DNA of 37,317 bases from Lysobacter antibioticus HS124. Lineage in GTDB: Bacteria; Pseudomonadota; Gammaproteobacteria; Xanthomonadales; Xanthomonadaceae. The notes under the pieces are model-generated. The model was not told the origin of the DNA, did no database searches, and saw only the letters and a program-made list of their open reading frames with translations. This document shows positions 1-37,317 of this stretch, piece after piece (within the stretch, counting starts at the first letter, position 1; the number at the start of each line of letters is the position of its first letter). The DNA lies in assembly GCF_000336385.2 (NCBI RefSeq), contig NZ_HG424504.1:1-37317 (forward strand), in the 5' to 3' direction. The position numbers and the translations under genes are program-made.

Positions 1-510
1 GCAGGTGTGAACATCATCAAGCCGCCGCCGCCGCCCCCGCCGCCGCCGCCGCCGCCGCCGGAGCCGCCGAAGGAGATCAAGCAGCCCCCGAAGGAGCTGT
101 CTCCGCCGCGCCCGACCCCGACGCCTCCGCCGCCGGATCAGCCGCCGGTCGAGAACCTGGACCCGAGCCCGATCGACCCGCCCGCGCCGCCGCCGGCTCC
201 GCCCGCGCCGCCGCAGGTCGCCAGCGACATCGGTTCCAGCGTCGACCCGTCCTCGCGCCGGTTGAACCCGCCGAAGTACCCGCCGACCGAAGCCCGCCAG
301 GGCGTGGGCGGCACCGTAGTCCTCGTGATCAGCATCGACGCCCAAGGCAACGTGCTGGACGTGCAGGTCGAAAAGTCCAGCCGCAATCGCAATCTGGACC
401 GCGCAGCCATGGATGCCGCCCGCAAGTGGCGCTTCAACCCCGAAGTGCGCAACGGTCAACCGGTCGCCAGCCGCGTCCGCGTACCCGTGGATTTCGTCCC
501 GCCGAACTGA
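1..510 (+). CDS. tonB: TonB energy transducer, C-terminal part (5' end outside window)
   Basis: The frame is open from base 1, so the gene is cut by the window edge and the N-terminal membrane anchor is not visible. What remains is a very proline-rich periplasmic linker (about residues 8-70 of the visible part, starting with 13 consecutive Pro codons) followed by a TonB C-terminal domain. That domain includes the YPPTEARQGVGGTVVL segment and the Arg-Lys-Trp-Arg-Phe-x-Pro (RKWRFNP) motif. TonB carries proton-motive-force energy from ExbB-ExbD to outer-membrane TonB-dependent receptors for siderophores, B12 and carbohydrates. exbB follows after 98 nt on the same strand, then exbD1 and exbD2, as in the Xanthomonas tonB cluster. 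The GTG at 7 could serve as a start, but the absence of a membrane anchor argues for a start upstream of the window. Confidence 0.93.
   Translation, partial: AGVNIIKPPPPPPPPPPPPPEPPKEIKQPPKELSPPRPTPTPPPPDQPPVENLDPSPIDPPAPPPAPPAPPQVASDIGSSVDPSSRRLNPPKYPPTEARQGVGGTVVLVISIDAQGNVLDVQVEKSSRNRNLDRAAMDAARKWRFNPEVRNGQPVASRVRVPVDFVPPN
22..60 (+). repeat. CCG trinucleotide tract encoding poly-proline in TonB
   Basis: Thirteen consecutive proline codons, twelve CCG and one CCC (at 34-36), form a near-perfect trinucleotide microsatellite inside tonB. It encodes the start of the stiff periplasmic linker. Slippage here would change linker length in steps of one proline without breaking the frame. Confidence 0.8.
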
Positions 511-523
511 TCGGGTTCGGTTG

Positions 524-552
524 GACAGCTAGTTGTTCGACAGCTAGTCGTT
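524..552 (+). repeat. Short direct repeat between tonB and exbB
   Basis: GACAGCTAGTTGTT (524-537) is repeated as GACAGCTAGTCGTT (539-552), one mismatch in 14 with a 15-bp period, in the 98-nt gap between tonB and exbB. It does not form a hairpin or overlap the exbB ribosome-binding site. Its function, if any, is unknown. Confidence 0.5.
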
Positions 553-608
553 GCGTTAGTTCCACGTAAAACCTTTCTTCCTTTCCACGACATTCAAAGG
601 TAAGCGTC

Positions 609-1358
609 ATGCTGCAGCAAACCACCACCGCCGCCGCCGGAGGCTCCAACGCTGAAGCGCTCCAGCAGATGAGCTTTTCGCATCTGTTGCAGAACTTCGA
701 CCTCGTCGGCTGGATCGTGTTCATCACGCTCACGCTGATGTCGGTTCTGTCGGTTTACTGGATCGTCATCAATTTCGTTAAGAATCTGCGCCTGCGCGGT
801 TCGTCGGACCGCGTCGTCAGCACGTTCTGGGAAACCCCGAACGCCCAGGACGCGATCCGTTACATGGAAGAGCAGCCGCGCAGCGAGCCGTTCTCCAAGA
901 TCGCCCTCGACGCCGCCCAGGCCGCCGCTCACCACCAGCGCCACGAAGGCTCGCGTCTGGTCGAGTCGCTGAACCGCTCGGAGTTCGTCGACCGCGCCCT
1001 GCGCCAGGCCGTCACCCGCGAGAGCTCGCGCCTGGAAGCCGGTCTGACCGTGCTCGCCACCGTCGGTTCGACCGCTCCGTTCGTCGGTCTGCTCGGCACC
1101 GTGTGGGGCATCTACCACGCCCTGCTGCGTCTGGGCGCCTCGGGCGAGTCCTCGATCCAGGCCGTGGCCGGCCCGGTGGGTGAAGCGCTGATCATGACCG
1201 CGATCGGTCTGTTCGTCGCGATCCCGGCCGTGCTCGCCTACAACTTCTTCGTGCGTCTGAACCGTGTCACGAACAACAAGTTCGACACCTTCGCGCACGA
1301 CCTGCACGACTTCTTCGCCACCGGCTCGCGCGTCGGCGAAGTGGCCGGCAAGCGCTAA
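609..1358 (+). CDS. exbB: ExbB, TonB-complex proton-channel subunit (MotA/TolQ/ExbB family)
   Basis: 249 aa. Residues ~32-54 form the first transmembrane helix. A cytoplasmic loop follows, with a conserved Leu-Glu-Ala-Gly-Leu-Thr-Val-Leu-Ala segment. The second and third helices come as GSTAPFVGLLGTVWGI (near 155-170) and PVGEALIMTAIGLFVAIPA (near 189-210). These are the signature pore-lining helices of the MotA/TolQ/ExbB family. ExbB pentamers surround an ExbD dimer in the inner membrane and pass protons to drive TonB. The start is supported by AAAGG about 8-10 nt upstream. The gene lies between tonB and exbD1 in one apparent operon. Length is normal for the family. Confidence 0.96.
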   Translation: MLQQTTTAAAGGSNAEALQQMSFSHLLQNFDLVGWIVFITLTLMSVLSVYWIVINFVKNLRLRGSSDRVVSTFWETPNAQDAIRYMEEQPRSEPFSKIALDAAQAAAHHQRHEGSRLVESLNRSEFVDRALRQAVTRESSRLEAGLTVLATVGSTAPFVGLLGTVWGIYHALLRLGASGESSIQAVAGPVGEALIMTAIGLFVAIPAVLAYNFFVRLNRVTNNKFDTFAHDLHDFFATGSRVGEVAGKR

Positions 1359-1401
1359 TAGCACCACCTAGCCTTCTCAATAGCGTAGTTGGAGTTCGGA
1401 C

Positions 1402-1818
1402 ATGGCCTTTAGTGCAGGCAACGACAGCGGCGGCCCGATGGCCACCATCAACGTCACGCCCCTGGTGGACGTGATGCTGGTGCTGCTGATCATCTTCATG
1501 ATCACCGCACCGCTGATGACCCATAAGGTCGAAATCAAACTGCCCGAAGCCAATCTCGCCAAGCCCGAGGAGGCGCCGAAGACGCCGCCGATCACCCTGG
1601 CCATCCAGGAGAACGGCTCGATCTACTGGAACGACGAGCCCGTCACCATGGATCAGCTGGAAAGCCGTCTTTCGGTCGAAGCGCAGAAGACCCCGCAGCC
1701 GCAGATCAACGTCCGCGGCGACCGCACCGCCAAGTACCGCATCGTCAACAGCGTGGTCACGGTGGCGCAGAAGCAGGGCATGCGCAAAGTCGGTTTCGTC
1801 GCGATCAAAGAACGCTAA
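1402..1818 (+). CDS. exbD1: ExbD1, TonB-complex subunit (ExbD/TolR family)
   Basis: 138 aa, normal for ExbD. A short N-terminal tail leads into [18 protein letters not shown], the single transmembrane helix, in which Asp23 corresponds to the proton-translocating aspartate of ExbD. The rest is a periplasmic ExbD/TolR domain ending in the GMRKVGFV strand typical of the family. A GGAG Shine-Dalgarno precedes the ATG. The exbD2 start follows 15 nt after this stop. The arrangement tonB-exbB-exbD1-exbD2 matches Xanthomonas campestris, where the first three genes are needed for ferric iron import. Confidence 0.95.
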   Translation: MAFSAGNDSGGPMATINVTPLVDVMLVLLIIFMITAPLMTHKVEIKLPEANLAKPEEAPKTPPITLAIQENGSIYWNDEPVTMDQLESRLSVEAQKTPQPQINVRGDRTAKYRIVNSVVTVAQKQGMRKVGFVAIKER

Positions 1819-1833
1819 TCGGAGACAAGAGAC

Positions 1834-2247
<414 letters not shown>

Positions 2248-2280
2248 GCTCTACGCCGAAACCGACGCTTACCGTCGTGA

Positions 2281-2310
2281 AACGCCGCCCGCTTGGGCGG
2301 CGTTTTTTTT
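2281..2310 (+). terminator. Rho-independent terminator of the tonB-exbB-exbD1-exbD2 operon
   Basis: AACGCCGCCC (2281-2290), loop GCTT, GGGCGGCG (2295-2302), then eight T residues (2303-2310). The leading AA also pairs with the first Ts. It is a textbook intrinsic terminator and separates the third exbD gene from the operon. Confidence 0.93.
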
Positions 2311-2502
2311 TGCGGCGTGGCGACGGCCCGCAACGCCGCCGCCGCTTCCGCGCCACGACGCGCCGCATGTGCGCACCGGCGCAGCGTGCCGCGCGGCACA
2401 GGATCGATCGGTAGCCGTTCGCGGCGCCGCGATGTTCCGGGGGCGGGCGGTAGCCCGATCCGGTCGGGCGCTCCGCTCGCGCTCGATCGGAATGAGATCG
2501 GC

Positions 2503-2532
2503 TTGCATTACGCCGTGTGACCGGCCTAACGT
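2503..2532 (+). promoter_or_regulatory. Possible sigma-70 promoter for the third exbD
   Basis: TTGCAT (2503-2508) and TAACGT (2527-2532) are separated by 18 bp and lie 36 nt upstream of the chosen ATG. The preceding operon ends in a strong terminator, so a promoter is needed in this 257-nt gap. The match to consensus is only fair. I see no other feature in 2311-2502 apart from GC-rich sequence. Confidence 0.35.
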
Positions 2533-2567
2533 AAATGCGGGCAGCCCGCCCCAGGATGGAGGTGCAT

Positions 2568-2978
2568 ATGGCCGGTTCCGCGTTCTCCGCTTCCGCTTAC
2601 GCCGGCGATGCGCCGGTCGCCGAAATCAACGTCACCCCCCTGGTCGACGTCATGCTGGTGTTGCTGATCATCTTCATGGTCACCGCGCCGGCGCTGACCG
2701 GAAACATCGACCTCGGCCTGCCGGTGCCCGGAGGCACCAGCGTCGAACCGCCGCCCAAGGCCAGCCTGATGGTGCGTCAAGGCGGCGGTTTCGAGCTCGA
2801 CGGCCGCAGCTTGGCCGCGAACGAACTGCCGGCGGCGCTGACGTCGCTGGCGCGCAGTGCGCCGGACACCGTGCTCGAAATCGCGGCCAATGCCGACGCC
2901 GACTACCAGAGCTTCGCCCAGGCCCTGTCGGCTGCGCAGGACAGCGGGATCGAGAACATTTCCACGCCGACGCGCTGA
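2568..2978 (+). CDS. Third, stand-alone ExbD/TolR-family protein
   Basis: 136 aa from the ATG at 2568, chosen because GGAGG (2558-2562) sits 5 nt upstream; an upstream in-frame ATG at 2535 lacks this. Residues 17-40 give [20 protein letters not shown], with Asp27 equivalent to the ExbD proton-path aspartate, followed by a periplasmic ExbD/TolR domain. It is a third paralogue of the two ExbDs just upstream, but it sits behind a strong terminator and so is probably transcribed alone. It may pair with another ExbB/TolQ or swap into the same complex. No ExbB partner lies beside it. Confidence 0.9.
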   Translation: MAGSAFSASAYAGDAPVAEINVTPLVDVMLVLLIIFMVTAPALTGNIDLGLPVPGGTSVEPPPKASLMVRQGGGFELDGRSLAANELPAALTSLARSAPDTVLEIAANADADYQSFAQALSAAQDSGIENISTPTR

Positions 2979-2997
2979 GCCGCGCACCCCCGGTACG

Positions 2998-3023
2998 CGA
3001 CGGCCGCCATCGCGCGGCCGTCG
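2998..3023. terminator. GC hairpin after the third exbD
   Basis: CGACGGCCG (2998-3006) and CGGCCGTCG (3015-3023) form a 9-bp perfect stem with an 8-nt loop, 20 nt after the exbD3 stop. There is no T-run (only TCGTT follows), so it is a weak or factor-dependent terminator or an mRNA 3'-end stabiliser. Confidence 0.45.
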
Positions 3024-3050
3024 TCGTTCGCAGCGATTTCGCGGCCTCCC

Positions 3051-3214
3051 TTGTAGGAGCGCCGTGAGCGGCGACAACCGGAGCGGCCGACTACCACGCA
3101 AGCGACCGAAGTCGGGCTGGGCGATGCGGTTGGGGAAAGCAACGATAGGTCCGGGCTTCGGCTACGGCGCTTGCGTACACCGCGGCGGTTGGTCGCGGCT
3201 TGCGCCGTTCCTAC
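3051..3214. repeat. Paired interspersed hairpin repeat (TAGGAGCGGCG family), inverted pair
   Basis: The left unit TTGTAGGAGCGCCGTGAGCG... (3051-3080) and the right unit, read on minus, GGTAGGAACGGCGCAAGCCG... (3186-3214) are inverted copies of one REP-like sequence. Each carries a small stem around a GTGA or GCAA turn and ends in GCGAC-x-ACCG. They bracket about 105 nt without coding potential between exbD3 and the pdxJ 3' end. The same family occurs at 14151-14350. This placement between convergent gene ends is typical of REP/BIME-type elements. Confidence 0.75.
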
Positions 3215-3248
3215 CCAAGGCGGTTCGCGGCCGCTACAGCGGCCGCAA

Positions 3249-4004
3249 TCAGGCGGCTTCGGCGATCACCCGCAGATACCCGCGCACGGTCGCGTCGAGG
3301 CCTGCGTACAAGGCCTCGCCGATCAGAGCGTGGCCGATCGACACCTCGAGTACGTTCGGTACGCCGCGCAGGAAGGCGCCGAGGTTGGCCTGGCTGAGGT
3401 CGTGGCCGGCATTGACGCCCAGGCCGGCGGCCTGGGCGCGGCGCGCGGCGGCGGCGAAAGCGGCGACCGCCGATTCGGCGCGACCGTCGGCGTAGGCTTC
3501 GGCGTACGGACCGGTGTACAGCTCGACCCGGTCGGCGCCGAGCGCGGCGGCCAGTTCGATGCCGGCGCGGTCGGCATCGGCGAACACGCTGACCCGGCAG
3601 CCGAGCGCGCGCAGTTCGGCGATGCGCGGACGCAGGGGTTCGGCATCGCGGATGAAGTCGAAACCGTGGTCGGAGGTGAGCTGGTCGTCGCCGTCCGGCA
3701 CCAGGGTCGCCTGCGCCGGGCGAGTGCGCTCGCACAACGTCAGCAGGCCCGGATAGCCTTCGCGCGGCGGCGCGAAGGGATTGCCTTCGATGTTGAACTC
3801 CACGCCGTACGCGCGGGTCAGTTCGGCCAGCGCGTACACGTCGTCGGCGCGGATATGGCGGGCGTCGGGGCGCGGATGCACGGTGATGCCGTGGGCGCCG
3901 GCGTCCAGGCAGGCGCGCGCCGCGCGCACGACATCGGGCTCCGCGCCGCCGCGCGAGTTGCGCAGCACGGCGATCTTGTTGACGTTGACGCTGAGTACGG
4001 TCAT
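3249..4004 (-). CDS. pdxJ: Pyridoxine 5'-phosphate synthase PdxJ
   Basis: 251 aa from the ATG at 4004; an in-frame GTG two codons upstream (4010) is possible, but ATG with TAGG upstream fits better. PdxJ condenses 1-deoxyxylulose 5-phosphate with 3-amino-2-oxopropyl phosphate to pyridoxine 5'-phosphate, the last step of DXP-dependent vitamin B6 synthesis in the cytosol. Diagnostic stretches: [16 protein letters not shown] at the N-terminus, [60 protein letters not shown] and [13 protein letters not shown]. The length is normal. pdxJ is usually in the recO-era operon of enteric bacteria; here it stands convergent to the exbD cluster, as in xanthomonads. Confidence 0.96.
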
Positions 4005-4110
4005 GCGCACAGCCTAACCTGCCGGCTGCGTCGCGGCGAGCGTCGGCTCGGGGAGTGCGGCGGGATGCGGCGGAGAAACCGCGCGGCGCGGCGCCAGGCC
4101 GCGCCGGAAC

Positions 4111-4377
4111 TCAACGCGGCGTGTTTTCCGGCTGCGTGGCCGCGGCGGCCAGCTTGCGCGCTTCGGCCTGCTCGCGCAGGCGGCGCAGCTCGACCGGATC
4201 GATGATGACCGAGACGTCGCGGCTGGTGTTGTCCAGGCGCCGCGCCAGCAGGCTCATCACGCCCGCGATCATCAAGCCGAGCGCGGCCAGCAGACTGACC
4301 GCGAGGATCGCCGGCGAATTGGTCTTCAGCGCCAGCACGAAGGCGGCGGCGGCCAGCAGCAGATAAACCCAAGGCAT
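4111..4377 (-). CDS. Small two-helix membrane protein, function unknown
   Basis: 88 aa from the ATG at 4377 (GGGAG upstream); longer in-frame starts would run into non-conserved Arg/Gly-rich sequence. Residues 3-17 (VYLLLAAAAFVLALK) and 22-44 (PAILAVSLLAALGLMIAGVMSLL) form two hydrophobic helices. They are followed by a polar tail, SRDVSVIIDPVELRRLREQ, predicted to be a charged alpha-helix on the cytoplasmic side. I do not recognise a named family. It lies 163 nt downstream of the cardiolipin synthase on the same strand. Co-transcription is possible, though an 8-bp GC hairpin (4440-4460) lies between them. Confidence 0.72.
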   Translation of the reverse strand: MPWVYLLLAAAAFVLALKTNSPAILAVSLLAALGLMIAGVMSLLARRLDNTSRDVSVIIDPVELRRLREQAEARKLAAAATQPENTPR

Positions 4378-4540
4378 TGCGGCGTACTCCCTGACGTAGT
4401 CTCCGACTCCGAACCGGTGCGGCGGTCCGGCCGCCCGACCCCGGCCGTGCGGCGGCCGGGCGGGTCCGGTTCGAGTGTAGCGCGGGGCGATGGCGGCGGC
4501 AGCCGAGCCCCCGCCCGGATGCGACCGGCGGCACAACCGG

Positions 4541-5977
4541 CTAGAGCAACGGCGACACCAGGCGCGCCAGGGCTTCCGGCAGGCGGGTCCGCCAGAGCGA
4601 GCGGTTGCGGTCGGCGCGCACTCGTGGCGCCCGCGAGCACTCCTCCTGAATGAGCGCCGCCAGCTCGCCGGCCAGGCCGGCGTTGTAGAACATCACCGAG
4701 ATCTCGAAGTTCAGGCGGAAGCTGCGGTGGTCGAAATTGGCGCTGCCGACGATCGCGAACTCGTCGTCGCACAACAACGCCTTGGTGTGCAGCATGCGCG
4801 GCCCGTACTCGTGGATCTTGACCCCGGCGTCGAGCAGCTCGTCGAAGTAGGAGCGTGCCGCGTAGGTGACCAAGCGGCTGTCGCTGAGCTTGGGCACCAG
4901 CAGGCGCACGTCCAGGCCGCCCAACGCGGCCGAGGTCAGGGCCATGCGCGCGGCCTCGCCGGGCACGAAGTACGGCGTCACCAGCCACACCCGCTTGCGC
5001 GCGGCATGGATGGCGCCGACGTGGACGCGGTGGATCGCCTCCCACGACGAATCCGGTCCGGAGGTGACCACCTGCGAGGCGATGCCGCCCGATTGCGGCG
5101 CCAGGTGATGCAGGCGCAGCGGCGGCTGACCGGTGGCGTAGCACCAGTCTTCGGCGAACACCAGTTCCAGCTCGCGCACCACGTCGCCCTCCAGGCGCAG
5201 ATGCAGGTCGCGGTACGCGTCCTGGCGCAGGCGCTCGTCTTCCTCGTCGGTGATGTTGATGCCGCCGGTGTAGCCGATGCGGCCGTCGATCACCACGATC
5301 TTGCGGTGGGTGCGCAGGTTCAGCCATGGCCGGCGCCAGAACCAGCGCAGCTTCATCGGGTGGAACCAGGCCACCTCGGCGCCGGCCTCGATCAGCGGGC
5401 GGACGAAGCGGTTGCTGGTCTGGCCCGAGCCGACCGCGTCCAACAGCAGCCGCACCTGGACCCCGGCGCGGGCGCGCTCGACCAACGCGTCGCGCAGCGC
5501 CGTGCCGGTGCGGTCGGGCTGGTAGATGTAGTACTCCAGATGGATGCGTTCGCGCGCCTGGGCGATGTCCTCGAGCAAGGCGCTGTACTTGGCGCCGCCG
5601 TCGATCAGCAGGCGCGCTTCGGTGGCGGTGGTCGGCGGCAGGCCGGTGGTGGCCTGGCTCAGCTTGGCCAGCTCGATCGCTTCCGGCGACGGCGTCAGTC
5701 CCGGCGGCGGCGGCGGCAGCGCGGCGCGCGCGCGCACCCGGCGCAGGCGCTGGCGATGGATGCGCTGCGGGCCGAAGAAGTAATAGATCAGGAAACCGAT
5801 GTAGGGCAGCACGGCCAGACTGATCAACCAGCTGATCGTCGCCACCGGCTCGCGTTTCTGCAGCACGATCCACAGGCTCAGCCAGACCAGGTACACCGCC
5901 CAGCCGATCGTCAGATACAGGCCGAGGTGGGGAATGGCGAGCAGGTCTTGCCAAACAGCGGGCAGCAGGTCCAGCAC
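4541..5977 (-). CDS. cls: Cardiolipin synthase (phospholipase D family)
   Basis: 478 aa. Two N-terminal transmembrane helices (about residues 15-37 and 45-68) are followed by two phospholipase-D domains. The first HKD motif is HRKIVVID starting at His224, in a THRKIVVIDGRIGYTGGIN context. The second is HTKALLCD starting at His397, followed by EFAIVGSANFDHRSFRLNFE. Both match HxKxxxxD with the downstream GG/GS-x-N, so the active site is complete. The enzyme condenses two phosphatidylglycerols (or PG plus PE, depending on subtype) to cardiolipin at the inner membrane. Length and N-terminal helices match ClsA-type enzymes. It is divergent from the SIMPL-domain gene, with 192 nt between the starts. 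Confidence 0.93.
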   Translation of the reverse strand: MLDLLPAVWQDLLAIPHLGLYLTIGWAVYLVWLSLWIVLQKREPVATISWLISLAVLPYIGFLIYYFFGPQRIHRQRLRRVRARAALPPPPPGLTPSPEAIELAKLSQATTGLPPTTATEARLLIDGGAKYSALLEDIAQARERIHLEYYIYQPDRTGTALRDALVERARAGVQVRLLLDAVGSGQTSNRFVRPLIEAGAEVAWFHPMKLRWFWRRPWLNLRTHRKIVVIDGRIGYTGGINITDEEDERLRQDAYRDLHLRLEGDVVRELELVFAEDWCYATGQPPLRLHHLAPQSGGIASQVVTSGPDSSWEAIHRVHVGAIHAARKRVWLVTPYFVPGEAARMALTSAALGGLDVRLLVPKLSDSRLVTYAARSYFDELLDAGVKIHEYGPRMLHTKALLCDDEFAIVGSANFDHRSFRLNFEISVMFYNAGLAGELAALIQEECSRAPRVRADRNRSLWRTRLPEALARLVSPLL

Positions 5978-6169
5978 GTTTCGTTACTCCGTCGCAGAGC
6001 GGCGCCGCCGGTACGGCCGCGAGCGCTAGGCTAGCCCGCGGGCCCCGGCCGGCATAGTCCGCCGGTTTGGTGTTTCGCGGCCGTGACGAGTGCACGCGCC
6101 GGCAAAGACCGGTCCTGCTGGGTCGAGTTAGGATGCGGCTTCGCCCGCCAGACCACAGGAAGGACCCCC

Positions 6170-6910
6170 ATGATCCGCCGGCACCTGCTTGCCATCGCCC
6201 TGCTCGCCTCGCTTTCCTCGCCGGTGTCCGCCGAAACCCAACCGCGCAGCGTCGACGTGTCGGCCTCGGCCGAGATCAAGGTCGTGCCGGACGTGATCCT
6301 GCTCGACGTCGGGGTCGAATCGCGCCATGCCCGTCTCGACCAGGCCAAGCGCAGCAACGACGACAACGTCGCCCAGGCCCTGGCCTTTCTCAAGCGCAGC
6401 GGCGTGCCCGACAAGGACGTGCAGACCGACTTCATCAGCATCGAGCCGAGCTACCACTCCGGTTACTCGCTCACGACGCCGCAGGTCTACATCGTGCGCA
6501 AGAGCATCGGCATCAAGCTGACCCGGATCGGCGAACTGGAAAACGTGCTGACCGGATTGCTGTCCAGCGGCGTGCAATACATCCACGGCATCGAATTCCG
6601 CACCACCCAGCTGCGCAAGCACCGCGACGCCGCGCGCGCGTTGGCGATCCAGGCGGCGAAAGAAAAAGCCGATGCGATGGCCGCCGAACTCGGAGTGCGG
6701 CGCGGCCCGGTGCTGAACGTGTCGGAGTCGTATGCCGGCGGTTGGTGGCGCAGCGGCAGCCGCTGGGGCGGTGGCATGAGCGGCGGCCAGATGATGCAGA
6801 ACGTCATGCAGAACAACGCCGGCGGCGGCGAATCGGGCGACAGCGAAACCCTGTCGGTCGGCCAGATCAGCGTCACCGCTTCGGTCAGCACCCGGTTCGC
6901 GATCGAATAA
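6170..6910 (+). CDS. Periplasmic SIMPL-domain (DUF541) protein
   Basis: 246 aa from the ATG at 6170, which has AGGAAGGA just upstream; the in-frame ATG at 6083 would precede a signal peptide with 29 unrelated residues. Residues 1-22 (MIRRHLLAIALLASLSSPVSA) are a Sec signal peptide. The mature protein opens with the SIMPL signature VDVSASAEIKVVPDVILLDVGVES, and continues with GVPDKDVQTDFISIEP and the KADAMAAELGVRRG segment. It ends in SVTASVSTRFAIE. SIMPL proteins (for example E. coli YggE) are periplasmic or outer-membrane-associated and linked to stress and oxidative-damage phenotypes; the biochemical role is not settled. A Gly/Met-rich insert lies near residues 195-220. Confidence 0.9.
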   Translation: MIRRHLLAIALLASLSSPVSAETQPRSVDVSASAEIKVVPDVILLDVGVESRHARLDQAKRSNDDNVAQALAFLKRSGVPDKDVQTDFISIEPSYHSGYSLTTPQVYIVRKSIGIKLTRIGELENVLTGLLSSGVQYIHGIEFRTTQLRKHRDAARALAIQAAKEKADAMAAELGVRRGPVLNVSESYAGGWWRSGSRWGGGMSGGQMMQNVMQNNAGGGESGDSETLSVGQISVTASVSTRFAIE

Positions 6911-7038
6911 GCCGGTTGCGCGGCGCGGGTGTCCCGGCCTGCCCGCAAGCGCATTCAGCTTGCCGACGACGCCGCGCTGGAACCGAGCGATCCGGTCGTG
7001 TCGCGGATCCTGCGACGCCGGCGGCGTAGGCTGCGCGG

Positions 7039-8142
7039 ATGGACTCGGCGCGCAAAACCCTGACCAATCTGCAGCCGGCGGCGATCAAGGGCCGCGGCTC
7101 GGCGTCCTACCTCGCCGGCCGCTACGAGGTCCGCACCGCCCACGGCGAGGACGACGGCTGGGGGTCCCTGTACGAGGACGCCGATGCGGTCTCGCGCCCG
7201 GACACCCGGGTCAGCGAGGAAACCGCGCGCAGCATCATCAGCCGCAACGACTCGCCCGACATCGCCTTCGGCCAGTCGCTCAATCCTTATCGCGGTTGCG
7301 AACACGGCTGCGTCTATTGCTTCGCCCGGCCCTCGCACGCCTACCTGGAACTGTCGCCGGGGCTGGACTTCGAAACCCGGCTGTTCGCCAAGGTCAACGC
7401 CGCCGAACGGCTGCAGACCGAACTCGCCCGCCCCGGCTACGTCTGCTCGCCGATCGCGCTGGGCATCAACACCGATTCCTATCAGCCGATCGAACGCCGC
7501 TACCGGATCACCCGCGGCGTGATCGAGGTGCTCGACGCCTGCTCGCATCCCTTCAGCCTGCTGACCAAGAACGCCTCGGTGGTGCGCGATATCGAGGTGC
7601 TGGCGTCGATGGCGCAGCGCCGGCTGGTGTCGGTGTATTTCTCGGTGACCACGCTCGACAACCAGCTGTCGGCGCGGATGGAGCCGCGCGCCTCGGCGCC
7701 GCACGCGCGGCTCAAGGCCATGCGCGCCCTGGCCGAGGCGGGGGTGCCGGTCGGGGTGATGGTCGCGCCGGTGATTCCGACCATCAACGACGGCGAGATC
7801 GAACGCATCCTCGAAGCCGCGCATGCGGCGGGCGCGCGCGCCGCCGGCTACGTGCTGCTGCGCCTGCCGCACGAACTCAAGCAGGTCTGGCGCGATTGGC
7901 TGCAACTGCACTACCCCGACCGCGCCGCGCACGCGATGAGCCTGATCCAGCAGATGCGCGGCGGCAAGGACTACGACGCCGCCTTCGGCAAGCGCCAGCG
8001 CGGCGAAGGGCCGTTCGCGCAACTGATCGCGCAGCGCTTCCGCAAGGCCTGGCGCCGGCACGGCTTCGGCCGCTTGCCGGCGCTGGACACCGCGCAGTTC
8101 GTGCCGCCGCGCAAGCCGACGCCGCAGTTGGACCTGTTCTGA
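7039..8142 (+). CDS. PA0069-family (SPL-like) radical SAM protein
   Basis: 367 aa. The radical-SAM [4Fe-4S] motif CxxxCxxC is Cys87, Cys91, Cys94 in NPYRGCEHGCVYCFARPSH, which closely matches the SPL-like superfamily (spore photoproduct lyase relatives; Rv2578c/PA0069 group). Further family blocks are SPIALGINTDSYQPIER, LLTKNASVVRD, VSVYFSVTT and VGVMVAPVIPTIND. The C-terminus is TPQLDLF, ending exactly on QLDLF, which matches the bacterial sliding-clamp-binding pentapeptide QL(S/D)LF. The substrate is unknown; the clamp-like tail suggests work on DNA (inference). Start: ATG 7039. An in-frame alternative is not evident. It converges on the MFS gene. Confidence 0.9.
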   Translation: MDSARKTLTNLQPAAIKGRGSASYLAGRYEVRTAHGEDDGWGSLYEDADAVSRPDTRVSEETARSIISRNDSPDIAFGQSLNPYRGCEHGCVYCFARPSHAYLELSPGLDFETRLFAKVNAAERLQTELARPGYVCSPIALGINTDSYQPIERRYRITRGVIEVLDACSHPFSLLTKNASVVRDIEVLASMAQRRLVSVYFSVTTLDNQLSARMEPRASAPHARLKAMRALAEAGVPVGVMVAPVIPTINDGEIERILEAAHAAGARAAGYVLLRLPHELKQVWRDWLQLHYPDRAAHAMSLIQQMRGGKDYDAAFGKRQRGEGPFAQLIAQRFRKAWRRHGFGRLPALDTAQFVPPRKPTPQLDLF

Positions 8143-8211
8143 CCGGTTCGCTGCGGCCGATCCGTCCGCCCATCGATCGCAGTGCGCCGCTCGCGTCGCA
8201 GTCCGCCGGCG

Positions 8212-9783
8212 TTACGGTGCGTCGGCGCAGGCCGCCCCGGCGTGCGAGGTCGCCGATTGCGGCGTCGCCTCGTGCGCCGAGGCCTCGCCGAGCAGCGCAT
8301 ACGCCCCCCACGCGATCGCCGCGGTGACCGCCGCCAGCAGGTACATCAGCCAGGCGAACGCGCGCTCGTAGCCGTGGCGCAGCGCGGCGGCATCCAGCCC
8401 CGGCAGCAGTTCCCGCGCGTGCGCCGCATCGCCGGTGGCCAGGCGTTGCGCGGCCTGGCCCAGCGCCGCGCCGGCGTCGGGCGCGAGCGCCCGTAGCTGC
8501 CACTGCAGCAGGCCGGCCAGGGCCGCGGCGACCACGGCGATGGCGATGCCCTCGCCCGAGACCCGGCTGGCGCCGAACACGCCCGCGGCCATGCCGGCGC
8601 GCTCCTTCGGTACCACGCTGATCGCCAGGCCGTCCATCAGGCCCCACGGCACCGCCGCGCCGGTGCCGATCAGCAGCAGCGGCGCGACCAGTGCCGCGGC
8701 CCCGGCTTGGCCGGCGATCGCGCCGAGCCAGACCAATCCGGCCGCGGCCAGCCACAGGCCGCCGCCGCACAGCACGCCGGCGGCGAGGCGATGGCTCAGC
8801 AGCGCCGCCGCGAACGGCACCAGCAGCATCGGCGCCGACAAGGCCATCATCAGCGCGCCGGCCTCGATCGCGCTGTAGCCGTGCAGGCCGATCAAGCGCA
8901 GCGGCAAGACGATGATCAGGACCAGATAGGCGAAGCCGGTGCCGATCGGCAGCAACTGCGCGCCGACGAAACGCGGCAGGCGAAACAGGCTGAGGTCGAG
9001 CATCGGCCGCGCCGCGCGGGTTTCCACCCGCACGAACAGCGCCAGCAGCGCGAGGGCGCCGATCAGGGCCGCGAGCACCCAGGGATCGGACCAGCCGCGC
9101 TCCGGCGCCAGCAGCAGGCCGGTGGTCAGCAGGCTCAGCATCGCGGTCGAACTGAAACAGCCCGGCCAGTCCAGCCCGCGCGCCTCGGGATCGCGCGACT
9201 CGCGCATGCGCGGCACGCCGAACGCGCTGGCCAGCACCGCGATGGCGAGGCTGGACAGGAACACCGCCCGCCAGCCCTGGCTTTGCACCAGCCAGCCGGC
9301 CAGGCTGGGGCCGAAGGCCAGGCCGATGCCGAACGCGGTGCCGAGCAGGCTGAAGGCGCGGATTCGCGCCGGGCCGTGGAATTCCTGCGACAGCGCCGCG
9401 TTGCCGCCGGCCAGCGCCAGTGCCGCGGCCACGCCCTGCAACAGGCGCAGCAGGTTCAGCGCGAGCAGGTTCGGCGCCAGCGCCAGCAGCAGCGACACCA
9501 GCGCATAGGCGAGGATGCCGGTGGCGAACGTGCGCTTGCGGCCGTAAGTGTCGGCCAGGGTGCCGGCGGCCATCAGGCAACTGCCGAAGGCAAGCATGAA
9601 GGCGTTGGTGATCCAGTTCAGCGCCACCGGGCTGCCGCCGAGTTCGGCGGCGATGGCGGGAATGGCGACCGGCGGGCCGGTGAAACTCAAGGGCAGGACC
9701 AGGCCGGCGAGGCTGACGGCGCCTAGGATCAGATAGCGGTCCAGGCGCCCGACCGGGCGGTCGGCGGGCAGGGAAACGGACAT
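8212..9783 (-). CDS. MFS transporter, DHA2-like (14-TM drug-efflux type)
   Basis: 523 aa from the ATG at 9783; upstream in-frame extension reads through the LysR gene and is not real. The N-terminal half shows the MFS pattern LNWITNAFMLAFGSCLMAAGTLADTYGRKRTF (motif A: G-x-LADTYGRKR) and LLRLLQGVAAALALAGGNAAL (motif B-like). A further RIRAFSLLGTAFGIGLAFGPSLAGWLVQ segment matches motif C of drug:H+ antiporters. About 14 hydrophobic helices are visible, which fits the EmrB/QacA (DHA2) group. It probably exports a toxic compound using the proton gradient; the substrate cannot be told. It is divergently transcribed from the LysR regulator, which most likely controls it. Confidence 0.88.
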   Translation of the reverse strand: MSVSLPADRPVGRLDRYLILGAVSLAGLVLPLSFTGPPVAIPAIAAELGGSPVALNWITNAFMLAFGSCLMAAGTLADTYGRKRTFATGILAYALVSLLLALAPNLLALNLLRLLQGVAAALALAGGNAALSQEFHGPARIRAFSLLGTAFGIGLAFGPSLAGWLVQSQGWRAVFLSSLAIAVLASAFGVPRMRESRDPEARGLDWPGCFSSTAMLSLLTTGLLLAPERGWSDPWVLAALIGALALLALFVRVETRAARPMLDLSLFRLPRFVGAQLLPIGTGFAYLVLIIVLPLRLIGLHGYSAIEAGALMMALSAPMLLVPFAAALLSHRLAAGVLCGGGLWLAAAGLVWLGAIAGQAGAAALVAPLLLIGTGAAVPWGLMDGLAISVVPKERAGMAAGVFGASRVSGEGIAIAVVAAALAGLLQWQLRALAPDAGAALGQAAQRLATGDAAHARELLPGLDAAALRHGYERAFAWLMYLLAAVTAAIAWGAYALLGEASAHEATPQSATSHAGAACADAP

Positions 9784-9860
9784 GGAGGGATCGGCGTGCG
9801 GGGCGTTACAGCCTAGAGGCGCCGCAATCGCGGAAAAACCGGCCCGCGATCCTGGCTTTG

Positions 9861-9875
9861 TGGAACAATTTTCCA
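9861..9875. promoter_or_regulatory. Palindromic operator candidate between MFS and LysR genes
   Basis: TGGAA-CAATT-TTCCA is a perfect 5-bp inverted repeat with a 5-bp spacer, in an AT-richer stretch of the 117-nt divergent promoter region, ending 25 nt before the LysR start. LysR-type regulators typically bind such interrupted palindromes in the shared intergenic region and repress their own gene. Assignment to this regulator is inference from position. Confidence 0.5.
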
Positions 9876-9900
9876 TAATCGATCGCGCAAGATTTCCGCC

Positions 9901-10803
9901 ATGGACAAACTCGGCAGCCTGTTGGCCTTCGTGCGCACCGCCCAGACCCGCAGCTTCGTCGGCGCCGGGCGCCTGCTCGGCCTGTCGTCCTCGGCGGTCG
10001 GCAAGAGCGTGGCCAAGCTCGAACAGCAGCTCGGCGTGCGCTTGCTCCAGCGCAACACCCGCAACGTGCGCCTGACCGAAGAGGGCCAGGCCTTCTACGA
10101 ACGCTGCCGGCCGCTGCTGGACGAGCTGGAAGAAGCCGAGGCGATGCTGACTCACGCCATGCAGGCGCCGCGCGGTCGGTTGCGCATCGGCCTGCCGACC
10201 GCGGGCTACCGGTTCCTGATGCCGGTGCTGTACGAATTCCGTCGCCTGCACCCGGAAGTATTGCTGGACCTGGACTTCAACGATCAACTGGTCGACGTGG
10301 TCGAGGGCGGCTTCGATGTGGTGATCCGCAGCGGCGACATGCCCGACTCGCGGCTGCGCGCGCGCCGGCTGGGGCCGTTCTGCTTCATGCTCTGCGCCGC
10401 GCCCGCTTACTTGCAGCGGCGCGGTGAACCGCGTCGGCCGGCCGACCTGGAGGCGCACGAGTGCATCCACTACCGCTTCGCCAACAGCGGCAAGGTCCAG
10501 GAATGGTCGCTGCGCCTGGAGCCGGGCGAGTCGCCGCCGCACCTGCCGTCGGCGCTGGTGTGCAACAACATCGAAGCGGCGGTGTCGGCGGCGGTGCACG
10601 GGCTGGGCATCGTCTACACCACCGATTTCATGGTCCGCGAACTGCTCGCCGACGGCCGCCTGTGCCGGGTGCTGCCGGGCTTCGAAGCGCAGCGCGGCCA
10701 GTTCTGGGCCTTGTGGCCGGAGCATCGGCTGATGTCGCCTAAGCTGCGGGTGTTCCTGGACTTCATCGGCGAGCGCCTGTTCCGCCATCCGCCGGTGGCT
10801 TGA
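9901..10803 (+). CDS. LysR-family transcriptional regulator
   Basis: 300 aa, typical of the family. Residues 1-60 are the winged HTH: LLAFVRTAQTRSFVGAGRLL, SSSAVGKSVAKLEQQLG and VRLLQRNTRNVRLTEEGQ. From about residue 90 the LysR substrate-binding domain follows (GRLRIGLPTAGYRFLMPVLYEF, VDVVEGGFDVVIRSGDMPDS, CNNIEAAVSAAVHGLGI). It belongs to the large CrgA/AaeR-like group that often sits divergent to efflux or dehydrogenase genes. Its divergent neighbour is an MFS efflux pump with a shared palindrome in between, so local control is likely. The effector is unknown. Confidence 0.93.
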   Translation: MDKLGSLLAFVRTAQTRSFVGAGRLLGLSSSAVGKSVAKLEQQLGVRLLQRNTRNVRLTEEGQAFYERCRPLLDELEEAEAMLTHAMQAPRGRLRIGLPTAGYRFLMPVLYEFRRLHPEVLLDLDFNDQLVDVVEGGFDVVIRSGDMPDSRLRARRLGPFCFMLCAAPAYLQRRGEPRRPADLEAHECIHYRFANSGKVQEWSLRLEPGESPPHLPSALVCNNIEAAVSAAVHGLGIVYTTDFMVRELLADGRLCRVLPGFEAQRGQFWALWPEHRLMSPKLRVFLDFIGERLFRHPPVA

Positions 10804-10936
10804 GCCGCGCGACTGGCGCGCGCCGCCGCGGCCGGACGACAATGCCGCAGGACGCGGGCCGGATCGTCGCCTGCGCAGGAAACGGCGGCTGCGATCGCGC
10901 GCCGCCATGTGATTCATCGCATCGAAAGGATCTCGC

Positions 10937-11776
10937 ATGCTCGGTCTGTATCCGCTCCGCCTGTTTTCCCTCGCCGTGCTGGGCCCGACGCTGGCCGGCG
11001 CGGCGGCTGCCGCCACCGCCACCGCACCGGGTTTCGACTGCCGGCATGCGCGCAGCGCGGTCGAACAGCGCATCTGCGCCAGCGACGAGTTATCGCGGCG
11101 CGATGCCGAGCTCAATGGCCTGTATCGGCAGATCCAGGCCGAAACCGCCGGCATCGACGGCGCCAGCGGCCGTCGCATCGACCCGCTCGCGGCCGGTCAA
11201 GCCGCCTGGCTCGCCCGCCGCGACGCCTGCGCCGACGAGGCTTGCCTGTTGCGCGCCTACGACCGGCGCATCGCCGAGCTGCGCCGCGACTGGGTGCAAG
11301 CGTTGGAGACACCGGCCGCATCGATGCCCGTCTATCGCTACGAGCGCCACGGCGAGTTCGAGGTGTTTATCGACGACTTCCGCCGCGCGGTCGCCGCCGA
11401 CGATCGCGAGGCGGTCGCGCGCATGAGCGCTCGTCCGTTCGCCGACTACGCCACCGGCCTGAGTTGCGTGAACGCCGAGGACGGCTGCTCGACGCAGGAA
11501 CTGCGCGCCACCCGCAGCAGCCTGACCCCGGACGAGTTTCGCGCCAAGTACGAACGGGTGTTGTCGCCGGCGGTACGCACGGCGCTGCGCGAGCGGCGCC
11601 TGCGCGCGTACGACCCGGCCGTCGACGAAGTTCGCGACGAGGACGGCGAGGTCGAAGTCGTCGGTCCGATCGCGCCGGGCGAGTACCTGCTCGAGGACGA
11701 CGATATCTTCGAGCAGCGGGTGTTCCGCAAGATCGACGGTGCGTACAAGCTCGCACGCGTTCCGTTCTATCCCTGA
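10937..11776 (+). CDS. Secreted protein with LprI-type N-terminal (DUF1311) domain
   Basis: 279 aa. Residues 1-23 (LYPLRLFSLAVLGPTLAGAAAA) form a signal peptide without a clear lipobox. Residues ~30-110 match the lysozyme-inhibitor LprI N-terminal domain: GFDCRHARSAVEQRICAS, RRDAELNGLYRQI and QAAWLARRDACADEACLLRAYDRRIAELR. Four cysteines are placed for two disulfides. The remaining ~165 residues (YERHGEFEVFIDDFRRAV... to VPFYP) are unassigned and may be a separate fold. In mycobacteria LprI binds lysozyme, but most proteobacterial members have no tested function. It converges on the M4 protease gene, which has its own terminator on the opposite strand. Confidence 0.82.
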   Translation: MLGLYPLRLFSLAVLGPTLAGAAAAATATAPGFDCRHARSAVEQRICASDELSRRDAELNGLYRQIQAETAGIDGASGRRIDPLAAGQAAWLARRDACADEACLLRAYDRRIAELRRDWVQALETPAASMPVYRYERHGEFEVFIDDFRRAVAADDREAVARMSARPFADYATGLSCVNAEDGCSTQELRATRSSLTPDEFRAKYERVLSPAVRTALRERRLRAYDPAVDEVRDEDGEVEVVGPIAPGEYLLEDDDIFEQRVFRKIDGAYKLARVPFYP

Positions 11777-11884
11777 GCCGGCGCCACGAATGCGACGACG
11801 ACGGTGCCTACCTGCCGTTGCGCGGCGCCGCATCGCGCTGAAGCCGCCGGCATCGCGGCGGCGACGACGGCGAGCGCAGTGCAG

Positions 11885-11912
11885 AAAAAACCCCCGTCCT
11901 CATGGACGGGGG
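11885..11912 (-). terminator. Rho-independent terminator of the M4 protease gene
   Basis: Read on minus: CCCCCGTCC, loop ATGA, GGACGGGGG, then TTTTTT (the A-run at 11885-11890). A 9-bp perfect stem, 39 nt past the protease stop. It is strong and faces the minus-strand transcript. Confidence 0.92.
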
Positions 11913-11951
11913 CGCAATAACAGCCAATCAGCGCGTTGACACGGGTAGATC

Positions 11952-13826
11952 TCAGCTCTTGCAGCTCACGCCCTTGGAGCCTTCCGGCAGCGGCACCGAC
12001 ACCGCTTCCCAGGCGCAGGCCACGGTCTTGACCGCGCTGGCCTTGAGCAGGCCCTTGTCGACCAGATCCTGGGCCGCGTTCTGGGTCGCCTCGCGCGCCT
12101 GCGGGTAGCTGGCCTGCGAGGTCAGGTACAGGGTGTTGGCGCGGTACCAGATCTGCCCGGCGGTGTTCGGGCTCAGGCCCTTCAGGCCGGTCGCGCCATT
12201 GCAGACCAGGTCGGCCGGCTGCAGGGTCTTGCGGTGCGACTTGGGCACCTTCTGGCCTTCGGCGAGCAGGTAGAAGAAGTGATTGCCGACGCCGGAGGTG
12301 TAGTGCGGGTCTTCCTCGGTGAAACCGCCGGCCGGGTAGCAGTCGAACGAACCGCTGCCGTCCTCGGCGACATCGAGGCTGGGCTTGAACATGTAGCGCA
12401 GCGGCTTGCCGTCGAGCATCACGTTCTCGCCGATCAGGTAGTCCGGCGGGTCCTTCGGGCTGTTGTCGAAGAATTCGACCAGGGTGCCGTGGATGTCCGA
12501 GCTGGCCTCGTTGAGGCCGCCGGCATCGCCGGAGTAGGCCAGGTTGGACGTGGCCTGGGTCACGCCGTGCGACATCTCGTGGCCGGCGACGTCGAGCGCG
12601 ACCACCGGGTTGGAGATGCCGTAGTCGCCGTTGCCGTAGACCATGCGCTTGGCTTCGCCGTCCCAGAACGCGTTGGTGCCGCCGGCGTCGATGAAGTAGA
12701 AGAGGGTGAAAGTGACGTTGACGAAGCTCTCCACGCCCTTGTTGTCGCCGAAGATGCCAGCGCGGTCGTAGAGCTTCTTGTAGTAGTCCCAGGTCTTGGA
12801 CACGCCGTAGTGGGCTTCCACGCCGGTGCGTTCGATGTTGGACATCTGTTCGTTGCCCCACAGATTGTCCTTGTCGAACATCGGCGGGGCGCTGAAGTCG
12901 CCGCCGCCGAAGTACAGGTCGACCACGGTGCCGCCGGTGTTGTGCACGGTGCCGCCGCCGCGCTTGTCGTCGCGCAGCAGGAAGCCGGCGCCGCGGCCGT
13001 CGCTTTCTTCGGCGCCGACCTTGCTGGTCGAGATCGCGACCTTGCCGCGGGTGATGGTGTAGCCCTGGCCTTCGACCGATTCGGCGCTGTAGATGCGGCT
13101 GTCGCGGCCGAGCAGGCTGCCGTCGCCGGCGTCGACGTAGATCAGGTCGTGGACCGGGCGTTCGAACTTGTTGAGACCGCGGAAGGTCACCTCGTAGGCC
13201 AGGCGCGGCTGGTTGTCCTTGGCGAAATACACCATGCGCGAGCTCGGCGCCTGCATGAAGCGGCCGGCGAAATGCACGCCGGCGTCGGCGATGGCTTCGC
13301 CGGCCGACAGCTTCGGCGACGCCTGGCCGCCCCGGCCCAGCTGCAGATCCAGGCTGCGGCTGACCGAGCGCAGCAGGCCGTCCTTCATGTGCGCGACCAG
13401 GTCGCCGCCGATCACCGGCAAGCCTTGATAGTTGCGATCGAAACGCACGTGCTGACTGCCGTCGGCTTCGACGATCAGGTCGCGCGGACGGTACTGCTCG
13501 GCTTCGATCGCGGTGCGGTCGGCCCGTGCCCCGGCGCTGCGGATCTTCTCGGCCTGCAGCAGATCGCGCGCGCGCGCGACCGCCGGATGCCGTTCGAGCT
13601 GGTCGGCCGGAGTGGCGCCCGAACGCGCCGGCGCCGCGGCGAAAGCGGACAACGCATGCGAAGCCTGCGCGGACGCGGCAGGCGCGCGTCGAGCGGCGCC
13701 GTCGGCGGCGCCGGCCATGCCGGGCGCGCGATCGCTGCCGTACTGCGTCGCCACCCAGGCGGTGGCGGTGGAACCGGTGATTGCCAACAGGATCGAGGCG
13801 GTCAAAAGACGTTGCTTGCTGGACAT
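11952..13826 (-). CDS. Secreted M4-family (thermolysin-like) neutral metalloprotease prepro-enzyme
   Basis: 624 aa from the ATG at 13826 (GGAGA about 7 nt upstream). The order is: signal peptide (residues ~1-25, QRLLTASILLAITGSTATAW); a long propeptide with an FTP domain (GSQHVRFDRNYQGLPVIGGDLVAHM) and a PepSY-like segment; and the peptidase domain from about residue 300. The zinc motif HEMSH is His416-Glu417-xx-His420, and the third ligand is Glu440 in GLNEASSD, exactly 24 residues after the first His, as in thermolysin. DPHYTSGVGNHFFYLLA carries the catalytic histidine of the C-terminal lobe. The product should degrade extracellular protein after autoprocessing. It is monocistronic with its own terminator. 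A hairpin lies in the leader at 13874-13904. Confidence 0.95.
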   Translation of the reverse strand: MSSKQRLLTASILLAITGSTATAWVATQYGSDRAPGMAGAADGAARRAPAASAQASHALSAFAAAPARSGATPADQLERHPAVARARDLLQAEKIRSAGARADRTAIEAEQYRPRDLIVEADGSQHVRFDRNYQGLPVIGGDLVAHMKDGLLRSVSRSLDLQLGRGGQASPKLSAGEAIADAGVHFAGRFMQAPSSRMVYFAKDNQPRLAYEVTFRGLNKFERPVHDLIYVDAGDGSLLGRDSRIYSAESVEGQGYTITRGKVAISTSKVGAEESDGRGAGFLLRDDKRGGGTVHNTGGTVVDLYFGGGDFSAPPMFDKDNLWGNEQMSNIERTGVEAHYGVSKTWDYYKKLYDRAGIFGDNKGVESFVNVTFTLFYFIDAGGTNAFWDGEAKRMVYGNGDYGISNPVVALDVAGHEMSHGVTQATSNLAYSGDAGGLNEASSDIHGTLVEFFDNSPKDPPDYLIGENVMLDGKPLRYMFKPSLDVAEDGSGSFDCYPAGGFTEEDPHYTSGVGNHFFYLLAEGQKVPKSHRKTLQPADLVCNGATGLKGLSPNTAGQIWYRANTLYLTSQASYPQAREATQNAAQDLVDKGLLKASAVKTVACAWEAVSVPLPEGSKGVSCKS

Positions 13827-13873
13827 GCAGGTTCTCCGAGTCGTAAACGAAAAAAGGAAAAGACCAGCCAATG

Positions 13874-13904
13874 CCCGTTCCGCGAACGCGGTCGCGGAAA
13901 CGGG
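13874..13904. promoter_or_regulatory. Inverted repeat in the leader of the M4 protease gene
   Basis: CCCGTTCCGCGA (13874-13885) pairs with TCGCGGAAACGGG (13892-13904) with a single-base bulge and a 6-nt loop. It lies 48-78 nt upstream of the protease ATG. It could be an operator or an mRNA leader hairpin. On the minus strand a T-rich stretch (CTTTTCCTTTTTTCG, 13845-13860) follows it, so an attenuator-like role is conceivable. Confidence 0.45.
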
Positions 13905-14150
13905 GTCGTGCGCGAAGGCGAAGGTCTTGCATGCCGCGAACAAGCTGCTCGGCGAAGCGACGGCGCTTGTTCTACAGCCCCTCCCCATAGTGTCGAACGC
14001 GCGCCGGCGTCGCTCCCCTACCCGCGCGATGCCGGGCCGAAGCGACGAAGACAGGAAATGGGATCGGCGTCAGAGTGCGCATGCGCGCCGCGCTTGGGTC
14101 GTGTCGAGCGCGGCGGGTTGGATCGGGCAAGGCGACGCATGCACACCGGA
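13905..14150. other. Non-coding upstream region of the M4 protease
   Basis: Part of the 536-nt gap between the protease start and the 76-aa gene. The protease promoter should lie here on minus. I see no convincing -35/-10 pair, and open frames crossing it look like chance in GC-rich DNA. Confidence 0.4.
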
Positions 14151-14350
14151 TGTCGCGGCGGCCTGTAGCAGCGGCGTGAGCCGCGACAGACGAGGCGAGG
14201 CAATACCGCGCCGCGACCCGACGCCGGGGCATCGGCCGTGGCGAAGGTATCGGACCCGTGCCCGGACGTCGGCGCTCGTGTGCGCCGTTGCGGCGGGGCG
14301 CCGCTTACGACCGGAACCCATCCCCGCGGGACGCCGCTCCTATCGCGGCC
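14151..14350. repeat. Second inverted pair of the TAGGAGCGGCG hairpin repeat
   Basis: The left unit CTGTAGCAGCGGCGTGAGCC (14163-14182, running on to about 14190) contains the stem GCGGC-GTGA-GCCGC. It is nested in a longer stem, TGTCGCGGC (14151-14159) with GCCGCGACA (14180-14188). The right unit, read on minus, is TAGGAGCGGCGTCCCGCGGG (14323-14342). The units face each other as in the pair at 3051-3214. The intervening ~130 nt has no coding signal I can support. Confidence 0.7.
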
Positions 14351-14362
14351 ACGCGAGTGCGC

Positions 14363-14593
14363 TCAGGCCGGCGAGGGCATGATGTGGGAGAGATAGACCC
14401 GCTCGTCCTCGAAGATGCGGATCGCGATCGGGCGACGCAGCTGCACCGACAGGTGGAAGGCTTCGGCCTTGGCCGCGGCCGAAGCGGCGGCGGCATTGCC
14501 GTAGCGTTCGTCCGAAACCTCGCAAGCCAGGCGCCGGCCCTGGTAGTCGCGTTCGCTCAGTTGCACCGTGTAGCGCTTGGCTGCTTCGTTCAT
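14363..14593 (-). CDS. Small conserved-looking protein, function unknown
   Basis: 76 aa. The start at 14593 has GGAAAGGG upstream. It has alternating charged and hydrophobic residues (KRYTVQLSERDYQGRRLACEV, then an Ala-rich helix NAAAASAAAKAEAFHLSVQ, then PIAIRIFEDERVYLSHIM). This looks like a small alpha/beta cytoplasmic protein with no signal peptide. Codon use has the strong G/C third-position bias of real genes here. I do not recognise the family. It lies downstream of the SLC13 gene on the same strand, 189 nt away, so it may be separate. Confidence 0.6.
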   Translation of the reverse strand: MNEAAKRYTVQLSERDYQGRRLACEVSDERYGNAAAASAAAKAEAFHLSVQLRRPIAIRIFEDERVYLSHIMPSPA

Positions 14594-14721
14594 CCGGCCC
14601 TTTCCGATTCTGCCCCGTTCGCCGCAAGCCCGTCGCAGCAGCGCGGCGGCACCGCGCTAGAGGCGCGGCGCGGCTACCTTGGCCGATGACGGCGATGCCG
14701 GCTCTCAGGAGAGCGCGCGCT

Positions 14722-14742
14722 GTAGGGTCAGAAATTTCCTAC
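14722..14742. promoter_or_regulatory. Small palindromic AT-rich motif upstream of the 76-aa gene
   Basis: GTAGG and CCTAC (14722-14726, 14738-14742) flank GTCA and the self-complementary octamer GAAATTTC (14731-14738). It stands out from the GC-rich surroundings and lies ~130-150 nt upstream of the 76-aa gene start. Operator or remnant; unassigned. Confidence 0.3.
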
Positions 14743-14782
14743 TTGCGGTTAGGACTCGCAGCCCGACGCGAAGCCCGTCGCA

Positions 14783-16588
14783 CTATCCAGACAGCGGCCA
14801 CAGCGGCCCGTCCAGCCACAACCAGCGCGCCATCCACGCGCAGACCAGGGCGATCAGCGCGGTCAGCGGCAGGCCGATGCGCAGGAAATCGGCGAAACGG
14901 TACTGGCCCGGGCCGAGGATCAGCAGATTGCCGTGGTGGCCGATCGGAGTTAGGAACGCGACCACCGCGCCGAGCGCGGTGCAGACCACGAACGGCGTCG
15001 GCGGCAGGCCCAGCGACTGCGCCAGCGACACCGCGATCGGTCCCAGCAACACCGTGGTCGCGGCGTCGGAGAGAATCTGGGTCAACAGCGCCGCGACCGA
15101 GAACATCACCAGCAAGATCGCCAACGGCGACCAGTGCGCGATCAGATGCAGCATGGCCTGGGCCAGCAATTGCGCGGTGCCGGTCTGCTCCATCGCCACG
15201 CCGAGCGGAATCACCCCGGCGATCATCACGAAGATGCGCACGTCGATCTCACGATACGCTTGGTCGACATCGACGCAGCGCGTGGCGACCATCGCCACCG
15301 CACCGAGCAGGAAGGCCAGCGGCGCCGACAGCCATTCGGTGGCCGCCGCGACCACGGTCGCGGCCAGGATCGCCAGCGCCAGCGGCGCGCGCACGCGCCG
15401 GCGCGCTTCGCCGGCGAACGGCACCAGCATCAGGAAGCCGTGATGCGCGGCGAGTTCGGCGAAGCGCGAGGGGCGCCCCCACAGCACCAGCAGGTCGCCT
15501 TCGCGCAGCCGCGCATCGGCCAGGCGCGGCGCGACCGCGCCCTGGCGCCGCCACAGGCCGGCGATGACCGCATTGAAGCGGCGGGCGAAATCCAGCTCGC
15601 GCACGCTGCGGCCGATGAACTCCGAGCCCGGCGCGATCACCGCTTGCACCAGTTGCGGCTCGCCGTCGCCGTCGCTGCTGACGCGCTCGCCGAAGCGGGC
15701 GATGGCGTTGAGGTCCAGGCCGGCGTCGTCGTGCAGCGAAGCCAGCGCGTCGGCCGAGGCTTCCACCAACAGCACGTCTCCGCTGATCAGCGGACTGCTC
15801 GGGCCCAGGTCCTGGCGGCGCTGACCGTCGCGCAACCAGCCGGTGAGGACGAAGCGGTCGCCCAGCGCCTTCTGCAGCTCGGCCAGCGGCCGCGTGCTCC
15901 AGCGCGAACCTTCGACGATCAGCAGTTCGGTGCGATAGCGGTCCAGGCGCAGATAGCCGTCGTCGCCGTGATCGCCGCCGCGCTTGGGCAGTACCCAGCG
16001 CGCCAGCAGCATATAGACCATCCCCAGCGCGATCAGGGCCAGGCCGATCGGGGTGATCGAAAAAATGCCCAGTCCCGGCGAGCCGGAGCGTTCGATCAGA
16101 TTGTCGGCGAGCAGGAAGGCCGGCGCGCTGACCAGGGTCAGGGTGGTGCCCAGCGAGGCGGCGAACGACATCGGCATCAGCAGGCGCGAGGCCGACAGCC
16201 CGCGCGCCTTGGCGAAGCGGGTCAGGATCGGCAGCATCATCGCCGTCACCATGACGTGGTGGGTGAACGAGGACAGCGCCGCCACCGCCGGCATGGTCAC
16301 CGCGATCGCGCGCCGCTCGCTGTGGCCGGCGGCCTGGCCGATCCATTGTCCCAAACGTTCGGTGATGCCCGTCGCAGCCAAGCCGCCGGAGATCACGAAC
16401 ACCGCCGCGACGATGATCGCCGGCTCGCTGGCGAAGCCCGACAGCGCCTGCTTGGCGTCGAGTATGCCGGTCATCACCAGGGCCAGCAGGGTCAGCATGG
16501 CGGTGATGTCGACGCGCAGGCGTTCGCTCACGAACAGATACAGCGCACCGGCGAGTATCAGCAGAAAAACGATCTGTTGAAGGTCCAT
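14783..16588 (-). CDS. SLC13-family permease with two RCK_C (TrkA-C) domains
   Basis: 601 aa. The N-terminal membrane half (residues ~5-200) carries SSFTHHVMVTAMMLPILTRFAKARGLSASRLLMPMSFAASLGTTLTL, the first SLC13/DASS signature. A hydrophilic centre (~210-390) contains two RCK_C-like domains (RTELLIVEGSRWSTRPLAELQ... and APGSEFIGRSVRELDFARRFNAVIAGL...GDLLVLWG). The C-terminal half repeats the membrane fold with LTQILSDAATTVLLGPIAVSLA and AFLTPIGHHGNLLILGPGQYRFADF. This architecture is that of bacterial Na+-coupled or related anion (sulfate, dicarboxylate) permeases such as the SLT/CysZ-like DASS proteins. The substrate cannot be assigned. It is divergent from the PAS histidine kinase with 122 nt between. 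Confidence 0.9.
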   Translation of the reverse strand: MDLQQIVFLLILAGALYLFVSERLRVDITAMLTLLALVMTGILDAKQALSGFASEPAIIVAAVFVISGGLAATGITERLGQWIGQAAGHSERRAIAVTMPAVAALSSFTHHVMVTAMMLPILTRFAKARGLSASRLLMPMSFAASLGTTLTLVSAPAFLLADNLIERSGSPGLGIFSITPIGLALIALGMVYMLLARWVLPKRGGDHGDDGYLRLDRYRTELLIVEGSRWSTRPLAELQKALGDRFVLTGWLRDGQRRQDLGPSSPLISGDVLLVEASADALASLHDDAGLDLNAIARFGERVSSDGDGEPQLVQAVIAPGSEFIGRSVRELDFARRFNAVIAGLWRRQGAVAPRLADARLREGDLLVLWGRPSRFAELAAHHGFLMLVPFAGEARRRVRAPLALAILAATVVAAATEWLSAPLAFLLGAVAMVATRCVDVDQAYREIDVRIFVMIAGVIPLGVAMEQTGTAQLLAQAMLHLIAHWSPLAILLVMFSVAALLTQILSDAATTVLLGPIAVSLAQSLGLPPTPFVVCTALGAVVAFLTPIGHHGNLLILGPGQYRFADFLRIGLPLTALIALVCAWMARWLWLDGPLWPLSG

Positions 16589-16710
16589 CGCAGCATTGTG
16601 CGCGACCTGGCCGTGACCGCGCCGTGGCGGCCATCCACCCTCCCGTCACGGATGCAACCGTTACACTCCTGGGTCACCACACCCGAGCCCCGCTTCCGCC
16701 GACCGCCCCG

Positions 16711-17877
16711 ATGAGCCTGTCGCCTGCCCCGAAGCCCGCCGTCCCGGCGGGGGACGACCGCTTCCGCCAGGCGATGACGGCCTCGAACATCGGCATGGCC
16801 ATCGTCTCGCTCGACGGGATCTGGCTGGAGGTCAATCCGGCGCTGTGCGCTCTGCTCGGGTATCGCATCGACGAGCTGCTCGGCCATCACTACAGCGAAG
16901 TCACCCATCCCGACGATCTGGAGATCAGCCGCAATCTGGTCGCGGCCCTGGTCAACGGCAGTCTGGCGTCGGTCGACGAGCACAAGCGTTACCTGCATCG
17001 CGACGGCCGCGAGGTCTGGGTCCAGCTCAACATCGCGGTGATGCGCGACGAGGACGGCGCGCCGCAATACTTCATCTCGCACATGCGCGACATCGGCGGC
17101 GAACGCGCCGCCGGCCTGGCGCTGAGCGCGCGCGCCGAAGCCAACGGCGCCGCGCTGGACGCCAGCCAGCGCCAGCTGCAGTTGTTCGCCGACGCGGTCT
17201 CGCACGATCTGCGTGCGCCGCTGCGCTCGATCGAGAGTTTCTCGGCACTGTTGAGCGAACGCGCCGGCGAGCGCCTGAACGAGACCGACCGCGACTACCT
17301 GGGCCGGATCCGCGCCGCGGCCTCGCGCATGACCAGCCTGCTGGCGGCGCTGAACGAACTCTCGCACGCGACCCGCACCGAGCTGCGCCGCGAGCCGGTC
17401 GACCTGAGCCTGCTCGCCGACTGGGTCGGCGCCGAGCTTCAGGACGCCGATCCGAGCCACCGCGCGCAGATCCAGGTGCAGCCCGGCCTGCAGGTGGAAG
17501 GCGACGAGCGCCTGCTCAAATTGATGCTGACCCAGTTGCTGCACAACGCCTGGAAGTTCTCCAGCCAGGGGCTGGAACCCGGCGCGGCGGTGCGGATCGA
17601 GGTGACGGGCGCGGTCGAGGACGGGCGCCTGAGCCTGGCCGTGCGCGATCACGGCTCGGGTTTCGACATGCGCTATGCTCATAAATTATTCGAACCCTTC
17701 CAGCGCCTGCACGGGCCGGACCAGGGCGGCGGTCACGGTTTGGGCCTGGCGATCGCGCAGCGCATCGCCGAACGCCACGGCGGCCGGCTGCTGGCGCAGT
17801 CGCAGGCCGAGGCGGGCAGTACGTTCATCGTTGAATTGCCGGTCGTCGCGGCCGGCGGGGAAGACGCACATGCATAA
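16711..17877 (+). CDS. Soluble PAS-domain sensor histidine kinase
   Basis: 388 aa from the ATG at 16711; an in-frame ATG at 16624 adds 29 residues and cannot be excluded, and neither has a good ribosome-binding site. Residues ~15-130 are a PAS/PAC module (FRQAMTASNIGMAIVSLDGIWLEVNPALCALLGY ... YFISHMRDIGGERAA). HisKA follows with phospho-acceptor His165 in VSHDLRAPLRSIESFSALL. The HATPase_c domain follows with QLLHNAWKFSS (N box), VRDHGSGFDMRYAHKLFEPF (G1/F boxes) and GHGLGLAIAQRIAERHGG (G2). There are no transmembrane helices, so it senses a cytoplasmic signal. The kinase core resembles phytochrome-type kinases that pair with Rcp1-like regulators, and such a regulator overlaps its 3' end by 8 nt. 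Confidence 0.92.
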   Translation: MSLSPAPKPAVPAGDDRFRQAMTASNIGMAIVSLDGIWLEVNPALCALLGYRIDELLGHHYSEVTHPDDLEISRNLVAALVNGSLASVDEHKRYLHRDGREVWVQLNIAVMRDEDGAPQYFISHMRDIGGERAAGLALSARAEANGAALDASQRQLQLFADAVSHDLRAPLRSIESFSALLSERAGERLNETDRDYLGRIRAAASRMTSLLAALNELSHATRTELRREPVDLSLLADWVGAELQDADPSHRAQIQVQPGLQVEGDERLLKLMLTQLLHNAWKFSSQGLEPGAAVRIEVTGAVEDGRLSLAVRDHGSGFDMRYAHKLFEPFQRLHGPDQGGGHGLGLAIAQRIAERHGGRLLAQSQAEAGSTFIVELPVVAAGGEDAHA

Positions 17878-18304
17878 GGAAATCCTGCTGGTCGAAGACA
17901 ACCCCGACGACGTCGAGCTGACCCGGCTCGCCTTCGACGAGGCCAAGATCGCCAACAGGCTGGTGGTGATGGGCGACGGCGCCGAGGCGCTGGACTACCT
18001 GTTCGCCCGTGGCCGTTATTCCGACCGCGACCCCAACGACCTGCCCTCGATCGTCCTGCTCGACCTCAACCTGCCCAAGGTCGACGGCCGCGAGGTGCTG
18101 CAGGCGATCCGCGCCCACGAGCCGACCCGCACCCTGCCGGTGGTGGTGCTGACCACCAGCACCGAGCCGTTCGACGTCGAAGCCAGCTATGCGCTGGGGG
18201 TCAACAGCTACATCCAGAAGCCGGTCGACTTCGAGCAATTCGTCTGGGCGGTGAAGCAGGTCGGGCTGTATTGGCTGGTGCTGAACCATCCGCGGCATCC
18301 GTGA
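17870..18304 (+). CDS. Single-domain response regulator, Rcp1 type
   Basis: 144 aa: a receiver domain only. The start at 17870 overlaps the kinase stop by 8 nt, indicating translational coupling. Acidic pocket Glu9-Asp10 (LLVEDNPDDVELTRLAF), phospho-acceptor Asp65 (IVLLDLNLPKVDG), the Thr block (VVVLTTSTEPFDV) and Lys in YIQKPVDFEQF are all present. The RY-SDRDPNDLPSI loop and C-terminal VGLYWLVLN are typical of the Rcp1 group, which receives phosphate from phytochrome-like or PAS kinases and has no output domain. It presumably passes the signal by protein contact or acts as a phosphate sink. Confidence 0.93.
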   Translation: MHKEILLVEDNPDDVELTRLAFDEAKIANRLVVMGDGAEALDYLFARGRYSDRDPNDLPSIVLLDLNLPKVDGREVLQAIRAHEPTRTLPVVVLTTSTEPFDVEASYALGVNSYIQKPVDFEQFVWAVKQVGLYWLVLNHPRHP

Positions 18305-18381
18305 AGCCGGGGATGCGGCGCGGGTTCGACGGTAGCGAAGCCGGCGGCAACCGCTGAAGGCGAAGGCTAGACGCAGCCGCT

Positions 18382-18591
18382 AAAAGCGAATCCTCCCCTG
18401 GCCCTCTTGTTCAAAGGGGGAAAGCTTTCAGCGGGGATGGCTTCGGTTGGTTGTGGCGCGGACCCGCGGCGATTCGCTTCAACGGCGGATGCCCGGAGCG
18501 GAACCCGGGCGACGCCTGGACGATTCGCCCCCTATGGAAAAGGCGGCGGCACCTGTGCCGGCGGGGCGGCGGCGCCGGAGGATTTGCTTTT
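18382..18591. repeat. Interspersed element with AAAAGCRAATCC inverted ends
   Basis: AAAAGCGAATCCTCC (18382-18396) and GGAGGATTTGCTTTT (18577-18591) are inverted copies with one mismatch in 15. They bound ~180 nt that begins with CCCCTGGCCCTCTTGTTCAA and an AAAGGGGG half (18414-18420). Related sequences occur at 34096-34142 and 37153-37200. This accounts for most of the 318-nt gap between the response regulator and the oxygenase. I see no gene in it. Confidence 0.65.
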
Positions 18592-18622
18592 CGCGCGGCG
18601 CCCTGACGCCGCTGCGCGACTC

Positions 18623-19339
18623 TCAGCGACCGGCGAACAAGCGCTCCGCGCGCTGGAACAAGATCCAACTGGTGGCGATGTACTTGTCGCCGCCCTTGGG
18701 CCGGTTGCCGCGGTGGGTGTGGGTGAAGGCCGCCGGCGCGATCAGCAGATCGCCGGCGCGCGGGGCGATCTTGCGTTGCTGGTAGAGGAATTCGGTTTCG
18801 CCTTCCTCGAAGCCGTCGTTGAGATAGATCGTCCACAGCACGTGCCGATGCAGCGTCTCCGCGCCCTGATCGCGCGGATACAGCTCGCAATGCCAGTACG
18901 GATAACCGCCGCGGTCGGCGGTGTAGCGTTGCAGATTGATCGCGCCCGGGCGGAACACGGTTTGCGCGATCGGCGCCAGCGCGTTGTCGTCCATCTCCGC
19001 CATGCGCTCGGGCGTGAGCCGGTGACGCTTGCCGTCGGCCGACGGCGCTTCCAGCATCAGCGGCGCGATCATCGTGTGCGGATAGCGGCGCAGGTACTGC
19101 AGCAGGCCGCGGAACACCGCCAGGTTGAGCGCGATCTCGATGTCCTTCCAACCCTCGCGATTGGTGATGGTCAGGTCGCGGCTGTCCTTGAGGTCGGGCA
19201 TCACGCCGCCGCCGACCCGGCCGGGTTCGCTGTCGCGGCTGGCGTCGAAGCGGCGCACGAGGTCGGCGCATTGCTCGCGGCTCAGCGCTTCGGGATAGAC
19301 CTCGATGAAGTCGGCCGGGGCATCGATCGTCGCGGACAT
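18623..19339 (-). CDS. 2OG-Fe(II) oxygenase (prolyl-4-hydroxylase-like)
   Basis: 238 aa from the ATG at 19339; in-frame codons up to 19468 lack a ribosome-binding site and read as low-quality sequence. The C-terminal half holds the double-stranded beta-helix: INLQRYTADRGGYPYWHCELYPR, with His-x-Glu as the probable first two iron ligands; then HRHVLWTIYLNDGFEEGETEFLYQQ. PRAGDLLIAPAAFTHTHRGNRP supplies the distal His, and KGGDKYIATSWILF contains the 2-oxoglutarate-anchoring basic residue. The family hydroxylates proteins or small molecules using O2 and 2-oxoglutarate; the substrate is unknown. It is divergent from the amyloid-type operon, but nothing shows a functional link. Confidence 0.82.
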   Translation of the reverse strand: MSATIDAPADFIEVYPEALSREQCADLVRRFDASRDSEPGRVGGGVMPDLKDSRDLTITNREGWKDIEIALNLAVFRGLLQYLRRYPHTMIAPLMLEAPSADGKRHRLTPERMAEMDDNALAPIAQTVFRPGAINLQRYTADRGGYPYWHCELYPRDQGAETLHRHVLWTIYLNDGFEEGETEFLYQQRKIAPRAGDLLIAPAAFTHTHRGNRPKGGDKYIATSWILFQRAERLFAGR

Positions 19340-19453
19340 GGGCAAGCGGTTCGGGGCGGGAGCGCCATCCTCGCACGGGCGCAAGGTTGCAAAGAAGCAA
19401 CGCCTGCGGTCGCCGCCCGACGGGGCCGCATCGACTGGGCTGCGAGCCTGATT

Positions 19454-19486
19454 TGACACGGCATTCACCTTCGTAAGTTTGTGTCA
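19454..19486. promoter_or_regulatory. Candidate upstream activator site (TGACAC ... GTGTCA)
   Basis: TGACAC (19454-19459) and GTGTCA (19481-19486) are perfect inverted hexamers, 27 bp apart start to start. They lie ~130-160 bp upstream of the sigma-54 element of the amyloid-type operon. Enhancer-binding proteins usually act from such distances. The VpsR-like activator encoded downstream of the operon is the natural candidate; this link is inference. Confidence 0.35.
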
Positions 19487-19614
19487 TGTGGCTCATTAAC
19501 TCGGGCCATGCGGTTCCCGCCCCGGTATCGCCGACGCAACGTTTTCGCTTCCTTAACCTGCGCAAGGTCCGCCAGAACCTGGAAATTTCTTTGGTTTTCA
19601 ACTGATTGCGAGGT

Positions 19615-19629
19615 CGGCACGACTTTCGC
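19615..19629 (+). promoter_or_regulatory. Sigma-54 (-24/-12) promoter of the amyloid-type operon
   Basis: CGGCAC-GACTT-TCGC has the invariant GG-N10-GC spacing and differs from the TGGCAC-N5-TTGC consensus at two positions. It is 65 nt upstream of the first ATG, which would give a start site near 19641 and a ~50-nt leader. GG-N10-GC occurs by chance in GC-rich DNA. The match extends beyond the core, however, and a sigma-54 activator gene closes the locus, which raises confidence. Confidence 0.6.
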
Positions 19630-19693
19630 GACAACCCTGTCACCGCCGGTGCGCCGTGCGGTCGCTGCGACGCCGTCGCCTTGGGGAATCGCC

Positions 19694-20230
19694 ATGCATG
19701 TCCGCCGCCTGCTCGAACCGAGTCCGTCGCGTCGTCGCCTCCGTCTGGCCCTGGCCTGCGCCGCGTGGGTGCTGGCGGCCGGGACCGTCCGGGCGCAGGC
19801 GCCGGCCGACGAGCATCGCGACACCACCGTGGTGGTCGCGCGCACCGTCCATCCGCGCATCGCCTATCGCGCCCTGCCGGCCCAGGACAATCCGATCCAC
19901 ACCGAAGCGACCACGTTTCCCGGCCAGGTTTTCCACGGCACGCTCGACCGCTCGCTTTCGCCCTTGGTCGACGATGCCGAGCTCGGCCAGCACGGCTCGA
20001 CCGGGCTCAGCCCGATGGCCGCCACCCGGCAACTGAGCGACCTGCTGGTGCCTGCCGACGCGATCGGCGGCCCGGCCGGCCAGCGCAGCATGCTCGGCGC
20101 CTCCTCCGCCCCCCCGATGGGCCCGACCGCCAGCGTCGGCGGCGCGGTCACCAGCGCCACCGCCGGCCTCGGCGACCTGATCACCGGCAGCGTCATGCAG
20201 GCGCTGTCGCCGCAGGGGAACGGGCGATGA
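19694..20230 (+). CDS. Exported protein in the fapA position, first gene of amyloid-type operon
   Basis: 178 aa from the ATG at 19694 (GGGGA upstream); earlier in-frame starts precede the probable promoter and are rejected. Residues 1-~33 are a signal peptide with a long basic n-region (MHVRRLLEPSPSRRRLRLAL) and cleavage near VRAQA. The mature part (~145 aa) is polar and low in predicted structure: HRDTTVVVARTVHPRIAYRAL, TTFPGQVFHGTLDRSLSPLVDDAELGQHG, then a Gly/Ser/Pro-rich tail. It has no amyloid repeats and no cysteine in the mature part. In Pseudomonas the first fap gene encodes FapA, a disordered periplasmic chaperone of similar size. Position and character fit, but I see no sequence signature that proves homology. 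Its stop overlaps the next start (ATGA). Confidence 0.68.
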   Translation: MHVRRLLEPSPSRRRLRLALACAAWVLAAGTVRAQAPADEHRDTTVVVARTVHPRIAYRALPAQDNPIHTEATTFPGQVFHGTLDRSLSPLVDDAELGQHGSTGLSPMAATRQLSDLLVPADAIGGPAGQRSMLGASSAPPMGPTASVGGAVTSATAGLGDLITGSVMQALSPQGNGR

Positions 20231-20865
20231 GCGCGCCGCGCACCCGCGCCGAGCGCATCGCGCCGCTGTGGCTGGCGGTGTGCCTGCTGGCGACCGCGGT
20301 CGCCACCGACACCCGCGCCACCGAGCCCGCCCCGGCACGCGATCAAGCGCGCATCGAGGCCGGCGCCGCGCAGCGCCTGCAAGGCCGCGCCGCGGTCAAT
20401 CAGGCCGCCGGCAGCGGTCAGATGCAGGCCAATCTGGCGACGATCGCCCACGCTTCGGACGGCCTGGCGCTGGCCGACGCGCAGCTCTCCCAGCACGGCG
20501 TCGCCGGCGCCGCATCGGTGCGCGACGCGGTGGCGCACATCGCGGCCGGTGCGTTCGCCGATGCCCACGGCCTGTTGTCGGTGAACCAGAGCGCCGGCGC
20601 CGGCAATGCCCAGGCCAACCTGTTCGCGGTCAGCCGCGGCGGGATGGTGTCCGGGCTGGACGATGCGGTGCTGGCCGATGTCGCCGGCGCCGCGTCCGCG
20701 TCCGCCGATGCGGCCGCTGCGTCTTCCTCGCCGCTGCGCGAAGCCTCGATCGCCGAAGGCGCCTTCCACGGCGGCCAGGGCGTGCTGCAACTCAATCAGA
20801 CCGCGGGGGCCGACAACGCGTCGGCCAACGCCATCGTGCTCCGACTGCCCGGGGGCCTTCCTTAG
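20227..20865 (+). CDS. Secreted protein with three NQxAG(x)xN repeats, minor amyloid-subunit candidate
   Basis: 212 aa, start coupled to the previous stop through ATGA (20227-20230). The signal peptide spans residues 1-~36. Three imperfect repeats follow: GRAAVNQAAGSGQMQANLAT, GLLSVNQSAGAGNAQANLFA and GVLQLNQTAGADNASANAIV, spaced ~70 residues apart. They give a pattern G-x4-NQ-x-AG-x2-N/Q-x2-AN. The spacers are Ala-rich. The Gln/Asn-rich AG-turn repeats resemble those of FapB/FapC functional amyloids and of the two following genes, but there is no C-terminal CxxC. It may be a nucleator (FapB-like) or a co-polymer. The identification rests on repeat pattern and synteny. Confidence 0.7.
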   Translation: MSAPRTRAERIAPLWLAVCLLATAVATDTRATEPAPARDQARIEAGAAQRLQGRAAVNQAAGSGQMQANLATIAHASDGLALADAQLSQHGVAGAASVRDAVAHIAAGAFADAHGLLSVNQSAGAGNAQANLFAVSRGGMVSGLDDAVLADVAGAASASADAAAASSSPLREASIAEGAFHGGQGVLQLNQTAGADNASANAIVLRLPGGLP

Positions 20866-20916
20866 AACAAAGCGGCAGAGACCAAGGCAATACCCACCAT
20901 CACCAGGAGAGAGGCC

Positions 20917-21684
20917 ATGAAAGTCCATTTCACCCTGCTTGCCCTCGCACTCGGCGTCGCTATCGCCGCTCCCGCCCATGCCGAAGGCGACGATGCCGAC
21001 ATCTACAGCAACACCAGCATCAGCAACCGCATCGGCGTCTGGGGCGGCGCCAAGGTGCGCGGCAAGATCTACATCAAGTCCGAATCGGCCGCGACCGTCG
21101 ATCAGGACCAGAAGACTCTCGGCAACTCCTCCTGGGGCGACGGCGATCACGACGCCCATCTCGGCGACAGCGCGCTGTCCGACGCGCAGGGCAACATCGG
21201 CGCCAACGTCGCTGCCGGCGTCGGCAACGCCCAGGCCAACGACACCGCCCTGTCCGCGGTCGACGGCGAAAAGGTGTTCGCTTCGGCGATGACCTTCAAC
21301 AGCCAGGCCTCGGTCGGCAACTTCGCCTATTCGGGCGTGGACGACACTTACTACAGCGCCACCCTCGACGGCGACGCGCTGTCCAACGCCAAGGGCAACA
21401 TCGGCGTGAACGTGGCCGCGGGCGTCGGCAATGCGCAGACCAACGCGATGGCCGCCTCGGTCAACAGCTCCGGCCGCATCGCCAAGGCCGCGTCCGACAG
21501 CGAGCAGACCAGCTTCCTCAACGAGCTCGCCGCCGACTGCGATCTGGACACCTTCGCCACCCTGGCCGGCAGCGCGCTGTCGGGCGCGCAGGGCAACATC
21601 GGCGCCAACGTCGCCGCCGGCGTCGGCAACCTGCAGCACAACGGCTTGTCGATCGCCACTGCGTCCTGCGGCAGCTGCGATTGA
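20917..21684 (+). CDS. Fap-type amyloid subunit, copy 1
   Basis: 255 aa, AGGAGAGAGG before the ATG. The signal peptide is residues 1-22 (KVHFTLLALALGVAIAAPAHA). The mature N-terminus EGDDADIYSNTSISNRIGVW is followed by three repeats on the pattern GNIGxNVAAGVGNxQxN: ALSDAQGNIGANVAAGVGNA near residue 90, ALSNAKGNIGVNVAAGVGNA near 155, and ALSGAQGNIGANVAAGVGNL near 225. Less conserved linkers rich in Asp, Ser and Tyr separate them. It ends in SCGSCD, a CxxC like that at the C-terminus of FapB/FapC. In Pseudomonas such proteins polymerise outside the cell into biofilm amyloid. It is a close paralogue of the next gene; which one is FapB-like and which FapC-like cannot be told by eye. Confidence 0.8.
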   Translation: MKVHFTLLALALGVAIAAPAHAEGDDADIYSNTSISNRIGVWGGAKVRGKIYIKSESAATVDQDQKTLGNSSWGDGDHDAHLGDSALSDAQGNIGANVAAGVGNAQANDTALSAVDGEKVFASAMTFNSQASVGNFAYSGVDDTYYSATLDGDALSNAKGNIGVNVAAGVGNAQTNAMAASVNSSGRIAKAASDSEQTSFLNELAADCDLDTFATLAGSALSGAQGNIGANVAAGVGNLQHNGLSIATASCGSCD

Positions 21685-21691
21685 TCCGCGC

Positions 21692-21721
21692 ACGGCCGCG
21701 GCCGCATCGGGCCGCGGCCGT
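21692..21721 (+). promoter_or_regulatory. Perfect 12-bp intercistronic hairpin between the two amyloid subunit genes
   Basis: ACGGCCGCGGCC (21692-21703), loop GCATCG, GGCCGCGGCCGT (21710-21721). It begins 7 nt after the stop of copy 1 and ends 31 nt before copy 2. There is no U-run, so it is not a full terminator. It more likely stabilises the upstream mRNA end or causes partial termination, and so could set the subunit ratio. Confidence 0.7.
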
Positions 21722-21752
21722 TCCGCTCCAGGCACCGCTACGGAGAATCGTT

Positions 21753-22571
21753 ATGAAACTTCACCACACCCTGCTCGCCATCGCGCTGGTTTCCAGCCTG
21801 GCGTTGCCGGTCTGGGCCGAAGGCGACGACGCCGACATCCATAGCTCGACCCGCGTCAACAACGACATCGACGTGCACGGCCGGGTCAAGGTACGCGGCA
21901 AGATCAAGATCGCCTCGCAATCCTCGGCGACGGTCGATCAGGACCAGACCACCGAGCACAACCTCTCGCTCGGCGACGGCGATCACGATGCCCATCTCGG
22001 CGACGACGCGTTGTCCGACGCGCAAGGCAACATCGGCGTCAACGTGGCCGCCGGCGTAGGCAACGCGCAGGCCAACGACACCGCCCTGTCCGCGGTCGAC
22101 GGCGAGAAGGTCTTCGCTTCGGCGATGGTGTTCAGCAGCCAGAGCGCGAGCGACAACTACGCCACCACCAACACCGACCACACGTACTACAGCGCGACCC
22201 TGGACGGCAACGCCTTGTCCGCCGCCAAGGGCAACATCGGTGTGAACGTCGCCGCCGGCGTCGGCAACGCCCAGAGCAATGCGATGGCCGCCTCGGTCAA
22301 CAGCTCGGGCCGCCTGGCCCTGGCCGCGGCCGACAGCGAACAGAGCGCGATGTTCAATCTGCTCGACAGCGAAGGCCGGCGCATCAGCCTGGACCTGTAC
22401 GCCACCCTGGGCGGCAACGCCCTGTCGGGCGCACAGGGCAACATCGGCGTCAACGTCGCCGCCGGCGTCGGCAATCTGCAGCACAACGGGCTGTCGATCG
22501 CCACCGCGTCCTGCGGCACCTGCGCGGCGCCCCCGCCGCCGCCGACCTGTGGCAGCAACTGCGGCGATTGA
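21753..22571 (+). CDS. Fap-type amyloid subunit, copy 2
   Basis: 272 aa, GGAGA before the ATG. The signal peptide (residues 1-21) is followed by EGDDADIHSSTRVNNDIDVHG and three repeats with the same core as copy 1, all reading GNIGVNVAAGVGN. They are flanked by identical blocks (GDGDHDAHLGD, NDTALSAVDGEKVFASAM, AASVNSSGR). The C-terminus differs: after SCGTC it adds a proline run and a second Cys pair (CGSNCGD). It arose with copy 1 by tandem duplication, and the linkers between repeats have diverged much more than the repeats, which points to selection on the repeat core. The likely role is a polymerising extracellular subunit (FapB/FapC-like). Confidence 0.8.
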   Translation: MKLHHTLLAIALVSSLALPVWAEGDDADIHSSTRVNNDIDVHGRVKVRGKIKIASQSSATVDQDQTTEHNLSLGDGDHDAHLGDDALSDAQGNIGVNVAAGVGNAQANDTALSAVDGEKVFASAMVFSSQSASDNYATTNTDHTYYSATLDGNALSAAKGNIGVNVAAGVGNAQSNAMAASVNSSGRLALAAADSEQSAMFNLLDSEGRRISLDLYATLGGNALSGAQGNIGVNVAAGVGNLQHNGLSIATASCGTCAAPPPPPTCGSNCGD

Positions 22572-22660
22572 GCCGCACTCTCGGTCCGCGACGGTCGCCC
22601 CCGGCCGCCGCGGATCGAGTTCCCTCCCGCGCATCGCGTCCAGCGTCGTTATCCAAGGCC

Positions 22661-23389
22661 ATGACCCCGCCGATCCGTACCCTCGCCGTCTGCCTCTGCG
22701 CCCTGCTCGCCGCGGGCGCGGCGCATGCGCAGTCGCCCGGCGAGCGCAGCGTGCCGGTCGACGTCACCCGTCTGGTCGGCAACGGCGCGGTGCCCGGCAT
22801 CAAGCCGATGCGCACGATGCGCGATCTGCGCTACCGCGACCTGATGCAGCAGCGCTACGACTTCAGTTGCGGCTCGGCGGCGTTGGCCAGCCTGCTCCAC
22901 TACGGCTACGGCCTGGAGGTGAGCGAGGCCGAGCTGATCAAGAAGATGATGGTCGGGGTCGATCCGAAGGAAGTGGTGCGCAACGGGTTCTCGATGCTGG
23001 ACATGAAGCGTTACGTCTCCGGCATCGGCATGCGCGCGCACGGGTTCCGCATCGAGCCCGACGCGCTGTACCGCTTGCAGATGCCGGTGATCGCCCTGCT
23101 CGACCTGAAGGGCTATCGCCATTTCGTGGTGGTCAAGGGCGCGGCCGGCGGGCGAGTGTTCGTCGCCGATCCGGCGCTCGGCCACCGGGTCATGCCGGAA
23201 GCCGATTTCGTCCGCGGCTGGAACGGCATCGTGCTCGCGGTGGTCGGCGACCGGCCGATGCGCGCCGATTCCTATCTGGTCAACCACCGCAGCTCGCCGG
23301 CGCTGGAGCGCCGGGTGGACGCGCTCGACCGCGCCACCGCGCCGCCGCGGGTGGTCGAGTTCGGCCTGGTCGTTACCGATTTGTTCTGA
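22661..23389 (+). CDS. fapD: C39-type cysteine peptidase, FapD-like
   Basis: 242 aa from the ATG at 22661. The signal peptide is residues 1-23 (RTLAVCLCALLAAGAAHA). A single papain-like C39 domain follows: Gln64 and Cys70 in QQRYDFSCGSAALASLLHYGYG, His154 in LLDLKGYRHFVVVKG, and Asp170 in VADPALGHR. The Cys/His/Asp set is complete, so it should be an active peptidase. It lacks the ABC-transporter parts of bacteriocin exporters. FapD of Pseudomonas is an exported C39-like protease needed for amyloid secretion, and the gene sits at the matching place, after the subunits and before fapE-fapF. The ~65-residue C-terminal extension (MRADSYLVNHRSSPALERRV...) is unassigned. Confidence 0.82.
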   Translation: MTPPIRTLAVCLCALLAAGAAHAQSPGERSVPVDVTRLVGNGAVPGIKPMRTMRDLRYRDLMQQRYDFSCGSAALASLLHYGYGLEVSEAELIKKMMVGVDPKEVVRNGFSMLDMKRYVSGIGMRAHGFRIEPDALYRLQMPVIALLDLKGYRHFVVVKGAAGGRVFVADPALGHRVMPEADFVRGWNGIVLAVVGDRPMRADSYLVNHRSSPALERRVDALDRATAPPRVVEFGLVVTDLF

Positions 23390-23422
23390 CACGTGCGACG
23401 CGTACCGCTTGCGAGGTGCCCG

Positions 23423-24163
23423 ATGAACTGTCCATCCCCCTGTGCCATGTTCGCGGCCCTCGTGGCAGCGGCGGCCGCGGTCCAACCCGCGGCCGCCCTG
23501 CCCCCTCTGAAAGTCGATCTGGTCGATGAGGCGACCCTGGCGACGATCAGCGGACGTTACTTCGGTGCGCAGATGCTGGTCGGCCTGCGGGTCGATTTGG
23601 TCTCCAGCCTGCACACGCCGCAGCAAGGCCTGGCCAGCGCCCGCGGCTCGATGCTGGTGCAGCGCGAGGGCGGCGGCTTTTCGGTGCAGACCGATGCGCG
23701 CAGCCAGGCCGAAGCCGGCTCCGGCCTGCCCGAGGCGACGCCGGCGACCGCCAGCGGCGCCGAGCAGGTATCGGTGCAGGGCATCGGCCAGATCGCCCAG
23801 ATCGCCGGCGACCGCAACCGTCTGTCCAACCTGACCCGGATCGGCTTCGTCGACAGCGTCGACGCCAGCGGCTTCAACGGTCAGACCCAGGCCGCCTCCA
23901 GCGCCGGCCCGATGACCGCGCAAGTCACCTTCCTCGACGGCGGCGTGCAGCTCGGCGTCGCCGGTCCCGGCGCGACCCTGCAACAGCGTCTGGACCCGGC
24001 CGCCGGCGGCGGCATCGTCCAGTTCGGCCGCATCGCCGGCAACGATCTGACCGGCAGCAACAGCCTGCAGTTGCAGTTCGTCAGCGCTCCGATCACGCCG
24101 CAACTGAGCCAGCAACTGGGTCTGCAACAAGCCTTGGAAAGCCTGCGCGCGCTGCCTCGCTGA
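23423..24163 (+). CDS. fapE: FapE-like secreted protein
   Basis: 246 aa from the ATG at 23423 (GAGGT upstream). The signal peptide is about residues 1-27, ending AAAVQPAAA. The mature protein is polar and begins with LKVDLVDEATLATISGRYFG. Residues ~125-150 (VQGIGQIAQIAGDRNRLSN) echo the Q-x-AG-x2-N pattern of the amyloid repeats in a single degenerate copy, and IVQFGRIAGNDL near 205 is a second echo. There are no cysteines in the mature region. Pseudomonas FapE is a small exported fibril-associated protein encoded between fapD and fapF. This gene has that position and weak repeat similarity, so the name is given with reserve. Confidence 0.6.
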   Translation: MNCPSPCAMFAALVAAAAAVQPAAALPPLKVDLVDEATLATISGRYFGAQMLVGLRVDLVSSLHTPQQGLASARGSMLVQREGGGFSVQTDARSQAEAGSGLPEATPATASGAEQVSVQGIGQIAQIAGDRNRLSNLTRIGFVDSVDASGFNGQTQAASSAGPMTAQVTFLDGGVQLGVAGPGATLQQRLDPAAGGGIVQFGRIAGNDLTGSNSLQLQFVSAPITPQLSQQLGLQQALESLRALPR

Positions 24164-24198
24164 GCGCTCCCTCTCCTCTTGCCACGGACGCCGAGACC

Positions 24199-25536
24199 AT
24201 GCGCCCAGCCCTCGCTCCCTTGTCGGTCGCGCTGATGCTCGCGATCGCGCTCCCGGCCGTCGCCGCCGAAACCGACGACGGCCCGACCCTGTCCCTGCAC
24301 CAGCGCATGCTCGAAATGAGCCGCGAGCTGGCCGCGCAACGCGCCGAGATCGAACGCCTGCGCCACCAGGTCGACGAGATGGAACTGAGCCAGCGCGGGC
24401 GCGGCCTCGGCGGCGACGCCTCGATGCAGGACAATGCGGCCAAGGTCGCGCGCACGGTCGCCGAAGAGGCGCAGCGCAAGGCCTCGGCCACCGCCACCGA
24501 GGAGGAGGCGCGGGTCGCGCAGAGCGCGCAGGACGGCACGGTGCAGATCGGCCAGACCCAGCGCGACGAGGACGCCCAGCGGCGCGAGCAGGAAAAGGCG
24601 CTGGTGGTGCGCGAGCACGCGCCCTTGTTCCAGCGCAAGTTCACCTTCGACGCCGGCTTCAGCTACAGCTACTACGACCGCCGCCAACTCGCGCTCAGCG
24701 GTTTCCTGGCCCTGGACGCGATCTTCCTGGGCAGCATCAACCTCGACCAGACCAAAGCCACCGTCGGCACGCTGGAACTCACCGGCCGCTACGGCCTGAC
24801 CGACCGGCTCAGCGTCGAAGCCAGCGTGCCCTACGTCTACCGCGATTCGCGCTTCGTCAGCGGCGGCGCCGGCGGCGCGTCCAGCGTGGTCAGCGAAGTC
24901 AGCATGCGCTCGCAGGGGCTCGGCGACGCCAGCGCCGCGGTGTACTACCAGTGGGTCAAGGAATCGCCGCGCTGGCCCGACATCGTCACCAGCCTGCGCG
25001 TGCGCGCGCCGACCGGGCGCGATCCGTTCGGGCTCAAGTTGATCCAGCCCGACGACAACAACAACAACCTCAACATCCCCGAAGAGCTGCCGACCGGCTC
25101 GGGCGTGTGGAGCGCGACCTTCAACGTATCGGCCCTGCGCACCTACGATCCGGTGATCCTGTTCGGCAACATCGGCTACACCTACAACAGACCGACCGAC
25201 TTCGACGATATCTCGCCGGTGCTGGAACAGGTGTCGCCGGCGGAAGTGGCGCTGGGCAATACCATCCAGCTCAGCGGCGGCCTGGCGATCGCGCTCAACG
25301 ACCGTTCGGCGATCAGCTTCAGCGTCGCCACCGCCCAGACCGGCGCCACCCACACCACCGCGCCCGGCGGGCCCAAGCGGCGCGTGCCGGGCAGTTCCAG
25401 CAACAGCACCACGCTCAACATCGGCGCCAGCTATGTGCTGCCGTCGGGCTGGACCCTCAACGGCCAGCTCGCCGCCGGACTGACCCCGGACGCGCCGAAC
25501 TTCGTGTTTTCGCTGCGCGGTTCCAAGTCGTTCTGA
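24199..25536 (+). CDS. fapF: FapF-like outer-membrane amyloid exporter
   Basis: 445 aa. The signal peptide is residues 1-23. Residues ~30-70 form a coiled coil (LSLHQRMLEMSRELAAQRAEIERLRHQVDEMELS). A charged helical linker follows (KVARTVAEEAQRKASATATEEEARVAQ...). From about residue 145, amphipathic beta-strands typical of a barrel begin: KFTFDAGFSYSYYDRRQLALSGFL, TVGTLELTGRYGLTDRLSVEASVPYVYRD and VSALRTYDPVILFGNIGYTYN. It ends on Phe (NFVFSLRGSKSF), the usual BAM recognition end. FapF is a trimeric 12-strand barrel with a periplasmic N-terminal coiled coil that exports Fap subunits. Both architecture and last-gene position match. A terminator follows 150 nt downstream. Confidence 0.85.
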   Translation: MRPALAPLSVALMLAIALPAVAAETDDGPTLSLHQRMLEMSRELAAQRAEIERLRHQVDEMELSQRGRGLGGDASMQDNAAKVARTVAEEAQRKASATATEEEARVAQSAQDGTVQIGQTQRDEDAQRREQEKALVVREHAPLFQRKFTFDAGFSYSYYDRRQLALSGFLALDAIFLGSINLDQTKATVGTLELTGRYGLTDRLSVEASVPYVYRDSRFVSGGAGGASSVVSEVSMRSQGLGDASAAVYYQWVKESPRWPDIVTSLRVRAPTGRDPFGLKLIQPDDNNNNLNIPEELPTGSGVWSATFNVSALRTYDPVILFGNIGYTYNRPTDFDDISPVLEQVSPAEVALGNTIQLSGGLAIALNDRSAISFSVATAQTGATHTTAPGGPKRRVPGSSSNSTTLNIGASYVLPSGWTLNGQLAAGLTPDAPNFVFSLRGSKSF

Positions 25537-25689
25537 TCCGCAGCGAAAGGGGTCGATCGCCGCGACCGAACCGCCGGAACCGGATCGCCGCAAAGGGCAA
25601 AGACAGGGGAGAACAGGGGCCGCGTCGCCGGGGCGACGCAATCGACAGATCGGGTTTCGCGCTGCAGCGCCGTTCCGGCGCGGGCGCCG

Positions 25690-25721
25690 GGGCGAAAGTG
25701 TGAGGCTTTCGCCCTCTTTTT
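25690..25721 (+). terminator. Rho-independent terminator of the amyloid-type operon
   Basis: GGGCGAAAG (25690-25698), loop TGTGAGG, CTTTCGCCC (25706-25714), then TCTTTTT. A 9-bp perfect stem facing plus, 18 nt before the end of the converging 75-aa gene. It bounds the seven-gene unit. The 153 nt between fapF and this hairpin hold nothing else I can support. Confidence 0.9.
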
Positions 25722-25738
25722 GTCCGCGTCGCGGCCGC

Positions 25739-25966
25739 TCAGGCGGCGCGGTCCGGGCCTTCGTCTTCGGCAGCGTCCTGCTCGAAGCGGGACTGGATGG
25801 CGCGTACCCGCGCCCGGGTCGACTCCAGTTCGCCGGCGGCCGCGCGCATCGCCGCGATCGGGTCGTCGATGCCGAAGCGCCGATGCAGTACTTTGCGTTC
25901 GCGCTCGTTGAGCCCGGCGAACAATTCCATCAGCCACTCGTTGAGTTCTTCGTCGTGCTCGCTCAT
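25739..25966 (-). CDS. Stand-alone sigma-70 region 4-like protein
   Basis: 75 aa. Residues ~18-32 read GLNERERKVLHRRFGID, which aligns with the start of sigma-70 region 4 (L-x-ERER-x-VL-x-RRFG) of RpoS/RpoD. Residues ~45-62 (AAGELESTRARVRAIQSRF) align with the region 4.2 helix-turn-helix, T-R-x-R-V-R-x-I-Q being the recognition-helix pattern. Regions 1-3 are missing, so it cannot act as a complete sigma factor. It ends in an acidic tail. It lies 69 nt downstream of the VpsR-like activator on the same strand and may be co-transcribed. A role in transcription (binding -35 DNA or core flap) is inferred. No good Shine-Dalgarno is visible. Confidence 0.75.
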   Translation of the reverse strand: MSEHDEELNEWLMELFAGLNERERKVLHRRFGIDDPIAAMRAAAGELESTRARVRAIQSRFEQDAAEDEGPDRAA

Positions 25967-26035
25967 GGCGCACCCGGTGATGGCGCCGAAGCGGCGCTGC
26001 GAATGAGAGGGGAACCGGACGTTCGGGCAGCCGGT

Positions 26036-27490
26036 TCAGGCGGGTTGCGCGTCCTGCTCGGCGTCGTCCTCGCCGCTGCGCATGCCCAGCTTCAGCATCA
26101 GCCGGTACAGCGTCACTCGCGATACGCCCAACTCGCGCGCCGATTCGCCCAGGCGCTGGCGATTGCGCTTGAGCGCGCGCTCGATCGCCTCGCGGGTAGC
26201 GACGTCGCGCGCTTCCTCCAAGGTCATCGGCCGTTCCGCGGCCGCGTCGCCGATGCGCAGGTCGGCGGCGGTGATGTAGCGTCCCTCGGCCATGACCACG
26301 GCCTGGCGCACGCGGTTGATCAGCTCGCGCACGTTGCCGGGCCAGGCGTGGCGCTGCATGGCCTGGCGCGCGCAGGGCGAGAACCCCTTGAAGCCGCGCC
26401 GGCCTTCCTGCGAATAGCGGCGCAGGGCGTAGTCGGCGAGCAGGTCGATGTCGCCACCGCGCTCGCGCAGCGGCGGCATCTGCATGCGCAGCACGCACAG
26501 GCGGTGATAGAGATCGGCCCGGAAGCGGCCGGCCCCGACCGCGGCGTCCAGATCGTGGTGGGTCGCCGACACGATGCGCACGTCGACCGGGATCGGGCCC
26601 TGGCCGCCGACGCGCTCGATCGTGCCCTGTTCGAGGAAGCGCAGCAGCGAGGTCTGGCTGTCCAGCGGCAGGTCGCCGATTTCGTCGAGGAACAAGGTGC
26701 CGCCGTTGGCCAGCTCGATCCGGCCGAGCTTGCGCTGCTGCGCGCCGGTGAAGGCGCCGCGCTCGTAGCCGAACAGCTCGGATTCGACCAGGTTGTGCGG
26801 AATCGCACCGCAGTTGATCGCCACGAACGGTGCGCGGCTGCGCGATGAATGTCGGTGCAGGGCCATCGCCGCCAGCTCTTTGCCGGTGCCGGTCTCGCCG
26901 GCGATGAACACCGGCGCGTCGCTGCTGGCGGCCTTGCCGAGCATGCGGCACAACGTGCGCACGCCTTCGCATTCGCCGATCATGCCGTCGACGTGGTGGT
27001 GTTCGGCGCCGCGATGCTGGCCGCAGGACAACGCCGCCATGCCGTGGCCGTGGCCGATCACCGTGTGCAGCACCGCCTCGGGACAGGGCAGGGTGACGTA
27101 GTCGTAGCAATAGTCGCGGATCAGCCGCCGCACCAGCGCGTCGCCGAGTTGTTCGGCGTGGATGCCGGCGATCCAGCCCGCGTTGGCCGTGGTCAGGGCC
27201 GGACCGAGTTCGCTGAGATCGCGGGCGGTGAAGCCTTCGCGCAAGTCCACCAGCACCGCATGCGGCGTGTGCGGGCTCGCGTGCAGCTGGCGCAGCGCGC
27301 TGCGCGCGTCGGCGGCGCGGCGCAGGTTCCAGCCCAGCGCCTTGAGCGCGGTCAGCGCATGCATGCGCCCGGCGCCGCCGGGACTGAGATAGAGCAGTTC
27401 GCGCAGGCCGTCCGGCGCCGCCGCGAGCGGCGGCGGCAAGATCGTGGCCGCGTGGCGACCCCCCAGGTCGCGCTGTGCGTGATTCGACAT
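26036..27490 (-). CDS. VpsR-like sigma-54-dependent transcriptional activator
   Basis: 484 aa from the ATG at 27490 (GGGGAA upstream). Residues ~25-150 are a receiver-like N-terminal domain (LLYLSPGGAGRMHALTALKALGW, AVLVDLREG, DYCYDYVTLPCP) resembling VpsR-type regulators rather than classical receivers. The central AAA+ domain has Walker A GETGTGKE (198-205), the sigma-54 contact loop GAFTGA (245-250), Walker B TLFLDEIGDLPL and the R-finger region. A Fis-type HTH ends the protein (RQRLGESARELGVSRVTLYRLM). It is therefore a true sigma-54 activator. VpsR of Vibrio cholerae controls biofilm genes and binds c-di-GMP; whether this one does is inference. It converges on the amyloid-type operon, which has a sigma-54 promoter. 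Confidence 0.92.
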   Translation of the reverse strand: MSNHAQRDLGGRHAATILPPPLAAAPDGLRELLYLSPGGAGRMHALTALKALGWNLRRAADARSALRQLHASPHTPHAVLVDLREGFTARDLSELGPALTTANAGWIAGIHAEQLGDALVRRLIRDYCYDYVTLPCPEAVLHTVIGHGHGMAALSCGQHRGAEHHHVDGMIGECEGVRTLCRMLGKAASSDAPVFIAGETGTGKELAAMALHRHSSRSRAPFVAINCGAIPHNLVESELFGYERGAFTGAQQRKLGRIELANGGTLFLDEIGDLPLDSQTSLLRFLEQGTIERVGGQGPIPVDVRIVSATHHDLDAAVGAGRFRADLYHRLCVLRMQMPPLRERGGDIDLLADYALRRYSQEGRRGFKGFSPCARQAMQRHAWPGNVRELINRVRQAVVMAEGRYITAADLRIGDAAAERPMTLEEARDVATREAIERALKRNRQRLGESARELGVSRVTLYRLMLKLGMRSGEDDAEQDAQPA

Positions 27491-27566
27491 CGCAGGTTCC
27501 CCACCGGCGCGAGCGCGCCATGAACTACCGCAAGTCTTTATGTAAACGAAGATAGCAACCGGATGC

Positions 27567-27586
27567 GGACAATGTGACATCTGTCC
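27567..27586. promoter_or_regulatory. Nested palindrome upstream of the VpsR-like gene
   Basis: GGACA-ATGT-G-ACAT-C-TGTCC: outer arms GGACA/TGTCC and inner arms ATGT/ACAT, symmetrical apart from one extra base. It lies 77-96 nt upstream of the activator start in an unusually AT-rich promoter stretch. It is a likely operator, perhaps for autoregulation. Confidence 0.5.
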
Positions 27587-27677
27587 GATATACGGCAAAA
27601 AAATTGTGGTATGCGGCGAGCCGGGCTGGGGGCCCGGTTCGCCGGTTCAGCGCTGCCGGCGGCGTCGGGACCTGCGC

Positions 27678-28721
27678 TTATCCCTGTTCAGCATCGTATT
27701 CCAGGTGGTAACGCACCGCCGCTTCGACTTCGTGCTTGCTGCCGAGGAACACCGGCACGCGCTGGTGCAGGCCGGTCGGCCGCACCTCCAGCATGCGCTG
27801 GCGGCCGGTGCTGGCGGCGCCGCCGGCCTGCTCGACCAGAAAGCTCATCGGGTTGGCCTCGTACATCAACCGCAGCTTGCCGCCCTTGTCGGCGCACTTG
27901 GCGTCCAGCGGATAGCTGAAGATGCCGCCGCGGGTCAGGATGCGATGCACGTCGGCGACCATCGAGGCCACCCAGCGCATGTTGAAGTCCTTGCCGCGCG
28001 GGCCTTCCTTGCCGGTCAGCAGGTCGGCGACGTAGCGCTGCATCGGCGGCTGCCAGTGGCGCTGGTTGGACATGTTGACCGCGAATTCCTTGGTTTCCTC
28101 GGGGATCCGCATGTCGCGCGTGGTCAGCACGAAGCTGCCGACCTCGCGGTCGAGGGTGAAGGCGTGGGTGCCGTGGCCGATGGTCAGCACCAGCATCGTG
28201 CTCGGGCCGTAGGTGGTGTAGCCGGCGCAGACCTGCTCGGTGCCGGGCTGCAGGAAGTCCTTGTCCTCGGCCTGGGTGACGCCGTCGGGCGCGCGCAGCA
28301 CCGAGAAGATGGTGCCGACGGAGATGTTGACGTCGATGTTGGACGAGCCGTCGAGGGGATCGAACAGCAGCAGGTAGTTGCCGCGCGGGTAGACGTCGGG
28401 AATCGGGTGCGAGGTGTCCATCTCTTCCGAGGCCAGTCCGGCGAGATGACCGCCCCAGGCGTTGGCTTCGAGCAGGATCTCGTTGCTGAGCACGTCGAGC
28501 TTCTTCTGCGCCTCGCCCTGGATATTGCCCGTGCCGGCGTCGCCGAGCACGCCGCCGAGGGCGCCCTTGCCGACCGCGATCGAGATGGTCTTGCAGGCGC
28601 GGGCGACGACTTCGATCAGCAGGCGCAGGTCGGCGTTGATGCGGCCGGCGCGCTGTTCTTCGATCAGGTAGCGGGTCAGGGAGATGGCGGAGCTGGGGCT
28701 GGGCGTGGGTACGGCGGACAT
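27678..28721 (-). CDS. fbp: Class I fructose-1,6-bisphosphatase
   Basis: 347 aa from the ATG at 28721. It hydrolyses fructose 1,6-bisphosphate to fructose 6-phosphate, the committed step of gluconeogenesis, in the cytosol. Signatures: [28 protein letters not shown] (metal-binding Glu), [20 protein letters not shown] (the DPLDGSSN metal and substrate motif), [27 protein letters not shown] and [21 protein letters not shown] with the active-site Glu. The N-terminal [10 protein letters not shown] is also typical. Length is slightly above E. coli Fbp. No clear Shine-Dalgarno precedes the ATG. It lies 77 nt downstream of the Mor-like gene on the same strand. Confidence 0.97.
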
Positions 28722-28798
28722 GGGCTCGGGGCGGTGGCGGCGAGGGGCGCCATTGTCGCCGATGCCGGGCCGCGCGGCGCCTCGCCGCCGGCCCGCGT

Positions 28799-29287
28799 TC
28801 AGCTCGGGCGCAGGCCGTCGGCCTCGCGGCGCAGGTGGCGCTCGGTCACGCCGAAGGCATGGGCGACCTCGCGCAAGCTGCGGCCGCTGCGGATCGCGGC
28901 GCGGATGCCGACCCGGCGCAGGCCGACGAACACGCCCCAGGCCGAGGGAATCTCGATGGTGCCGGCGGCGCTGGCCCGGTCGAGCAGTTGGCGATGGGTC
29001 AGCGGGTCCAGCGACAGGCCCATGCGCGAAGAGCAGGCGGCGCGGCCGCGCGGCAGGTACAGCCGGCGGCCGCCGTGGCGGTGCACCAGCCGCAGCATCG
29101 CGCCGAAACCGGCCTTGCCTGCGACTTCCGCGGCGACCCAGGGCAGCGAAGCCAGCACGTCGACCTGATGGTCCTCGCAGAACTGACGCAGCGATTCGAA
29201 CGCGGGCGAGTCCGGTTCGGGCAGGCCGGCGAAGCAGGGTTCCGGGACGCGCGGGGCGCCGCTTTGCAGGGTCAGTACGAAGTTCAT
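28799..29287 (-). CDS. HTH protein resembling the Mor transcription-activator family
   Basis: 162 aa from the ATG at 29287. Residues ~45-75 ([36 protein letters not shown]) contain the GG-x-R-x-Y-(I/L)-P-(K/R) strand of the phage Mu Mor/C family. Residues ~130-155 ([27 protein letters not shown]) form a helix-turn-helix as in Mor proteins. The spacing is longer than in Mu Mor because of an inserted segment ([21 protein letters not shown]). There is no phage gene around, so it looks domesticated. It may be co-transcribed with fbp. The family call is by pattern and only moderately secure. Confidence 0.6.
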
Positions 29288-29502
29288 GTCCGGCAGAACG
29301 CAGCCGCGCCGACGTCGTGAAGCGGTGCGCGCGGCGAAGATCGCCGATGCAGCTGCGCGGGCGGCCGATGGCGGCGCTCGACGCACTGGGAATTCGATCC
29401 GCATGTCGCCGCCGCGACGGCGTCGCTACAAGTCCAATCTGCGGCGTCGTGCCGCAACGGGGCCTGCTTCCCGACCACGCGGTGCTACAGGAGAACACCG
29501 AC

Positions 29503-29955
29503 ATGCCTTATCAGATCTTCCAATGGACCGGCGACCCGCTGCAGATTCCGGAGCGTTACTGGGCCAGCGCGCAGGCCGTGCCGCCGAACGGCGGTCCGCT
29601 GATCGACACCGTGCGCTTCACCCCGTTCACCTCCTGCATCGGCATCCTCGCCAGCAGCGGCGAAGGCGAGGACACCCAGATCGTCGGCATCCACCTGTCG
29701 TTGATGGACACGAACGACAACTGGTTCGACAACGGCGCGGTGGCGCAGGTCATGGCGGTGCTGCAGAACTACCCCGACAACCGCTGGATCGTCGGCCAGA
29801 CCACGATCTGGGAGGACACGCCGACCGTCAGCGCCGCCTATCAGAACCTGGTCAATCAGATCGGCGAAGCCGACTACCTGTCCGGCGACGACGGCATCTA
29901 CTCCGGCGCGCTGAACCAGGTCGACGAACTGGAAGGCCGCTACATCGCGGCCTGA
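29503..29955 (+). CDS. Orphan 150-aa protein, function unknown
   Basis: 150 aa, with AGGAG 9 nt before the ATG, so translation is well supported. It has no signal peptide and no transmembrane helix. The composition is unusual for this genome: rich in Asn, Asp, Trp, Tyr and Thr, acidic, with few Arg or Lys ([92 protein letters not shown]). It has a single cysteine. It looks like a compact soluble domain. I recognise no family. It stands alone between the divergent Mor-like gene and dinB, with no evident partner. Confidence 0.72.
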
Positions 29956-30014
29956 GAGCCGGCTGCGCCGCGCGGCGGCGCTACCATGGCGGCGTCGCCC
30001 GATGCCACGCCGCC

Positions 30015-31151
30015 TTGCTCCCGACCGCCGCCACCGCCGAACCCGCGCCGCGCCGCAAAGTCCTGCACATCGACATGGACGCGTTCTATGCCTCGGTCGA
30101 GCAGCGCGACGACCCGGCCTTGCGCGGCCGGCCGGTGGTGGTGGCCTGGCGCGGCGCGCGCTCGGTGGTGTGCGCGGCCAGCTACGAGGCGCGCAAGTTC
30201 GGCGTGCGCTCGGCGATGCCGGCGGTGCGCGCCGAGCGGCTGTGTCCGCAGGCGGTGTTCGTGCCGCCGGATTTCGTCCGTTACAAGGCGGTGTCGCGCC
30301 AGGTGCGGGAGATCTTCGCCCGCCATACCGACCTGATCGAACCGCTGTCGCTGGACGAGGCCTACCTGGACGTCACCGCGACCAAGACCGGCCTGCCCTC
30401 GGCCACCGCCACCGCCGAGGCGATCCGCGCCGCGATCCGCGAGGAGACCGCGCTGACCGCCTCGGCCGGGGTGGCGCCGAACAAGTTCCTGGCCAAGATC
30501 GCCTCCGACTGGAACAAGCCCGACGGCTTATTCGTGATCAAGCCGCACCAGGTCGCGGCCTTCCTGGCGCCGCTTCCGGTCGGGCGCCTGCCCGGGGTCG
30601 GCAAGGTCATGGAGCGCAAACTGGCCGACCTGGGCGTGGCGGTGGTCGCCGACCTGCGCGCACTGGGCGCGCAGGCGCTGGAGCAACGCTTCGGCCGCTG
30701 GGGCCGGCGCCTGCACGAGCTGTCGCTGGGCATCGACGAGCATCCGGTCGAGCCGGAGCGGCCGACCCTGCAGATCTCGTCCGAGGACACCTTCGCCGAA
30801 GATCTGCCGTTGGATGCGCTGGACGAGGACATCCGCCGCCTCGCCGACAAGACCTGGGCGAGCTACCAGCGCGAGTTGCAGCGCAGCCCGGGCCGGATCG
30901 CGCGCACCGTGGTGCTCAAGCTCAAGACCGCCGACTTCCGCATCCTCACCCGCAGCCTGACCGGCGCCCAGCCGCCGGCCGGCGCGGCCGAACTGGCGCG
31001 GATCGCCGGTGCGCTGCGCGGCCGGGTCGAGCTGCCGGCGCAGACCCGCTATCGCCTGGTCGGGGTCGGCCTGTCGGGCTTCGTGCGCGAGGACGAGGCG
31101 CAGCCGCAGTCCGATCTGTTCGACGTCGCGGACGCGGATGCGGCGGAATGA
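30015..31151 (+). CDS. dinB: DNA polymerase IV (Y family)
   Basis: 378 aa if started at the TTG at 30015. No in-frame ATG or GTG precedes the first catalytic motif, and the ATG at 30075 lies inside it (HIDMDAFYASVEQRDDP) and would delete the metal-binding Asp. Y-family motifs follow in order: SYEARKFGVRSAMP, PLSLDEAYLDVT with the catalytic Asp-Glu, SAGVAPNKFLAKIASDWNKPDG, and the HhH segment LPGVGKVMERKLADLGV. The little-finger domain comes last. The C-terminus carries QSDLF (in QPQSDLFDV), a sliding-clamp-binding motif. It synthesises across lesions and is error-prone. Its stop is 1 nt from the stop of the converging acetyltransferase gene. Confidence 0.94.
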   Translation: MLPTAATAEPAPRRKVLHIDMDAFYASVEQRDDPALRGRPVVVAWRGARSVVCAASYEARKFGVRSAMPAVRAERLCPQAVFVPPDFVRYKAVSRQVREIFARHTDLIEPLSLDEAYLDVTATKTGLPSATATAEAIRAAIREETALTASAGVAPNKFLAKIASDWNKPDGLFVIKPHQVAAFLAPLPVGRLPGVGKVMERKLADLGVAVVADLRALGAQALEQRFGRWGRRLHELSLGIDEHPVEPERPTLQISSEDTFAEDLPLDALDEDIRRLADKTWASYQRELQRSPGRIARTVVLKLKTADFRILTRSLTGAQPPAGAAELARIAGALRGRVELPAQTRYRLVGVGLSGFVREDEAQPQSDLFDVADADAAE

Positions 31152-31152
31152 C

Positions 31153-31680
31153 TCACGCCGCCGCCGGTTCTTCCATCCGCACCACGTAGCGCACCGCGTC
31201 CAAGCGCACCGCGCGCAACGGCGCATCGAGCAGGCGCGCCGCTTCGCTCCACTGCGGCGACTGGCATTGCAGGTTGAGGCAGCCGAAGCGTTGCGCGGCC
31301 TCGCGCGCGTGGCGGAACAGTTCCACCTCGATGCCGCGTTCGCGCCAGGGCGCGCGCAGGTAGGGATCGTCCAGGTGCAGGCAGTAGGCGCGTTCGAGCA
31401 TCGAAAAGCCGGCGGTGGCGCTGGCGTAGCCGACCGCCCGGCCGTCGATCTCGGCGATCCAGGCCCAGGCGGCGAACGGCGGTTCGAACAGCACTTCCAG
31501 CAGCTCCAGCGCGTCGTTGCGCGGCGGGCCATAGGGGCGGCGTTCCAGGGCGCGCTGGTCGGCATGCTCCTGGCACAGGGCGATCAACAGATCGGCGTCC
31601 TGGCGCAGGACGGGACGGACCACCAGACCGGCGACGGCGTTCGGTCCGGCGGGATCGGGGGCGGCGTACTGGGCTTTCAT
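31153..31680 (-). CDS. GNAT-family N-acetyltransferase
   Basis: 175 aa from the ATG at 31680, with AGGAGC ~10 nt upstream. The GNAT pattern is visible: LVVRPVLRQDADLLIALCQEHA at the N-terminus, a central AWAWIAEIDGRAVGYASATAGFSMLE beta pair, and the acetyl-CoA region YCLHLDDPYLRAPWRERGIEVELFRHAREAAQRFGCLNLQCQ. The RGIEVELF stretch stands for the usual (Q/R)-x-x-G-x-(G/A) pyrophosphate loop in a degenerate form. SPQWSEAARLLDA covers the last helix. It transfers acetyl groups from acetyl-CoA to an amine; the acceptor is unknown. It is divergent from the two-component system. Confidence 0.8.
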   Translation of the reverse strand: MKAQYAAPDPAGPNAVAGLVVRPVLRQDADLLIALCQEHADQRALERRPYGPPRNDALELLEVLFEPPFAAWAWIAEIDGRAVGYASATAGFSMLERAYCLHLDDPYLRAPWRERGIEVELFRHAREAAQRFGCLNLQCQSPQWSEAARLLDAPLRAVRLDAVRYVVRMEEPAAA

Positions 31681-31826
31681 CGCGGGGGCTCCTGAAAGAT
31701 CGGGGCTGAAAGAACGCAGGTCCGGACGGGGCCGGAACGCGGTCGGCGCGGTAGCATCGTCGCAGGCCGCGCCGGACGCACAGGCGCGGACCGCCGGCAC
31801 GACCCGACGCATCCTGCGCCCCGGCC

Positions 31827-31842
31827 TTTAAGAACTTTTTAA
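31827..31842 (+). promoter_or_regulatory. TTTAA-N6-TTTAA direct-repeat box upstream of response regulator
   Basis: TTTAA (31827-31831) and TTTAA (31838-31842) are direct repeats 11 bp apart, one helical turn, in an AT-rich island 58 nt before the regulator ATG. The layout is that of binding sites for OmpR-family regulators such as PhoP or PmrA, so autoregulation is likely (inference). Confidence 0.55.
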
Positions 31843-31899
31843 TCGTGCCGGCGCACAGTGCGGCCGGTGGAGCGACGCAACGACGCAGACGGACGGAGC

Positions 31900-32565
31900 A
31901 TGAAGATCCTGTTGGTGGAAGACGACGCCATGCTCGCCGAGGCGGTGCGCACCGGCCTGCGCCACGACGGCGGCCGGGTCGACTGGGTCGCCGACGCGCC
32001 GCTGGCCAAGACCGCGCTGGTCGATCACGACTACGATGCGGTGGTGCTCGATCTCGGCCTGCCCGGCGGCAGCGGGCTGAGCGTGCTGGCCACCCTGCGC
32101 AACCGCTACGACGCCACCCCCGTGCTGATCGTGACCGCGCGCGACAAGCTCAGCGAGCGCATCGCCGGGCTCGACGCCGGCGCCGACGACTACATCGTCA
32201 AACCCTTCCAGCTCGACGAACTCGGCGCGCGCTTGCGCGCGGTGATGCGGCGCAGCCAGGGCCGGGTGTCGCCGGTGCTGAGCTGCGGCACCGTGGTGCT
32301 GGACCCGGCGCGGCGCCTGGTGACCCGCGAGGGCGAGCCGGTCGCGCTCAGCGGCCACGAGTTCCGCACCTTGATGCTGCTGCTCGAACGCCAGGGCCGG
32401 GTGGTGACGCGCGAGCAACTGGAGGAAGCGGTGTACGGCAGTTCCGGCACGATCGAGAGCAACACCATCGCGGTCTACGTCCACCAGCTGCGGCGCAAGC
32501 TCGGCGAACACCTGATCGTGACCGTGCACGGCTACGGCTACCGCATCGGCGGCGGGCCGAACTGA
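31900..32565 (+). CDS. OmpR-family response regulator (QseB/PmrA/PhoP-like)
   Basis: 221 aa from the ATG at 31900. The receiver domain (1-120) has acidic pocket Glu7-Asp8-Asp9, phospho-acceptor Asp51 (AVVLDLGLPGGSGLSVLATLR), Thr in LIVTARDK and Lys in DYIVKPFQLDEL. The winged-helix output (~125-220) has VALSGHEFRTLMLLLERQGRVVTREQLEE, SNTIAVYVHQLRRKLGEHLIVTVHGYGYRI. The PGGSG loop is typical of the QseB/PmrA/TctD branch. The kinase gene begins 2 nt after this stop, so they form an operon. The TTTAA direct repeat upstream suggests self-control. The regulon is unknown; outer-membrane or cation response is common for this branch. Confidence 0.94.
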   Translation: MKILLVEDDAMLAEAVRTGLRHDGGRVDWVADAPLAKTALVDHDYDAVVLDLGLPGGSGLSVLATLRNRYDATPVLIVTARDKLSERIAGLDAGADDYIVKPFQLDELGARLRAVMRRSQGRVSPVLSCGTVVLDPARRLVTREGEPVALSGHEFRTLMLLLERQGRVVTREQLEEAVYGSSGTIESNTIAVYVHQLRRKLGEHLIVTVHGYGYRIGGGPN

Positions 32566-32567
32566 GC

Positions 32568-34076
32568 ATGGAACGCGGGCGCGACGCCACTGCCGCGGGC
32601 ACGAACGCGGCCGGGTCCTCCACCGAGGACGCCGTGGGCTGGCGCGAGCGGCGCCGCCGCGCGCGCCGCGAACATTGCCGGCGGATGCGCGAGTTCCCGG
32701 GCGGGCATTCGCTGCGCTGGAAGCTGACCTGGGTGCTGATCAAGGCGGTGCTGCTGGCCTGGTTCGTATGGCTGAGCTGCCAGGTCTGGCAACTGGGGCG
32801 CGAACACACCGGCATGCTCGACAACTCGCTGCGCGAGATCGCCGAACAGGTGCTCGGCTCGATGCCCGAGGGCCTGGAGCGGTTGCCCACGCGCGACCCG
32901 AAGCGGCCGACGGTGCCGGTCGAGGCCGACCGCAAGATGAGCTTCCAGGTCTGGGCCAACGGCCGCAACGTGGTGTATTCCGCGGCGGCGCCGCTGCAGC
33001 CGCTCAATCCCGAGTTCAAGGACGGCTTCGCGCGCCGGATCATCGACGGCGAGCGCTGGCAGGTCTACACGCTCACCGATCCGCAGCGCGGGCTGGTGGT
33101 GCAAGTGGGCCGGACCAAGCGCATGGCGATCGAGGAGCTGCAAGGCTGGATCGTCGGCAGTCTGCTCGCGGCGGCGCTGATCCTGGTGGCGTTCGCGCTG
33201 GCGACCTGGTTGGTGATCGGACGCTCGTTGCGGCCGATCACCGCCGTGCGCGACATTCTGCGCCGGCGCCAGCCGCTGGATCTCACGCCCTTGCCGACCC
33301 AGGCGCTGCCGAGCGAGTTCCGGCCCTTGGTCGACGCCTTCAACGGCCAGCTGGAGCGGGTCGATGCCGCGGTCCAGCACGAGCGGCGCTTCATCGCCGA
33401 TGCCGCGCACGAGCTGCGCACGCCGCTGGCGGTGCTGAGCACGCACGCCGAACTGGCCTTGCGCGCGCCCACCCTGGAAGAAAAGAACGGCGCACTGCAC
33501 CGGCTCAGCGCCGGCGTACAGCGCGCAGCGCGCTTGTCGGAACAGTTGCTCGATCTGGCCCGGCTGGATGCCGGCGAAGAGTCGGTGCGGCTCAAGCCAC
33601 TGGACCTGTCGGACCTGATCGTCCTGGTGATCCGCGACTTCGAGACCCTGGCGCGCGAGCGCCGCCAGCGCATCAGCCTGCGCACCGGGCCGGCGCCGTT
33701 GCTCGGCGACGTGGACCAGCTGGGCATCCTGCTGCGCAACCTGCTCGACAATGCGGTCCGCCATGCCGGCAGCGACGGCCAGATCGCGGTCAGCTGCATC
33801 CGCGGCGACGGCGGCGCGGTCGAACTCAGCGTCGCCGACAGCGGCTGCGGGGTGGCGGCGGAAGACTGCGAGCGGATCTTCGACCGCTTCTACCGGGCCC
33901 CGGGCAGCCCCGACGGCGGCAGCGGCATCGGCCTGTCGCTGGTGGCGCGCATCGCCCAGACCCACGGCGCGCGGATCGAATGCGGCCCGGGCCTGGAGCG
34001 CGGCGCCGACGACCCGCGCGGCCCCGGCCGCGGCTTCGAGGTGCGGGTGCGGTTTCCGGGGCCGCCGGCGGCCTAG
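32568..34076 (+). CDS. Membrane sensor histidine kinase, partner of the OmpR-type regulator
   Basis: 502 aa from the ATG 2 nt after the regulator stop. A long basic N-terminal tail (residues 1-~45, Arg-rich) precedes TM1 (~50-73, WKLTWVLIKAVLLAWFVWLSCQ). A ~115-residue periplasmic sensor follows, then TM2 (~190-215, WIVGSLLAAALILVAFALATWLVIG). A HAMP-like segment (RSLRPITAVRDILRRR) leads to HisKA with His281 in RFIADAAHELRTPLAVL. HATPase_c has LLRNLLDNAVRHAG, VADSGCGVAAEDCERIFDRFYR and SGIGLSLVARIAQTHG. This is the QseC/PmrB/TctE plan. The signal is unknown. The N-terminal tail is longer than usual, so an internal start (for example at MREFPGG) is possible. Confidence 0.92.
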   Translation: MERGRDATAAGTNAAGSSTEDAVGWRERRRRARREHCRRMREFPGGHSLRWKLTWVLIKAVLLAWFVWLSCQVWQLGREHTGMLDNSLREIAEQVLGSMPEGLERLPTRDPKRPTVPVEADRKMSFQVWANGRNVVYSAAAPLQPLNPEFKDGFARRIIDGERWQVYTLTDPQRGLVVQVGRTKRMAIEELQGWIVGSLLAAALILVAFALATWLVIGRSLRPITAVRDILRRRQPLDLTPLPTQALPSEFRPLVDAFNGQLERVDAAVQHERRFIADAAHELRTPLAVLSTHAELALRAPTLEEKNGALHRLSAGVQRAARLSEQLLDLARLDAGEESVRLKPLDLSDLIVLVIRDFETLARERRQRISLRTGPAPLLGDVDQLGILLRNLLDNAVRHAGSDGQIAVSCIRGDGGAVELSVADSGCGVAAEDCERIFDRFYRAPGSPDGGSGIGLSLVARIAQTHGARIECGPGLERGADDPRGPGRGFEVRVRFPGPPAA

Positions 34077-34095
34077 GCGCAGGGCAACAGCAACG

Positions 34096-34142
34096 GCAAA
34101 TCCCCCCTGGCCCCTTTCGCAAAAAGGCGAACAAAAGGGGCG
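34096..34142. repeat. Copy of the GCAAATCCCC interspersed element
   Basis: GCAAATCCCCCCTGGCCCCT at 34096-34115, then a hairpin CCCCTTT (34111-34117) with AAAGGGG (34134-34140). Related to 18382-18420 and 37153-37200. It lies just after the kinase stop in a 310-nt gap. The rest of the gap (34143-34386) shows only GC-rich sequence and an AGAGGGA ribosome-binding site for the next gene. Confidence 0.6.
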
Positions 34143-34386
34143 TCGTGGGGACATAGCGGGTCACGATGCAGTCGGGGCGTCGCGATCGGACCGGATGCCG
34201 CGGACACCCGGCCGCGTCGGACCGATCCGCAGCATTCCCCGTTCTGCCAACGGGGGGCAGACGGGGGCGCTCCCGCTTTGGCCTTCATTGCGAACATCCC
34301 CACGCTCGCCGCCCTGCTGACAACAGGCTGGCAGCAGCCCCCGCGCACAGTGCTCCGGTGCGATCGGCACGGCAGAGGGATGCGGC

Positions 34387-34983
34387 ATGGACCGGCAGCG
34401 ACGGACGATCTTGCGGTTGGGGGCGAGCGCGCAGCTCGCGGCATGGGGGACGCTGTTGCCGGCCGGTGCCGCGGCGGTCGGCGAGGCGAGTCAGGCCGTG
34501 CCGGCCGCAGGCGGGGAACGCGACGGCCGCCGCGATTTCGACTTCTATCACGGCCGTTGGCGGGTCGAGAACCGGCGCCTGGCGAAACGCCTGGCCGGCA
34601 GCGACGAGTGGATCGAATTCGAGGCCACCGACGAATGCCGACCGGTGCTCGGCGGGCTGGGCAGCGTCGATCGTTACCGCACCGACTGGAACGGCGGCAT
34701 CGAAGGCTTTGCCTTGCGCCTGTACCGGCCGCAAACCCGGCAGTGGCACGTGTACTGGGCCAGCGACCGCGACGGCGTGCTCGAACCGCCGCTGATCGGC
34801 GGCTTCCGCGACGGCATCGGCCTGTTCGAAGGCCTGGAAGCGCATCAGGGCCGGATGCTGCCGGCGCGCGCGGTCTGGTCGCAGATCCGCGCCGACAGCG
34901 TGCGCTGGGAACAGGCGCTGTCGCCCGACGGCGGCCGCACCTGGGAAACCAACTGGGTCATGCGCATGACCCGGATCGATTGA
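34387..34983 (+). CDS. Exported DUF1579-like protein, paralogue of next gene's N-terminal domain
   Basis: 198 aa, AGAGGGA upstream of the ATG. Residues 1-~32 (RQRRTILRLGASAQLAAWGTLLPAGAAAV) look like a Tat-type or Sec signal; RRTILRLG is a weak twin-arginine motif. The domain begins RRDFDFYHGRWRVENRRLAKRLAGSDEW, followed by RPVLGGLGSVDRY, FALRLYRPQTRQWHVYWASDRDGVLEPPLIGGFRDG and WEQALSPDGGRTWETNWVMRMTR. The order FDF-hG-x-W, then LRLY-x-P-x2-Q-W-x2-YW, then F-DG, then S-DGG-TWE-NW is that of DUF1579-like lipocalin-type barrels; no catalytic role is known. It is 25 nt upstream of its paralogue. Confidence 0.8.
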   Translation: MDRQRRTILRLGASAQLAAWGTLLPAGAAAVGEASQAVPAAGGERDGRRDFDFYHGRWRVENRRLAKRLAGSDEWIEFEATDECRPVLGGLGSVDRYRTDWNGGIEGFALRLYRPQTRQWHVYWASDRDGVLEPPLIGGFRDGIGLFEGLEAHQGRMLPARAVWSQIRADSVRWEQALSPDGGRTWETNWVMRMTRID

Positions 34984-35008
34984 CTCCGACCACAGCGAGG
35001 CCTGCCCC

Positions 35009-36268
35009 ATGTCCGCCACGCACGCCACAACGACGGCATCCGCACCTGTGCGCGACGACGGTCGCCACGACTTCGACTTTCTCCACGGCCGTTGGCAAGT
35101 GCGCAACGAGCGCCTGCGCGAACGCCTGGCCGGCAGCGACGACTGGGAGATCTTCCCGGCGCTGCAGACCTGCGCGCCGGTGCTGGGCGGGCTCGGCAAC
35201 GTCGACGCCTTCCTCAGCGACTGGAGCCGCGCCGGCGCCGAGGACGGATTCGAAGGCATGACCCTGCGCCTGTTCAACCCCGAACGCCGGCAATGGAGCA
35301 TCTACTGGGCCGGCAGTCACGACGGCGTGCTCGAACCGCCGGTGGTCGGCGCCTATCGCGACGGCGTCGGCACGTTCGAAGGCGAGCTGGAGCATGCCGG
35401 ACGGCCGGTGCGGGCACGCTTCGTCTGGAGCGGCATCAGCGCCCACACCGCGCACTGGCACCAGCAGTTCTCCGTCGACGGTGGAGCGAGCTGGGAAACC
35501 AACTGGCATATGTGGCTGCGCCGTTGCGACGACGACGGCCGCCTGCTGCACCAGGACGCGGTGATCGAGCTGCGCCGCTACCGCCTGCATCCGGGCCGCC
35601 GCGACGAACTGATCGAACTGTTCGAACGCGAATTCGTCGAATCGCAGGAGGCGGTCGGCATGCACCTGATCGGCCAGTTCCGCGACCTCGACGACCCCGA
35701 TCGCTACACCTGGATCCGCGGTTTTCCCGATCACACGGTGCGTCGCAGCGCACTGGAGGGTTTCTACGGCGGGCCGACCTGGAAGCGCCATCGCGAAGCC
35801 GCCAACGCCACCATGCTCGACAGCGACGACGTGCTGATGCTGAAACCGGCTTGGCCGGGATCGGGCTTCGCCGCCGCCAGGCAAGCGCGAGCGGCGCCGG
35901 GCGCGGCGGACGAGGCGGCGCAGGGGCGGATACTGGCCGGCGTCTGCGCGTTGAATCAGGCCGGAGCCGCCGGCTTCGCCGCGACCTTCGAACGCGAATT
36001 CGTGCCGGTCCTGCGCGCGGTCGGCGCCGAGCTGTTGGGCGTGTATCTGAGCGACGACACGCCGAACAAGTTTCCGCGCTTGCCGGTGCGCGAGGACGGA
36101 CCGCATCTGGTCTGGTTCGCGCGGGTCGGCGATGCGGCGGCCGCGGCGCGGCTGCAGGCCGATCCGCTCTGGCGTGCGCGCTGGGCGCAGGCCGAGCGCG
36201 AGGCGCTGCGCGAGCCGCCGCAATGGCTGCGCCTGGCGCCGACGCCGCGTTCGGAGCTGCGTGCGTGA
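35009..36268 (+). CDS. Fusion of DUF1579-like domain with double NIPSNAP-like module
   Basis: 419 aa. Residues ~18-172 repeat the domain of the preceding gene (RHDFDFLHGRWQVRNERLRERLAGSDDW, APVLGGLGNVDAF, LRLFNPERRQWSIYWAGSHDGVLEPPVVGAYRDG, GGASWETNWHMWLRR) but without a signal peptide, so it should be cytoplasmic. From ~190, VIELRRYRLHPGRRDELIELFEREFVESQEAVGMHLIGQFRD with YTWIRGFPD is a NIPSNAP/Dabb-like ferredoxin-type fold. A second copy follows from ~315 (AGFAATFEREFVPVLRAVGAELLGVYLSDDTPNKF, HLVWFARVGD). A ligand-binding or monooxygenase-like role is plausible, but no activity can be assigned. The start ATG at 35009 has no strong ribosome-binding site. Confidence 0.85.
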   Translation: MSATHATTTASAPVRDDGRHDFDFLHGRWQVRNERLRERLAGSDDWEIFPALQTCAPVLGGLGNVDAFLSDWSRAGAEDGFEGMTLRLFNPERRQWSIYWAGSHDGVLEPPVVGAYRDGVGTFEGELEHAGRPVRARFVWSGISAHTAHWHQQFSVDGGASWETNWHMWLRRCDDDGRLLHQDAVIELRRYRLHPGRRDELIELFEREFVESQEAVGMHLIGQFRDLDDPDRYTWIRGFPDHTVRRSALEGFYGGPTWKRHREAANATMLDSDDVLMLKPAWPGSGFAAARQARAAPGAADEAAQGRILAGVCALNQAGAAGFAATFEREFVPVLRAVGAELLGVYLSDDTPNKFPRLPVREDGPHLVWFARVGDAAAAARLQADPLWRARWAQAEREALREPPQWLRLAPTPRSELRA

Positions 36269-36347
36269 GCGCGCGCGGTCCCGGGGGCCGCGCCGACCCG
36301 CATGCGGGCGCGCTTGAGCGCAGCGCGGCGGCGCGGGATCATGCCGC

Positions 36348-37046
36348 ATGCGCCGCGCCGACCGCCTGTTTCTGCTGATCCATGCCCTGCGCGGCCGCCG
36401 CCATGCGATCACCGCCCAGCAGCTGGCGCAGACCCTGGAAGTATCGCTGCGCACGGTTTACCGCGATGTCGCCGACCTGCAGCGGTCCGGCGTGCCGATC
36501 GAAGGCGAGGCCGGGGTCGGCTATCTGCTGCGCAAGGGCGCGGACATCCCGCCGCTGATGTTCAACCCCGACGAGCTCGAAGCCCTGGTGGTCGGTACGC
36601 GCTTCGTGCGCGCCTTCGGCGGCGAGCGCCTGGGCCGCGCCGCCACCGCGGCGCTGCTCAAGATCGAGGCGGTACTGCCGCCGGAACTGCGCGCCCGCAG
36701 CGCCCGCACCCGCATCTTCGCCCCGCAGCTGGACAACCGCATCGAGGCCAGCGGCCTGATTGACGCCCTGCATGTGGCGGTGTCGGAACAGCGGGTGCTG
36801 CGCTTGCGCTACCGCGACGGCGAAGCGCGCGCCAGCGAACGCGAGATCGAGCCGCTGTGCCTGACGTTCTGGGGCGGAAGCTGGACTCTGGGCGCCTGGT
36901 GCCGGCTGCGCGCCGATTTCCGCAGCTTTCGTCCGGACCGGATCGACGACTACGCCGCCACCGGCGAACGCTTCGCCGAATCGCGTGAACGCGGCCTGGA
37001 TGCGTACCTGCGCTCGGTGGGCGGGCAGGGCCTGGAGCCGGCGTAA
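36348..37046 (+). CDS. YafY-type WYL-domain transcriptional regulator
   Basis: 232 aa. Residues 1-60 are a winged HTH of the HTH_11 type: RRADRLFLLIHALRGRRHAITAQQLAQTLEVSLRTVYRDVADLQRSGVPIEGEAGVGY. The WYL domain (~135-205) reads ALHVAVSEQRVLRLRYRDG, REIEPLCLTFWGGSWTLGAWCRLRADFRSFRPDRID. The canonical W-Y-L is replaced by W-T-L, which is common in this branch, while the Arg-Ser-Phe-Arg end is kept. WYL domains sense small molecules or nucleic acids. It follows the NIPSNAP fusion gene by 79 nt on the same strand and may control it. No operator is obvious. Confidence 0.9.
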   Translation: MRRADRLFLLIHALRGRRHAITAQQLAQTLEVSLRTVYRDVADLQRSGVPIEGEAGVGYLLRKGADIPPLMFNPDELEALVVGTRFVRAFGGERLGRAATAALLKIEAVLPPELRARSARTRIFAPQLDNRIEASGLIDALHVAVSEQRVLRLRYRDGEARASEREIEPLCLTFWGGSWTLGAWCRLRADFRSFRPDRIDDYAATGERFAESRERGLDAYLRSVGGQGLEPA

Positions 37047-37152
37047 GCGAAGCGCCGGGTCGCCATCCCCTTGGACGTATCGCGAACCATCGCCTGCTTC
37101 GAAAAAGGGGCGAGCGCCCGCTGCGGGCTTGAAGTCCGATCGGACCGGCGAC

Positions 37153-37200
37153 GCAGGGGATTTGCTTTGTCGAGCGCGACGCCAAAAGCAAATCCCCTGC
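37153..37200. repeat. Long hairpin formed by GCAAATCCCC repeat ends
   Basis: GCAGGGGATTTGCTTT (37153-37168) and AAAGCAAATCCCCTGC (37185-37200) are perfect 16-bp inverted repeats around a 16-nt loop. These are the end sequences of the element at 18382-18591 brought close together, followed by CCCCTTCTCCAAGG as in the other copies. The rest of 37047-37268 holds no gene I can support. Confidence 0.75.
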
Positions 37201-37268
37201 CCCTTCTCCAAGGCGGCAACAGCACGGGTTTCCGGGTTGCGCGACAACAGTCGCCCTGTTTTGCTTTT

Positions 37269-37317
37269 CCCGAATCCCGAATCCCGAATCCCGAATCCCG
37301 AATCCCGAATCCCGAAT
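37269..37317. repeat. CCCGAAT heptamer tandem repeat (7 exact units, runs off the window)
   Basis: Seven perfect CCCGAAT units fill the last 49 bases and reach the window edge, so the true length is unknown. Such heptamer tracts are frequent in intergenic DNA of Xanthomonadaceae and vary in copy number between strains. It lies downstream of the WYL regulator with no visible gene in it. Confidence 0.92.

Follow-up and report, generated by a model that had tools for sequence, protein, structure and literature searches.

Seven consecutive plus-strand genes occupy positions 19694–25536 of the window, the whole 37,317-nucleotide stretch of Lysobacter antibioticus HS124 DNA analysed here, and the locus raises the question of whether they encode a functional-amyloid (Fap) system and, if so, what a second gene for the fibre subunit FapC means. 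The first-pass annotation had proposed a Fap-type operon in the Pseudomonas gene order, and profile searches agree: all seven genes are in place, and the FapB to FapF families are matched by their models (FapF, NF058560, E = 1.9e-101; FapD, NF058616, 1e-59; FapC2 and FapC1, NF058558, 1.9e-31 and 1e-29; FapB, NF058557, 3.2e-29; FapE, NF058559, 1.3e-9). That annotation had named two outcomes that would overturn its assignment, a lack of FapD or FapF homology in profile searches and repeat proteins from an unrelated adhesin family; the matches, albeit below the model cut-offs, tell against both. None of the seven proteins passes the curated NCBIfam equivalog cut-off, a difference from Pseudomonas Fap that holds for all families of the operon; the models were probably set on closer relatives. 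Because only Peptidase_C39 and the generic barrel family Phenol_MetA_deg exceed their Pfam cut-offs among the operon proteins, Pfam alone misses the Fap system. A ToxA match of FapC2 (8.6e-4) lies below the Pfam cut-off and was taken as chance, and a Pfam scan of ten neighbouring open reading frames gave matches for two, several of the chosen frames probably being shadows.

Two of the proteins also match models of a putative pilus system, FapD to FilB (NF050078, 1e-31) and FapF to FilC (NF050079, 4.3e-12). The Fap models are far stronger for these same two proteins, however, those of FapB, FapC and FapE match as well, and FapF and FapC resemble the solved Fap proteins. FilB and FilC are thus not the best matches, and we ruled out the pilus identity, which we consider extremely improbable. 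We regard it as highly probable that the interval 19694–25536 is a Fap functional-amyloid operon, fapA-B-C1-C2-D-E-F, with one RpoN promoter and the mechanism proposed below.

The first gene, fapA (19694–20230, 178 amino acids), is assigned to a putative periplasmic chaperone by its position and its relatives. Its product reaches only E = 0.11 against the FapA model NF058617, whereas the FapA proteins of three Burkholderiaceae loci (L008, L009 and L011), which phmmer retrieves with the window protein as query, score 9.6e-8 to 7.1e-10; those of L004, L005 and L006 do not match the model, and that of L003 gives 0.031. The FapA assignment is weak. The start of fapB (20227–20865, 212 amino acids; predicted minor or nucleating amyloid subunit) overlaps the fapA stop codon (ATGA), and its degenerate repeats are matched by the profile rather than by the repeat pattern.

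The product of fapD (22661–23389, 242 amino acids), a predicted periplasmic C39 protease (PF03412, 5e-22), aligns with 6mpz at a catalytic set of Cys70, His154 and Asp170, in keeping with the C39 peptidase and Cys/His/Asp residues described before. It is followed by fapE (23423–24163, 246 amino acids), whose match to its model covers residues 10–244, and by fapF (24199–25536, 445 amino acids), which encodes the predicted outer-membrane amyloid secretion channel. FapF had been read as a coiled-coil and beta-barrel protein, and both fold and sequence agree with the FapF beta-barrel channel with coiled coil and plug known from crystals (TM 0.87–0.93 by target length for the model; 5e-78 against the solved FapF 5o65); the protein has two PTG motifs, at 271 and 298, and its median dN/dS is 0.27 (36 pairs of 9 Lysobacter loci). 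When 321 genomes of the class were searched, the 16 matches obtained shared no more than 45% identity with a Pseudomonas FapF, so that Pseudomonas was not reached. All seven proteins carry a hydrophobic, signal-peptide-like N-terminal segment (10-residue Kyte–Doolittle maximum 2.4–3.0), as had been claimed, although by this simple test FapE lacks K/R before the segment and FapC2 lacks AxA. Gene order, the six families, signal peptides, the FapF channel fold and a three-repeat FapC are all shared with Pseudomonas fapABCDEF.

Between fapB and fapD lie fapC1 (20917–21684, 255 amino acids) and fapC2 (21753–22571, 272 amino acids). A pattern search finds three repeats of N-x3-N-x-AAG-x2-N-x-Q-x-N in each product and a C-terminal CxxC, so that the earlier description of two CxxC repeat subunits was right; such a CxxC also ends many Pseudomonas FapC proteins. 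A FapC profile that includes FapC1 matches two solved FapC fibril sequences (4.7e-26 and 5.5e-26, positions 57–250). The two subunits are 74% identical and differ at their ends: FapC1 closes with a single CxxC, as CGSCD, whereas in FapC2 the CxxC is followed by a run of prolines and a further pair of cysteines (CGTCAAPPPPPTCGSNCGD). Confidence in the AlphaFold model of FapC2 is low (pLDDT 54.9). An extra subunit gene had been presented as a possible variant; the gene is present, but it is not peculiar to the strain. It occurs in all 14 fapC-bearing genomes among the 20 of the genus examined, and two to four tandem fapC genes are found in 24 of 31 loci of the wider branch. By contrast, the pattern used finds one fapC in 18 of 22 Pseudomonas loci and none in the other 4.

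The proline-rich tail with its second cysteine pair, a departure from Pseudomonas Fap, sits on the last fapC of 22 of the 24 arrays, across several genera, and on none of the 29 earlier array copies or the 7 single-copy genes. It lies outside the repeat core, and its most likely role would be disulfide cross-linking or anchoring of the fibres. Alternatively, fapC2 could be a mere gene-dosage duplicate, in which case either subunit could stand in for the other and the tail would be a neutral addition to the 3′ end of the array; this is a serious contender that we nevertheless lean against. The 74% identity of the two subunits is what such a duplicate would give, FapC trees suggest that the bodies have been homogenised within some lineages, and two arrays lack the tail altogether (L059, with three copies, and L069, with two). 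Against this, the tail keeps to last copies despite the turnover of the bodies, and in Lysobacter the C1 and C2 bodies remain distinct and similarly constrained over 10 loci. Purifying selection acts on both Lysobacter copies (median dN/dS 0.31 for fapC1 and 0.28 for fapC2; 45 pairs of the 10 loci used).

A single old clade of all last copies was rejected (p-AU 3.5e-5; 6–7 changes required), as would be expected had tails arisen several times independently, and within genus group g32 L073 has a tail clearly unlike the other three. (The second FapC tree comprised 47 of 65 rows, with 18 long-branch or near-duplicate rows left out.) Yet the tails share a common layout of CxxC, A/T/V, prolines and two more cysteines, and three of the four in g32 are alike (L006/L070, L071 and L072) even though the body of L006_C2 is nearest to its own C1. 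Independent origins seem rather unlikely to us compared with an ancestral tail that persisted while gene conversion acted on the bodies. A link between the tail and a neighbouring 2OG oxygenase, conceived as a prolyl hydroxylase, was discarded: the tailed arrays L070–L073 have no oxygenase match by tblastn, and L060, L065 and L069 have the oxygenase without a tail.

The first-pass annotation overlooked the hairpins that follow fapC, as it did the regulator gene and the upstream dyads described below. Downstream of fapC1 in the window, on the plus strand, is a 12-bp GC hairpin with no T run (21692–21721). A stem of at least 9 pairs follows 25 of 27 upstream fapC copies and none of 66 fapB, fapD and fapE genes (22 of the 24 arrays surveyed, without L047 and L050), and a hairpin likewise follows fapC in 15 of 18 Pseudomonas loci. 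It probably shields the upstream message and raises subunit output over that of the downstream machinery, which would explain simply how fibre subunit could be made in large excess over channel from one operon. At the end of the operon, a plus-strand hairpin followed by CTTTTT resembles an intrinsic terminator (25689–25715); the terminator proposed earlier is present in form, but the window scan is not above chance (1 found, 0.6 expected).

Upstream of fapA on the plus strand is a candidate sigma-54 −24/−12 promoter (CGGCACGACTTTCGCG, 19615–19630; [TC]GGCACG-N6-GC conserved before fapA), and the genome has an rpoN gene. By itself the element is not significant, as the window has 6 occurrences of the pattern where shuffles give 6.4. 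The support for the box comes from its conservation (GG-N10-GC in a TGGCACG context): all 28 related loci in the count have it before fapA. This count is without L074 and four loci truncated close to the end of a contig or stretch (L061, L064, L066 and L067). The sigma-54 promoter had thus been called correctly, on a window that could not have shown it.

Two dyads precede this box: a distal one, GTTGC-N6-GCAAC (19386–19401), 229 bp upstream, a putative site for a BrfA-type activator, and a proximal one, GTATC-N6-GCAAC (19525–19540), 90 bp upstream, a putative BrfA enhancer whose degenerate left arm leaves one mismatch to GTT[GT]C-N6-G[AC]AAC. With up to two mismatches, this consensus stands at −90/−91 in 27 of 27 loci, compared with 0.21 loci per offset (L047, of the same species, being left out). 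The distal dyad is exact in all 13 Lysobacter upstream regions. When 5 × 1024 dyads are ranked on the upstream regions of 22 Pseudomonas fap loci, the same consensus comes first; it lies at −79 to −81 in 16 of these loci and is missing there in 6, and a stricter scan found no dyad in 5 of 12 loci. Compared with these Pseudomonas loci, among which P. fluorescens PF07 is not included, the Lysobacter dyad lies a helical turn further upstream of the promoter. Exact dyads are not enriched genome-wide (16, where the reversed control gave 20), and the idea that they mark a large regulon was not supported.

The candidate activator is encoded on the minus strand downstream of fapF (26036–27490), with a VpsR domain (PF20161, 2.8e-20), a sigma-54 AAA+ domain with GAFTGA (PF00158, 1.5e-66) and a Fis-type helix–turn–helix (HTH_8, 1.9e-4, just below the Pfam cut-off). 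In two related sets, 25 of 27 and 11 of 11 loci have a brfA-like gene in reverse orientation after fapF, as do 18 of 22 Pseudomonas loci; in the Pseudomonas loci L114, L115 and L117, the stretch examined downstream of fapF has none. In P. fluorescens PF07, which likewise has a −24/−12 promoter, mapped by 5′-RACE, and a reversed Fis-family sigma-54 activator gene downstream of fapF, deletion of rpoN or brfA is reported to lower fap expression (PMC9207406), and BrfA is reported to sense and bind c-di-GMP (PMC13101488). Unlike PF07, the window has a gene for a 75-residue sigma-70 region-4 protein between fapF and the brfA-like gene.

The BrfA-like protein is our candidate for binding the dyads. 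It is unlikely that they instead bind another regulator, such as one of the divergent oxygenase gene, which the distal dyad may additionally serve: of the 21 loci that have the divergent oxygenase, 20 also carry that dyad with at most one mismatch, compared with 2 of the 7 that lack the oxygenase. The −90/−91 dyad, however, is kept where no adjoining oxygenase was found (L070–L073, L075, L076 and L008), this spacing from a sigma-54 box is a common one for enhancers, and the dyad recurs in Pseudomonas loci that have brfA.

By analogy with Pseudomonas, where c-di-GMP control is described, high c-di-GMP would be likely to activate the neighbouring BrfA/VpsR-type protein, which would then probably bind the two upstream dyads, 90 and 229 bp from the −24/−12 box, and open the promoter. 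The products would reach the periplasm by Sec, where FapA would hold the subunits unfolded and the FapD protease would license export; a FapF trimer would export FapB, FapC and FapE, and outside the cell FapB would seed fibres of FapC, which would be made in two versions sharing one three-repeat core.

The Fap system itself is already known: in Pseudomonas it makes the amyloid fibres of biofilms, and it has been reported in the order Xanthomonadales, in Rhodanobacter, Stenotrophomonas and others, as a single fapABCDEF operon with minor variations (Dueholm 2013, PMC3792158), and the main text of that paper contains neither 'Lysobacter' nor 'duplicat'. Our literature search turned up no data on Fap expression, fibres or binding from any Lysobacter. 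The array with a tailed last FapC is a new variant. More broadly, and tentatively, at somewhat less than an even chance, we propose that Lysobacteraceae build composite fibres from up to four co-expressed FapC proteins, with gene conversion keeping their cores similar and the last gene alone carrying the polyproline and second-cysteine-pair tail of a dedicated cross-linking (or anchoring) subunit; that fapC and its 3′ hairpin duplicate as a unit; and that GTT[GT]C-N6-G[AC]AAC, at a fixed helical phase to the sigma-54 promoter, serves as the BrfA box for fap operons in general.

These findings show that a genus of lytic soil bacteria has this much-studied machinery for amyloid secretion, and they define its regulator and probable enhancer sharply enough for testing. 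The conservation of the dyad gives a predicted binding site for the c-di-GMP-responsive activator, one that could be tried in P. fluorescens as well. The arrays themselves offer a natural experiment on heteropolymeric functional amyloids, in which paralogous subunits share one core and only the last gene bears a tail.

The seven consecutive genes read by the first-pass annotation as a Fap-type amyloid operon (fapA-B-C1-C2-D-E-F, 19694-25536, + strand) are present at the claimed position and strand, closely packed, with overlapping fapA and fapB reading frames and a hydrophobic N-terminal segment in all seven proteins, for each of which a signal peptide had been claimed. Searches against NCBIfam, which has one model per Fap component, gave E-values of 3.2e-29 for FapB, 1e-29 and 1.9e-31 for the two FapC proteins, 1e-59 for FapD, 1.3e-9 for FapE and 1.9e-101 for FapF, every score lying under the curated cut-off. 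Window FapA gave 0.11 against the FapA model, FapA of locus L003 gave 0.031, and those of L004, L005 and L006 gave no match. The model matched FapA of three Burkholderiaceae loci (7.9e-9, 9.6e-8 and 7.1e-10), and phmmer from window FapA recovers these same proteins; we therefore identify window FapA through this chain and by its position.

Structural comparisons point the same way. Window FapF matches the crystallised FapF sequence at 5e-78, and its AlphaFold model (pLDDT 73.9; helices at 33-66 and 117-144, strands over 148-444) superposes on FapF crystal chains with TM scores of 0.87-0.93 (target length), the next fold reaching 0.68. The C39 cysteine, histidine and aspartate are retained in FapD (alignment with 6mpz). 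Searched against the PDB with E-values up to 1, the FapC profile matched two sequences, both solved FapC fibrils (9nqd and 9u4u, positions 57-250). In conclusion, this is a known Fap system, and the earlier reading of it was correct.

Fap in Xanthomonadales was already reported by a 2013 survey, in its accessible text (PMC3792158). The FapC profile matched 81 of 297 genomes sampled from the family, and fapC was found in 14 of 20 genomes of the window's genus, Lysobacter, each with two adjacent copies. Window FapF matched 121 of the 297, many at around 30% identity; FapF-like barrels at that identity also occur in family genomes with no FapC match (for example, G015, G173 and G217). At one locus (L076, 8177-9465, genome G166), fapF is broken into two open frames.

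The fapC arrays were described from 32 loci whose FapF resembles that of the window (the window itself plus sets of 20 and 11); 31 of them were counted, as L067 ends before fapC. Tandem fapC genes, two to four copies, were observed in 24 of the 31 loci and a single fapC in 7. All 14 Lysobacter loci and all 4 of the group containing Luteimonas gilva carry two; other loci have one to four. By contrast, a pattern search found no second FapC in any of 22 Pseudomonas loci (18 with one, 4 with none). The second and third of four adjacent fapC genes in L061 (2110-3783) have identical spacers of 66 bp, indicating a very recent duplication. In 22 of the 24 arrays (exceptions, L059 and L069), the last copy ends in a tail made of the CxxC motif, a proline stretch and two further cysteines, which is found in 0 of 29 earlier copies and 0 of 7 single copies.

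Last copies do not group together in a tree of FapC bodies (leader and tail removed; 47 of 65 rows used), which requires 6-7 changes and gives a single clade a p-AU of 3.5e-5; within Lysobacter, C2 as a single clade was not rejected (p 0.53). This tree fits either the repeated gain of a similar tail or conversion of fapC bodies with the tail retained. We prefer conversion, the simpler of the two, because the tails have a common layout. Constraint on both copies is alike (median dN/dS 0.31 for C1 and 0.28 for C2; FapF, 0.27). The low-confidence FapC2 model (54.9) has three strand blocks and a tail without regular structure. According to the accessible text of PMC6173800, the CxxC motif of Pseudomonas FapC lies outside the fibre core and has been suggested to serve polymerisation and inter-fibre stabilisation; by analogy, a second cysteine pair on a flexible tail could reinforce this role.

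A hairpin follows fapC1 (21692-21721, stem scan). Scanning up to 45 nt past each stop codon, which may enter the next gene, for unbroken stems of at least 9 pairs (G-U permitted) revealed hairpins behind 25 of the 27 upstream copies of fapC, 14 of the 22 last and 4 of the 7 single ones; in Pseudomonas, 15 of 18 fapC genes had one. No such stem was seen behind any of 22 fapB, 22 fapD or 22 fapE genes. Because the stems vary in sequence between lineages and those inspected have no trailing T run, they would probably act through message protection or through partial termination favouring the subunit gene.

The operon had also been assigned its own sigma-54 promoter and terminator. Both elements are present, a -24/-12 box (CGGCACGACTTTCGCG, 19615-19630) and a hairpin (GGGGCGAAAG...CTTTCGCCCT-CTTTTT, 25689-25715), but neither exceeds chance when judged on the window alone. 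Across loci, [TC]GGCACG-N6-GC lies upstream of fapA in all 28 Lysobacteraceae and Burkholderiaceae loci (the latter represented by L008 only). When the region upstream of fapA in 13 Lysobacter loci was scanned for every 5-base dyad with a spacer of 0-12, GTTGC-N6-GCAAC was exact in 13/13; two other words, the same motif shifted in register, reached 7/13, and the rest fewer than 5/13. The form GTT[GT]C-N6-G[AC]AAC (up to 2 mismatches) lies 90 or 91 bp upstream of the box in 27/27 loci, against a mean of 0.21 loci per offset, with a second copy (up to 1 mismatch) at -195 to -245 in 21/27. The motif by itself is not rare across the genome. In a stricter scan of 12 loci, L011 and L008 had the dyad at -91 or -90, L013, L014, L017, L018 and L020 had it at -149 to -180, and L009, L012, L015, L016 and L019 gave none. 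Because the motif form was shaped on Lysobacteraceae data, Pseudomonas provides the cleanest test: three registers of the same motif take the top three ranks of 5 x 1024 dyads, with matches at up to 1 mismatch in 14-15 of the 22 loci. There, with up to 2 mismatches allowed, the dyad lies at -79 to -81 in 16/22 loci, against a mean of 0.14 per offset, one helix turn nearer the box than in Lysobacteraceae-type loci. A 2OG-Fe(II) oxygenase gene (18623-19339, - strand) is divergent from fapA, as in 21 of the 28 promoter-set loci; the distal dyad, ~46 bp away from the start of the oxygenase gene, may act on that gene.

Behind fapF, a reversed gene (26036-27490, - strand) encodes a BrfA-like protein that combines a VpsR domain, a GAFTGA-bearing sigma-54 AAA+ domain and a helix-turn-helix of the Fis type. 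The accessible text of PMC9207406 places brfA of P. fluorescens PF07, also a reverse gene, in the same position, and reports a mapped -24/-12 fapA promoter and reduced fap expression upon deletion of rpoN or brfA; BrfA is reported as a c-di-GMP sensor in that of PMC13101488. RpoN is encoded in the present genome. The reversed gene is found in 25/27 loci of one set (exceptions, L009, and L011, where it is not reversed) and 11/11 of another, three loci being counted twice, under two names. Using the window protein as a tblastn query, we detected a reverse gene behind fapF in 18 of 22 Pseudomonas loci (44-51% identity); L114, L115 and L117 gave no match in the ~2.5 kb behind fapF, and the L014 sequence ends there. 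We infer that the dyad is a putative BrfA-binding site. No BrfA site is described in the accessible parts of the open-access literature found, a scope outside which the primary BrfA paper (Microbiol Res 2024) falls. In L011 (Trinickia), BrfA-like genes flank the operon on both sides (2038-3414 and 10307-11827), one preceding fapA. The fapF-brfA gap spans 90 to 3766 bp among 16 loci measured (for example, L048, L049, L071 and L072). In the window, it holds a gene (25739-25966, - strand) for a free-standing 75-aa protein that is wholly sigma-70 region 4 (RpoS model, 5e-8; Pfam Sigma70_r4, 7.7e-5, just below cut-off); among 60 genomes, copies above 80% identity occurred only in its own genome and G252, and one is also present in the same-species G205.

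In the open-access literature, we found no study of Fap in Lysobacter: one paper carries an incidental mention, and the best 10 of 175 matches to a broader query include none on the subject. The papers matched for a second or duplicated FapC describe none in their titles or accessible passages, among them those of PMC6920965, PMC7509637 and PMC11787515. The fapC-array variant and the sharply conserved control region described here go beyond what the original finding contained.
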